From: Bolinopsis microptera
Lineage: Eukaryota > Ctenophora > Tentaculata > Lobata > Bolinopsidae
Length of the DNA stretch: 64,000 nucleotides
NCBI RefSeq assembly: GCF_026151205.1
Contig: NC_087080.1
Location: 12,137,837 to 12,201,836 of the forward strand
Reading direction: 5' to 3'
In this document: in pieces, positions 1-64,000 of the stretch
How the letters are laid out: each line of letters starts with the position of its first letter
Numbering within the stretch: the stretch's first letter is position 1
Translations under genes and position numbers: made by a program
The notes under the pieces: generated by a model
Databases searched by the model: none
What the model was told of the DNA's origin: nothing
Seen by the model: the letters and a program-made list of their open reading frames with translations, nothing else

Positions 1-1167
1 AAATCATAGCGTAGGAATCATAAAATCAAAAAAACATATGCATAAAGCGAGTGACCATATGATACATATTATTTAAATATACATGTATGCATTTTTCGCT
101 TATATTTTTTAGCATTGAAGGATCTAAGATCCAACAAGACTTCTGAAAATTGACTCCCGTCGAAATTGCTTGTTACAAAGACATGTCGGTTAGGAAGACC
201 ATTATTCTTGCGACGTTAAATGCTTTTCCATGCTTCAACAATAATGTTACATACATAGATCTTCGCCTCGGTAACTTTTACTACTGTTGACTAAATATAT
301 GAACGGTTACCGGGTTACGTACTATACTATTTCAGTGCGACTTTTGTAATGTAACCGAGTTCTGTAATAAAATCACCAAATCGAGTTATTGCAGCTTGTT
401 AGATCAGTTAAGTGTCTATATTTTAAAGTACTGCAGATGCTGTTGTGTACATCAAACGCGTTAGTATATAATATATCATACTTTAAGAATCTACTCTGTA
501 GGAATTAGGACAAATTCTCATTTCAACAGTAATTTTTAACACTTTGAAAGTACATTATCTATGGCGTGTATTGTTTTGTCTATTATATCAGCTTTAAAGC
601 ATTTGAATCATCGTGTCAATTTTGTTTCCGGAACTATGGTGTTGCAGTCGTCATGAGAAGATTTGTTCACTCCAGTTTAAATGTTCCTTATTCGATGTCA
701 CTGCTAAATATGGTGCTGCGCGATTGAATGTAACACAAAGAAGCTCGACCATGCACCTGTCACCCAAAATTTATTAGCAATTTGTCTCCTTAATAACAGC
801 TGAGACGTAAAATTTACCGTGATACGTAGAGAGATTGCGGAAAAGCGTGATACGAAGACAGTTAACCACTCAGTAGAATTAGTCGAGGATTTGCTACACT
901 TCCAGTCTTATCAAGATTTTACTTTCAAGCTCTTAATTGCAAATATTCTCTTGACCAACGACTGATCTTTGCGGAGAGACTACGCTCGTGACTGGCAATA
1001 TCGTATGAGAAGTGATTATAAATGAACACTGAGTGCAATAATTGCTGTCTGATACCACTGCAGTATAATTCATTCTGAGTTTTCGTTACATCATACTCGT
1101 AGTATGGGTGTAAAATGACAGATATTCGAGAACTGATAATATTATGCTTTCCAAAAAAGTTGATTGT

Positions 1168-2893
1168 TGTCGTCTATGTCTGCTCTTTAAAGGTTCAAAT
1201 TGTTGATAATACATCATCAAAATTCTGAAAGGTATCATAGCGTATAGGATTGAGAACTCAGGATGCCCAAAGAAATGTCAAATTAAAAAGCGACGGGGCA
1301 TCGACAGTCTTATGACGTCATAAAAACTTTGGCAGTGGGTTCAAATTAAACGACAGAAGTTAAGTGGTATATTCCCAGCAATGTTACATTGCATTGTGGT
1401 TGCAAATTTGATGCGACGTCACAAAATGGTACCACGTATGATGGTAATCGTTCATAGGAAAACGAGTAAACTTTTTGCGCCGCTGCATTTTATTTGAAGT
1501 GTCGATAATCATTTACTTACTTGATATAAACTATTTGAAATGGGGCCGGGATGATGTAGCGAATATACTGGAAAAAAGGTTACAATTGGTTGTTACATAG
1601 CATTAGGTGATCTTAAATAATGTACTACATATAATGCATGCAGCATGATGCATTTTTATTAGCACAATAGAACCGCAATTCAAGGTTTTCAAACATAATG
1701 TACTGAACTGAATATTTCATCTAAATTAAATCCTTATTCTGTGTAAGAATTACCATCAATATATTTTAAAATTGTGCAGATTATTATGACGTCCAAGAGC
1801 AGTCAGCACACTTCATTCATTGTTAGGACGTGTAAACAGAAATCTATAGTTAGACGTGTATCTAATATCTTATCCTCTCCTTTACACTCGACTCAATCCT
1901 TGATTAAAAGTGCAGCTCTCCATTCAACTTCATGAAATCAAACATGAACTGCTGATGTCGATTGAGTCCTGTATCGACTGAACGTGGAGAGCTCTCATGT
2001 GAACAGACGGAGCAACATTCATTAATAATATGTCGTCTATGTCTGCTCTTTAAAGGTTCAAATTGTTGATAATACATCATCAAAATTCTGAAAGGTATCA
2101 TAGCGTATAGGATTGAGAACTCAGGATGCCCAAAGAAATGTCAAATTAAAAAGCGACGGGGCATCGACAGTCTTATGACGTCATAAAAACTTTGGCAGTG
2201 GGTTCAAATTAAACGACAGAAGTTAAGTGGTATATTCCCAGCAATGTTACATTGCATTGTGGTTGCAAATTTGATGCGACGTCACAAAATGGTACCACGT
2301 ATGATGGTAATCGTTCATAGGAAAACGAGTAAACTTTTTGCGCCGCTGCATTTTATTTGAAGTGTCGATGATCATTTACTTACTTGATATAAACTATTTG
2401 AAATGGGGCCGGGATGATGTAGCGAATATACTGGAAAAAAGGTTACAATTGGTTGTTACATAGCATTAGGTGATCTTAAATAATGTACTACATATAATGC
2501 ATGCAGCATGATGCATTTTTATTAGCACAATAGAACCGCAATTCAAGGTTTTCAAACATAATGTACTGAACTGAATATTTCATCTAAATTAAATCCTTAT
2601 TCTGTGTAAGAATTACCATCAATATATTTTAAAATTGTGCAGATTATTATGACGTCCAAGAGCAGTCAGCACACTTCATTCATTGTTAGGACGTGTAAAC
2701 AGAAATCTATAGTTAGACGTGTATCTAATATCTTATCCTCTCCTTTACACTCGACTCAATCCTTGATTAAAAGTGCAGCTCTCCATTCAACTTCATGAAA
2801 TCAAACATGAACTGCTGATGTCGATTGAGTCCTGTATCGACTGAACGTGGAGAGCTCTCATGTGAACAGACGGAGCAACATTCATTAATAATA
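1168..2893. repeat. Tandem duplication, 2 x 863 bp, near identical
   Basis: The block 1168-2030 is repeated head to tail at 2031-2893. I noticed one substitution between copies (a/g in 'gtcgataatc' near 1504 versus 'gtcgatgatc' near 2367). Both copies carry the same TGACGTCA site (1313-1320 and 2176-2183). Such high identity means a recent duplication or an assembly artefact (two haplotypes placed in tandem). Confidence 0.95.
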
Positions 2894-4835
2894 TGTGAAA
2901 CACGTATCGTGCATGATGATGGCTTGGAAACATTTTTCTTGCATCCACTGATCTACAAAACCAATTCATCAGGAATCAGGATTTACTTGCTGCAATGAAA
3001 TCACGAAACTACTTCCAGTGCTAACACTTGTGAGCAGTTACAGAGTTAGTGCGCGTTGCTGTTGGTATCATGAAATACGGATTAAATCCTAATAAGGTGG
3101 CAACTTTTAGTTTGTTACCTACCCCGCTGAGGTCAGCGGTTTAGGGAAGGGCAGAGTCCAAAATCACTTCTGAGTATTTGGGTACACTCACATAAATATA
3201 AGAGATCCCTTCTCGAACACGTCATCGGCCATAATTAAACATTATCATTTTATGTAAACGAGGGTCAAGGGAAATTTGTGCGCAGGACATGGCCTTAATA
3301 AGCCATAGTAACCCATTCCTGGGCCTTGATCATGATTTCCGGATTCCTAAATTTTACCAAAATTGTCGGATCGATGATAGTGTCTTCTTGATTTCTAAGA
3401 ATGAGGATTTGAAACTCGTGGTATTCAAAGGTGCAATCGAGGAAAAGGTAGAACAGCTACAGTGAATAGCTTGTTGATTGGTCTTAGTAAATCTTAGATT
3501 TATATTTTATAGTGGAAATGGTTGAACAAAGGTCCAAATTAATCAACAAAATATTTGAGTATGCTGTTTGATTCGGTCTCATCATATGACATTCACACCC
3601 AAAACTTCAAGATGTAGATTAATCAAGCCATTTAAAGATTGACGTTGTCTCCATTACCCATTCACTTTTGACCTTATATGACTTTGTCTGTAATCTACAA
3701 AATGGTAATACACCAATGATCAACCATGTAACAAAATATGGATTTCATGAGTAGTTTTACTATTATGACGTCATCAAGGTCGTCAATATAAGAACAAATT
3801 GGTTATCATATAGCTGAGCACTTCGACGGAATCACATATATAACGATGTAACACATCAGTCATCTATCTCGACAAGATAATCGCGGTATATTTGATAATC
3901 TATCATAATACATTATATAAAGCAACCTTTGTGGTCGCGATCAGACCTCTAGTACCAGGGTGGCGGCACACGTATCTGCAGAATCTCCAAGTTATCAGCA
4001 AACGTTAAGCAACATCAACAGTGGGGTGCCATATATTTATATATATTGGTGATGTCTGATCGAGACAATACAAGCAGAGTTGTCCATACAACCCTGGAGA
4101 CAATTACTTAACTTATTGTACAAAACCTGACCTTTTATGATTATTCTAATTATTCCTAATTAGTACACAACCAGGCAAATTAAAACAATTCTAAATCACA
4201 GCTGGTTGTGACTTCGAACGAGTTACCCCCATTTTTATAGCTCTGAAATGACATGATGTAGAACTGATAAAAGCAGCTGTCAACAGAGCCCCAACAGATG
4301 GGGATAGACAGGTGACTTGGTCTTGACATGCTTGATCCTCATATAGGAAAACAGTCAGGATTACCCTCATGACGTGTGCCCTTGGCCCCTCGCACTGTCA
4401 GTTGTCACGAGTACTGGAGCCAAAACTCAGAACATCTACAAGCCCCTTCCTCCTCCTTTTAGCGGCCGACATCATAAAGTATTACTTAACCCATAACTCA
4501 CCGACATCACATGAATTCTAGCACCTGAAGCTGTAATATTTCTATTTTTTCTTGACATTTAATTTGTTGCATATTTCCTGAAGACTTATTTTGAGACCGT
4601 TGGAACGACTCCAAAGAAAACTAGAGTGATGTTATGAAAATTTGATTAATTAGGCTGCCGTTAAATGTCATCAGATAATACCGTGTCTTGTGTCTAAAAT
4701 TAGCATCTTATGTTCCTTCTCGAACATTCTGTAGTTGGTTAATAAAGGTCTTACTGCGTACCACGACCGTGAACATAACATATTGGACATGCGGTATCAT
4801 CACCCGTACCATGTGTGCAGATAGATCTCACTTTG

Positions 4836-4861
4836 TGACGTCACTAAGATAAGTGACGTCA
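4836..4861. promoter_or_regulatory. Two CRE-type octamers 18 bp apart
   Basis: Two perfect palindromic TGACGTCA sites lie at 4836-4843 and 4854-4861, each within 'gtgacgtcac'. This is the consensus for CREB/ATF-type bZIP factors. They lie in presumed intronic DNA of a PKA gene. Function is inferred from the motif only. Confidence 0.35.
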
Positions 4862-5109
4862 CAGACTTTGTGTAGGGAGAACGTTCTCCAAATCCTCACA
4901 ATGTCGACACGAGCTCCCTGTATAAAGTACACCTAGTACAGTTCAGCTAGGCCAATGGGCTGGCGACGAACCACGGCTTTATCCAATCAAAACATGAAGC
5001 GCCACATCACGTGACACACCTGCGTAATTCGATAGCCCGACCCAAAAGAAAGCTCATTAGATTTATATATCATGTATATAATACATGAGCTTTAGGAACG
5101 TTATTGTGT

Positions 5110-5157
5110 GAAAGAGAGAGAGAGAGTGTGTGTGTTTGTGTGTGCGAGTGTGTAAAA
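5110..5157. repeat. GA/GT microsatellite
   Basis: A run of GA dinucleotides is followed by GT dinucleotides. The minus-strand ORF across it (5070-5387) gains Thr/His and Ser/Leu tracts from the repeat and is not taken as a gene. Confidence 0.85.
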
Positions 5158-6530
5158 AGCAGTCTCCTATGTCCAGTTTGGTTAAGTTTTAACAAGGCTA
5201 TCACATCTCGTAACCACTCAACAGAGATGATATCTGTCCACATTCCTCCAAAACAGTAACTAGAACTTGGAGTTTTGAGGAGTGTAAACCCTGATCTAGA
5301 CAGTGTGTCAGGCAAGGACAACATGGTCTGCGATTTGAAATGTTCCAGATCAAGGTTACAGATAGTATTCAATATCAATATTATCATGACTATAAATTAT
5401 CATACATTGACTGGTTTGCCGCTGAACTGCATCAGGCCACTCTGGTCGGACCATCAGAATTACTACGTGTGGGAACATTGAGAAGTATTGACGTAATGAA
5501 ACAAAAGATTGATTATCCCACTATTATTATAAACAATGTTGTACACGGAGATTGTGTGCTATGTGCATGTGGGAGCGTATAATATTTGCACTACTTTCAT
5601 CGACGGGTTTTATTATAGAACTGCAGTTCAGACTTTGATTTATATCTTCTTGGTTCTTGCCAAGGTTTTGTTACTTCTTTTGGTAAGTTAATGAACAAGA
5701 AGTAAAAATTGTCCTAATCGATGGCATTGATATTTTAAGTAAAATCTTTAGAATTCCTGAATTCTCAATTCATAACGCTCGACTGCACAATGGAGCCATA
5801 CTACATAATAGTCAAAACAGACGAACATGGTCCAAATCTTTTAAAATATGTGTAAATCTAATGTGCATAATATGCTGAAATGTTGACTCTCCAAGAGGTT
5901 AAAAATAGTAATAGCCCTCATGATGCTTGGCAAAGTAAACGACAAGAAATAATAATAGATTCTTAAAAGGTTAAATTATGTGAACGTCGAATTCCAATGT
6001 GTGTCAGTTATAGTAGTACGTGTTCATGGCACGTAAGTGGTCATTGCGACGCGGTGGTGGTAACTGTCTTTAGCGACAAAATTCATTTTATGATTTTTTA
6101 ACATAGTTTTTTAAAAATGCCATTCTGAAGGTATTTATTGACAAACCAAATTCAAGGGGTTATTTCGATATAACAGCCATGGTTGCCGAAATAACATCAG
6201 GTACAGATATTCAGATTATAATTAATGTGACTGGAGTAATATTAAGCCACGTGATTGAGTATGATTAGTCGAGTGGTATATCATATTACTGGCACGGATT
6301 GTCGCTATTTAGACAGCTGTAGATAAAGGTTATTATATCTGAGCTGCGCTTGTCAGTTATGAGTACTTCAATTGGTCATAAATTTTAATTTTAATTTTGA
6401 TTAAATATAATTTTTAGGATTTACAAAATCGATGGGAATTATTTACACTCAGTGCAAACATTTTAACGAGAATGGAATGAAAAGAATGTCAAAGTTTTCA
6501 TGAAATGAAATGAAAATGAATGTGACGAAC

Positions 6531-9500
6531 CTTTACAAAACCTTGAAGATCAATGACAGTGTTCTCTGGCTTAAGATCTCTGCGAAGATAAAGATGTGTT
6601 ACATGTGCAATTAGTAAAGTATGTTAAAACATGCACATCAACTTTCTGGGCGTAGTAGTATGTGTCAACGCTTTATCGCTTAAAACTTAGAATAGAACTT
6701 TGTCCTTGTATTTTTAGAATAACATAAAAGTTTCTTGAAACTCAATTAGAACTCCGACCATTTTTAGATTCAACACTCAAACTTAGAACTTGGTCAGGTT
6801 ATTTTTAGAATTACATACCTTAAATTCGCACCCATTCATCTAAAATTAGAAACAATGTTCACAGTAAAGATCACAATGGCAGGAGTGTTAGAATTAGATT
6901 ATTTAGTGCTGAGTGCGGTAAATTTTCTGATCTTATATTCAGGAGTGGAGGGTGGCCTGGCAATGATGAGGCAAGTTCCGCTTTAAATTATGTAAGTGAA
7001 ACGCGGGCGGGATGAGTTGCATAATGCATATTTCACCAACAAACAGACTGATTTTAACGATGACAGTTCTATAATTAATTCTGCCGTTTTCTGACGAAAG
7101 TGCTTTAAGACCAATCGAAAATCCGAGGTTTTTAAGTACTTTTGTCACATTGCATTGGAATTTTAGGCGGTTCCAAAATGAGGTTCCTGGGGGCCGGCGA
7201 TTGGTTTTAATAGTTTCTAATGGTTTTCAGGGAGAATTCTTGAGGGTTCTTGACCCTAAAAAGGAATTTGGGTTAAAGAATCCAGAATTTCAAAGATTGT
7301 CTTTAAGCACATTTATCGGAAAACGGCAGATGGGTAAATGATTTACGTATACGTGATGTCAAATAAAATAACTTAGTTAATTTTTAAATATCATCAATCT
7401 ATTCTATAGAACAATCACCATAAATGGCTTAAATGTATTTTTCGGGTATGTTTTTAATGTCGAAGCGTGTGATAGACGCACGAATTTATTTGTTATCTAT
7501 TCTTAGAATCATCAAGCTTTATCAAGGACACCATTTTCATGCTATAAACTTATACTCACATCTCAGGTGAGTTCTGAGATAATTGATCACTGATGAATGA
7601 TGATGATTAATTTTTGATCATAGAATTATACCTATTGGTATAAATAATGGGACAGCACTTTGTTCACCTATTATCATGTCACGTACACTGTTTTATAATA
7701 AGAGCTGAATTCAAAATGTTAAAACCTCAATTTTAGACTAAACGAGATTCATTAACATTGCTACAGCTGCGGTCATAGATCACGTATGACATCTTGTTTT
7801 CATTACTAAATTTACCTGCACCGAGCTATTATAATTTTTATTCTAGACGAATTGAAGGAACAATGTTAGCTGAATAATCGCGTAATAACTTTTGCTTTTG
7901 CAGACTGTATTGTCATAGCAGAACGGAAATGTGATCTTAATAGTGACCAGGCCTGGTACTGTACTGCAGTGTACATAGAGGATATGATAACAGGAGAGAG
8001 TAATTACGCTACACTTTACTCAATACGTGGAATGTCTTGCCAGGATTAGATGTAAAATTGTACATATTTATATATTTTGTGTTGCAGCGGTGAGTACACA
8101 TACTATGGAATAATGAATGTACAGGTTGTGCAATTATTACAGTTCTAGTCAAACTTGCAAGAGTACATCCATGTACAGTTGAGTAAAGAGATCACATCAA
8201 TTTGACGGCCTACCTGTCATCACACGGTACAGTATTCCGATGAAATGTCGTGACGCACATACAGTCAACAATATTGTACTGTTGATGACATGCTGTGACG
8301 CACTTACACATGGAATTATACTACACGCCATCATATATCTCTTGTGTGTGTGTGATATTATGACGTTGTGTTCACCTTGTACGTCTAACTTTTACTATGG
8401 ATGTTATCACGGGGGGGATGCAACGTCAATTTATGTCAATTAATGTCAATTAATGTCAATTAATGTCAATTAATGTCAATTAATGTCAATTAATGTCAAT
8501 GTCAGTTTTGCAAAATTTTGGAATACTGACATTAATTGACACGATATTTTTTGACCAGAGATTATGTAGTTCTACCATATTTTTAGCACTTTAGAACGTT
8601 TATATCATCAATTTATTCACTACTATCACATATGGAAATGTGAAATGTGAAAAAAATTCAGATCATTAAACAATAAAACTAAAATAATACGGTTTTCCGA
8701 AATTTAATTTTCTTAAATGGGCGTGGCCATCCAAGGGCGTGGTTCTCAACATCATCAGAACTTAAAACCCACATTAAACGAAATGCCTTCATGACATTTA
8801 TATTTGAATAACGAATCTTAAACAGCTAGCATTACTCCTTCATACTAAAAAAGCCGATTCTAGATATTTTACCTGTATAAGAAACCAATAAAATATGGGC
8901 GTGGCCGGTGGGGACCGAAGATGGAAGAGTTTGAAGCTGAAATTTTTTTTGGTGGTCTTTGAACCTAAGGATCAACAGATAAGAACATACTCATAATTAT
9001 TCAAGGACATTTTGTTTTTTGAACCGGTCTAACTTACATAGACGTGAATATCTTGAATATTTATCGAATAATGATAATCTCAAATTTCAAGACAAATTAA
9101 CGTCAATTAATGTCAATTAATGTCAATTAATGTCAATTAATGTCAATTAATGTCAATTAATGTCAATGTCAGTTTGGGGTTTTTATGGAATACTGACATT
9201 AATTGACGTTGCATCCCCCCGTTATCACTTTCAAGTGTTTAAGAGGTAAAAGTGTTTCTATCCGGTACATGTTGCACGTGGGTGCAGTATGTTTCGTTAT
9301 CTCTGACAGGAGTTGTGTCCACGGTTTAATCCTGGTTCCACAGAATATGATCCCCTAAATTTCATCCTTAAACGCTTTACTGTCAGTACTATCTCTTAAA
9401 CGTGACTTTAAACCAGCACCAAAAATGGCAGGGTGAAATATTGCGAGAAATGTCTTAAATTTGTAGTGAGAGCGGTGCTCAATTAATCATTCCATTGAAC

Positions 9501-12500
9501 ATATATCGTTTGATCCACTAAATAAAATAAATGCACTATTTAATTACAGTAAGTTGATGAAGCTTCAAGATCTTGCTTACGACAATCAATCGCACAAAAG
9601 CGTTTCATTGTTGAGAAATTGATGAAATAGCAGTAATACCAAATGTCAAAGTTGTTTTCATGCTGTAATTTCATTGGTGTAGAGAAAAGCTTTTAGAGGC
9701 TCACGACGCAGAGATTTGAAACTAATTACTTTGTTGTCAACTCACATAATGCTGTAATGACATACCCACATCTTCAGAAGTGGACGTTTTCACATAAATA
9801 TGCGAATTGGGAATCGAACAAGTGCATATTGCATGAAGGTTATGATTATGTCAAGTTTAATTAAGCTTGAAGAATGTAACGTGTGTTGAGTGCAGTGGTG
9901 CTATTACATACATGGCGCTGCTATGCGGATAAAATCTTTAAATTACATACAATTATTGAAATGAAAAAGGAAGCTGAAATGAACACTTTTTTCAATTAAA
10001 ATGTCAGAAATTTTAAAGTTTCCAATTTGTCATACCTGTAAACTATGTCTAGGTTGTGCAAGTACTCGAATGCCAGTACTATTTGAGCAGCATAAAATCG
10101 GGAGTGCGCCTCGCTGAAATTGTGCAATGTCAGTGTATTTGCAACACTTTATCTAAAATATTCTAATTTAATATATTCTATAACTCAATTCGTTGGGATC
10201 AGATAAGATTCATTTAGAAGAGAAATATTACACGAACCACAAAGTTGGCACGAAGGATAATGGACATAATTAGATTGTATCTTATCTGAATAGAAGGACC
10301 GGTTAAGGGTTAAAGTAGGAGGTTGCTAAAAATACCTGAATCTTCCAATTCTTCTGAGGTGTGAGAACATTTCTCCACCAGGCACAAACTCTAATATCAT
10401 GTACAGGTTCGAGTTGTCCTGGAAATTAGAATATGTAAAAATTATCATTTCAAACGATAACAGATCGGTACAGATCACAGATTAGTATAGACGGTCACAG
10501 ATCACTACAGAAGAACACATAAAATCATAGTTCACAGTTCAGTACAAATTAACATTATCATAATATGTACAGACAATCATGAATTAGAATTTAACGTAAA
10601 TTGTGATTGATCTAAAATTTATAGCTCTATTCGTAAAGACGTTGAGACGTCACATGCCCAAGTTGATAATTGATATTTTACATTAAAGTTGAATCATACT
10701 TTATTTGGAGTGGAAATCAACGTAGCTTAAGCTACGTTGATTTCTAAGCTAGCTTAGAAATAAAATTTATTCTTGACAATACATAAATTCTCAAGATTGT
10801 ACTATCATTTATATCACCTTTATCATTTTTCAACTTTCAAATCATAATATGATCAGGAGGGTGCAGTGAAGATTTTGATTATTTTCACTGACAGTTGCAT
10901 TGTGAACAAATCTCTTCTAACTTGATCATTAATTGATCTATTTTTAAACATTCCACTCCTTGACATGATGTCAATCCTAAAACTATTTTTAGCTATGTTG
11001 TTAAGTTGCATCGAAGAAATTACCTTGAAATGGTATTCCAAGTTGACGAGGAAGGGGAATTTAACAGCTTGTAAAATTCTCTTTTCGTTTAACGTATGTT
11101 CGACCTGTTTCAGTTTCACAACCTGTAAGGAGAATATCGTGATAAATTGTTTATAATAATATAATGTGACACCACTAATAAGTTACCGAATAGTGGCCGT
11201 GAGAATTAAGATTTAGGGCTGTAAATTCTATTGGTTTAACAACATTAGTTGAAAATCATCACATACCCGGTATTCATCTAGATCTTTCCAAAATATTTTA
11301 GATTTGAAAATTATAAATAGACTAGAAAGCCCGTTGTCACAGGGAAGGAGCTAGAACTAGTCTATGTGAAAACACACTTAACACAACATAATGAACACAA
11401 TACCGGTCACAATACCGCTCCATTAAGTTTTGCACGTGCGCATAGGCACCCTGTTACATACTGTGTAACCTTCTAATTCTTACCCAATTTGCACGTGGGC
11501 GGTCATACAAAAAGAATCTTTTGAATTATAGTAGAGATGCCTTTTTACTGTCGAAGCACTGATACTTGGAAATAATCATACACACTAATATTATAATACA
11601 TTTTATACCTTGTCAAAGTAAACAATATCTAAACAATTCTCCACTATGTGACGATTATACACTTGATAATTAGAAGTGTCACGTGACATTCAAGCTGCCA
11701 TTGCACAAATTGGAGTGAACAAAAGCACATACTTTCTGCTTGTCTAGGATTTTCATGGCGTAGTAATTGGAATCTTTCTTGTTCTGAACAAGCATGACCC
11801 GCCCAAAAGAGCCAGTCCCGAGAGTTTTTATCCTGTCAAAGTCGTCCAAGCACGCGGTGTTCTGAAAGAAAGGAGGTTGAAAAATTGATTTGTTTAATTA
11901 ATTAAATTGTAATGTCCATGATTTGGACAAGCTATAAACTTTTAACGAAACGCACCTTCTTTCCTACTCCAAGCTTTATGCTCCATTTTCTTGACCGTCG
12001 CATAGTCAAATAAAATTACGACAAATTTGATAATACAAATTTACGTTAAACAGATATATGATGGATGCAAATCAAGATCACAAATTAGACTATGTTTGGT
12101 TTGCTTGTACTAAATGTAGCTGTCTACGTGTTTCCGAAGAAATTGAATCTCATGTAAGCTAAGTGAATTAAATACTTCCAGTTATTATTACTCAAATTAA
12201 TATCTCAACTAAATTACATTATTGCAGGGATTTATCAAGCAGCATTAGCTTGGATTGACTTGTTTTTGTTTAGTCAAGGGAATGGAAGCAAGACATTTTA
12301 TTTTGAAGGACATTATTAATCGTAAAATCACTGCTTCTGCAGAATTCTATACAGCTTTGTACTTAACAAGTAAGATTTATGTAATATTATGTGTTATTTG
12401 CGTGATTTTACATATTATTATCTTTTAAACCAAATTAATTTTTACAAAAATTCTACAACCAAATTGAATTGATCTTGGGTAAGGGCTGGAACTATTACGT

Positions 12501-14052
12501 ATATTACACGTGATGATCTTGTTAAATGCCTTAGTAAAAGGAGTCTCCAGTAATAATTCCACTTCTAGAAGCGAACAAGTACGTGACAAATTCATATCAA
12601 GTTAAATTCCTAGAATAGTGTAGTCACATGGGGATGCAGCTCTATATAATGTGTAGTCGAACCATTGGATAGGAATAATACAGTCTCACTTATACTGCAT
12701 CATGTCCGAGAACTTTCTGATAATTTATTAATCAGAAACCTGTCGGGCAGATATATTTTATCTACGACTACAGCTAATTTACTTTGGTAACCCCGATCAT
12801 TAGAAGTCAAGTTCTCTCTCAGTAAAAATCATAATGTGACGTACAGTAAAGTTCGATCACAGAGTGATTATCTTTAAAATATGATTATAAACAGTTAATC
12901 TGATTATAAAATGTTTGTCAGTTTAAATGTCAAAGATCACACCTAACCCGCTATACTATTATACCGCTACTAGTGATAAATAATTTAACACTGAAAATAT
13001 CTCGACTCAGTATCCACACTAGACAGATGATCTGCAAAACGGTTTATTTGTCCCAGGCATATCCGGCATAATAATGTACACCAGCCAATGTACTAAATAT
13101 ATCCAATTAACATGTACTGTGGTGGCCAGTCCGGAAATAAGCTAATTTAAATTCCTATACTGAAGAGAGCCTGGCCTGGCACGAGGCTGTGTTTTTGTCA
13201 TGAATGTAAGGCAAAAACACGTTCTTACCAGTACGATTATAATTTGATAATTAGAGAGACAATTATCCTTACATTACACGATGTACTGTAGTTAAATGGT
13301 CCACGGACTGTGGCATTATTATACTATTATAACACTTATGAAGCTAGAAGTAATTTGATAAGTTTCCAAATTTGTCTTACGATTTAAGAAATTATATTCT
13401 TGCCGCGGTCTGAATCGCATTAGAGTAATTTAAAGGTAGATTAATATAATTCTAACTCTATGATCGTAAAATTTATTGTAATATTAATGACAGATTCATA
13501 CCTTGGTGGGGGCATCCCATCTTTCCTGGAACTCAGACTTGGCATGTGACAAGAATTCTCTCACTGAAACAATAGCGTTACATACAGTGTTAATTTAATT
13601 GATAACATTTCAATTGTAAAACAACTTTAATTAGAAAAGCTAACAAGAAGAGAATAAATGATTTGAGTTGGTGAAAATGAGCAAGATCTAACTAGATAGC
13701 TTAGAAAGCCATGCCAAAGTGATCAAGGCGAAGCTGCCCAAGTCTCGCAAATACTTTTATAACTCATGCTGTTAGAAAATCAGTCAAATTCAAAACCGAA
13801 AACCAGAAGTTCAAAATTGAAGTTCAAAAATTGAAGTTCAAAAATTGAAGTTCAAAAATTTAAGTAGATTTTGAGCACAAGCCAGAACCTACATTTTTCG
13901 GGATACTCTGAATTTTGCTTATTTCCTGAGCCCTTCAACAGTTTGTTGAGCATGTCTTAGCTTCCTGAATGAGTGTGTTGTGAGTGAATTGGCTTGTGGC
14001 AAATCTTACCGTGTTCTGGATCCCCTTTCTTATTTGGCAACGTGTTTCCCAT
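6531..14052 (-). CDS. PRKACA: cAMP-dependent protein kinase catalytic subunit, exons 1-7 (partial gene)
   Basis: Serine/threonine kinase freed by cAMP from the PKA holoenzyme. Coding exons on the minus strand: 14010-14052, 13502-13563, 11733-11861, 11024-11122, 10336-10418, 10036-10113, 6531-6579. All have AG acceptors and GT donors with matching phases, giving 543 nt (181 codons). Exon 1 starts MGN, the N-myristoylation signal of PKA-C. Exon 3 has the glycine loop [10 protein letters not shown] and the ATP-binding lysine in YAMKIL. Exon 4 has the alpha-C glutamate in [10 protein letters not shown]. Exon 5 has [16 protein letters not shown]; exon 6 [17 protein letters not shown]. The catalytic loop YRDLKPEN spans exons 6 and 7. 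The DFG segment, activation loop and C-lobe are missing and should lie left of the window. Oddity: the two residues after the catalytic-loop Asn are Thr-Val instead of the usual Leu-Leu. PKG and other AGC kinases fit worse, especially at the N-terminus. Confidence 0.95.
6580..10035. other. PKA intron between exons 6 and 7
   Basis: A 3.46-kb intron of minus-strand PKA. It starts with a GTATG donor just below 10036 and ends at the AG next to 6579. It contains the 810-bp TIR element at 8411-9220. The remaining AT-rich sequence shows no exon or RNA gene I can support. Confidence 0.75.
8411..9220. mobile_element. 810-bp non-autonomous DNA transposon with TIRs and 8-bp target duplication
   Basis: The element begins GGGGGGATGCAACGTCAATT and ends with the reverse complement of nearly the same sequence (9195-9220). 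It is flanked by a perfect 8-bp direct repeat GTTATCAC (8403-8410 and 9221-9228). Inside each end is an array of about six 'tgtcaattaa' decamers, then a short spacer and 'ctgacattaattgac', so each end can fold back on itself. It has no long ORF. Some 8-bp-TSD superfamilies (hAT, P, Merlin) are possible, but the G-run terminus matches none clearly. Confidence 0.9.
10713..10760. repeat. Two overlapping perfect palindromes
   Basis: Positions 10713-10744 form a perfect 32-bp palindrome centred on CTTAAG. Positions 10741-10760 form a second perfect palindrome of 20 bp centred on GCTAGC. They share four bases. The site is in the PKA intron between exons 4 and 5. It may be a remnant of an inverted-repeat element or a protein-binding site; function unknown. 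Confidence 0.9.
11123..13501. other. PKA introns between exons 2 and 4
   Basis: Apart from exon 3 (11733-11861), both introns are AT-rich with no recognisable exon, repeat family or RNA gene. An imperfect stem-loop lies near 12735 ('ttctgat' ... 'atcagaa'). Confidence 0.6.
13808..13862. repeat. Short tandem repeat 'gttcaaaaattgaa'
   Basis: About four copies of a 14-bp unit with small differences, in the intron between PKA exons 1 and 2. Confidence 0.8.
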
Positions 14053-14797
14053 GGCTGAATTGAGATTCGTTTAAAAATGCCTCAATTCATCAACATTATA
14101 TATATATAATATGCATTAAACATGTTATGTATGTTTTCAAATACTTGTTTGATATGAGACCCGTAACAGCACATAGAACTTTATTGCTTGCTCAGTGCGA
14201 TGTTGTTAACTAGTGCATATTTGGTAACAATCAACAGAATTATTAATTTAATGAAGACATCATTTGGAAAGCAAGACATTGCAAAATTTAATAATTATAG
14301 GATGTAATCATACATGTCTGAACTAGATAATATATCTACTGAGTAAAAAAGTCATCATAAGAAACAATCTAATATTGCTCAAACTTGAATTAGATAAATA
14401 ATTTTAAAAGATCAAACACTCAAAAAGTCTACATATAATACACAAGATAAAAGATTCATCCCATATTAACTCAATCAAAACAGCTACTTCTCCTGAATTT
14501 GTTAACATTTATTATTAAACCTAATTAAAAATTTGAAAACCTTTCAACCCAAAGAAGAACAACATTAATAAAGATTCAAATTCGTTTGGACTGTGTTGAT
14601 GGACGATGCCTAAAAAATTTAAACCGTTGTTTAGACAAGGTATATAAATATGGCTCGTTTCTAGATATTTCTGAATAAGAGGGTCAAGAATAATCAACTA
14701 AAAAGTATATAAAACAGCAGTCTAAGACAATTAAATTTTCAGTTTTAAATAAAATAAAAATCATTGTGGCATTCAATGTTCTTAAGCCTTCAAATGT
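14053..14797. other. Region upstream of PKA exon 1 and downstream of the STAND gene
   Basis: This is the presumed PKA promoter and 5' UTR (minus strand), and also the 3' flank of the ATPase chain. A short TA-rich run lies near 14098-14110. No GC-rich promoter, clear TATA box or poly(A) signal can be asserted. Confidence 0.4.
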
Positions 14798-17785
14798 TCA
14801 AAATATGCTATTAAAAAAAGATGTCGTCAAGCTCTCAAGAAAACCAGTCTTGGCTTTGTCTGCAACATCACGGGCAATGTTGAGTGAATGATGATACACA
14901 GAATCAACAATATTCCTTGGCTGTCGAGATTGGTTATTGTGAGGAGAATCATAATCAACATCAAGATCACTCTCAGGGTCGACTATTTCACTTCGGAATG
15001 AGCTTAAAGATATGTTTGTTTGTTCGGAAACATTGGTCCTATCACTGTAATGTCTTTGATGCTGACTCTCTAAAAACACTACAACTAAGCATTTATTGCT
15101 TTGAGACATTTGGTTTGGAAACTGCAAAACATTAGCTCTAACAAATTTTTCTGGTACATCCAAATCAATTTCAATTATCTCATCATTTGCCTGATTTTTA
15201 ACCCATTCGTAGTTGGTTCTAATAAGATGAAGGAAGTTTACTTTGCCTTGATACACATGATTATCAATGAACTGAAGTTCATTACCCTCCAGTCTTTCTT
15301 GGAGATTTCTTGAGATAACTTGTTGGGCATCCAAATCAGTAACAGCGATGAACATGGGCTTGTGCGGAGTGTATTTCATGTAATCCAATATTTCATATAA
15401 AGCTTTACTGTTGTCACCCATGAGCATATGGGTTACTGCTGAATACACAAAGTATTTATGATATTTCGAGCCAGCTTCAGTACTTTGGAAAAATTCTTGA
15501 CACTTTCCAAAATGTTGCAAGCTCTTTGCTAACTCAGTGCGTTCACTTGATTGCAGCCCTAACTTCCCAAGCATGCAATGGATGTTTTGCTTCAGTTTGG
15601 AATTTTCTCCTTGCAACAACAGATTTTCAAAATTCAGGTCATCTAACCCGTAAAGTGCCATTTCATAATTCCAGCCAGTTGTAACAAAATCATTTTGCAT
15701 GTAATACAAATCTCCCCTTGACATACGCATTTTAGTGCTGATCAGCTGAGGCCTGGCAAGAGGAGTGCATGAAAAAGTATCCCCAAGCATCTCTTCATTC
15801 TCGAAATCTAAATCTTCATGCTTAAGAATCTTAAGCTGGGCAAGCCGGATTTTAGACAGAGCAACATTGTCCGTTGAAATGTCCATTTTTTGCTGCATCT
15901 TAATCAATTCCAGGAGAATGTTCATTGCATCTTCAAGCATGCCTTCTTGTATTTTGTACTCAATAATCAAGTTGAGCAACTCACAGTGGAGCTCATCTGA
16001 TGGATTTGAAAGACTCTGGTTGACTCTGTTGATCTTTGAGAATATCATAGAAAGAAGTTCCTTATTCTCTGTTACCTTTTGAAAGTAGAAAAAAAGAGAT
16101 ATGTAATGAATCAAAATGGTTCTTTCCCACAATAGAAGCTTACGAGATTCGCCAGATGAACTATTGAAGTCTTCCATCATAGTTGTGACAGTCTCATATA
16201 TGTCAACACATTCAATGAAAGTCAAAAATCGAACTTGCCATAAAAGTTTGAGTTTTGAAACTACACTGCAGCGAAGCATGCAGATTGATGAAAATGCTTC
16301 ATCTGTGACTGGAATGTGATGAGTCAGGGCTTTTATGACAAATCTTTTCACGTTACTCCACTGTTTGCTTAGATTCTTGTCCTCATTCAATGACTCAATT
16401 ATTATCTCACAATATCTGAGATATTCAACACAGAAGTGAGCTAGCAGCTTATCCCATATGCTGTCTCTGAATTTATCAATAGTCATCAAGGGTTTCAGAA
16501 AGTTTGCATAAAGGAAATACCTATCATCGGTTAAAACAAGGAGTTTGCATTCAACAAGATTATCTAAACATTGAGAAATGAGTTCTGTGTCATAATTCAG
16601 TTTAGTGAGAATAAAAGTTATGTAGGACTCATAAGCACCTCCAACATCATGATACATTGCAACAGATGCAATGACATGCATTTCATCAAAGTTGTTGCGT
16701 ACATCTACAATTGCTTTGAGTGTTTGTGTAACAAAGTCTTTTTCATCATCCAAAGTTGGCAACTTCTTGAGAAACTCAAAATGAGATTCTTTAACAGAAA
16801 TGAATAAAGAACCCATCAGTATAACATGTAAAGGATAATGAGGATACTTTTGAATGCTAGATTTCAAAGACTCATATTTTCCCTCTTTAAAATCAAAATT
16901 AGAAGTAAGTATTTCTTCAATTTGATCATTAGCACAGGAAGGCATCTCATACATTTTGGCATCAGGCAGCAAGTCAACAGCTTTGAGTCAATCAAGGTAA
17001 AAAATATTAGAATTCCTTTCAGTTTGACCTCATGGTGAATACTACAATCAGAACCGGAGCCATCCTTCAATCTTAACAATGAAATACGGTCACAACTGTC
17101 CAGAAATATTGCTTTCTTATCTGTAAAGGTTTTCCTTCCCACAAAGAAATCTAGTTCTCCCAGTATTGAAGAGAATCTCTTGGCTTCAAGATCCAGATGC
17201 AGGCACTCATAATTGTGGTTTAAATTCAGGCGATGCTTGATGTCCCTGATTAATGCTGTTTTACCTGATCCCTTTGGACCAGTAATGACAATTTCTTTAA
17301 TTTGATGACTGAAAATATCAGCTACTATTTCGTTGACCAGATTTGCGTGTATGTGGCTGGTCTGTGACACAATGCTCATTTCACGAGAGAGCAAACCATC
17401 TGGAATACTTGTGCAGTCAGATGGAGCTGTGTCCTGTTTCAGTAGAAAATACAAGAATGAATTCACGGAGAGAATCCACAATGAAAGATTGCGCACATTC
17501 ATCGCTCAGAATCCTACAAATTTCTGCAAATGCATCTGGAACATCTTTTAAAAATATTAGCACAGCAGACACTGATAATGTTACATCTGAAGCTGCATTA
17601 CCAAGGTAAGATGCATAGTCTGCAAATGATTCTTCTAAATAGAAAAGAATTTCCTCTTTGTTGACATTAGAGTTGATGAGGTTCTGCAAATGAAGGATTG
17701 CACCTTGTTCTGCAGCATTCATTCTTTTGATCACATAAACATATTCTAGATGAAAATTTGAAATTGTTAAGGCATGAACATGCAA
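14798..17785 (-). CDS. STAND/NLR-like P-loop ATPase, reading chain with two frame changes
   Basis: Three minus-strand reading frames follow each other. 17785-17417 encodes a helical N-terminal region of about 120 residues, possibly a death-fold or similar adaptor domain. 17502-16864 encodes the ATPase with Walker A GPKGSGKT (about residues 75-82) and a Walker-B-like AIFLDSCD. 16972-14798 encodes 724 residues: the end of the NTPase, a probable winged-helix region, then helical TPR-like repeats and an acidic, Ser/Asn-rich tail. The joins fall near 17420-17500 and 16972-17000 and need opposite frame changes, so the outer ORFs are in the same frame. No convincing GT-AG intron fits either join. 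This could be a pseudogene, a sequencing-indel artefact of an intact gene, or unusual splicing. P-loop plus helical repeats is typical of STAND regulators of innate immunity or cell death. Exact family unknown. Confidence 0.6.
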
Positions 17786-18250
17786 TGAATTTTGAAATCA
17801 ATTTCAAATAGTTCATCAGAAGGAGAAATTAAGAATCTGATGAAAACAGTACACGATAAGGGTGTATAAAGCCAAATTTGTAAATTTAACTCGTCGAATT
17901 TACCATACTTTTGATGTTGCAAGGAAATATTTCCGAAATATTTGCCAGCAATTTGAAGGCAAAATCAAAAGCTGTGGAGTAAAATGTTGCAACTGCACTG
18001 GGCAAGTAAATAAAGTCAAAGCTCACCAGTCACCAATGGGACAGATGGCACAAGTATAAGTAGGGCTTGAACCTGCTTCTTTGATTTTTAAGGGCGCTGG
18101 TGCAGCCAGGTGGTCCTGTAGCTGTGGTCGCTTGAAGGGACTTCTAATCGGAAGAGACCTGCTTGTGCCATCAATCCCAGAGGGTGCGCTTAACTCCTCT
18201 GGTCAGCAGATCCAGCTGATGTTATTGTATTTCATACAGCTCTTTAATGA

Positions 18251-18438
18251 CTACCTCTTTTTCTTCTCCTTAAAAATCTCTATACTTGATTTTCGAATCT
18301 GAGCTTTTATTTCAACAAGCTTTCCTAATCTTTGTAGAAAAAACACTCTTGAATTGCTGAAGATTATTTTGTGAGGATTATTTTCCGTGCCTGGCGTGCC
18401 AACTGATTCACACTGTTTTTTGAAAACTGGCCACGGAC
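18251..18438 (-). CDS. Possible exon or ORF fragment, unrecognised
   Basis: An AG acceptor (tatttag) is followed by an open frame of about 62 codons. It starts around PWPVFKKQCESVG and ends in a basic EKKKR before a TAG stop. Composition looks protein-like, but I recognise no family. The upstream minus-strand ORF at 18521-18748 has no donor in matching phase, so the two cannot simply be joined. It could be the last exon of an unknown gene or a transposon relic. Confidence 0.25.
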
Positions 18439-18520
18439 CTAAATATTACATATCAATCAATAACAATTCATTAAAATTACCAATATTAAAAACTGGACTA
18501 CGAATCTAAGAAAGTATTCT

Positions 18521-18748
18521 CTAGCCAAAGGGCTCAATATTTAAATCTAAATCTTCAATATTGTCTGGTTTATATCGCATCTTGGGCCCTCTGTCCCTCC
18601 TTATCGAAATAAGCAAGTGCTTTCTAACATACAGATTTACACTGTTAGCTGATTTTCTAACCGGCTGAAAATTGCTTTTAATCACAAGCCCACATTGCTG
18701 GTTGAGGCGGAATAAATTATTTTCAACATACACAGGAAATGTATTCAA
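18521..18748 (-). CDS. Short ORF, unrecognised
   Basis: A 75-codon open frame with peptide-like composition (for example VRKSANSVNLYVRKHLL and YKPDNIEDLDLNIEPFG) ends at TAG. It has no signal peptide, membrane segment or known motif. It is listed because it lies close to the possible exon at 18251-18438 on the same strand. Confidence 0.2.
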   Translation of the reverse strand: MNTFPVYVENNLFRLNQQCGLVIKSNFQPVRKSANSVNLYVRKHLLISIRRDRGPKMRYKPDNIEDLDLNIEPFG

Positions 18749-19737
18749 GGAAACTTTGCGTCATGATGAATGTGCTGTCACGAAAGCCCAAATAGCATTT
18801 ACAGCATTGCGATCTGTTGGGGTATTAACTATCTTTAAAAGGTCTGACGTAAAGCAGCCACGAGAGATAACATAAAAATAAAAAGTCATTCAAACAATAT
18901 ATACATACAATTAAATTAAGTGATGCAATTGGCAGAGCACAATACATTGGTAATATATAATGGAAATGGTCCATTGCTACCTATAAAACTTTAAACAATC
19001 AAATATGTACGCACAGATTTTCAAAACACATCAACTACTCCATCATCGGAGCAGGGGTGAGGTTGTACGAGACTGCTGATAGAGGGGTCTCATGTTTGAT
19101 GTCAATCTTCTTTCCTTTGTACCCACGTGCACGAAGAGCGATAAGAGTTGTTCTGAGCATAGCAAATGTAGTTATCTACAAGAGATAACTACGAATAAGA
19201 AATTTTAGGTGCCCGAGCGTAACACAGTGCTTGTTGATGTATCTCTAGAGTACTTTACGGACGATTTCGATTACAGATTAGTATGCAAAATTATTAGGAC
19301 AATGTATTAAAACAAAACTTGTAGCGTGATGCGCTACTCTGCCGCGCCGAGCTGCGATGAATTGACATCTTCAATTAAAACAAGACGTTAGGGCAAGATT
19401 TAAAAAAATATGTATTTCCCGGCCAAATGTAAAAATATGGAATTAAGTATACTCTAGTAAATAGAATTTTATTAATTCACTCGCCAGCGCGCTATCACGT
19501 GACTTTAATACCGTGATTTCATTGCATGGTCACCTTCATAATGTGGTGAATTTAATTATTTAAATTTCTGACGATCAGATCGTTGATCTGCAAATTTGCA
19601 AAGAAAATATCTGGAAGGGTTGACATCGTCAATCAACCCGAGGCACGAAGGTCCAAATGTCGATTGTCGACGTACGTACAGTAGCGCTCGTTGTGTCAGT
19701 CCATTAACAATAGACAATTTTGAGATCGCAGTGGCAA

Positions 19738-19829
19738 TTCACATAGCCATGTGCCTACGCGTACTGCGTGACGCGCTTGTTTCACAAGGTCGCGCGCTAC
19801 TGCAAGCGAGAGGGCTCTGGTTAGAGCAA
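19738..19829. mobile_element. 92-bp multi-hairpin element, family C
   Basis: Begins TTCACATAGCC and ends GGTTAGAGCAA, flanked by the direct repeat CAGTGGCAA (19729-19737 and 19830-19838). A related element in the opposite orientation is at 53137-53227 with its own target duplication. Internal stem-loops include CACAT-AGCC-ATGTG. Fragments of the family occur near 20822 and 58240. Confidence 0.8.
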
Positions 19830-19910
19830 CAGTGGCAAGCATTTGGCATGGAAAAACCATTTTAGGGCAAATTGAATTATTTCCAACGGGATTCTGTTTT
19901 CAAATTTCAT

Positions 19911-20045
19911 CATTTACCGTACCAAGACTGTGCGCCGAGTTGGATTCGTCGACGTGCGACGGCGCGGTTGGCGGTCTGGAACAAATTTTGTATTTTACGA
20001 GTCATGCAGAGTATCACCTATTAAGATTCCGAGTGTATTAAATCA
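19911..20045. mobile_element. Diverged relic of hairpin family B
   Basis: Contains 'gcgccgagttgga', 'tcgtcgac', 'ttttacgag' and 'gtatcacct' in the order seen in the family B elements at 60474-60625 and 31818-31912. The termini are lost. Confidence 0.6.
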
Positions 20046-20240
20046 CTTTGATTCACGATGTCAATTATTCCTAGCTGGGCGGGGCCCAGTGAGGCATCTT
20101 GCCGATCTACGGTTGCGAGAATATGCGCGGCGCGGCCCACTAGTGCATCGCGCTACAATAAATCACGCTACAGTCGATCTTCGAAAAATTGTTCTAAAAT
20201 GTAAAAGGGCCCCCGACAGTTGAAACCAGCTCTTGATTCC

Positions 20241-20328
20241 TTACCTGAGGACCCCATGCTTTAATGTTGGTAACATGAACAACCGAATAGAGATAAGGCG
20301 GAATGACAGGCTGAGCGCGGCCCAGTAA
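20241..20328. mobile_element. 88-bp hairpin element, family D, with perfect 8-bp target duplication
   Basis: Starts TTACCTGAGGACC and ends GCGGCCCAGTAA, flanked by TTGATTCC (20233-20240 and 20329-20336). Related copies: 28442-28522 (later split by a LINE) and a diverged one at 51381-51468. No coding capacity. Confidence 0.85.
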
Positions 20329-20505
20329 TTGATTCCATGTATTTTTGGACGCTGATTCAGAATCACCCCCCATGTAATGCTCCTTGCCGAGAAATTGTCG
20401 AAAAACTGTCTTGATCACCAATCACGTGATATGACCGTATAAGGAAGTTGGTCGAATTTCTCGTTAGGGTTTCAGCATATATATGCTTTTATTAGCTGGA
20501 TTGGG

Positions 20506-20599
20506 TTGTCATACGTTGTATGACCCGCCGCGCACGAAGTGCGCGGCTCCCCCTGTATCGTCAGTGAAACGACCGTGGGGGTCGCTTAACGTGATACAA
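20506..20599. mobile_element. 94-bp hairpin element, family A, with perfect 8-bp target duplication
   Basis: Starts TTGTCATACG and ends GTGATACAA, flanked by GGATTGGG (20498-20505 and 20600-20607). Two stem-loops sit at one end: GTCATAC-GTT-GTATGAC and GCGCAC-GAA-GTGCGC. Other copies: 25034-25138, 32071-32184, 32416-32525, 57838-57971, 61078-61289, and a partial one near 58085. Confidence 0.9.
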
Positions 20600-20604
20600 G
20601 GATT

Positions 20605-20624
20605 GGGTTAGGGTTAGGGTTAGG
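20605..20624. repeat. Short interstitial telomere-like repeat
   Basis: Three consecutive TTAGGG units directly next to the right target duplication of the family A element. Two isolated 'gttagggttt' copies lie within 150 bp (near 20463 and 20644). TTAGGG is the common animal telomere repeat; here it is interstitial. Confidence 0.7.
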
Positions 20625-22079
20625 ATCAGATAAGAGGGTTCCGGTTAGGGTTTCGAATAGTCGTTCAGGGCCAGCTGGAGAACGGGTTGAAAAAGTCACG
20701 TGACAGTCGAGTGTAGAGTGATTAATCATCATATCCTTAAGATTCTGTCGAGCAGAACATTCTACAGCAACAGTAACAGTAACAGCCCCAGAAAAACCTA
20801 CTAGCTTTCACAAGCTTTCCGAGGGCGCGCGCTACTGCAAGCACGAAGGCTGAACAATTGATCAGCTCTTAATAATTGGGCTGCAATCCTTGACAGGCCT
20901 ATAATTACCCAATTTTAAATGAACGATATCTCATTCTATAGTATGATGAGCCATGAGGGCGTATATACAATATAGAGAATGCTTCCCGGAATCAACACAA
21001 TGAAGGGAACAAGATTCTGTTGGAATTTTAATTATTCATCTATGATCTAGTGATCCGTAGTCCCTACGATTACGAAGGCTCTTTACTTGTTAGAGCAACT
21101 GACTACTGACGTGATCGAATTTGTCTTCAAGGATGATACCCGTAAAGGCGTAAATATTTGTTTCAAATATCAGTCGGTAAATTATAAGCCTACAAAATTT
21201 GTCCGTCTGCCAGCGACATCCATTTCAGGTTCAACAGTAAAATGTGAACTAATTACTACACTTCTTTGCGAATTGGTAAAATTAGTTTATACAATACACA
21301 TCGTACAACTACAATACAACAATCAAAATCCGAATTAACAACTTGTCCAATATTATTATTATCTTTAAATTTTTAATCTGTAAGCACAGAAGCTATCTTG
21401 ACCTTCATTATGATCGATATCTAGGCGGAGGATGTGAATTCGATTAGCTGCAATATTAACCGCATGTACACTTTTATAATATTAATAACATTTTGTCGTG
21501 TTCATGTCAAATGATTAAATAAAACAGTTTTTAACAAACTCCAAGATAAAACAGTCAGGGATTTTACTGTTAGCTAAACTCAAAATTTAGGTGATAAACA
21601 AAAACAATTCCTTAAAAATCTAAGCTGAAATCTGGTGATGGACTAATTCCGATTTTTATGACTTAGTGAATAGTGATGTTAATAAATCATATAAATTAAG
21701 ACTATCATCTATGAGAATTTATCATAAGACAACTTCTTATTTATAATCTTCTCCGATCCTCTCTGTCAGAATTTACTTATCAATAACCGTAACGATTAGT
21801 TATGTCTTATGTATTATAAGGAGTAAGATGCAGGATGGTTATGATTTTGAACATAACATTAACAAATTAGTCAAAAAATGAAAAAGGCATCGAGCAAAAA
21901 CTGGAAGGTGGTTGTTGCCTCAATTAATTGATTACACAACAGTTGAGCGAGGATACATTTTCTTAGTCACAGCAATCTTTAATCACTTTTTTCGCACCAC
22001 CAAATCACATTAACTCCACACAGACGTATCACGAGCAAATAAATAGCTAAATCAATAAATAAAACAGAGCGCTGATGAG
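20625..22079. other. 3' flank of the GARNL3 gene
   Basis: AT-rich sequence downstream of the possible GARNL3 terminal exon on the minus strand. A family C fragment lies near 20822. The plus-strand ORF at 21087-21338 has no recognised domain. I see no clear poly(A) signal. Confidence 0.4.
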
Positions 22080-22411
22080 TCAGTCTCCGGGGCCCTTTTT
22101 CAGATCCACAGATACAACCCTAAAAAAAGTAGGAGCATCATACACATTATAGTGCAGGTCGTAACCAGTGTGGCTGAAAGTGGCGGGCCCTGACTCTATA
22201 TTCTCCTCATCGGAGTCAAACGCAAGGTCTAAGGTAGAGAAGCTGTGTTTCATGGCGTCATTTTCAGAGGTGGAACCACCGAGAAGGTTCTTACGTAAGA
22301 CAGCATTAGTGAGACTCCGTCTGTTTCTTGGAGAGTTCTTGTGGAAGTTCACTCGGAGCGGTACCGGAGTCTTATTGTTCCAGTCCTTCTGGGAACATGG
22401 TGTGTCAGCAG
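22080..22411 (-). CDS. GARNL3: Candidate terminal exon of GARNL3
   Basis: An acceptor with a pyrimidine tract (cccacttttag) precedes an open frame ending in a TGA read on the minus strand at 22080-22082. The product is Ser/Asn/Asp-rich and looks disordered, as in GARNL3 tails. The exon needs a preceding exon ending in phase 1. The 23090-23272 exon offers only a weak donor in that phase (CCTG/GTAGCA), so this may be an alternative 3' end or part of another gene. Confidence 0.45.
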
Positions 22412-25400
22412 CTAAAAGTGGGGCGGCAGCAACATTTAACATCATTTAGAGAGAACACTGAATTCACAAACTGCTCTGGTGAGAAGTAACAAAAAAGAAG
22501 AAAACGTACATATTCCAGCTGGATATTTTAGATTGCTGTAACAAGAGGAGAGGTTTTGTCACGGTTAGAGTTCATGACACGACAATCATATAGGATTATT
22601 TATTGATTATTTGCTCAATTTGTGCCTTCCGAATTATACTAGACAGCTAGAAAACCCAAATATAATCGGAAGAATTGGTTGCTGCAAAATTAAAAAGGGT
22701 ATTAGAAATCACCATAATATGATGTTTTTACCATAGTAACGCTACCATATCAGTGGTGTTACCATGGTAACACTGCCATATAAAGTAAAATAAAATTAAA
22801 GATATTTGACAGCTCAGCCAAAATTTTCAAAGAATCTGTCCCGCTACAACACAGTTTTGCTGAAAGCAATCATCAGACTCTTTAAATACACATTTCCGCA
22901 TCTTTACATGACCATATCTTGTGCGAAACTTGAAACAACAGTAACACTCAAATTCAATTTCTGGGCTGCACGATGGGAGACTTTGAAATAAGAACATAAA
23001 AAAGATCCCACTTAATTCATCCTATATGATCGTTAACATGTCTTCTCAAATCATCACATCCTTGAGATCCTAGTATCCAGGAACCTGCTCTACGGCGGCC
23101 TTATGCTCTGTGTATAAGCTAAGTCCGTTAACGAGAGACAAGAGAAAATATTGTTAGCTAGATCGTCATGGGTTTCAGTGTGAGTGTAAGTTCGAGCCCA
23201 GGCATGATCGTTGAAGCTGCGACGGAGGGGAGACTCTCGGGTAAGAGTGCTACCAGGAGACTCGACCGAGTGCTGAAAGTTACAGTACAACTTGTTAACA
23301 CTCAAAACAAGAGGTTGTTAGCGTAGGAAAAGAATTAGCTGGTAAATTAAATGAATCAGTTTCAGTGCTTAGATAAATGGAACGATTGCAGATTTTGGGC
23401 TTTCTCCACTATTGATATTATTAAGAACAGCGTGCTTTTTTATAAGTATCAATACAAATCAGGTGGCTTCTTTAAATCTTTACAGCAAGAAAACTCAGTT
23501 GCTTAGTTACAACATGACGTCACGTGATTAACAACATCATAACATGACGTCACGTGATGTCACGTGACTCACCTCGACACTCTCGTTAGAGAGCGCTAAG
23601 CCAGTGCTGCTGATGGTCGAGTTGGAGCCGAAGTTGACTGAGGTGGGGAGGCTGACTATCTCCCCGGTGGAAGAACTGTTGTCCCACGTGGACAGGTAGA
23701 TCAGATCACACTGAAGGGAGGGAGGGGAATTAATTTATTAATTACCGTGTAGTTTACACCTTACCTTATATTTTATGAACATATTATTGTCAAATAAGGA
23801 ATGATTAAGGTTACATTTTAGCATGTGATGTGTTTGGACTTCGGAGCAGAGGGTGTTCAAAAAGGGTGTTCCAAAAGTCATGTTAGGATAATGTACTTTT
23901 TGAATAACTTTTTATCCATTTGTCTAATTTTTATTCTGTAAAAAGGAACTGGTAGTTCTATTCCATACAACCTGGATCCCCAGTTTAAAGCGCAATTAAA
24001 AGTCATTTGGTCGATCAGAGAAAAATTACCTAAATTTACCTTGGTTGCTACGGGACCGATTGAGGTTGCTATGGTGGTCACGGTAACGTAAAAGTCATCA
24101 TTAAACCATAGAACTACCAGTTCCTTTTTACAGAATAAAAGTTACAGTAGGCAAATGGATAAAAAGTTATTCAAAAAGTACATCCTAACAAGACAATCTT
24201 TTTAGTAGAGATTAGATACTCACTCTTATTGCTAGATAAGAGACACACGTTACATCTATACTGTGAACCACGTTGCCATTGCTTGCCATTCTTATCTCTA
24301 TACCTTGTTGTCCTATCGCCATGAAATACGGTAGCGAGCTGTGAATCTGCAATGTTTGGATAGAAACTTGAGTAAGTTAAGTTAGTTAGTAAATAAGTAA
24401 CCAAGCAAAGGAGAAACTGATGAAGTATTTGTATTTTATTAATATTTGTTTGTAACTTACATGTAAAGGTTTGACGTTCCACTTGATAAGAATAGTAAAT
24501 ATATTGTCAGGATGCAGTGTAAACTGTTCCAAAACTGAGATATCTGAAAAAGAAAAAAATTACTTTAATAACATTAGTTACTCTTATTAGTTAATTTTGT
24601 TAAGTTATAAAATTTAAAAAAAGGAAAGTGAAACAGAAAGTGCTTACTATTGTAGGTGAGAAGGACGCCAATAGCCCAGTTGTTTATCTCATCCTTCACT
24701 ACAGGAGTTATACATAAACTTGTGTTCTCCTGAAACGCAACAAGTTAGCAAGTTTTTTTTTGTATGTCAGCGAGGAAGTAAATCTGTCATAAAAACAGCA
24801 GTGATGTATTTTCTTTTCAGAGACGTTCTATAGACTTTTATAAGACATCACCTTGTGTTTTTGAAGACGCTCTATACACTTTCTTTTGTCATTTTCGCCT
24901 GCTTCTGCGTCTATAATCAGGAACTCTGAAAGTTTACACTGTAGAAATTAATGGATATACAGTATACAGTATACACTTATAGTACAGCGATAGTAACTAG
25001 TACTGTAACTAGTGCTGTATATTGAAAAAATATCTTGTATCACGTTGTGACCCCCACGGTCGTTTCACTATGGTGAGTTTCTACGATACAGGGGGAGCCG
25101 CGCACAAGTGCGCGGCGGGTCATACAACGTATGACAAGACAAATCATGAAGGCTGAAGAGTATCATCTAGCTTTTCTCTGTCCTGAAGCAACATTTAAGT
25201 TAGGCAAACTTTTGTGCTCACGCATGACTTGCCTGAAACTGCTCTATTTGCGGCAAATGTGCAACAAAATTAGTTGCATATGCGGATAGAGTACGGCGAT
25301 TATTTGCAAAATGTGCGGCAAGTTTGGGTCGTGGGACTGCTAATAGGCGGGTTTATCTAATAATTTGGGAGGGGGGGTGACATGTCCGCCAACGTCCGCC

Positions 25401-28400
25401 TATGTCCTGTCCTTTTTGGATTCTATGAGACAACGGACGTGTTTTTTGGAAAATTAGCGGAAATTGACGGACATTGGCGGGCTCGGACGGACATGGGTGG
25501 ACATTAGCGGGCAAATATTATCAGAATTTTTTACACATAATTTGGACAATTGGAAGGAGCTTACATTAATAAGAAGCCTATTTTCATAACCTATCGATGC
25601 ATCCCCTTTGCGATTCAATCTCAGAAAGTAGGCCTCCTTTTTCAAACCGAACTCGGAATCGGATTTTCGGCACATGATGATCAGGGTGGCATGAAATTGA
25701 AACATGAACTGAAGTAGTTTCCAGAATTAAAACTTTGAAAAATGTCGACTTAGAAAATTTTCTGTCCGAGTCATTCTCGATACGTACCTCTGAAAGCAGA
25801 GCTCTCGCTTCCGAGCTTGTATTGCCAAGGAGAGGCCTGCCTTCCGACATCGCATTACAAAGGGGAACCATCGAGTCCAAAATTGGATATCAAAGGGTAG
25901 GGTGGACTTCGAAAACCGAAAAAATACAGGGTGGGCCAAAAGTCAGTGGGCATACGTTGGCCTTAATAGCTCCGCCGTGTTTTATATTTGAGAGCTGTTG
26001 CTTTGCAGATGGCATACTGGTTCGAGGATTCCGTCGTCAAAATTTGAAAATTCGAATATTTTAGACCACGCCCATTCAATATTAAAACACCTATATTTTT
26101 TTCTGAACATGCTGAATGCCTAATTTTTTCAGAAATGGTAGAATATTAAATTTTGCATAGGGGTCGTTCACATATTACGTAATAAATATTTTGGCAATCA
26201 AGACCGAACCCCCCCCCCCCTATATAACGTAATCAAGGTTTGACCCCCCCCCCCCCCCCCGTAATCAAGACCCAACCCCCCTCCCAGGGGTGTAGGAAGC
26301 GGGGGGGGGGGGGGGCAGGGGGGGCATCGCCCCCCCCCCCGATGAAATCCGGGCAAGGGGCCAAAAAGGGCCAACTTTTTAATTTAGGCTTCTAAAGATT
26401 TTAGGGAACATTTTTTTCCCAGAAAATTTTAACATTTAAAGTCAAAATTTCTTTAAGTCAAAAATTTTCTATGACAAAAATTTTCAAAGTTTTTTTGAAA
26501 ACCACTTTTGTTCATGTTTCATAATACCCTATTCATTATGAGCCAAAAATATTTTTTTCGGTTTTCGAAGTTCGATATCAGATATACGATTTTGGACTCG
26601 ATGGTTCCCCTTTGTAATGCGATCTCGGAAGGCATGCCTCCCCTTCGCAATACGAGCTCGGAAGCGGGAGCTCTGCTTTCAGAGGTACGTATCGAGATTG
26701 ACTCGGACCGAAAATTTTCTAAGTCAAAATTTAAAAAAGTTTTCTTGGAAACTACTTTTGTTCATGTTTCATGCTACCCTGATCATTATGAGCGAAAAAT
26801 ATTTTTTCGGTTTTCGAAGTTCGATACACGATTTTGGACTCGAGGGTTCGCCTTCGTGATGCGATCTCGGAAGGCAGGCCTCCCCTTCGCAATACGAGCT
26901 CGGAAGCGGGAGCTCTGCTTTCAGAGGTACGTATCGAGAATTTGACTCGGACCGAAAATTTTCTAAGTCAAAATTTTTAAAAGTTTTCTTGGAAACTACT
27001 TTTGTTCATGTTTCATGCTACCCTGATCATTATGAGCCAAAAATATTTTTTCGGTTTTCGAAGTTCGATACACGATTTTGGACTCGAGGGTTCGCCTTCG
27101 TGATGCAATCTCGGAAGGCAGGCCTCCCCTTCGCAATACGAGCTCGGAAGCGGGAGCTCTGCTTTCAGAGGTACGTATCGAGAATGACTCGGACCGAAAA
27201 TTTTCTAAGTTACAATTTTTAAAAGTGTTCTTGGAAACTACTTTTGTTCACGTTTCATGCTACCCTGATCATTATGTACTTACTAGTAACCCTGATCATT
27301 CTGAGCCGAAAATACATGTTTCGGTTTTTTGAAGTCCGTACCTACATTCGGAAGGTTTTGGATGTAACACTGATTGGTTTCATATTGATATACTAATTAT
27401 AGAAAACGTGATATTTGGCCCACAGATTTGAAGGAAAATACGCGAATTCGGTCCTCAGATTTAAAGGAAAATGCGCAATTTGACGCGGAGAACTGAAAAA
27501 ATCGCGATTTGTCGTGAGGCCAGGATCTGAAAAATCGCGACTTGTCGCGGCAAACGTGAAAAATCGCGATACCGCACATGCTGCAATTTCCTTTTGTCCT
27601 CGAAATTCAGGCTTTAGCGCCAAAAAATTTAGGCTGTGGCCCCCCCCCCCCCCCCCCCCCCCCCCCCATGAAGAAAATCATTCCTACACCCCTGCCCCCT
27701 CCTATATTACGTAATCAAGATTATTACTATCTATTGCATGTTCATGTTAAGCCATTTATTTATTAAAAGCTATCACAACGGATTAATGAATGAAATAATC
27801 GCAAAGCACTTTAACTAAACGAAAATTGGTTTAAAAAACGAAAATTTTGATTACATAATTAACGGAAAATTGTCCAATTGGTATTTCGAAAATCGGTAAA
27901 AAATTAAAATTTTGATTACGTAATCAACGACCAAACCCCTTCCCCCCCCCCCCCCGTAATCAACCGTAAGCATTTGAAACCCCCGCCCCCCTCGGCTGAT
28001 TACGTAATATGTGAACGACCCCAGATGATCTGAAAATATGAGGCAAAACGGATTAGAAATGACGAAGTTATCAAGCATTTTCGGCAGTATCGAGATAGCC
28101 CGACCACTGTCCGCGGACAACTGTCCGCGGACACCTGTCTACCAGATTATATTACTGCATAATAACAGTATCCCCTGAATCAAGCAGGGTTCATATCATC
28201 CTCTGAATCAAGCAGGGTTCACATCATCGAAATAATATGGACAGAATTATCTATCTATGCCAAGGATTTAGTATGCAGTAAGCTGCGTCTAGCAGACTGA
28301 GCGAACAATTCCACCACTTCAATAATTCACTAGGTACCAAGTTGCTTAATAAACGAGCTACTTTAAAAACAGCTTTAAACTGTCTTCACTTACAATAGAC

Positions 28401-31400
28401 ATGGATTGAGTCTCGTGTTATATAATGAACAGAGTTCAATCTTACCTGGGGACACCAGGCTATTATGTTGATAAACATAAAGATTCGGCAGAATGACAGG
28501 CTGGCTGAGCGCCGCCCCGTAAAGTTCTACTTACTTGTACTTGAAAAGGTCTCCTCCTAGTCGTTGGAGTGGCCTGCACCACATAGTAACTCCTTTCTCC
28601 GGTGTATTAGACCTCTCCAGTGAACCCTGTCTGTAGCTTGTTGTTCTGCATCTTCTATCGTGATGTTATCGACACCTGTGAAGATTGCTGCATCCTCCCG
28701 GACACATGACAACCAGTTTTTCCGAGGTCTACCTCTTGACCTTTCACCATGCTTTGGGATCCAGTGCAGAAGATAGTTGGGTATTCTTTCTTCTGGCATC
28801 CTCACCACATGGCCAAACCATCGGAGTCTAGCTGCTCGTACGAAAGTATCAACAGGGGCGATGTTAGCCCGCTTAAGTACATCAGCATTAGATACATGAT
28901 AAAACCATTTGATTTTCAGGATTCTCCTCAGACATCTGTGATGGAACACCTCAAATCTTTTCATCTGCGTCTGTGTGGTATTCCATACCTCACTTCCATA
29001 AAGCAGTATAGTGAGCACAGCCGCTTTGTAAATCCTGATTTTAGTTGGAGTCTTAATGCTGCGACTGTACCATATACTGCTAAGCTGATAGAATGCCCCA
29101 GAGGCCTTTTGAATTCGAGCTGATAGTTCTTTGTCAATTGTTCCATTCGCACTGATGATTGCACCCAAGTAAGTGAAATTGCTGACCTGCTGTATTGGGA
29201 GACCTTCCACATTGATGTCCATAGTGTCGTCTTTAGAATACGGCCTCTGCGATGCACTTTTGCTGACAACCATGCTCGGTGTTTTGCCAGCATTAATCTT
29301 CAGACCCGCATATGCACTGTATTTGCAGAGAAGGTCAGTGGTTTCCTGCAGCCCCTCTTTTGAGTTATCTAACATGGCCATGTCATCAGCGTAATCAGTG
29401 TCCAAGAGATGTTTCTCTTCTACCCCGGGGGCTGGCAGCTGTAATAAAGCCCCCTTGCTAATGACTTTGTTTAGTTCCATAAGGTATGCCGAAAATTCAA
29501 ACAAAAGTTGAAGACTGGTGGTCCCTGTATATCACCTTGCCCAGTTCCCGAGTTGACATCAAACCAGTCTGTAACCTCTCCATTGACCCTAACAGCACTA
29601 ACTGTGTGAGTGAAGAACGCCTTCATAATTCTAATGTACTTGTCAGGTAAGCCGTAGTGCTGCATACTTCTCCAAATGAACTGCCTGTCAATCGAATCAA
29701 AAGCTGCTTTGAAATCAACAAAATTAATATACAGAGGAATATTATACTCAATGCATTGGTGTATAATACAGCGGAGTGAATAAACCTGGTCAATACATGA
29801 GCGATTCTGTCTAAAACCACTTTGATTCTCCCGGAGAAATTTTTCCATGCCATTGCTAAGTCTCCGCAGGAGTATCATCTGCAGGAGCTTCGAGGCTGTG
29901 GATCTTAACGTAATGCCTCTGTTGTTAGCGCAATGAGAGGTGTCACCTTTCTTTCCAACGATGATAATAACACCTTTGGACCAATCCTCAGGAATCTTCT
30001 CATCTTCCCACACTTTCTTGAACAACACAACTAGTTGATCAACCAACCCATGCTGTCCATACTTAAGTTGCTGGTTGGAATTACCATCCACTCCTGGACT
30101 TTTGTGATTCTTGAGTTTTTTGAGGGCATCAACAATTTCGTTTCTTGTAGGAGCCTCATCCGAATCGGAAAGGTCGTCAAAACTGGGTTGCGGAGGGATG
30201 TTGTCTAGGTCAGAAATATTGGCCTCTTGCGGGGGAGGGTTCAATAGCCTAGAGAAGTGCTCTTTCCACCTTTCTTTCTGGGCATGAGGGTCGGCAATCA
30301 ACTGGCCAGATACGTCTCTAACTGCAGTTGACTGCTTCTTCTTCTTTCCAGATATGACATTGATCTTCTGCCATACCTCACGTTGCTGACCTTTTCTCGC
30401 AGCTTCTTCCAAGTCATTGGCCATTCTACGTGCCCAGTTGTTATCGTCCACCTTGCTACTTTTTTTAAAGAGCTTATTCAATCTAGAATACTCTGACCTG
30501 TTAGCGTTCGAATTAGGGTCTTTACGCTTAAATTCCTTACGGTTCTTCAATAATTCTTTTGTCTTCTGAGATTGGTGCCTGTCCTTCTTTTTTCGAGGTC
30601 TTTGCCCAAGAATTTCCATGGAAACTTGTTGGACAGTTGTCTTGAAGTTGTCCCACATTGATTCCAGGTCAACCTCAGGTTCCAAACAGTCAAATTTGTT
30701 TCTCAGAACAACATTGTATTCGGAAACAAGTGAATGATCACGCAGATGCTCAATAGCAGGAATCTCAAGCTTACGTTCCTGCTTCTTTTTCACTGACATA
30801 AGCTTCATTCTCAGTCGTGCTCTTACCAAATAGTGATCAGACCCAATGTCAGCCCCCCTACAAACTTTTACATTTAGCAAAGAGCCTCCAAACTTCTTAC
30901 TGATACAGATGTGGTCTATTTGGTTTACAGTACGACCATTAGGTGATCTCCACGTACCTTTATGTATATCCTTTTGCTGAAACATAGTGCCACCGATGGT
31001 AAGTTGGTAGGCAATGCAAAAGTCCAACAATCGGGTACCATTGTCATTTGATGAGCTGTGAAGCGAGTGCCCACCAATGACACCTGACATAGAACTGCAG
31101 TCCGATGTGACCTTAGCATTAAGATCACCGAGCAGTAATTTTAAATCATGTCGGGGTAGCTCATCGAATGCACTTGACAACTGCTGGTAGAATTCATCCT
31201 TATCATTATCTGTAGCCCCCTCAGTTGGCGCATATGCCACAACAACAGAGATGTTCAGGTGTTGACTATGCAGCCTTGCACTCAACAAACGGTCAGATAT
31301 TGGTAGATAGGAAATTAATGAATTTTTAATCTTCTTTGAAAGGGTAAGACCGACACCTCGCCTTCTTATACCGTCCATCCTCCCTGAATAAATAAGTAAG

Positions 31401-34400
31401 GAGCCATTATCCAGTAGCTCTGATCCTGTACCAGGCATATGGGTCTCAGTTATACCCAGCAAGTCCAACTTATACTCAGAGATATTCTCTGATAGCTGGA
31501 ACAACTGACTTGAACTACTTGTCAGAGATAATACATTCCATGTCCCAAATGTAAGACCTGTTTTAGAATAATTCGCTGGCTGTTTCTTATTAGAGTCGGA
31601 GTCCACATGGGTGATCTGTGGAGAAATAAATCTGCTACAATGACGTGTTCTCCCAACACTCATCTGGCCGTAAAGTTCATTCTATTTTAATGGGCGCTTA
31701 CCATTGGCATTATATTTACATTATATTTTAGCATACTAAGATTTGTCCCTCGCCTAATCACAATGCCGGCCGGACCCAGAAATGGCCACGATTGTCTTAC
31801 AGTTGTGCCTCACCTTTGTGAACGGGTGATACTCGTAAAATATTTGTTCCATATATTAGGACCGTCGACGAGTCCAACTCGGCGCACGTCCTGGTAGGTT
31901 GTAAACCTACAAGCTTTCTGGAAATATAAATTTACCTCGAACTTTTCCCCAAATTAGAGCAATGTTGTTGCTACTGATTATAATCAGAGAATATGATGAT
32001 TGATGTTTTCAGTCTTACAGTTACAGTGCGGGAAATTATGAAACTATGAGAGGGAGATTTTAAGAAAACCTTGTCATACGTTGTAGACAGTAGACCTGCT
32101 GCGTACGAGTGCGCGGCTGTATCGTGGTTTTTGCCACGATACTTAGTAAAACGACACTGTAATGGGGTTCACGACGTAGTACAAAGAAAAACGTGGATAA
32201 AATACACATTTCTGCTCTCTTAATTACTCTCGTATGCTCGGTGACTCGGTCCCCGTGATCACTTTATTTATAGACACTGATCCTTGTTGTAATTATGGGC
32301 TTATGTCAATCCTTAATCGCAGCTCAGCGTGGCCCTGCAGTGGTCACTGGTCAGTGCACCTAGTGGTGTGTGGTACAACTCGCCGATCTTGCGAGGCGAG
32401 AAGCATTATATTTATTTATATCACGTCGTGACCCCCACGGCCCCACGGTCGTTTGTCTATAGTGTCCTGACGATACAGGGGACGATACAGGCGGGTCATA
32501 CAACGTATATATATATATATATATAGTGCCAAGGATTTAGTACAGTTTAAGGTGCATCCATCATGAGCAGACTGGGTGATCGCTTTGTATTGGCCAACTG
32601 TTCCACCACTTCAATTATTCAAGGTACCAAGTTGCTTAGTAAACAGTAAAGCAGCTCTAAACAATCAACTTGTAGACAGTGAGTCCCATGTAAATGAGCA
32701 TATAGTTTATACTGTTTTAATGAGCGCATACCATTAGTTTAGCTCATTAATATTTGTGCTCTCGCCCAATATCCTGACCCAAAACTAGCCAACGTCTTGC
32801 TTCATCATAATTTGTGTTAGATTTGTACCAAATGCCAAATCCAAGGGGTATTTTGGAGTACTTTGGGGTTATTATGGGCGACTCTATTATGGGGGATTTC
32901 CAAAATCCGCTAAGGCATTCCCCAATATACCCCCAAAATACCTGTGCCTTGACTATGTATTTTTACTGTATACAGATAACATTCTATGTTGTTATATACT
33001 TGTCTTTGATGGCTACGATCACGTGACAATGAGTTATTAACCGTTTCTCCTCACAATGATGCTGGATTCTGAACCAAATCTGCGATAGAGTAGCACTAGC
33101 ATACACTGGTTTTGCAGCAGTGGCGTAACTTAGGGCCCCGCAGACCCCGCTGTGCGGGGGGGGGGGGGGGGGGGGGCGCCGTATAAGGGGGGCGCAATTT
33201 TCCTGAATTTTAGGCCCTTTCACTGAAAAAACGCCTTGTTTGTGTATTTCCCTGTCCAATTTAGCGTTCGGCCGACGCGAAAAAAATATTTGGGGTACCC
33301 TTTTTTGCTTCAGGGGGGCGCAAAAAGCCTTAGGGGGGGGGGGGGGGGGGGGGGGGCGAGAAAAAAAGTACCCGACCTTTTTTTTTTTTTTTAAATTTTT
33401 TTTTAGGGACACAAAAAATTTTAGGGGGGGCGCTTTTTGTCACTGAGCGGAGGGGCGCCAACAGGCAAAGTTACGCCACTGTTTTGCAGAGTACCGTATC
33501 AAAATGGAACAGCGAGGTTTATTGAAAAAAATCGATCTTTTGTTTACTGTTCCACGTTTCCTAGCTTGTAAAGGTTTGGGTATATTAATATATACATGTA
33601 TTTTTCTTAAGTCGCACAATACAATGATATTACTCCATTGCATTTTCAATATCCAGGCATGCCCATATTTGGTCCATTTTTGGTTGTGGACAAATTGTCA
33701 CTCCCAAAAAGCTGGATCCAAGTTCTTGGCTCTTTGCCAAGGTCCTTTCAGTCAGTGTTCTTAGTGAAGAGTACGTTCATTGTAGCTTGTAAACTGTCTG
33801 CAGATTTTAAAGACCCGCTTATGTGTGAACCCCTCCCCCTTAAGACTCAGTTCGTGGATGACAAACGAAGAGGTGTACATAAATTTGTACTTAAGTCATT
33901 TTTAATACACCATAAACTGTTCGTGGAAGACACCCACTACCCAGGATGCTACGACTAAGCTTTGGCATAAAGCTTAGTCCTGCAACCAAACCGAATTAAA
34001 ATTCGGTTTGGACGTTTGGAGGGAGTAAAATTACATTATAAATAAATGTGCAAAATCTATAAGTATAAATGAAGTTAGGACGAATACTGTATTCCCTGTA
34101 TTACAGTCCGCTATGAAGAATGCATATATCCCTGAACAATCGCATATTATCCTCGATAACTCACTTTGTGAGTTTGTGCTAGGGTAAAGATAGGTCAAGA
34201 ATCAATAGTTCCCACAGTCAGACAACGAATGAGTTTAAAAATTCCAACAAAATCTTTATAACATCATTGGTAAAACATTTTCGGTAAAGATAGGTAACTC
34301 TTAATTCTTCGTAGCTTTGCGTCCATCGTTATGATCGTACGATCTTTTATTGAATAAAGTTTACTTTAATTATAATTGGAGGGATTTCGATTGGGCGCAA

Positions 34401-37400
34401 CTGTCGTATCTGATCAAGAAGTTTTTTAATTGGCTTTGACAGGGTGTAGGAAGGGGGGGGGGGGGGGGGGACAGGGGGACCATCGCCCCTCATAAAATCT
34501 GGGCAAGGGGCCAAAAAGGGCCAACTTTTAAAAAAAAGTCTTTCTGAAAACCACTTTTCTCCGCATTTCATGCTACCCTGTTCATTATTAGCCGAAAATA
34601 TTTTTTCAAAGTCCGCACCCACCCCTCGATACACAATTTTGGACTCGAGGCTTGCCCTGGTAATTCGATCTCGGAAGGCAGGCCTCCCCTTTGCAACACG
34701 AGCTCGGAAACGGGAGCTCTCGATACGAGAGGTACGCATCGAGAATTACTTAGACCGAACATTTTCCAAGTACAAATTTTGTCAGTTTTTCTAAAAACCA
34801 CTTTACTCCACGTTTCATGCTACTCTTAAAAGAAATATCCGGCAAAAATCCGGCAAAATGTTTGAAACCGGAACCGGATATTGAAACCGGATATCCGGCC
34901 GGATCCGGATTCAGCCGGATATCCGGTCGGTTCCTAGTCTAGATCTTGTAATTGTATCCAAGTACAACAGTCCTCGACATCACACTTCGTGCCACAATAT
35001 ACCTTAAAAACAGGATCTACAGGATGAACCACATAAAATTTGAATTAAAAAAAATCATCACCCGCCTCGTTAGCAAAATTTAACAAAATTTAACAAAATT
35101 TGCTGTCCACTTTTGTCTGCTCATTTCCGCCAATGTCCACCAATGTCCGCCAATGTCCGCCAATATCCTGCCCTTTTTGGATTCTTTGAGACAAGGGGAC
35201 ATAGACGAACGTGACACCCCCCCCCCCCCCCCCAGTAATATCTATTTAGCCTTTTCTTAACTTATTGTAAGATACACTTTGAATTGTGATGAAATTGTAT
35301 TCAAAATTGTGATAATTTCAATTTCTTTAAATTTTCTTTGGCAAGATATCTGTCTTGTTAACATTATGTCTTTAATTTGTTTAAACAGCTTGTCTTTGAA
35401 GACATGTCTTTGCTGACGTGTTTATTCTAGAGATCCCTTAAAGGGTCTCTATTGTATAATAACTTCTTATTGACTTCTCGATTGCTCCGTATTTAAATTC
35501 TGTTTCATTTTGTAGGTTACTACATTTGGAGCTCTCACTTCTCGACCGATCCTCGACTTATTTGTCGAGCATTTCCTTCCTGATATGATGTTTCGGACAG
35601 CAATTTTGACGGCTCTTTGTTTAGCAAGCATCTTTGCTGAAGAGAAACAGATAACCCTTGTTGTGTTCACTGATCTAAACTCAGGCCGCAACAACGAAGC
35701 TTATAATAATAAAACTACTCTGACGACATCTAAGGTTGATGACGACCTGGAAGGAATGATGTATGAGGCAGGTATATGGTAAGATTTTAAATCATTAATT
35801 TTTGTACTTTAGCGATTAAAATTTAAACGATTAAAACAATTCGACCAAACTTTAAAACCTAAGGTCCTAGCGTTAGAAAAATAATCATGAAAATAATCAC
35901 GAACTAGCGAATTGCAAACATTATATTATTTACAAATGCTGAAGCTACTTCAAAATCAGGTTCGACTATTCTGGATCGGAGTTACTCGAACTTGAGATGG
36001 AAGATGGAACCAGAATAAAGGCAGACTCTGAGCAGAATGAGTACTGGGAGATACTTCTACTAACCGGGGAGAAGAGGGAGCCGTTGGAACTCGGGCTAGA
36101 TTACGTGCCGGTTAACGGTGATAAAGTGCTCATCAGATTGGAAAATGGGGAAGGTGGAGACGTTTATGCAAGTGGCGCTGTGGTCGCTGATCCAAGGGTT
36201 TGGTTCCTCACATTTTCTGTGATGGGTTCCTTAATGGGTTCCTTAACACGCTGGATAAACTAAAAATGATGCTCACGAAATCTCTGGTGTATCTGGACGA
36301 GATAGTGTTTATAAAACAAACAAACATTTGTAATTTAAATTAGGAGGAACCTATTTTGATATGGACGATGGACGATATGGACGATGGACATTTATTTCTC
36401 TGCGTGCAAAAAAACAATCTTTTTCAAAGGTTTTCTGTGATGGATTTTTTCTGTGATGGGCTTTTCTGTGATGACATTTATTTCTCTGCGTGCACAAAAC
36501 AATATTTTTTCTATTAAAGTTGAAAATACGAAAATTAAAATACAAAAAGTTTGTATCTTTTGTATTATGAATTTTTATGAAAAGTCGCCTTAAAACTGGC
36601 CCAAATTACGGTAATATTATATGTATTCTCCCCTCTGTTAAAGGAACCTAGCTGTAACTAACTAACCTAACTATAACGCTAACCTGTAGAGGTTCCCACA
36701 CATATCTTTAGCCCGCTGGGTCTACTGAACATACACATCGACTGAACGTCACTGATCTGGAAATCCTGAAAAACGACGATTAATGATCTTCAATCGAGTA
36801 GTCAGCGTTGTTGGTTTGAAAAATATCTTATGCTGATCGAATAAAATATATTTCTGGACTTTAAATATTAACATAAATACAAAATTTTATACTTTGGGGG
36901 ATGACTGAAGAGAAAGTGACAATAAAAGACGAAAATGAAACTAAGATAAAAGTGAAAGTAAATGAAAGTGAAAGTGAAACTAACGTTTTTGCACTGAAAC
37001 CAGCCCTGTCCTTGTCCAGGTATCCTGATCCACTCATATAGCTGGATCATCTTGTGTTTAACAACGGACATGTAGAGTTTACTAGCAATAGTCAGGTAGC
37101 AACACACTAACGAACAGCCTGTGAGAGGTCATTAATTGAGTTAATTGTGTTAATTATGTTATACCGAAGGAAAGAAAATGAATAAATAATAAATTAGACA
37201 AGATATTTGTCAGTTTTCGCTCTCTTCAGTGGGTTGATCATGGGTTAACCTGAAGGGATACTCTCATTTCGTCCTTCGTAAAATCAAAATAGTCCGGGGC
37301 TAAAATAGTTTACCCTTGGTTGCCTGGATTTTCTCTTGTTTTGTTTTCTTTCTTCCAATGTTTTTAGTGCATTGAGATTTCATCGTAAGAGCTGACAGGT

Positions 37401-40400
37401 CGAACGTGTATATACAGCCAGTCTTATTTTTACCTGGAAAACAAAAAATGTGAACCAGAAAACAGCTGCAGCAGTAAAAGTTGATATTACGACTAAATAA
37501 TATAACGACCAACTCTCTCAGCATCTATCATTAAAAACAAGAGTTCACCTTTCTCAGCTCTTACAATAGCAATACTCTTCTCCTCCACAACTAGTATCTG
37601 TTTAGGTACAAAGAGACTGTCGTATATCTCAGTCACATCAGCTGTCAGTGTGTTTATTAGAGACAACCCGTTATCTGACCCCATCACCACAAACGTGTCT
37701 GAAATTTAATTTCTTATCAACATATCTGAATTATCATAAAAATGTTTACTCTAGCATTAGGAGAATTTAGGAAAACCACGCGATTTAATTTCACGGGAAA
37801 TTAGGAAACACATAGGAGGAAGATAACCATTGATAGGACCAAAAAAAGATTTGGAAACTTAAACGGTAAACATCTTGCAACAAGTAACTCTCCATTTACG
37901 CGGAAGTCAGGAAATATTTATGCGTCAGCTAACTACATACCCCAGAAGTCAGGAAATATTTACAAGTCAGCTAACTACATACCCCAGAAGTCAGGAAATA
38001 TTTACAAGTCAGCTAACTACATACCCCAGAAGTCAGGAAATATTTACAAGTCAGCTAACTACATACCCCAGAAGTCAGGAAATATTTACAAGTCAGCTAA
38101 CTACATACCCCAGAAGTCAGGAAATATTTACAAGTCAGCTAACTACATACCCCAGAAGTCAGGAAATATTTACAAGTCAGCTAACTACATACCCCAGAAG
38201 TCAGGAAATATTTACAAGTCAGCTAACTACATACCCCAGAAGTCAGGAAATATTTACAAGTCAGCTAACTACATACCCCAGAAGTCAGGAAATATTTACA
38301 AGTCAGCTAACTACATACCCCAGAAATCAGGAAATATTTACAAGCCAGCTAACTACATACCCCAGAAATCTGCGCAGTGTATTTTCTGGGGAATATCGCC
38401 CAACACGCGGTCACATCTCCAGTTTGAGAAGTGGGCTAGTTTCCTCTGGAGGGATAATGACGTGCAGTTTTTACTGGTGGGGGCGTGTCCTGAGATTATC
38501 TTCTGGAACTTCAAGTCCTGAAATGTGGACATCATTTCGGATGGATTATTCTCAACTATGGATGAATTTAGAAACAATAGGTTAATTTCTTTGCTCTAAG
38601 CGTTAAAAAGGACCAGTGAATACCACCAAGCGAGCAAAAACAACCATCTCACAAAAAGTGGATATCCACTCTCATGATCTCAACTTGAAAACTAACCTGC
38701 CCCTTCTCTGTAAAGCGAGCTGCTTTCTTAAACCGCTTTTTCCTCCCAATACGAGGCGTAGTCTCTATTATACGATCTGTAAGATCTGCGAATGGTCTGA
38801 GATGGTGGTCGAGCTCGCCCTGCTCATCACATCTCACGTATCTCTTGTAGATCTCACGAAGTAGCTGGAAATATTACTTTTAAGAAGTTTGCTCTTTCAA
38901 CTTTGGCAAGAAGTTTATAGTTGTATTAATTTACTTCACATTGGTTGAGCTGCCAGATGCAGACAGATTTATTCCAATGTGAAGAATCTACGTTACCTGA
39001 TCAATAGTGCGTTCCCTCCTAGCAACAAACTGCGGAGTCTCATACACAGCCTTCTCCCCGTTCATCAGCTTCACCAGTAACACTCTTCTAAAGTGGTCAT
39101 GGTCCGTGTACTCTCCAGAAATCTCAGGTCCGTAGGGCGGGACCGCCTCCTCGTTAAAAACGCGCAGCAGATAGGCATCTTGTTCCGTCTTGTAGGTTAC
39201 TGACGCGTAAATGTGACTCATTTGGGAGAGGAAACAGGTAGGGTCGAACTCGTCGTCTTCTTCTTGGAACACGATGTTTACTATGTCGTTACCTATGTGC
39301 CTCTTTCTCTCCACCTGTGAAATATCGATTGTTAATTTTGTGTTGGAGTCATAAAAGGAAAGAGTGTTGCGCTTGTAATGACAGAGTGTTGTGATGAAAG
39401 GTCTATATGTTGTGTTCAACTATTCGTCAACTGTAACTGTTCATTGTGAAAATGATCGTTGGGATTTCGTATTTAGTATTTACAATCGTAATTGGATATT
39501 CAAAACTTCTACTGTGACTTGAGAAAATCGATTACCAAAGCTATCGTTAGCTTTGATTGGAAAAATCATGAGTTTTGAAAAAAGATCGTGCCTGCTGAGG
39601 GTTATCTTTAGAGAAAGGGAGCATGTTAGCAACGTGGAACATAATGTGTTTCCCTTCCATCACCGTTCTGTAGGTGTGTGTTCCTGTTGTATCTCCTGAA
39701 TTGGGGCGTTAGTTTGTTAAGGGAGACAAATATTATGTTTCTAGAATGGTCATATTTTGCTGTAACGATGACAAATTAGTGCGAAGCAGAGTTAGGAATT
39801 TAGGAACTAGAAATAATAAACCGCATCAACAGTGACAACACTCAACAAGCGTGTACGTACCAAGAAAATAGTGATTCTATAAGTTTGCGCGCACATGATA
39901 GAACGCGCGCACACGATAAAACAACGTGGGGACTACATAAAATTACTTCGCGCGTTCCATTTAAAATCCTGTTCCTCAATTTGGAACGCTTCGTTAATCT
40001 TAAATATGTTAAACCGGCTTAACACGGGCGGAAATAGCTACAAACATCCTAAACATTCGCCTCACGTCAATGACATCCCGCTAAACTAAGAAATTACAGG
40101 GAGCTGACACGGCGGAACGTCTGAAAGGCAGAGAAGGTATCATTAACTTACAAAGAAAATATTTTCGAATGTAAGCGGACACCTGCTGGACGCAGGTTAC
40201 ACTACAGCACATAATATTATATGTACATGATATCACACTGGCTGCGCTCCAACATAACTACTGCTATGCAACTCCGCAACTTTACCAGTATATTCAACTA
40301 TCCAATACACTGTGTGTTTAGGCTTCAGGAGTAGTGGATATCGTGTAAATACACACACACACACGTAAACACACACACACACACACACGTACAAAAGACT

Positions 40401-43400
40401 TTTTAAGAATAATGCAATTATCATACCATGCCTATATTACTGATACAAATGTAGGTGTTATATATATAACTAATGAAGAGAAGGTATGTATGCGATGTTG
40501 TTGTAAATGCTAGTTATAACAACACATACAGATGTCCAACTTTGATTAGTTATGCAGAATACTAGAACACCGAAATGTTTTGAGATTTTTTCCTTTTCAC
40601 CCTTTTGAAAAAAGGCAATAGTGAAAGGTTACGAATGGACGATTTTGCAGAAAAACGTGGATTTTGGAAAACGAGATAGGTGGGTTTAAATATGTCGTGT
40701 GTCCTTCCTTCCTTCCGTTCGTTACCATGCAACGAAAAAGTTGGGCGCGCGCGAGGATTGCTTGCGGAGATGTGATGTTTAGATAGCCTGTGATCTATGA
40801 ATGCGCGGCGCGACTGTGTTTTAATGTATATGATGCATGTAATGTATAATATTACTATTGGGTAATGCGCCCAATTTGTACGTGGCACGCGTAGTGTATT
40901 GAGTATAGTTTACCTTTGCTGATAATTTCTTGAATTACAGATACAAGTTAAGTTCTACGGCAATTGAACTGAATTTGAAGTGTTTCCCGTATTTGATGCA
41001 TAATTTATCAATATTATTACCATGAAGATTGAAGTGAGCTGATTGGAGCTTATACTTAAATTTATAGTAAATGTGAAATGGAAATCTAGCGTCCGCCAAA
41101 ACGAAACAACGGGCGCAATTCTTGTTCTGGGTTAGACTTGATCGTTGTTTTGAAATTATTGATACAACATTTTAAAACTAATGAAGGGGCAATGCGGTTG
41201 TATATGTCTTTGGAAATTTCTCCGTTTTTAATAACCGAAGATCAACAGAAACTGAAATTTTCTAAAAATGTTGAAGCTGACGCAAAATTTGATCACACTT
41301 AGAAGTGAAAGCGAAAGTTAAGATAAGTGTGAAAGCGAAAGTGAAAGACATTACCTTTGACGTCTAAACCTCCTCGGTACTCGTTAAAACCTTTAAGAGC
41401 CACTTTCTCCCCGATCAAGTTTAGAAACTTCTCGAATGAAGGTGTAATATCGTCTGAAAATTGGAAAACTTCACTTCTTAGAAAAATACGAAAATTACAT
41501 GATCTATACGAAATATCCCCAGAAAATACGATATCAACACGATACCAGCTTGTGGCAGGTCTAGACGGCTGACTTGCTGCCTAACGGGTAACGGTTGATG
41601 ACCGAAGTGGGAGTTTCAAACTTTCACAGTAAATAAACAGAACGTTGAAAAAACATGAACCTGAATTGTACTGATACTTGGTAGCAATGTTATTTATGTA
41701 GTCCAGTGTAAAGCATGTGACTGTGGTTTTATGTCGGGAAGACTTGGTTACCTCTGAATATTAGAATGAACAACCATAGAGGTCGTTATATTAATGACAT
41801 TTTCTTTTGTTCTCATTGAATATTTTGTAATATGATTTCTGCTATAATTTATTGGCATTATACCAATCCGCTAGTTGATACTCCCTTGTGGATGGCCGTG
41901 AAAAGCCGAAACTATTCGAGTAACAAGCGGGACACCTCGAGAGACATTGTTTTTATGTGTTCGTGAATCGTGATGACCATCAATCTTAAGATTCTATGGT
42001 GACTGCGGCTCATATCTCAATACCATTATTACTGACTAAAGGTATCAACAATACTTGATGTGATTTCTTTGTTAGTCTTAATGGAGGCGCCTCCTATATC
42101 TTTGTGGTGGCCTACAACTCTTGGTACCACTTATAACTATCTATATTCTATTAGACAGAAGACGTTTCTAGTTTAATTACATAACATTTTCAAAAGTACC
42201 ACAAAGAATTGTGGTAATATTTGTGTCAGAATAATGTGATTTGCAGGTGATAAATTCTGACGTTATAAATTCAGAACATTTGAACACTACTTATAAGATG
42301 TGAGTCGAGTGTACGCTTTAGGAGTGTAGAGTAGTAGAGTTTAGAGTGTAGAGTGTAGAGTGTAGAGTATAAAATAATTGGTTATTATCCGTACATTATT
42401 ACACGTATAATAAACAAAATAACACGAATATCAAACATGTTAAAGTGTTAATTCTATTACTCACTCTAATCCTCAACTTTACACTCTAGAGCGCGTGTGT
42501 AAGCAGTTAGTTAGTCAGTTAGACCAACACAGCCTGTAATTATACGTACTAGCTGCTTTGCGCCTAATTTTCAGTCCACGCACCTGTCACGTGGTGTAGA
42601 GACTGGCTTGTGATTGGCTGTTGCCATGGTCACGTGCTGGCTGACAGCCAATAAAACCACCTTGTTTGCTAGTCAGTATGTCAGCAAGACATCACGTGAT
42701 ACCGTGCTGCAAATTGTTTTTTCCTCAACGCAACAATTTCAAAACCAAGACCGCAGCTAACAAGGTTGGTTGAAACCCTTTAGCCCCCACCCCCCCCAAA
42801 CGGCAAAAAGCGGGCATTTTTTATATACCCTTTTAAATTAAATCATCTTTTATTACATAAAATTTTTAAACCAAAACATCAAACCAAAAAATTTACAAAT
42901 TAAAACACCACCAAAACCAAAAAATTTTTCATTAAAAATCAAAATTAAAAAAAATTTCCCCTTTTAAAAAAAAATTAAATTTTTTATTTTTTAAAACAAC
43001 TTAAACACCACCACAAACCTTTTAAAAAAAAAATTTTTAAATTTTTTCTAAAAAAATCCACTTAAAACAAAAAATTCTTAAATTAAAATTACAAAAATTT
43101 TAAATTTTTTTTGGGCCCCCTTTGCAGGAAGTACAAAACATTGGTAAGGGTTTTGTTAGACAACTGGGCTGTAAAATTTTTAAAAAACCGATTTCTTTTT
43201 TATTGTCAAAACCCCATAACCCTGTGTTGGAGACTGATAGTATATATTAGTTAAAATTATTTTAAATTATAATTATTAATTAATTAATTAGAAGAAACTT
43301 TTTTATTTGACGGGGTTAGTTTTTTAGATTCAGAAACTTTGTAATGTGGAAACCGGAAACCAAACCGTGAGGTCTAAACTAAATAAAATTTGGGAAAGTT

Positions 43401-46400
43401 ATGTACCTTGGTTTAGAAAACCACCACCAAATTTAAAAGATTTTTATTTTTTCCATAGGGAGGTAAAAAAAGGAAAAAAAATTAAAAAAACCGTTTTAAT
43501 TAATTCCTTTTCTGACAATGAGTAAAAAACTCAAAGTGATAATGGAACAAATACACGCCACTTACACAATAAGTTATCCTTATTTTTCTCCCCTTGTGCC
43601 CCTCACACACATTAGATGGATAACATTTCACTGGGTTTACTGTAACATATTATCCCCTCCAAACATTACATTCTTGCATGCGACCACCGAAACGCAAAAA
43701 TTCGCTAATTCTGTATTTCAGCCATCATGTAGTGCCAAAGCACAAGTTTTGGCAACCCGTTTCAAGTGGGTCCAACCCCAAAACCTGACAGATGGTTATA
43801 TCAAGTTCCATATGATCAAAAACATTTTCATTTTAATCAAATTCGTTTTAATTTAAAACACTACCCGCCATGAGAAAAGGGTTGATAATTCCTAAATTCC
43901 TTAAACCAATTTTTCATGCCTGATTGATGCTCCTTGCAAATTGAGATTGTAAGTCCCAAAATTGTTCTATTTTTTAATAGGATTACAAATAAGGGGTGCG
44001 GGTAGAAATTTATTGAGTGTTCTCTACTCCCACCGTAACATACACAAAATGAGCTGCATTTTTATACCTTCAAGGAAGCAAAAACAAAACAGAGAGGGGT
44101 AGTAGAAACAGCTCCCCATGCCATAAGTCTAAATGTTTTTCAGAGATTCAAATAAAGGAGATATCTGTACGAAAGACCGCTGAACTTTTACTAACCCCCC
44201 CCCCCCCCCCCCGGGCCCCCCCTTTCCCCTCCCCCCCCTTACTATTTTTTAGTGGAAAGGGGGGGTTTGATAATTGCGATAGCAAAGGTTAAGGGAGTAC
44301 CACATTGTTACTACTACTACTAAAATGGAAAAAGGGGAATGTTGGTTATTTTCGAAGGAGGGGATTTTGGGGGGTACCCGGTTATCTTATTTAGTCCCTG
44401 CTAATTTGCCTCGTTACATAAAAGACTGTTTTGAACCCCCCCCCTGGGGCGGTACCCGTGTTTACCACTGTTTACCACTTAAACCCACGGGGGACGGATA
44501 GAAATTAAATTATTTATTGAAAGTAAATTTAAGCGAGTATGTAAATCTTATTTTCTTCCAAAATCTCTGTTTACCCTGGTCAAAAAATTTGCACATAATG
44601 TGCACTATATTCCCTTATGCACAAGTACACAGTAAAGGGGCTGCTCCAGGGGGGGCCCTGATCCATTTATTTTTTAACTACAGACTTTTATTTTATTACT
44701 GGGGGTTTTTTGAATGGACTCCCAATATGCGTATAAAATCAGGGATTCATGCTTTTAAAATTAGGGATCTATTAACTCCTCTATTAAATAGTGGTAAGAG
44801 CACAAAGGAGGAGTAGGAGGCACCAAGAAGGAGGAGAAGGGAGAGGTTTAGCTAATAATAATAATAACCACTAAAACCTTTGAAGCAAGATTACAACATT
44901 TCCCCTGAGATTGTCAACATTGAACACAGTGTTATCATGGTTATTCAGACTCCTCTTCAGAGAAAGCTAGATTACTGTTGTAACCAGATTCCAGAATGTC
45001 CCTCACACGGATCTTCCAACAAAAAAACATGGCTTTGTGAATTAAGGCTTAATAGTGTGGAAATACAGAAGAGGAATTGAAGATTCACCGTTCACATGCC
45101 AACTAAAACTAAGTATTAGTTTTCCTATTTTTAGTTCTCACTTGTATATTGGTTTTTTTCCTATTTAAAAAAAAAAGTTCTCACTTGTATATTCGTTTTT
45201 TTCTTCTTTTTTCCACTACTCTAATATTGATAGGTGTCATTATATTAGCGACGTGTCATTATATTATATGTATGTGTTATTCAGTAATTCAGAGACAAAA
45301 AACATAACATTTTCATCATTTATTACTTATAACCTTTATACAGTTTTGCAGAGAAGGATAGTAAAGATCAACATGTACAATAGATATAATTGTAAGAAGT
45401 TACAGGTAACAAAAGAGCGTTTAATTCCCTTCCCTCCGGAAGAAACACACACAACACACGTTTTCTCTTCTCTTCACAACACAGATTGTGTGTAATGTGT
45501 GATAAAAATTACTCCTTCATAATACATATCTTTAGCTGAGTATGTTTGTAGCGGGGGATGCAGTGTGTTATGAGCTACACAAACTGTAAGTATAGTAGAA
45601 GAACCGTCAGTCACCCTGTATCACGCTTATATTACCATGTGTTGTTTTTACACTCATATCTTGTTCATACTATCCTATATTGGGATCGGCACATGGTTCT
45701 GCAGGGGCATCCTAAACGTGCTTTTTTGGGTTGCTACTCAAAAAGAGGGAGTAGGACAAATACATTAGCCAAAATACATAGTACATACAGGTTTTGGATG
45801 AGGAAGGATGGGAATTAAACGTTGTGAAGCGAAATCAGGTGAGAAGTTGAGCTGTTCTCTGGATCAGTGGACTTACATTTAATAGATATTTACATATTTG
45901 GATATGGCTCAATATTTAAATATGCTAATAATTAGATATGCTAAACAGACTTGTATCATGCAATTAAAGTTGTATGTAAGCAGCCTGTGTGTTAGACTGA
46001 TAATTAATACTTTAGACCGCACCTAATTTAACTAACTGACACGTTTCCGGTAAGTTTAAGATTACAGATAGCTTTCATCAGCTCCGAGCGTAGTACACAC
46101 CAATTTGGTACACCCACATTTTGGGTGGTTAGTAGAAGGACATCATGTTCAAATTTGTAATCTTCAGGAGATGCTAGGTTAATGAATCTAGGAATTTCGA
46201 CGTTTCTTGGAAAATATTTCAATTTTAAAACTGTTGACATATGCAATATACAGTGTATAGACTTGGACACTGTAAGGGGGAGGTAGCCAGATTTTTTCTG
46301 ACACGTGACAGCCATTAACAAATCAGCTTCCAGCAGTGACCAATCAAATCTTTGAATTACTGTCATGTGTCAAAACAAATATTGAAACCCCTCCCCAAAC

Positions 46401-49400
46401 CCGGGTTTCCAATTCTACATTAATTAAAGTAGTTTAAAAATTTCCCTGGGAAATGGAATACAATTTTCATTTTACTTACACTTACAGAAGACTACAGAAA
46501 ACAAAAGGTTTACATCTTTTCGGAGTATATTTTTGGTTGCGGTTTTGGAGAGTGAAGGGGAAAAGGAGGTTGAAATCATCTCTACCCCATTCACTGGGGC
46601 ATTTTATCGGGGCAGTTATTGGGACAGGAACTGGGGCTTTATCGGGGCGGGTTTCTGGGACGTTTATCGGCGGTTATCTGGGACATTTATCAAAACAGGA
46701 AATCGGGGGCATTACGGGGGAGGTTCTGGGGCAGGTTTTTGGGGGTAGGTTATCGGGGGCAGGTTATCGGGGAGGTTACGGGGGCAGTTCTGGCAGGTTT
46801 TATCAGGAAAGGGTTATAACTATTTTTTTGGAAAATCCTCACCCTTATACAACAAATGACTTTTTTTTTCACCTACATTCATACGAATGTTCAGATTAAC
46901 AATTAACATGTATTGTATTGAAGTGTGCACAGTGAACAGTGTATTGTCTCGTATCATGTGGACCGTATCTCTGTTTAGCTAATTTATTCGTTACGTTATA
47001 TTTTCTAGGAGCCGCCAAAGCTCCAAAGGAAAATTTAGCAAAGAAATATTTCATTTTTTGTTACCATCTAAATTAGTACAGAAGAGCAACACTAATTTGA
47101 ATACCAATCACAAAAGTGAGGCGCTGTTCCTCCAACTCTTCTTGTACAAATATAATTGTATCAGCTGGTTTGTTACTTATTACTTTATTACAACTACTGG
47201 GTATTTTATTTACTGCTCCTTATAAGGACAGTTTTACAGGGAGCCTGCTAACACTTTGAATTTACTTCAGATTATTCAGAATAATGAACAAATAGAATAT
47301 CTGCTAAGAAAGCACAGAGAATTACTAAGAAAACAATATGATTGAATTATTATTATGAAAAGTAACGCCGTAACAGAGAGGCAAAATCATGACACAGATT
47401 ATATAACATATAATATTATGATAAAATGTTTTAATACCATTTAGATGACCACCTCACTCTTTAACATACGTATTACGTTCGACAACTAAACTAGTTACAT
47501 AACATAATTATGTCTAGAAGTTTCCAGAGAAACCACTTTTCTCTCAAATTTTTAAAATTTCTACATTTTCAGTTCCCCAGCTCATTAAAAGTTCAACACG
47601 GAATCTCGGAATTTTAAAGATTTTCAGTAATTAACACTTATCAAGAGTAAAGTGATATGAGTGCTGTGTGAATATTATCATAACTGAAAATATGTAAGTA
47701 AATTTATACACATTATACTAGGGGATGAGGTTTCGTTAACCTAAAGCTCGTGATGCAGGTGAAATATAAGAGTAATCGCTGAAAAAGAAGAAGAGATCTG
47801 AACCGTATAAGTACACGGGCTCATTCTTCACATCAAATGTTTACAGTTTCACATCGGGCAGTGCAACCTTCACATTTGTAAGCTCTAATATTTTGATGAT
47901 CTTTAAACACTGGCCTCTGAACAATAAATTATCAATGATGTATATTCTGAAGTCTGAACCTTTCAAATAGCCATTACAATCTGAAGTCTGAACCTTTCAA
48001 ATAGCCATTACAATCTGAAGTCTAAACCTTTCAAATAGCCATTACAATTGAGAGCTATTTTTAAATATTTCCCGCGTACCCCTTCTAAATTTAATTTCTT
48101 CAACATCCCTTGTTTTTCAACTGTTCAAGGGGTTTTTAAACATGGAAACATTTAAACACCCCTTGATCCTGTCTACCCCTTTCCCCCAAATACAACCCGT
48201 CTCTATTTAAACTGTCGTCAGCTATCGAAAAAGTGGGCAAATTACATACCGCTTAACTTCCTTCATGTTATAAGCAGCAATTGGCCATTTGGAACTTTTC
48301 AATTATTTAATTCTTTTTCATTGTCTAGGATTAAGGGGGCGAATTACAAAATGTATAACTTATTTCTTTAGGCATAAAAAAAAGGTTTGTCCCCTCATTT
48401 GCGTATGCTATCCGCTGAAACGATTTGTAATAGCACAATTTAAACAAGTCGCTCCTAAATAAGGAGTGGGATGGTGCTACCGGCTTAGTCATCCCTCAAC
48501 TTCCCGTGTACTTATAAGGAGCCGGAAGTGCTACCCCGCCCCCAAATATTAAGGGTTAGAGTGCTAGATTCACCCCAAGTATTGCATAAGTTGTCGTGGA
48601 ACTCGTGAGAATGAAACTGGTGAGTCTGTGAAACTGGTGGGTCTGTGGAGCTGGTGAGTCTGTGAAACTGGTGAGTCTGTGAAACTGGTGAGTCTGTGAA
48701 CTGGTGAGTCTGTGAAACTGGTGAGTCTGTGAAACTGGTGAGTCTGTGAAACTGGTGAGTCTGTGAACTGGTGAGTCTGTGAAACTGGTGAGTCTGTGAA
48801 ACTGGTGAGTCTGTGAAACTGGTGGGTCTGTGGAACTGGTGAGTCTGTGAAAAATCTTTAAACCGGACTATAATACTCTAACAGGTAGCAGATCTATTTA
48901 AATTTTAATAATAATGAAATAATTATACGGTACTTTTATAATGCTCATTAAATCTACGTAGGTCAGTTGTTAACTTTCAGGCGGCAGTGTCAGAGGGAAT
49001 TTGAAGTGACATACGACACATCCCCTCTCTAAAAATAGAACACTTAAAACAGCAGTTTTAACCTTAAACGATGTGTGCTAATTCCTAACTTCCTTAGTTA
49101 CAACTCACTGTTGCAGAGTATTTCGTTATCTGTGCTTTGTCCCTTCTTTCTGTACAGCACCCCAAACTTGAAGTTGATAGCTCCCTGTGAGATTTTAAGA
49201 TTTGATATTACAAAATATTTGGTAGCTAATCATCAGCTCTTTTCTTTGAAGATGTTATTTTTAAATGTTATTTCTGTTGCTTCGTTAGTATTGGCAATCG
49301 AATTTCGTGCAGTGCAGTTCGATGAGTCTTAATATTATCAATTTCATTTCGAGGATCCAACACCTTTATTTGCAAGCCAAGTTTCTTTTAGATGCCAGAA

Positions 49401-50646
49401 AGTGCTATTAACACCTTTTTAACTACTAAACAAACTATTCCCCAAATGCCGACATCAACAGTAAAAAAGTTCGAAGTACATAACCACACAAATACCACAC
49501 AAATACCAGCCCTCAAACGAACCTCTTGCTCCTCGATGTAGAGCAGATCTCTTTGTATCTCTGCTTCTTTGATCTCACGGGGGGCCCGCACCACGTTTAT
49601 ATCACCAAACTCTCTGTAAAACACTTGATTTAGTTTACTCGAAATCTTAATGCGAGGAGGCTGTTTGATTTAATACAACAGTCACAGTCATTGTCTTTTA
49701 ATTAAATTTATATTATACGTGAAGATTCTCTTTTGTAACTCATTATAATGTGACACATTAGGGTAACACATTGAATCAAACACAGGGTAGGTTTCTAATT
49801 GCATCTCCTCACTTACTGGCATATTGACTGGGGACTCCGGGTTTTCTGCAAGTTTACGGGCAAATAAATTCTTTGTAGCCCCTGTTGAAATGTTTTGTAA
49901 AGGAGTAGCATGACATTCATTAATATTATATAAGCTCTGTTTTATAGGGAGTTAATATAATTGCAGAAGTGAAACAATTTGAATTTCACACAATTTTACA
50001 AATAGGTATATTAAATATTTGCCAGTTCATGCCAAGAAAGGGTAAATGATCATCCCACAGAGATCTGATATCTGCTTTTGATAGTGTATTAATGGCTAAT
50101 GCACCAACTAAAGAGCAGTGTTTAAAACATTATCGAGTAAACTTCTGCAGAACATACAGTTTTAGCCCAGAGAATTGCTCTGTAGTGTTCATCTGATTTT
50201 ACAACAGATAGAATGAACATGTTCTTCTCTGCTGTCTTGCCATAGTAGTTCTGATGAGCTGAAAAGTTACTTTCTTATTATAAGATTAGCAAAAGTTTCA
50301 TGCATTACATAGAAACTCAACTAATGATTATCATAATAAGTGGAAGCTCAAGTATACTGCAAGTAAAGGATATAAGGATAGAAATGAAGTAATCACCTGT
50401 TCCAAGAAAATACTTGAAGTACCATCGGAGATGTGATTCTGGATTCTCAAGATGTATGGCACTGTGAGTTGACCCAACACTTCCTCGCCCACTAGCCTGG
50501 TAATATTGTATACATAATAAATATATGATTAGTAAACCCTGTCATTAATCAGATATATAACTCTTTAAAAGCAAGGATAAACCACATAAACCTGAAAGAA
50601 AAATATGAAAGAATCTCACCCTTCCGTTTTCTTCCCAAAACTTCAT
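22080..50646 (-). CDS. GARNL3: GARNL3-type Rap GTPase-activating protein (RapGAP + CNH domains), about 22 exons
   Basis: Predicted GTPase activator for Rap-family small GTPases with a C-terminal citron-homology domain. Exons: 50620-50646 (start MKFWEENGR), 50397-50496, 50158-50258, 49817-49881, 49523-49613, 49109-49184, 41355-41453, 39592-39695, 38997-39314, 38697-38864, 38361-38517, 37549-37698, 37314-37433, 36985-37106, 36684-36756, 24852-24925, 24648-24729, 24461-24543, 24224-24346, 23573-23710, then 23090-23272 and/or 22080-22411. The first 20 exons join in frame to 757 codons. RapGAP motifs include FLNLIGEKVALKGF, GKHIMFHVANMLPFS and KRHIGNDIVNIVFQ (Asn-thumb segment). CNH exons include VVEEKSIAIVRAEKG and MAIGQQGIEIRMASNGNVV. 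The order matches human GARNL3 closely, as I remember it. The 39592 exon uses a GC donor. Which 3' exon ends the protein is unresolved. Confidence 0.93.
23090..23272 (-). CDS. GARNL3: GARNL3 tail exon with in-frame stop
   Basis: Follows the 23573-23710 exon in phase 0 after the acceptor ctttcag. It encodes about 60 residues, starting HSVESPGSTLTRESPLRRS and ending SIRPP before TAG. If used to its stop, the protein has about 817 residues, shorter than the roughly 1000 of human GARNL3. Confidence 0.65.
   Translation of the reverse strand, partial: HSVESPGSTLTRESPLRRSFNDHAWARTYTHTETHDDLANNIFSCLSLTDLAYTQSIRPP
23881..24190. mobile_element. 310-bp foldback element with arms of about 85 bp
   Basis: The left arm (23881 to about 23965) starts TGTTAGGAT and contains GAATAACTTTTTATCC. 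The right arm (about 24107-24190) is its inverted copy, ending ATCCTAACA. The arms differ by a few bases and small indels. I see no clear target duplication. It sits in a GARNL3 intron, 33 bp downstream (in gene direction) of the donor of the 24224-24346 exon. The 23952-23970 part resembles hairpin family D. Confidence 0.8.
25034..25138. mobile_element. Hairpin family A copy (105 bp)
   Basis: Runs from CTTGTATCACG to CGTATGACAAG, in inverse orientation to the 20506 copy. The internal stem GCCGCGCAC...GTGCGCGGC is perfect. Flanking target duplication is not evident. Confidence 0.8.
25365..25930. repeat. 'tccgcc' repeat block plus inverted copy of the 245-bp unit
   Basis: 25370-25510 is a run of variants of 'gtccgccaatgtccgcc' on either strand. 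25600-25930 is an inverted, diverged copy of the 245-bp repeat at 26480-27340 ('cgagctcggaagcgggagctc' family). The same pair of modules recurs at 34440-35235. Confidence 0.7.
26285..27694. mobile_element. Nested hAT-like element, 1.41 kb
   Basis: Terminal inverted repeats CAGGGGTGTAGGAA (26285-26298) and its complement (27681-27694). Perfect 8-bp target duplication CCCCCTCC at 26277-26284 and 27695-27702. The CAGGG start and 8-bp duplication match the hAT superfamily. The interior is long G/C homopolymers and a 245-bp tandem array; no transposase. A second, partial copy begins at 34440. Confidence 0.85.
26480..27340. repeat. 245-bp tandem repeat, about 3.5 copies
   Basis: The landmark 'ggttttcgaagttcg' recurs at 26560, 26809 and 27053, with a diverged fourth copy near 27323, giving periods of 249, 244 and about 270 bp. 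Plus-strand ORFs here are repeat-derived (repeated RKAGLPFAIRARKRELCFQR) and are not genes. Confidence 0.9.
28150..28230. repeat. 29-bp direct repeat
   Basis: Two copies of 'ctgaatcaagcagggttca' plus flanks. A pair of 'gtccgcggac' palindromes lies just upstream (about 28108-28130). Confidence 0.75.
28255..28441. repeat. Left part (X) of an X-Y dispersed repeat interrupted by later insertions
   Basis: Shares 'gccaaggatttagta', 'ttccaccacttcaat' and 'ggtaccaagttgctta' in order with 32526-32700. Its continuation (part Y) is at 31674-31815, beyond a hairpin element and a LINE. Confidence 0.8.
28442..28522. mobile_element. Hairpin family D copy, itself split by a LINE
   Basis: Starts TTACCTGGGGACACC (stem CCTGG...CCAGG) and ends CCGTAA. 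Its target duplication is AGTTCAATC (28433-28441) and AGTTCATTC (31674-31682). The right one now lies beyond the LINE, because the LINE duplicated the CCGTAAAGTTC junction. Confidence 0.75.
28528..31667 (-). mobile_element. Non-LTR retrotransposon (RTE-like LINE), 3.1 kb, with 11-bp target duplication
   Basis: Flanked by CCGTAAAGTTC at 28517-28527 and 31668-31678. The first ORF (31663-29471) has an apurinic-type endonuclease domain (TFGTWNVLSL, GITETH, GDLNAKV, IDHICIS, GSDHYLVRARL) and the start of reverse transcriptase (FVDFKAAFDSIDR, GTGQGDIQGPP). A frame change near 29490 separates it from the second ORF (29504-28557). That ORF has the catalytic TDYADDMAML box and the C-terminal RLRWFGHVVRMPEERIP and RGRPRKNW motifs. 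The 3' tail is 'caagtacaagtaagta', a short-repeat tail as in RTE-type elements. The first ATG is only 4 bp from the 5' end, so slight 5' truncation is possible. Inactive because of the frame change. Confidence 0.92.
31674..31815. repeat. Right part (Y) of the interrupted X-Y repeat
   Basis: 'ttttaatgggcgcttaccat' and later 'ctcgcctaat' align with 'ttttaatgagcgcatacca' and 'ctcgcccaat' at 32717-32775, where X and Y are contiguous. Confidence 0.75.
31818..31912. mobile_element. Hairpin family B, single unit
   Basis: Runs from 'gtgaacgggtgatac' to 'ttgtaaacctacaa' and holds the stem-loops CGAGT-CCA-ACTCG and TTGTAGGTT/AACCTACAA. It is about half of the 60474-60625 element. It directly abuts the Y repeat. 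Confidence 0.8.
32071..32184. mobile_element. Hairpin family A copy, diverged
   Basis: Starts TTGTCATACG and ends TAGTACAA, with a near target duplication AGAAAACC / AGAAAAAC (7 of 8). It carries an extra stem 'gtatcgtgg'...'ccacgatac' inside. Confidence 0.75.
32416..32525. mobile_element. Hairpin family A copy ending in an AT microsatellite
   Basis: 'tatcacgtcgtgaccccca' and 'gggtcatacaacgtat' mark the two ends. The GC hairpin is deleted and the terminal ACGTAT has expanded into (AT)n up to 32525. Confidence 0.75.
32526..32815. repeat. Intact X-Y repeat (empty-site paralogue)
   Basis: X (32526-32700) and Y (32700-32815) are contiguous. The junction 'agtttatactgttttaatgag' corresponds to the position where the hairpin element and LINE entered the other copy. 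Confidence 0.7.
33118..33481. mobile_element. hAT-type MITE, 364 bp
   Basis: Terminal inverted repeats CAGTGGCGTAACTT (33118-33131) and its complement ending at 33481. Perfect 8-bp target duplication TTTTGCAG (33110-33117 and 33482-33489). The interior is mostly G-runs and T-runs. ORFs with Pro/Gly tracts are composition artefacts. Confidence 0.93.
33482..34439. other. Intronic stretch, no firm gene
   Basis: Plus-strand ORF 33638-33958 (106 codons) looks fairly protein-like (PIFGPFLVVDKLSLP, FVDDKRRGVHKF) but matches no family I know. A near-perfect hairpin with 11-bp arms and a 4-nt loop is at 33986-34011 (CCAAACCGAAT...). Confidence 0.3.
34440..35235. mobile_element. Partial copy of the nested hAT-like element plus associated repeats
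   Basis: Starts 'cagggtgtaggaag' and a G-run as at 26285, then 'gggcaaggggccaaaaagggcc' and one 245-bp-type unit to about 34830. It is followed by 'ccggatatccgg' repeats (34845-34940) and a 'gtccgccaat' array (35105-35170) ending in a C-run. The right terminus of the transposon is missing. Confidence 0.65.
35585..36263 (+). CDS. Two-exon gene for a small predicted secreted or anchored protein, nested in a GARNL3 intron
   Basis: Exon 1, 35585-35778, starts MMFRTAILTALCLASIFA, a good signal peptide with likely cleavage before EEK. It ends at ATG/GTAAGA. Exon 2, 35960-36263, follows the acceptor aaaatcag and ends TAA. The join gives ...AGIW-FDYSGSELLELEME... in one frame; total about 165 residues. 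The mature part is acidic with one N-glycosylation sequon (NNKT) and no cysteines. The last 20-odd residues (VWFLTFSVMGSLMGS) are hydrophobic and could be a GPI signal or membrane anchor. It lies on the strand opposite GARNL3. I recognise no family. Confidence 0.6.
36351..36510. repeat. Short direct repeats downstream of the nested gene
   Basis: 'tatggacgatgg' is repeated in tandem. A larger 'acatttatttctctgcgtgca' module occurs twice with 'ttttctgtgatgg' between copies. Confidence 0.6.
37903..38361. repeat. 42-bp minisatellite replicating a splice donor
   Basis: Ten 42-bp periods separate the first and last copies of the 'tacataccccagaa' landmark (37941 to 38361). On the minus strand each unit holds TTCTGGGGTATGTAG. 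This is the junction between the end of the GARNL3 exon 38361-38517 (TTC TGG G) and its GTATGT donor. The array therefore contains eleven identical 5' splice sites. Since 42 is divisible by 3, a plus-strand ORF runs through it (37875-38585); that is a by-product. Confidence 0.95.
38361..38517 (-). CDS. GARNL3: GARNL3 linker/CNH entry exon whose donor borders the minisatellite
   Basis: Acceptor ccacatttcag, then 52 codons starting DLKFQKIISGHAP and ending HCADFWG, donor G/GTATGT. It continues in phase 1 into TFVVMGSDNGLSLIN of the next exon. The CADFW segment matches the CADPW segment at the start of the CNH domain in human GARNL3 as I recall it. Reading past the donor meets TAG at once. Confidence 0.85.
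38997..39314 (-). CDS. GARNL3: GARNL3 RapGAP catalytic exon
   Basis: 106 codons in phase 0, from VERKRHIGNDIVNIVFQ to RRERTIDQ. GNDIV is the segment that supplies the catalytic asparagine ('Asn thumb') in Rap1GAP-type enzymes; it is intact here. HIYASV, LRVFNEE and FRRVLLVKLMNGEKAV are typical of the rest of the domain. Confidence 0.93.
39592..39695 (-). CDS. GARNL3: GARNL3 RapGAP exon with a GC splice donor
   Basis: Encodes DTTGTHTYRTVMEGKHIMF and on to DNPQQ. The family continues directly with VERKRH, which begins the next exon after a normal acceptor. The base pair after CAG is GC (CAG/GCACGA) and no suitable GT lies at this position, so this appears to be a GC-AG intron. Confidence 0.8.
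40341..40389. repeat. CA microsatellite
   Basis: Two CA runs interrupted by 'gta', in the GARNL3 intron between the exons at 39592 and 41355. Confidence 0.9.
42330..42372. repeat. 'gtagagt' tandem repeat
   Basis: About five near-identical 7-bp units ('gtgtaga'). Confidence 0.7.
42790..44500. other. Low-complexity block dominated by homopolymer runs
   Basis: The sequence becomes strings of A, T, C or G runs ('aaaaaaaatttcccc', C-runs up to about 18). Transitions are abrupt near 42780 and 44500. It could be a degenerate repeat, but it also resembles unpolished or compressed read sequence. The ORF 43518-43856 in it is not supported. Confidence 0.5.
46028..46366 (-). CDS. Unrecognised 112-codon ORF
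   Basis: Open frame with protein-like stretches (LPLTVSKSIHCILHMS, PRNVEIPRFINLASPED, FEHDVLLLTTQN). No signal peptide or known motif. It lies in a GARNL3 intron on the same strand but is not needed for that protein. It could be a retrocopy fragment or transposon relic. Confidence 0.2.
   Translation of the reverse strand: MTVIQRFDWSLLEADLLMAVTCQKKSGYLPLTVSKSIHCILHMSTVLKLKYFPRNVEIPRFINLASPEDYKFEHDVLLLTTQNVGVPNWCVLRSELMKAICNLKLTGNVSVS
46595..46800 (+). repeat. G-rich degenerate minisatellite
   Basis: Repeated variants of 'ttatcggggcagg' with many runs of 3-5 G, enough to allow G-quadruplexes on the plus strand. All three plus-strand ORFs over it are Gly/Trp-rich by-products. Confidence 0.75.
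47947..48050. repeat. 34-bp tandem repeat, 3 copies
   Basis: Three near-identical units containing 'ctgaagtctgaacctttcaa'; the third has one change (ctaaacc). Confidence 0.9.
48610..48852. repeat. 17-bp minisatellite
   Basis: About 14 copies of 'gtgaaactggtgagtct', some with a one-base deletion (gtgaactgg) or substitutions. Every unit holds 'ggtgagt', identical to a consensus vertebrate-type splice donor on the plus strand. GARNL3 is read from the other strand, so this is probably coincidental. Confidence 0.92.
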
Positions 50647-53136
50647 AATTCAACTTCATCACCAAACTAAGTACTTCACATTCTAAAATGATAAAAGCTT
50701 GTTGTTAAAAAAGAATATTTAGGTCTAATAAGGTACTAGTAGACCATGGATTTTTTAGCCAAACCTCTTCTTTACTTAGCAACGTTTGTTACTGTGAGGG
50801 TCTCACCCACATCCAAAAAGTTTTCCTCCCAGTCAAATATCTACCCCTGTAGCCAGACTGCCGGACTGCCGTGTTTCTGGATGTGGATTGTGGGGTTTCA
50901 AGGCTACAGATCTTCTTGAATCTTGATTGATGATCCAGTCAATGAGAACATGGGCAAATATAAATTTTCACTCCAAAAGTGTCTTAGGAACAATTCACAG
51001 GAAAGAGCGACCAATCGAAATGAGCTTATAATGTGCTGTTGCATTTCTGCAATGCTACAAACCAGCAATTCATGACCAAAGACCATTATCTCGGCAGATT
51101 ACCACGTCTTGCAACAACAACAACAAGTTATCACATGCCAGACAGACATCTTGACTTAAAACAATGAGATAAGATCTACATTCCCATAACTATGGTTAGG
51201 GTCAAACGTTTTACATAACTTAACATAAATTACAATATTTAAAACTATAATTACTTTTTTAAATCAGGAAAAACATACGTAGAACAATTGCTCTTCCTAA
51301 CAAGAAATGCGGCCGCTTTTCTTTTGTGGATGGCCGCTCAATTTCCCGATCCGTGATGGCGTATTTATCATATTCCATACAACCTGGGGACGGCCCAGTC
51401 TTTACTGTTTATATAAAACATGCAAATATGGCGAAGTGACATGCCGACTGCCGAGCGCCGCCCAGTTAATATAATTCTATATTGAATTTGAAATCGTGTA
51501 TACTTCTAAGCTCTGTAACCATATGTTTATTGTTTATGCAACCTGACACGGATCTGTGCAAAATAGTAATACTAACTCAAATAATAATAATATGCTATCA
51601 ATTAGTGCCTAGTGGGATACGTACATGATGAAATTAATATGTACTTGGTTGGTTCGGCGCCGCGCGCCAACAATTATATAATTCAGATTATCACGCAAAT
51701 AAACTTTGCGCAGGTAGTCACTACGTGGGCGATAACGAGCTCGCAGGCACGTACGCACGCACGCACGCTCGCAGGGCACGGTCGCAAAGCTACCATATAT
51801 CAAAAAAAAAAACCTCGATCGCTAACCCTTGGTCCTTGACTCTTTTGTGCCTTCGGCACGAGTCATGGATCGGGAAAAAATATTTTCAGAAAGTTCTTTA
51901 TCATTATTATCAGAAGGCAAGTTGATAATGCATTGACTTTTAATACTATCGATAATTGATAAATAACATAAGAGGGTGAATCTTGGCAAATGAATAAATT
52001 GTTAAGCTGGATTACAATCCCTCAACAGATTGAGATCACTCAACAGATTGAGTCACTTTAGTCACATTCATGTAGTATGCGGATTGTGGATTGTGGATAG
52101 GAACATTATTATTGAGTCTCATTGTTGTAGCATTTTAATTTCACTGCCATGATGCAATGCCGAACTTACATCAGCCGCGCAAAACTTGTTATCTATTATT
52201 ATTAAACAGTAATTAGCATGTTTACAAATTGCGACTCCTATCAGTTTTGCAGACCGTTAGTTATATAGTACTTTTAGTACTGGCATTTATTATAATATAT
52301 TTTATTTTACATTATTATATTTTAGTGTGACTTCTATAATTTCATTTATCATGTAATTACCATTGATTAATAAATTGCGGCACACGCCAGCCTCCACCGT
52401 GGGGTTTCAAAACAAAACAAAGGTTAGTCGCGTATGTACACACAAGGTTTTGGAGATTAAAAAGTTATAATATTGAATAGTCTTCTTCAATTATGCTCAT
52501 CAACAGCTATCCCCAGCCATCCTGCCCATCTAATTGTAAACTTTCTATGAGGATAATTCTAGGTTTGTACATTTTGAATTATCTTCGTATGCATCTTCTC
52601 GCAACCATGTATATGCGAAGGATTGACATCGTGAATCAAATGTTATATCAGGTGTAGAGTTTAACTTACAAATTTGAAATTTTTGACGGCTGACGATGGT
52701 GAGTCGCTACATTTAATTTAGGACTCTCATAGTCTTGAGTGTCGGCGCTCAAAACCACCGCCCCGCCTTACATAACTTCGTGGTTGCGGGGCGGAGCCTG
52801 TGCCGTTTGTTTCGGCCTCGAATGACGAGTGCTTGCCCATCAAATACACGATTGAAACACTAATTATTTATTGACATTCTACAGTTCCAAAATGAAGTAA
52901 ATTAACTTTGAGCTTTGTTTTGGCGACTGCTTCATCGATGGGCGGGTAGGTATTTGTTTGTTTAGCAGTGTTGAAGATTAAAGCAATTATATAATGTATA
53001 TCTCCATCATAATATATGCTAGTGTAAACATATTATATAATCAATAATACAAACAAATAATATGAGTGATTAGTAAGTCGCTAGATCATAGATGTGATTT
53101 AAGCACATGGTTACGTCAATTATTATTAAAAATTAA
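50647..53136. other. 5' flank of GARNL3 and intergenic sequence
   Basis: Presumed promoter side of minus-strand GARNL3; an upstream ATG overlaps the start out of frame. A GCGGCCGC site at 51310 and a GC-rich patch at 52740-52815 are the only base-composition features. A diverged hairpin family D copy is at 51381-51468. Confidence 0.4.
51381..51468. mobile_element. Diverged hairpin family D copy
   Basis: 'aacctggggac' ... 'gtgacatgcc' ... 'gagcgccgcccagtt' matches the family D order. No target duplication can be seen. Confidence 0.6.
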
Positions 53137-53227
53137 TTGCTCTAACCAGAGCCCTCTCGCTTGCAGTAGCGCGACCGCTTGTGAAACAAGCGTGCACGCA
53201 AAACACGTATACACATGGCTATGTGAA
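53137..53227. mobile_element. 91-bp multi-hairpin element, family C
   Basis: Starts TTGCTCTAACC and ends GGCTATGTGAA. Perfect 8-bp target duplication AAAATTAA (53129-53136 and 53228-53235). Stem-loop GCTTGT-GAA-ACAAGC inside. Inverse orientation to the 19738-19829 copy. Confidence 0.85.
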
Positions 53228-53300
53228 AAAATTAATGCACTTTTTGCTTTAAAACAATTAAATGTCACATCATTGTGATTGTAAATAAAAGATTTAGTTT

Positions 53301-56300
53301 ATACTCTAGTACAGGCATAGTTGAGGGGTGCACTTTGTTATACGATTTTGGGCAACAAGGGGGTTTTTTGTTAGGTCATTCTAAACCAAATCTTTGGGAC
53401 AAATTTTTTTCGCTAGAACAACCCCATAGGGGGAAATTTCTAAATACCCCCTCGGTATCGAGATTTTCGTTTTTCGGGGTCCCGAAGGTCATAAGACTTC
53501 ATTTTTTTTTGGGGTTAAAAATACCGCAGTGGGCCACATTTATAACAACTTAATTAATAAAAGTATGGTCAAAATTTTTTGTTCCCCAATATCTGCAAAA
53601 AATTAATTTAACTCAGGCGTAGGCCAAATTTCTTAAATTTGTATCCGTTCTGAAAGGCTTAGAGCCAAAAACTTTTTTTCTTAAAAAAAGCCGCAATACA
53701 TGTTTTATTGAATATAAAAGTCATAAAGGTCCAGAATGCTTGCTTTTGGAAAAAAATCCAGAAAAAGTTTTTCCCTTGGGGATGAAAAAAATCTACTCTA
53801 GAAGCTAATTGATATCGAGTGGTGCAGTTTGGTGTCTACAAATTTTCTAGAAAACCAGGTCCTTTGTAAGGTCATTCTGGATCAGAATTGATAAGGTACG
53901 CAATTTCTATCAGTAGTTCCAACCCTAGGGGGGAATTTTCTAAATTACCCTCTGGAGCAAATATATGACTTTTGTATCTCGCCTTCAGAACGTTGTAGGG
54001 GCCTCTCTTTTAGCTCAAACTAACTGCAAAAGCCACATTTACATACAAGCAATAAAGCAACATAGGGTTTATAGTGCTTAGCTTTGGAGATATTCATTAA
54101 AAACTGTTTTAAACTTTCGTGCATCCTAAAATAGTAACATCAAACATGTAATAATTTTGGTATCCTGGGCTAAAAAAAGTCTTACAGACCACTTTACTTG
54201 CAGTACAAGCAAAATGTTCAGCATGAACACATTCAGATAATATTTATGGAGCAACACAATTCAGTTTCAGAAGCTCCTTCCAGCTATCTTATCTTATCCC
54301 CAAATGTATACATCTAATCATCTCTCTGGCTACTTCAAACTACTTCAATCCCCAAATTTATACATGAACATCTAACTATCTCGTTATAAAGCAATGAAAG
54401 GCATTAGTTTGGTCAAATCAAATAGCTACTACAAGTTGGGCTCTCTCCAGTACTGTTTGACTATCATGGCTAATCAACTTCAATCCCACCTCATGAAGTA
54501 GAATCTACTTTCTAGCTACCTTTAATTCTGCTACCCCTCCATGCCATGCCTATTCTACCCAGCTACCACCCAGCACGTTTAATTTTAGCTCTTTCTAGCA
54601 ACCTCTGAATGCTACCTCCTGCTCTATACAGGTACCACCAGTGGGCAGAAACCACCAATTCCAGCTCTTTTCCACCTACTTCGGCTACTCTATTTAGCTA
54701 CTACTGCAAGGCCCCCTAGCCCCTCCAACCTCTGCTCTTTCTAGCAAACTTAACTTAAGCTACCTCTTGCCTTTTATAGCACCGCCAGCAACAATTTATT
54801 CTGGCTCTTTCCGGCTGCCTCAGCTGCATTCAACAATTCCCAGCTCATTGAGGAGAGGAAACCAGCTATTTCTAGCAACCTCTGAATGCTACTTCCTGCT
54901 CTATCTAGCTTCCACCAGCATCCACTTATTGGTGTTAAGCTACCACTAGCACCTGCAAATTCTAGTTCTATCCAGCAAACTCAGAATACCTTATGCTATA
55001 TCCAGATAGCACAAGCACCCCTCAAATTCTAGCTGGAGCCTGGAGGTAGCATGAATTTATGTAAAAACAGATAGAATTTGAGAGTGCTCAACCAACTGAA
55101 TATGGATGGATGTAGCCCGAAGTAGCTAGAAGAAGCTAAAATTTGTGGGTACCGTTTGCTAGTGTTAACTGGATAGAGCAGAAAGTAGTCTGAGGTTGCT
55201 TAATAGGGCTAGAATTTGCAAGTGCTGGCAATAGCTGAACAGAGTAGGAGTACGTCTGAGGTTGCTGGATAGGGCTACAATTTGCAGGTGCTAGTGGTAA
55301 CCATTTAAACAACAATTATTGGTGTTGGTGGAAGCTAGATAAAGCAGGAAATAGCATTCAGAGATTGCTAGAAGGAGCTAGAGTGGAGGTAGCAGAATTG
55401 AAGGAAACTAGAAGTAGATTCTACTACATGAGGTTGGATTGGAGTTGATTAGCCATAATAGCCAAACAGTACTGGAGAGAGACCAACTTGTGTAAGACCC
55501 GGGATCCCGGCTTAATCCCGATCCCTAATCCCGGTCTTAATCCCGGTCCTGGCCACTTTTTCCCAATCCAGTCCCGGCCAAACAAGCGGTTCCGGTCGAG
55601 CCTTGGCTTTAACGAAATGGAAGCAACCAGGAAGATGGTCAGATGTATAAATTTGGGGATTGAAGTGGTTTGAAGTAGCCAGAGAGATGATTAGATGTAT
55701 ACATTTGGGGATAAGATAAGATAGCTGGAAGGAGCTTCTGAAACTGAATTGTGTTGCTCCATAAATATTATCTGAATGTGTTCATGCTGAACATTTTGCT
55801 GTTCTGCAAGTAAAGTGTCTGTAAGACTTTTTTAGCCCAGGATACCAAAATTAAGTACATGTATGATGTTACTATTTTAGGATGCACGAAAGTTAAAACA
55901 GTTTTTAATGAATATCTCCAAAGCTAAGCACTATAAACCCTATGTTGCTTTATTGCTTGTATGTAAATGTGGCTTTTGCAGTTAGTTTGAGCTAAAAGAG
56001 AGGCCCCTACATCGTTCTGAAGCCGAGATACAAAAGTCATATATTTGCTCCAGAGGGTAATTTAGAAATTTCCCCCCTAGGATTGGAACTACTGATAGAA
56101 ATTGCGTACCCTTATCAATTCTGATCCAGAATGACCTTACAAAGGACCTGGTTTCTAGAAATTTGTAGACACCAAACTGCACACTCGACTTCAATTAGCT
56201 TCTAGAGTAGATTTTTTTCACTCGCCCAAGTGAAAATCAGTTTTTCTGGATTTTTTCCAAAAGCAAGCATTCTGGACCTTTATGACCTTTATAGTGTCAA

Positions 56301-56722
56301 TATAAACATGTGCATTGCGGTCATTTTAAGCCAAAGTTTGAGTCTCTAAGACCTTCAGAAGCTGAGATACAAATTTAATGAAATTTGTGCCTACGCCTGA
56401 GCTTAAATTAGTTTTTTGCAGATATCTCGGGAACAAACAATTTTAGACCATACATTGATTAATAAGTTGTATATAAATGTGGCCACTGCGGTATTTTTAC
56501 GCCAAAAAATGAAGTCTCTATGACCTTCAGGAGCCGAAATACGAAAATCCTGTATACGCGACTGAGGGTAATTTAGAAAATTTGCCCTATAGGGTTGTCT
56601 CTAGCGAAACAAATTGTCCACCTAAACGATTCTGGTTTAGAATGACCTAACAAACAACCCTGTGTTGTCAGAAATCGTATACATCGAAGTGCACACTCAA
56701 CTATGCCCTGCTACTAGAGTAT
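53301..56722. mobile_element. 3.4-kb imperfect palindrome (giant foldback element)
   Basis: The left arm starts 'atactctagta' and the right arm ends 'actagagtat'; the centre lies near 55010. Matching landmarks: 'gggtttatagtgcttagc' at 54066 and its complement near 55925; 'aaaatagtaacatc' near 54130 and its complement near 55865. The inner third of each arm is built from diverged ~70-bp units ('gctctatccagctaccacc'), in opposite orientation on the two sides. The arms differ by many substitutions and small indels, so the palindrome is old. The direct repeat AAAGATTTAGT flanks it (53288-53298 and 56734-56744) but is not exactly adjacent on the right. Confidence 0.85.
55493..55600. repeat. 'atcccggt' tandem block unique to the right arm of the palindrome
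   Basis: Repeats of 'aatcccggtc' variants and 'gtcccggcc'. The mirrored place in the left arm has no equivalent, so it arose after the palindrome formed. Related 'ccggatccgg'-type sequence lies at 34845-34940 and 57500-57600. Confidence 0.65.
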
Positions 56723-57837
56723 TAAGTAATTTCAAAGATTTAGTGTACAAAGCTCATGATAGAAGTTTATGGAGAAGCTATGGGTGAGTCGAGACTACTC
56801 GGCCACTTGATCTTATGATTTATTTTCTATTATCTTGTGTTTGCTGTATATAGTTGATTAATAACATGTCACATAGTTGGGTAGTTGAATGAAACTTGTG
56901 CTACAACTGTCTACGCAGAACTGCGTACTGCTTAGTACTTCATACTTGAGCAGTACTGATTTTCACAGAGGTGCGTGCTCAATCACAAATAAGCGCATGG
57001 TTTTTAGAATCTCTCCATTATTTAATTGGATCGTAGTGTTCACGGCTTGTACTGCGCGAACGACAGAAATTTCCTTTAAATTATTTTGCTTCTGAAATTT
57101 TGGCTCTAGTAATTAAGAAATGTGACATGTAATTGTAAGATAACAATTAATGAGTAAATAGATCCTGTGCGTGGCGCTTATAGCTGCACCTAAGAATTTC
57201 CTAACAATGTGTGGCTGTGTGTGCGCCGTGCTGTATATGTGGTTGAAATTGAAATTTGAATTTATTTATTGTTTATGAATATAACATTATGTATTGATTG
57301 TTTTGTGGTAAATACAAATTTTGTCTTTCTTTAAATTTTGTCTTTCTTTATCAGGAAACTCAGTGTAAGACATTAAGTAAGACATCTTGTACTGACAATG
57401 AAATTACATAAACATCTTAGTTTTCCAAACATTTGGGTCAAAACTTTCAACAAAAAATAATAATTTCAGGAACATTTTATTTTTAAATTTCTGTTTGAAC
57501 ATCCGGCAAAATTTTTGGAAACTGGAACCGGCACCAGATCCAAATATTAAAGCCGAATATAATATCCGGTCGGAAACAGGTTCCAAACGAACACCGGCCG
57601 TTCTAAAATATAATAGCCCGCTTTATTTGATAGCCATGTGGCTATTTCACAAAAGCATTCTCAACTCTTATTAGGAAACTGATATCGCTAAAATATAGGA
57701 AATACTTTTTGGATGGGAGCTGTCAGGAGGCCTACATTTAGATTGTCAATTGGGTAAAAATGTTTTTCAGCAAGACTTTGACAGACTGGTTCAGATACAA
57801 AAAAGGGACTCAACTTTTGTGTGCACCCTAAAGAAAC
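56723..57837. other. Intergenic, no gene seen
   Basis: AT-rich. A 'ccggc'-type repeat lies at 57500-57600 and a family C-like 'atagccatgtggctat' hairpin near 57640. Short ORFs only. Confidence 0.5.
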
Positions 57838-57971
57838 TTGTCATACGTTGTATGACCCGCCGCGCACGAGTGCGCGGCTCCCCCGGCCCTGTATCGTTGA
57901 AACTCTACAGGGGTGTAACAATATAAATTCCACTATAGTGAAACGACCGTGGGGGTCACGATGTGATACAA
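57838..57971. mobile_element. Hairpin family A copy (134 bp)
   Basis: Starts TTGTCATACG and ends GTGATACAA, flanked by AAAGAAAC (57830-57837) and AAAGGAAC (57972-57979), 7 of 8 identical. It holds an insertion of about 30 bp relative to the 20506 copy. A partial copy follows at 58085-58135. Confidence 0.85.
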
Positions 57972-58502
57972 AAAGGAACGAATTTTAAATTCTATCCTTT
58001 ATTTACAATCAAGAGAAACAAATTATAGTGAAACGAATTTAAAATTTTACCCTTTATTTTACAATAATAATATAATAATATTTTTGACATACGTTGCATG
58101 CCACTTTTCGCGCGCGAAGCGCGCGCCGCCGTTTTGAAAGTTTTAAATTTTAATATATTCACATTTCTATTTAAAAGTCAATATTAACTGGCCGCCAAAG
58201 CCGCGCATTCTTGAAAACAGGATTAACTTGTTTTTAGTTATATTCACATAGCCATGATTTTCACATAGCCATGATTTTTAGACTCGATTTTCAGGGCGCG
58301 CGATTGAAAATCGCTCGCGCAATACAATTACACATGAGCGCTGACCTTTGACCGGCAATAATTTCGACTAGGAACAATGTTTTTCCACGGGACCAAAAGT
58401 AGCAAATAGATATTACTCCCCTCTAATAGAAACAACTATAAAATCAACTTTGAGAGAAATTTCATAAAGACCCCCTGCCCCCTTAATAGGTCAGTTCGTT
58501 TC

Positions 58503-58840
58503 ATCTATAACATAGAAAACAGAACCACGGACTTGGTTCCCTTCTATAAGAAGGCCCACATACTCCCTATAGACCAGCGAATCATCTTTAGAGTTTGTCT
58601 ATTAACCCATAAATCAGTTCTGTAGTGGATACAGAACTTTCTAACGCCATGACCAGGTCGAAGAGACCGCGCGGGTGACCATCTCATGCTCAAGATACCA
58701 AAGAATAAAAAGTCCAAAGTTGATGACAGACGTTTCTCAAACCAAGCACTGGCTGCATGGAACTCTCTTCCACTGATGTTGAGATGTATTACTGAATACT
58801 GATACCAACTGCTTCAAGCGAATATTGACTTACTTGACTT
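58503..58840 (+). pseudogene. 3' end of a decayed CR1/L2-like LINE reverse transcriptase ORF
   Basis: One plus-strand frame reads LVPFYKKAHILPIDQRIIF, then TAG, TGA and later KSKVDDRRFSNQALAAWNSLP. The 'LP..QRI.FK' and 'S..A...WN.LP' blocks are typical of the C-terminus of CR1/L2-type reverse transcriptase ORFs. At least three in-frame stops make it dead. Confidence 0.7.
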
Positions 58841-58851
58841 AAGGCGGCTTC

Positions 58852-59703
58852 AGCGTCCGAGTATTGATGCGCTGTCTCCATAAAACTCTATCCGCCATAA
58901 GTCCGCCCATTTCTCCAGTGTCGTTGAGACCCGTGTCAGCTCGTAGGCTATCAACATAGGTCATGGCTGGTCTCCCCCTACTCCGCACCCCATGAGTTGG
59001 TTCCCAGAGTAACAAGCGGTTTGCGACTAAGTTCTGGGTGCCGGTGGATATGGCCTGCTAGTCGCATCCTGCGCTCTTGGATCTTCATGGTTGCTCTCGG
59101 TAGGTTGCCATAGACTTCTTTGTTGGTTTTTCGCTGCTTCCAATCCACATTAAGTGCCATCCTTAGCATTCTAGTGTAGCAGCCATCATTGCGTTTCTTC
59201 AGTTGCTCTGTCAACGTCCACGTTTCAGAACCATAAAGAAGTATTGACTCCACAGTAGCAACAAATAGACGGATCTTTAGTCCTCTTCTAAGGTCAGACT
59301 TCCACATCTTCTCTAGCTTGTGGCAGGCTGCCCAAGCCTTAGCTTTTCTGACCCGCAGGTCCCTCTCTGTTGTTGCTATCCAAGCTCCAAGGTAAACAAA
59401 GTCTGTGACCTTTTCCAGCTGGTTTCCAGAACAGCTATTAAGACTACTCGCCTCCTCTGTCATGTTCAGAGTCATGAACTTAGTTTTAGTGCCGTTCATG
59501 GCTAGCCCAACACTCAGTGCTGCTTTCTCAAGCCTGTCCAGGAGTAGTTTTGCCCCTTCAATGGTATCAGTGATAAGGGCAACATCATCTACAAACTCGA
59601 CGTCTGCGATCTTCTCGGCACCAATCCTTCTACTCCGTGCAGGCCTGAGAGCGAATATTAAATAACCATTTATATAATCAGTTTTGATATTTTTTCTTTC
59701 CAT
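58852..59703 (-). pseudogene. 5'-truncated LINE reverse transcriptase
   Basis: The ORF 59703-58978 contains the catalytic EFVDDVALI box, GLAMNGTKTKFMTLN, VTDFVYLGAWI, ILLYGSETWTL and RRMRLAGHIHRHPE. A frame change near 58985 is followed by SRGRPAMTYVDSLRADTG in another frame down to about 58852. The endonuclease and N-terminal reverse-transcriptase parts are missing. This family is distinct from the LINE at 28528-31667. Confidence 0.85.
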
Positions 59704-60465
59704 TTGTCTTCATTTTGCAAGACACCTTGCCTTTTATTTTTTACCGCACTCCATTTTATGTCTTGATCTCTATCTTTCTAGGATCTGTTTCTCTTTTGGT
59801 TGATTGAGTCACTGTACTCAGTAAAACAAAAATTTCAGCTAAACAAAAATTGTACTAACCTTTATTATACCTACATGTATTGTATGATTTCTGCTTCTAT
59901 AAAGTTTAATGGGGTTTACAATAAAAGATGTTTTAATTTTGTCTTAGCCTTATAATGAGTTATAATTTAGTTCAATTTTACACATTTGCTCACATCACTC
60001 ACAGTCAGCCGCTCTGACATGGCCTGGTTAACCACGTTCCTTGTGTTGTTGGTTAATCATATGAGTGGGATATACATACCTCATTTCATTTTATTTTATT
60101 TTATTCTATTTTATTTTATTTTATTTTATTTCATTAGTGTAATATGGTAAGCTGGTGGTTTAGTGTAGAAGAGCCGTTGGATTTAGTGTAAGATTATGTA
60201 GGATTAGTGTAATAGATTATGGATGGTTTTGCGGAGGAAGACACGTGTTAGTCAGGTTAGTTAGTTAGGTTAAGTTATTGGATGTAGAAAGGGTACAAGT
60301 ACTGTAAGAATGGGAATTGCGAGGGCCAGGGTAAGATAATTTGTACCGTACACAAATAGATTCACAAACCTCTACAAGCAATCCGTGCTGTGATACGTAT
60401 AATACGATAACACAAGTATCGCTAACTAATCTAACTCTTGTAAACAATTAGGTACAATATTACTA
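59704..60465. other. Intergenic, no gene seen
   Basis: AT-rich with a TTTTA pentanucleotide microsatellite at 60080-60130 and several 'agtgtaa' and 'ttagttaggt' near-repeats. Confidence 0.5.
60080..60130. repeat. TTTTA microsatellite
   Basis: About nine 'attttatttt' units with two substitutions. Confidence 0.9.
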
Positions 60466-60473
60466 CCAGCACT

Positions 60474-60625
60474 TTGTAGGTTTACAACCTACAAGGACGC
60501 GCGCCGAGTTGGACTCGTCGACGGTCCAATATATGGAACAGATATTTTACGAGTATCACCCGTTAACCATATATTGGAGTTGGAGTCCAACTCGGCGCAC
60601 GTCCTGGTAGGTTGTAAACCTACAA
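60474..60625. mobile_element. Hairpin family B, complete inverted-duplicate form with perfect 8-bp target duplication
   Basis: Starts TTGTAGGTTTACAACCTAC and ends with its exact complement. Flanked by CCAGCACT (60466-60473 and 60626-60633). The two halves are inverted copies of the unit also found singly at 31818-31912 and 61131-61224. Stem-loops: TTGTAGGTT-TAC-AACCTACAA and CGAGT-TGG-ACTCG. Confidence 0.92.
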
Positions 60626-60721
60626 CCAGCACTGCGTCACGTGGCATCACATGGCGAACCAGGTGACACCGTGCGGCCCAGTCATTTGACTAAATTTATG
60701 AAAGACTTAATTTGTCGTTTT

Positions 60722-60761
60722 AAAGGTATTTGATAGCTTGGATAGTCTATCAAATACCTTT
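60722..60761. repeat. Stem-loop with 15-bp perfect arms
   Basis: AAAGGTATTTGATAG (60722-60736) pairs perfectly with 60747-60761 across a 10-nt loop. A second perfect hairpin with 10-bp arms (TACTGCTAAT) is at 60884-60906. The first is shorter than a typical microRNA precursor. Confidence 0.8.
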
Positions 60762-61077
60762 ATTAAGTTGTGTGTGGCCATTCGAATTACGTTTCTCCTG
60801 AAAAATGAGAATTGTAGCTTCTCAGATGACCAAGATACAAAGCATGACGAGTTTATTCATTACGTGTGATCAGGTAATTAATTTACTGCTAATCACATTA
60901 GCAGTATCCCAGAGGGGTTTATAGCAACATGTCTTGGACAGGGACAGGGAAACTAGTCACAGTATAAGTTTATCGAATTAAAAGAACAGGTCTAAAGGTA
61001 TGAAAAATTGATCAAATCAAAATGTAATTTCAAAGATATCTAAAATCTCATATGTATGTGTTTTCAATCGGTCTTCT

Positions 61078-61289
61078 TTGTCATACGTTGTATGACCCGC
61101 CGCGCACAAGTGCGCGGCTCCCCCTGTATAGTTAACGGGTGATACTTGTAAAATATCTGTTCCATATATTGGACCGTCGACGAGTCCAACTCGGCGCGCG
61201 TCCTGGTAGGTTGTAAACCTACAACCTGTATCGTCGAAACTCTACAGGGGTAGTAGTGAAGCGACAGTGGGGGTCACCACGTGATACAA
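61078..61289. mobile_element. Hairpin family A copy interrupted by a family B unit
   Basis: Starts TTGTCATACG and ends GTGATACAA. Perfect target duplication GGTCTTCT (61070-61077 and 61290-61297). A family B unit lies within it at 61131-61224 with CCTGTATA / CCTGTATC on its sides. Removing it restores the family A 'ccctgtatcgtcgaaac'. Confidence 0.92.
61131..61224. mobile_element. Hairpin family B unit nested in family A
   Basis: From 'gttaacgggtgatac' to 'gtaaacctacaa'. It contains GTCGAC, the CGAGT-CCA-ACTCG stem and the terminal AACCTACAA stem. The family A host sequence continues on both sides. Confidence 0.9.
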
Positions 61290-61605
61290 GGTCTTCTAAT
61301 CTTCTAATCTTCTAATCTAAATTTTTTCTTGTCCTCACACGCTCCAGATATCTTCATTATATATGTCTCTATTCACCTGAGTTATTTTCATGTTTGATAT
61401 ATTATATTTTAATTTATCTATCTGCAACAAATTCGATTATTTTTTTACTAAAACTGTAAAACATGAGCACTATATAATACTGCTTCTTCTACGACTAAAA
61501 TAATTTTACACAATTTGAATTAGTCAGTTTTTAAAAAAATCATTATGGTATATCACTGATACCACTGATTCTTAAAATCGATTTGATTATTCCAAAATCA
61601 CCCAC

Positions 61606-61837
61606 CTGAGTTACACAAGTTCTCCTTGCACGTTTCAATTCCACAGGCAAAATCCTTCACATTGTCGAGATTCTCGTGATATCTAGGTTCAATACCCTTA
61701 CATTCAGCCAATTTTGAGTTCACATCTGCCTCGTTCACACAAAGATAATCTGTCATATAGCTGGACCTGTCATCCTCGCCTTCAGTCAAAGTTATGGAAA
61801 GAGATGCGCATGTGAATGTTTGTATTTCCATTAACAT
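61606..61837 (-). CDS. Cysteine-rich exon, Ly6/uPAR (three-finger)-like
   Basis: The open frame has cysteines in FTC, YLC, AEC, FAC, ETC and a final ENLCNSG, then donor CAG/GTGGGT. A closing Cys-Asn after spaced cysteines is the hallmark of the Ly6/uPAR (LU) fold of secreted or GPI-anchored proteins. Only this exon is visible; the signal peptide exon and the anchor exon are not identified. The start is uncertain, as the first in-frame ATG may lie in an intron. The LU assignment is inferred from the cysteine pattern only. Confidence 0.4.
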
Positions 61838-61868
61838 AGTTTAATACTTTCAATTACTACTATATAAC

Positions 61869-61984
61869 TGTTTCAGGAGATATGTTCCCTGTTTATGTGT
61901 CTTAGGCTAGTGGAGCCTTGTTTGATATCCCTTCCCTTATACCCTTGGTGTTTCATTGCTTTCACTGGTACTTGCCATTTCACA
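61869..61984 (+). mobile_element. Putative 5' LTR of the Copia-type element (short)
   Basis: A TGT...ACA stretch (TGTTTCAGG to TTTCACA) ends two bases before the primer-binding site. The partner LTR is outside the window, so the 5' boundary is a guess. Confidence 0.3.
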
Positions 61985-61985
61985 T

Positions 61986-61999
61986 TGGTAGCAAGGAAG
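61986..61999 (+). promoter_or_regulatory. Probable primer-binding site for initiator tRNA-Met
   Basis: TGGTAGCA, followed by AGGAAG, matches the first 8 bases complementary to the 3' end of initiator tRNA-Met, the usual primer of Copia-type elements. It lies about 30 bp upstream of the gag ATG. Confidence 0.5.
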
Positions 62000-62027
62000 T
62001 GAACCTGCTGATTTGAGATCTACCGTG

Positions 62028-64000
62028 ATGACAGGTGAAAACTCAGAGGAGACACCTGCACCAAGCTTGGGTAACAATAGGACTGGATACAAGGCTCCAC
62101 CGGCTTACAAGGAAGGTCGCTGCTATGAAGACTGGAGGTTGGACATTGATCTGTGGAGTGAGTTTACAGCTCTTCCCAAGAAGAGGAGGGCAACTGCGTT
62201 TCTTTTGGAGCTGAATGAAGGAAAAGTCAAGAACCATGTTAGATCCTTGGGCAAGGAAGTGCTCATAGCTGAGGATGGCTTGGAGCAGATAATAGCTCGA
62301 TTAGATAAGATCTACAAGGAAGACTCGTCACATATAGCATATAAAATATACTGTAAGTTCGAACAGTATGAAAGGCGCGATGAAATGAATCTGCAGAGTT
62401 ATATATCTGAGTTCGAGAAGTTGTACGACGATCTGAAAAAGCACAAGATCGAGCTGCCAGAAGAAGTACTTGCATATAGAGTATTGAACAGTGCCAAGCT
62501 GGCACCAGAGAAAGTTGATCTTGCATTGGCAACTGTGAAGAGTATGACCTATGCAGAGATGGCAAAAACGATAGGGAAAATCTTCACACGACTCCCAAAC
62601 ACCGACAGTCAGCAACACGGAAGTGAAACTACTGTGATAAAGAGTGAGCCAGAAGAGTGTAACTTTACCTACAACAACAACTGGAGACGAGACTCTAGAG
62701 GAGGTTCAAGAGGTTCAGGGAGTTACAGTGGTCCGTACAGAAATAACCGAGGAACCAACAGAGGAACTTCATTTCCATATAATTCAGGAGATGCTAGAAC
62801 CAGGTTCAATAGCGGCTGTTTTGAGTGTGGAGAAAAGGGCCATATTGTTCGTTTTTGTCCAAAGAAAGCAAGAGGTGCTCAGTACTTCGCGGAGGAAGAA
62901 ATGGAATCAGAGAACTCTGGAAGCGCCTACGTGACTCTGATGGTAGAAGAAACCACCTGCACCCTCATTCAGGAGAAGCCCGATTTCAGCTCCCTAGTGT
63001 TCGAGACACTATCGTGTGCAGTCATTGATTCTGGCTGCACAAAGACTGTGGTTGGAAGAAACTGGGTTGAACAGTATGCAGAAACATTGGGAGAAGAAGA
63101 AAGACGGATGATGACTCCAACTGAATGTGCAACCCCTTTCAAGTTCGGAGATGGTAAGAAGGTGACCTCAGTTGAAAAGATAAAGATACCAGGGAGGATA
63201 GGGACGCAGAAAATACTCATCGATGCAAATGTTGTGAGTTGTGACTTACCCCTACTATTGAGCAAACCCTCTTTGAAGAAGGCAGGAGCAGTAATTGACT
63301 TAACCAAAGACATAATGATGTTTAACGGAGAACAGGTCAAATTGCTTGAGTGTAAGTCAGGACATTACTGTGTACCCCTGTGCAACAGAAGGAGATGTCT
63401 CAGCGACTCAAGTGTGCAGTTGGTATTGACAGTTACTGAAGATACTATGGGTGGCACAGATGAAAAAGAAATGAAAAAGAAAGCCTTGAAACTGCATAGG
63501 CAGTTTGCTCATACTCCAGCAAACAAGCTGCAGAGTATGTTGAGGAATGCAGGCTTCACTAAGAAAGAGTTTATGAAGGCTCTAGAGATAGTATGCAGTA
63601 ACTGCGAAGTGTGCCAAAGATATTGTAAGACAAAACCAAGACCGGTTGTCGGGCTGCCAAGGGGAACTGTCTTCAATGATTGTGTGGCAATGGACTTGAA
63701 AACTGTGCAAGGACAGATGTCAGGAGGATATTCCCCGTACCAGCTTGTCGTGGGAAAGAACCCGCCATTGCCAAATGTGGTAGATAATCATCTTCCTGCC
63801 TTGGAGGAGAAAGTTGCCAGTAGACATCTGGAAGACAATCTAAGAGCAATGAGGACTGCACGTGAGGAGTTCATAAAAGCAGAGAATAGTGCTAAAATCA
63901 AACGTGTCTTGCGGTCACAGGTTTGTACCTGTCAAGACACTGTGCTGGAGATGGGTGAAAAGGTTTTCTATAAGAGAAACAATTCTGACAGATGGAGTGG
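62028..64000 (+). CDS. Copia-type LTR retrotransposon gag-protease-integrase polyprotein (partial, integrase core deleted)
   Basis: One uninterrupted frame from ATG 62028 to the right edge (657 codons). Residues 1-230 are a Gag of the copia type, followed by an Arg/Gly-rich stretch. A CCHC zinc knuckle, CFECGEKGHIVRFC, is at about 264-277. The aspartic protease motif is VIDSGCTKTVV (about 332-342). The integrase zinc domain has HRQFAH (from about 490) and CSNCEVC (523-529). Integrase following protease directly, with no reverse transcriptase between, is the Copia order. After the first catalytic Asp (AMDLKT, about 556) the frame jumps within about ten residues to GYSPYQLVVGKNP, which belongs near the end of the core. 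The second Asp and the Glu are therefore missing although the frame stays open. The C-terminal part VFYKRNNSDRWSG is present. Reverse transcriptase and RNase H should lie to the right. Confidence 0.9.
   Translation, partial: MTGENSEETPAPSLGNNRTGYKAPPAYKEGRCYEDWRLDIDLWSEFTALPKKRRATAFLLELNEGKVKNHVRSLGKEVLIAEDGLEQIIARLDKIYKEDSSHIAYKIYCKFEQYERRDEMNLQSYISEFEKLYDDLKKHKIELPEEVLAYRVLNSAKLAPEKVDLALATVKSMTYAEMAKTIGKIFTRLPNTDSQQHGSETTVIKSEPEECNFTYNNNWRRDSRGGSRGSGSYSGPYRNNRGTNRGTSFPYNSGDARTRFNSGCFECGEKGHIVRFCPKKARGAQYFAEEEMESENSGSAYVTLMVEETTCTLIQEKPDFSSLVFETLSCAVIDSGCTKTVVGRNWVEQYAETLGEEERRMMTPTECATPFKFGDGKKVTSVEKIKIPGRIGTQKILIDANVVSCDLPLLLSKPSLKKAGAVIDLTKDIMMFNGEQVKLLECKSGHYCVPLCNRRRCLSDSSVQLVLTVTEDTMGGTDEKEMKKKALKLHRQFAHTPANKLQSMLRNAGFTKKEFMKALEIVCSNCEVCQRYCKTKPRPVVGLPRGTVFNDCVAMDLKTVQGQMSGGYSPYQLVVGKNPPLPNVVDNHLPALEEKVASRHLEDNLRAMRTAREEFIKAENSAKIKRVLRSQVCTCQDTVLEMGEKVFYKRNNSDRWS

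Follow-up and report, generated by a model that had tools for sequence, protein, structure and literature searches.

Minisatellite-like tandem duplications of exon-intron boundaries have been described in the Adh3 and globin genes of lancelets, where they affect 5' as well as 3' boundaries and were named mirages; the same report describes them as unstable in length, apparently regularly spliced and a proposed source of new introns (PMC3087553). Further lancelet mirages have been reported in the troponin C and PGBD5 genes (PMC3902484). As far as these two reports describe them, the repeat units measure 10-72 bp in Adh3 and about 150-160 bp in the globin genes (BflGb6 and BflGb9), splice signals are contained in many but not all units, and splicing is said or inferred to be undisturbed (PMC3087553, PMC3902484). 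Repeat units that supply splice sites have also been described in the human IFI6 (6-16) gene, where two downstream units serve as donors according to a paper that cites Turri 1995 (PMC4526556).

An array of the mirage kind is present in a GARNL3-like gene of the ctenophore Bolinopsis microptera, within the window analysed here (a stretch of DNA of 64 kb, to whose positions the coordinates below refer unless a contig is named). Like the lancelet mirages, it is a tandem duplication that spans the exon/intron boundary of a coding gene (in this case one with a Rap_GAP domain) and has splice signals in its units; the cluster is homogenised inside and divergent at its edges (units 3-10 are identical, whereas units 1, 2 and 11 differ), and several genes of the genome are affected, at both 5' and 3' boundaries (at least 14 junctions, at 13 loci). 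Unlike the mirages that the lancelet reports describe, the Bolinopsis array keeps the donor core in every one of its units (11/11) and belongs to a different phylum, and the 14 boundary junctions of this genome, which include both ends of one exon, can be set against the lancelet genes named above. Length instability and undisturbed splicing are features that have been reported for the lancelet mirages. The array has in common with IFI6 that a tandem repeat located where an exon ends provides more than one splice donor; the two differ in that the variants produced from downstream units of IFI6 are described, as far as the source goes, as different isoforms, whereas the later donors of the GARNL3-like array lead to an immediate stop. 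The IFI6 repeat has a unit of 12 bp, and no homology between it and the GARNL3-like array is claimed. The array also resembles intron gain by tandem genomic duplication (of an AG/GT proto-splice-site), in that DNA bearing a splice signal was duplicated in tandem, and differs from it in that an existing intron was lengthened in the GARNL3-like gene rather than a new intron shown.

No report of boundary minisatellites in ctenophores was found in the literature searched (open-licence papers), and the text on the Mnemiopsis genome in PMC11797021 makes no mention of introns. The GARNL3-like array adds to a known kind a case from a phylum for which we found no earlier report. In the literature found, mirages are a feature of lancelets; if they occur at many loci of a ctenophore, an animal distant from lancelets, they would be a more widespread property of animal genomes. 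Two questions would then become countable, namely whether tandem duplication is attracted to splice sites and whether it is a route by which introns grow or originate. The eleven identical donors also present the spliceosome with a choice among equal 5' splice sites, and how it makes that choice could be studied cleanly in this natural setting.

The repeat array and its host gene

Seven modelled exons on the minus strand, running from 49184 down to 37549, form one open frame, and the assembled protein of 357 residues contains a Rap_GAP domain (E 5.1e-52). A genome-wide scan with the Rap_GAP profile gave matches at three of the gene's seven exons, and no match to the CNH model was obtained in the 64-kb window. 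Judged by its sequence, the host gene is a Rap-GAP of putative GARNL3-like type, a name that we take from the Rap_GAP match together with similarity to the human protein around the exon end. Exon F, which borders the array, is a coding exon of 157 nt at 38361-38517 (minus strand); it follows the acceptor CACATTTCAG and ends at the donor GGG/GTATGTAG, with its last 10 nt (GATTTCTGGG) in register with the repeat. The coordinates that the original prediction had assigned to this exon and its donor are right, as is apparent from the TTTCAG ahead of it, the open frame and the phase 1 at its end. Downstream, exon F is joined in phase 1 to exon G (37549-37698, minus strand, acceptor AATTTCAG), and upstream lies exon E (38697-38864, minus strand), which ends at the donor CAG/GTTAGT. 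The donor modelled for exon C, CAG/GCACGA (39584-39594, minus strand), is either a GC donor of poor consensus or a sign that the exon model is off, which leaves the array unaffected.

The array is a 42-bp minisatellite of 11 units at 37903-38370 (minus strand), each with the 5' splice site TTCTGGG/GTATGTAG and the first of them starting within exon F; Tandem Repeats Finder reported 37903-38367 with a period of 42, 11.1 copies, 98% matches and a score of 895. Read in gene orientation, the array has 11 occurrences of the core TTCTGGGGTATGTAG at a constant spacing of 42, and the cores of all donors are identical (11/11), in agreement with the claim of eleven identical 5' splice sites 42 bp apart. 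The first intron bases of the 11 donors run from 38360 and 38318 down to 37940. Donor 1 (GGG/GTATGT) lies at 38355-38363 (minus strand), and donors 2-11 follow on the same strand over 37940-38318, with first intron bases at 38318, 38276, 38234, 38192, 38150, 38108, 38066, 38024, 37982 and 37940. The 42-bp unit corresponds to the last 10 exonic and 32 intronic nucleotides. The repeat had been claimed to have its boundary in the last bases of the exon, and indeed the 10-nt exon end GATTTCTGGG is repeated exactly in unit 2; in units 3-11 it takes the form GACTTCTGGG. Units 3-10 (8/11) are identical to one another, and the remaining units differ from them by 2 bases (unit 1), 1 base (unit 2) and 3 bases (unit 11), all outside the core. 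The variants show a polarity: the exon-like GAT (GATTTC) is found in unit 2 beside the exon and GAC (GACTTC) in units 3-11, and unit 11 is the most divergent. An exon-like variant kept next to the exon, together with a last unit that is the most different, fits homogenisation that started in the middle of the array.

The array occupies about 460 bases of the 662-base intron, and stops occur along it in all three frames read in gene orientation. Past donor 1 the frame reads G-M-stop, with the TAG within 9 nt, so that a TAG is met with any later donor, as had been foreseen; splicing at donors 2-11 is predicted to add 42n nt including the in-frame TAG, and donor 1 is the sole donor of the array that escapes an in-frame stop. 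When a 27-base piece of the unit was searched with up to 3 mismatches in the whole genome (264.65 Mb, 232 contigs), 11 matches were obtained, all of them in the GARNL3-like array and none elsewhere. An interspersed element or introner family is unsupported, since genome-wide the unit piece occurs only at this array and the units at other junctions differ.

The strength of donors was expressed as the energy of the duplex with U1, which is not a trained splice-site score; on this scale the donor of exon F (-8.1 kcal/mol) is the third of the seven modelled donors of the gene (range -4.5 to -9.4). The gene strand has 746 GT sites from 37501 to 49184; 18 of them reach the strength of the exon F donor, and the array donors account for 11 of these. 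The 5' end of U1 is canonical (AUACUUACCUG in L004, the one U1 match inspected among ten). With a core identical to that of the real donor, the array repeats appear to be credible U1 decoys. Donor 1 gains no advantage from sequence alone, since the cores of all eleven donors are identical, and position must decide.

The same gene contains a second donor-bearing array at 48612-48852, in which a 17-bp unit with CTG/GTGAGT is present in about 14 copies on the plus strand, antisense within an intron. It was rejected as a boundary array because its donors are read on the plus strand, antisense to the gene, and lie inside the intron. The window also contains an open frame of 736 codons at 29471-31681 (minus strand), which we take to resemble a retrotransposon endonuclease/reverse transcriptase.

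Boundary arrays at other loci of the genome

The array had been treated in the original prediction as a singular feature of one gene. Limited searching of the genome identified 13 further such junctions at 12 other loci, and a singular device was rejected because the same anatomy recurs. With the GARNL3-like array included, 8 of the 14 boundary junctions are donor-type and 6 are acceptor-type, 8/14 (at 7 loci, again counting the GARNL3-like one) show clear homology, and the number of exonic nucleotides that match the repeat ranges from about 6 to 44.

Arrays of donor words were listed at at least 25 places on contig C1 and the start of C2, and 23 of these were fetched with their flanks, the two left out (C1:36576 and C1:761375) having one common unit. 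In six of the 23 arrays (L014, L020, L021, L023, L026 and L034), the first donor ends an open coding frame, an acceptor lies ahead and exon bases match the unit. These donor arrays include a CATSPERB exon (L026, E 8.3e-7) and an ADAM exon (L034, E 1.3e-9 to ADAM22), a weak resemblance to CCDC40 (L021, E 0.005) and three loci with weak matches only (L014, L020 and L023). A seventh of the 23 belongs to the acceptor type and lies at an exon of HMG-CoA reductase (L017, E 1.6e-9). The units of the other 16 showed no visible coding boundary when inspected by eye; one of these arrays (L028) is intronic, immediately next to an exon of a dynein heavy chain (E 6.1e-8). Reading past the first donor, a stop was encountered within the first unit in five of the six arrays read, L023 being the one without it and L014 and L034 being left out of this reading.

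For the acceptor word TTTTCAG, 12 places were fetched (those left out included C2:1162244, C2:21483828, C3:4671125 and C3:10522198), and three of the 12 arrays sit on exon starts: L053 at an exon coding for a TSP1 domain (E 2.9e-15), L059 at an aminopeptidase N exon (E 4.3e-16) and L056 at an exon recognised as an open frame only. An array with a 52-bp unit containing TTTTCAG was seen both at C2:1162244-1163289 and at C2:1332418-1333671, in opposite orientations. For GGTGTAT, four of at least 8 places were fetched, hand-picked for splice-like units, and two of the four, a count that is no rate, were splice-boundary arrays. One of them (L062) is an acceptor array ahead of an open frame. In the other (L063, G000:C1:25460600-25461750, minus strand), a single importin-9 exon (E 7.3e-17) has arrays at both of its ends: an acceptor array with a 31-bp unit, whose listed matches extend for 2.5 kb or more, and, on the opposite side, a donor array with 8 copies of a 40-bp unit.

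Control arrays of the reversed word TGTATGG were fetched at 6 places among at least 9 (7 distinct units). None of the four with both edges covered (L066, L068, L070 and L071) spans a visible coding boundary, and at the one edge covered of L067 and L069 no coding boundary was seen either. L071 is intronic and lies upstream of an exon, presumably of a gelsolin-like gene, without spanning its acceptor. A reversed-word array is by construction excluded from being a donor array of its word, which makes these controls a check on visual judgement more than on the biology.

Proposed history of the array and use of its donors

The anatomy of the array, its reading frame, the identity of its donors, the polarity of its variants and its recurrence at other loci were observed directly. 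We think it probable that the array is a mirage in the sense of the lancelet reports, a tolerated boundary minisatellite in which donor 1 is used and the other ten are cryptic. In the simplest history, the boundary itself would be the source and would have been copied into the intron: a tandem duplication would have taken the last 10 exon and first 32 intron bases, and slippage or unequal exchange would later have expanded it to 11 units, making the middle ones uniform. The splicing machinery would use donor 1 and in this way define exon F, while donors 2-11 would remain cryptic, either silent or giving rise to little message, and their rare products would stop early and be expected to be degraded. 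An array of this type would be near-neutral: with the exon end and the donor still where they originally were, it would be tolerated. Since downstream repeat units are used as donors in human IFI6, however, the silence of donors 2-11 cannot be assumed.

That the array is functional, whether by means of spare donors that buffer mutation, as a sponge for U1 or as a poison switch whose copy number determines the Rap-GAP level, is in our judgement unlikely, even though the eleven intact donors of ordinary strength and the in-frame stop behind donor 1 would suit it. Each spare donor adds a stop codon and would for this reason buffer poorly, one array in a whole genome would presumably be a weak U1 sponge, and similar arrays are found at unrelated genes. 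The literature bears on both sides: repeat-unit donors are described as used in human IFI6 (PMC4526556) and an intronic minisatellite of C. elegans is reported to be over-represented near alternative splicing regions (PMC4039745), whereas the lancelet mirages are said in their reports not to disturb splicing (PMC3087553, PMC3902484). A role would further be suggested by a predicted hairpin at 38352-38399 (minus strand), whose exonic arm CCCCAGAAA pairs with UUUCUGGGG of donor 1 and would bury this donor. The 48-nt hairpin has a predicted fold of -14.8 kcal/mol (z -2.26, with equally good folds in 8/200 shuffles), and the 48-nt stretches at donors 2 and 3, where the hairpin does not form on their own, have folds of -3.8 and -4.1 kcal/mol. 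Should the hairpin form, decoy donors would be favoured over donor 1, and there would be reason to consider a poison role that is regulated; as a prediction, the hairpin sits badly with the reading of the array as a tolerated mirage. In a local pairing calculation, the predicted openness was 0.09 for donor 1, 0.07 for donor 2, 0.21-0.23 for donors 3-10 and lowest, 0.01, for donor 11, so that the contrast in openness of donor 1 does not hold against all other donors. Moreover, the fold of the 180-nt context is unremarkable (z -0.68), self-complementary repeats could explain why exon and array together fold better than shuffles (z -3.56, 20 shuffles), and the pairing in the hairpin may in part be a consequence of the coding sequence. 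A coding repeat on the plus strand, running through the array and antisense to the exon, was considered on account of a stop-to-stop frame at 37805-38521 (plus strand, 238 codons) with a 14-residue repeat; two plus-strand frames are open, however, and a stop-free 42-bp unit stays open by construction. No Pfam family was matched by the frame at the cut-off (best DUF7717, E 7e-5, at 23.4 bits where 27 are required, and no stretch passed), and on the minus strand the exon comes with splice signals, a phase and a gene that bears a domain; the plus-strand reading, which we hold to be barely conceivable, was rejected. It is very improbable that the array was collapsed, expanded or invented during assembly. 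The genome was assembled with wtdbg and polished with short reads according to its report (PMC10232365), and a lancelet mirage was apparently misassembled in a draft genome (PMC3087553); against an artefact stand the length of about 460 bp, which is short relative to the PacBio reads of more than 70x coverage (PMC10232365), and the same anatomy at other loci. The assembly contains one copy of the array locus, which says little because haplotigs were removed (PMC10232365).

Tandem splice-site words and the birth of minisatellites

We tentatively entertain the possibility that splice junctions are preferred birthplaces (or survivors) of minisatellites, the GARNL3-like array having arisen from junction-linked amplification and not from random duplication; this adds a bias to the tolerated boundary minisatellite and leaves its anatomy uncontradicted. 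Genome-wide, three tandem copies of GGTATGT gave 4069 matches versus 378 for the reversed word, and the corresponding numbers were 3414 versus 1009 for GGTGAGT, 1380 versus 12 for AGGTAAGT and 985 versus 206 for the acceptor word TTTTCAG. These match counts are inflated by long arrays and the control words were few; one of them, the rearranged and composition-matched GGTGTAT, gave 1228 matches (its reverse 1087), which brings the excess to about threefold over that control. A count of separate arrays by eye, covering the initial 17.4 Mb of C1 and resting on the matches listed, gave 18 for GGTATGT, 1 for TGTATGG and 3 for GGTGTAT. As single words in 194 kb, the same sequences differ far less (GGTATGT 36, of which 11 are in the GARNL3-like array, TGTATGG 15 and GGTGTAT 18; GGTGAGT 26 versus TGAGTGG 34; AGGTAAGT 2 versus TGAATGGA 9), and these frequencies, as given, do not explain the excess of donor-word arrays. 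A preference for junctions would also be in line with the importin-9 exon, which has separate arrays at its two ends, whereas the 16/23 donor-word arrays without a coding boundary in the unit count against it. The donor-word excess, if real, goes beyond random placement with tolerance, and a bias in birth or retention would be needed on top.

An unbiased sample, planned beforehand, comprised the window and 13 stretches of 10 kb (194 kb, sampled GC 37.7%) and yielded 92 arrays, the GARNL3-like array itself being included in these counts and in the filtered ones. Comparing real with reversed units, U1-like sites were present in 19 versus 20 at -6 or better, 9 versus 13 at -7 and 7 versus 8 at -8 (Wilcoxon p 0.51), and there was thus no general excess of such sites in minisatellite units among the 92 arrays of the 194-kb sample. 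After a post hoc filter (redundant units removed, periods of 10-100, n = 74) the counts were 10 versus 12 at -6, 6 versus 6 at -7 and 5 versus 1 at -8, and in a post hoc subset with a period of at least 15 and at least 3 copies (n = 24) they were 4 versus 0 at -8. The word counts point to a bias, which the 194-kb sample neither proves nor excludes. A more far-reaching proposal, which we consider doubtful, is that the splice junctions of this ctenophore are minisatellite hot spots, in which the boundaries of hundreds of genes have been amplified with their signal kept, sometimes at both ends of an exon. The outcome would be a permanent reservoir of alternative donors and acceptors and of introns that could newly arise, to which the GARNL3-like array would belong as one product.

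Twelve of the larger arrays in the random sample were inspected by eye, and none had a convincing coding boundary in its unit. An open frame at L037:5690, which matched nothing in Pfam or PDB, extends into the array and has a weak candidate donor, and at L038:1948 a coding repeat ends at a possible donor that it does not include. The same 331-bp tandem repeat, in several copies each, was present at L038 (C1:10.0 Mb) and L049 (C11:7.0 Mb), in the manner of a dispersed satellite-like family.
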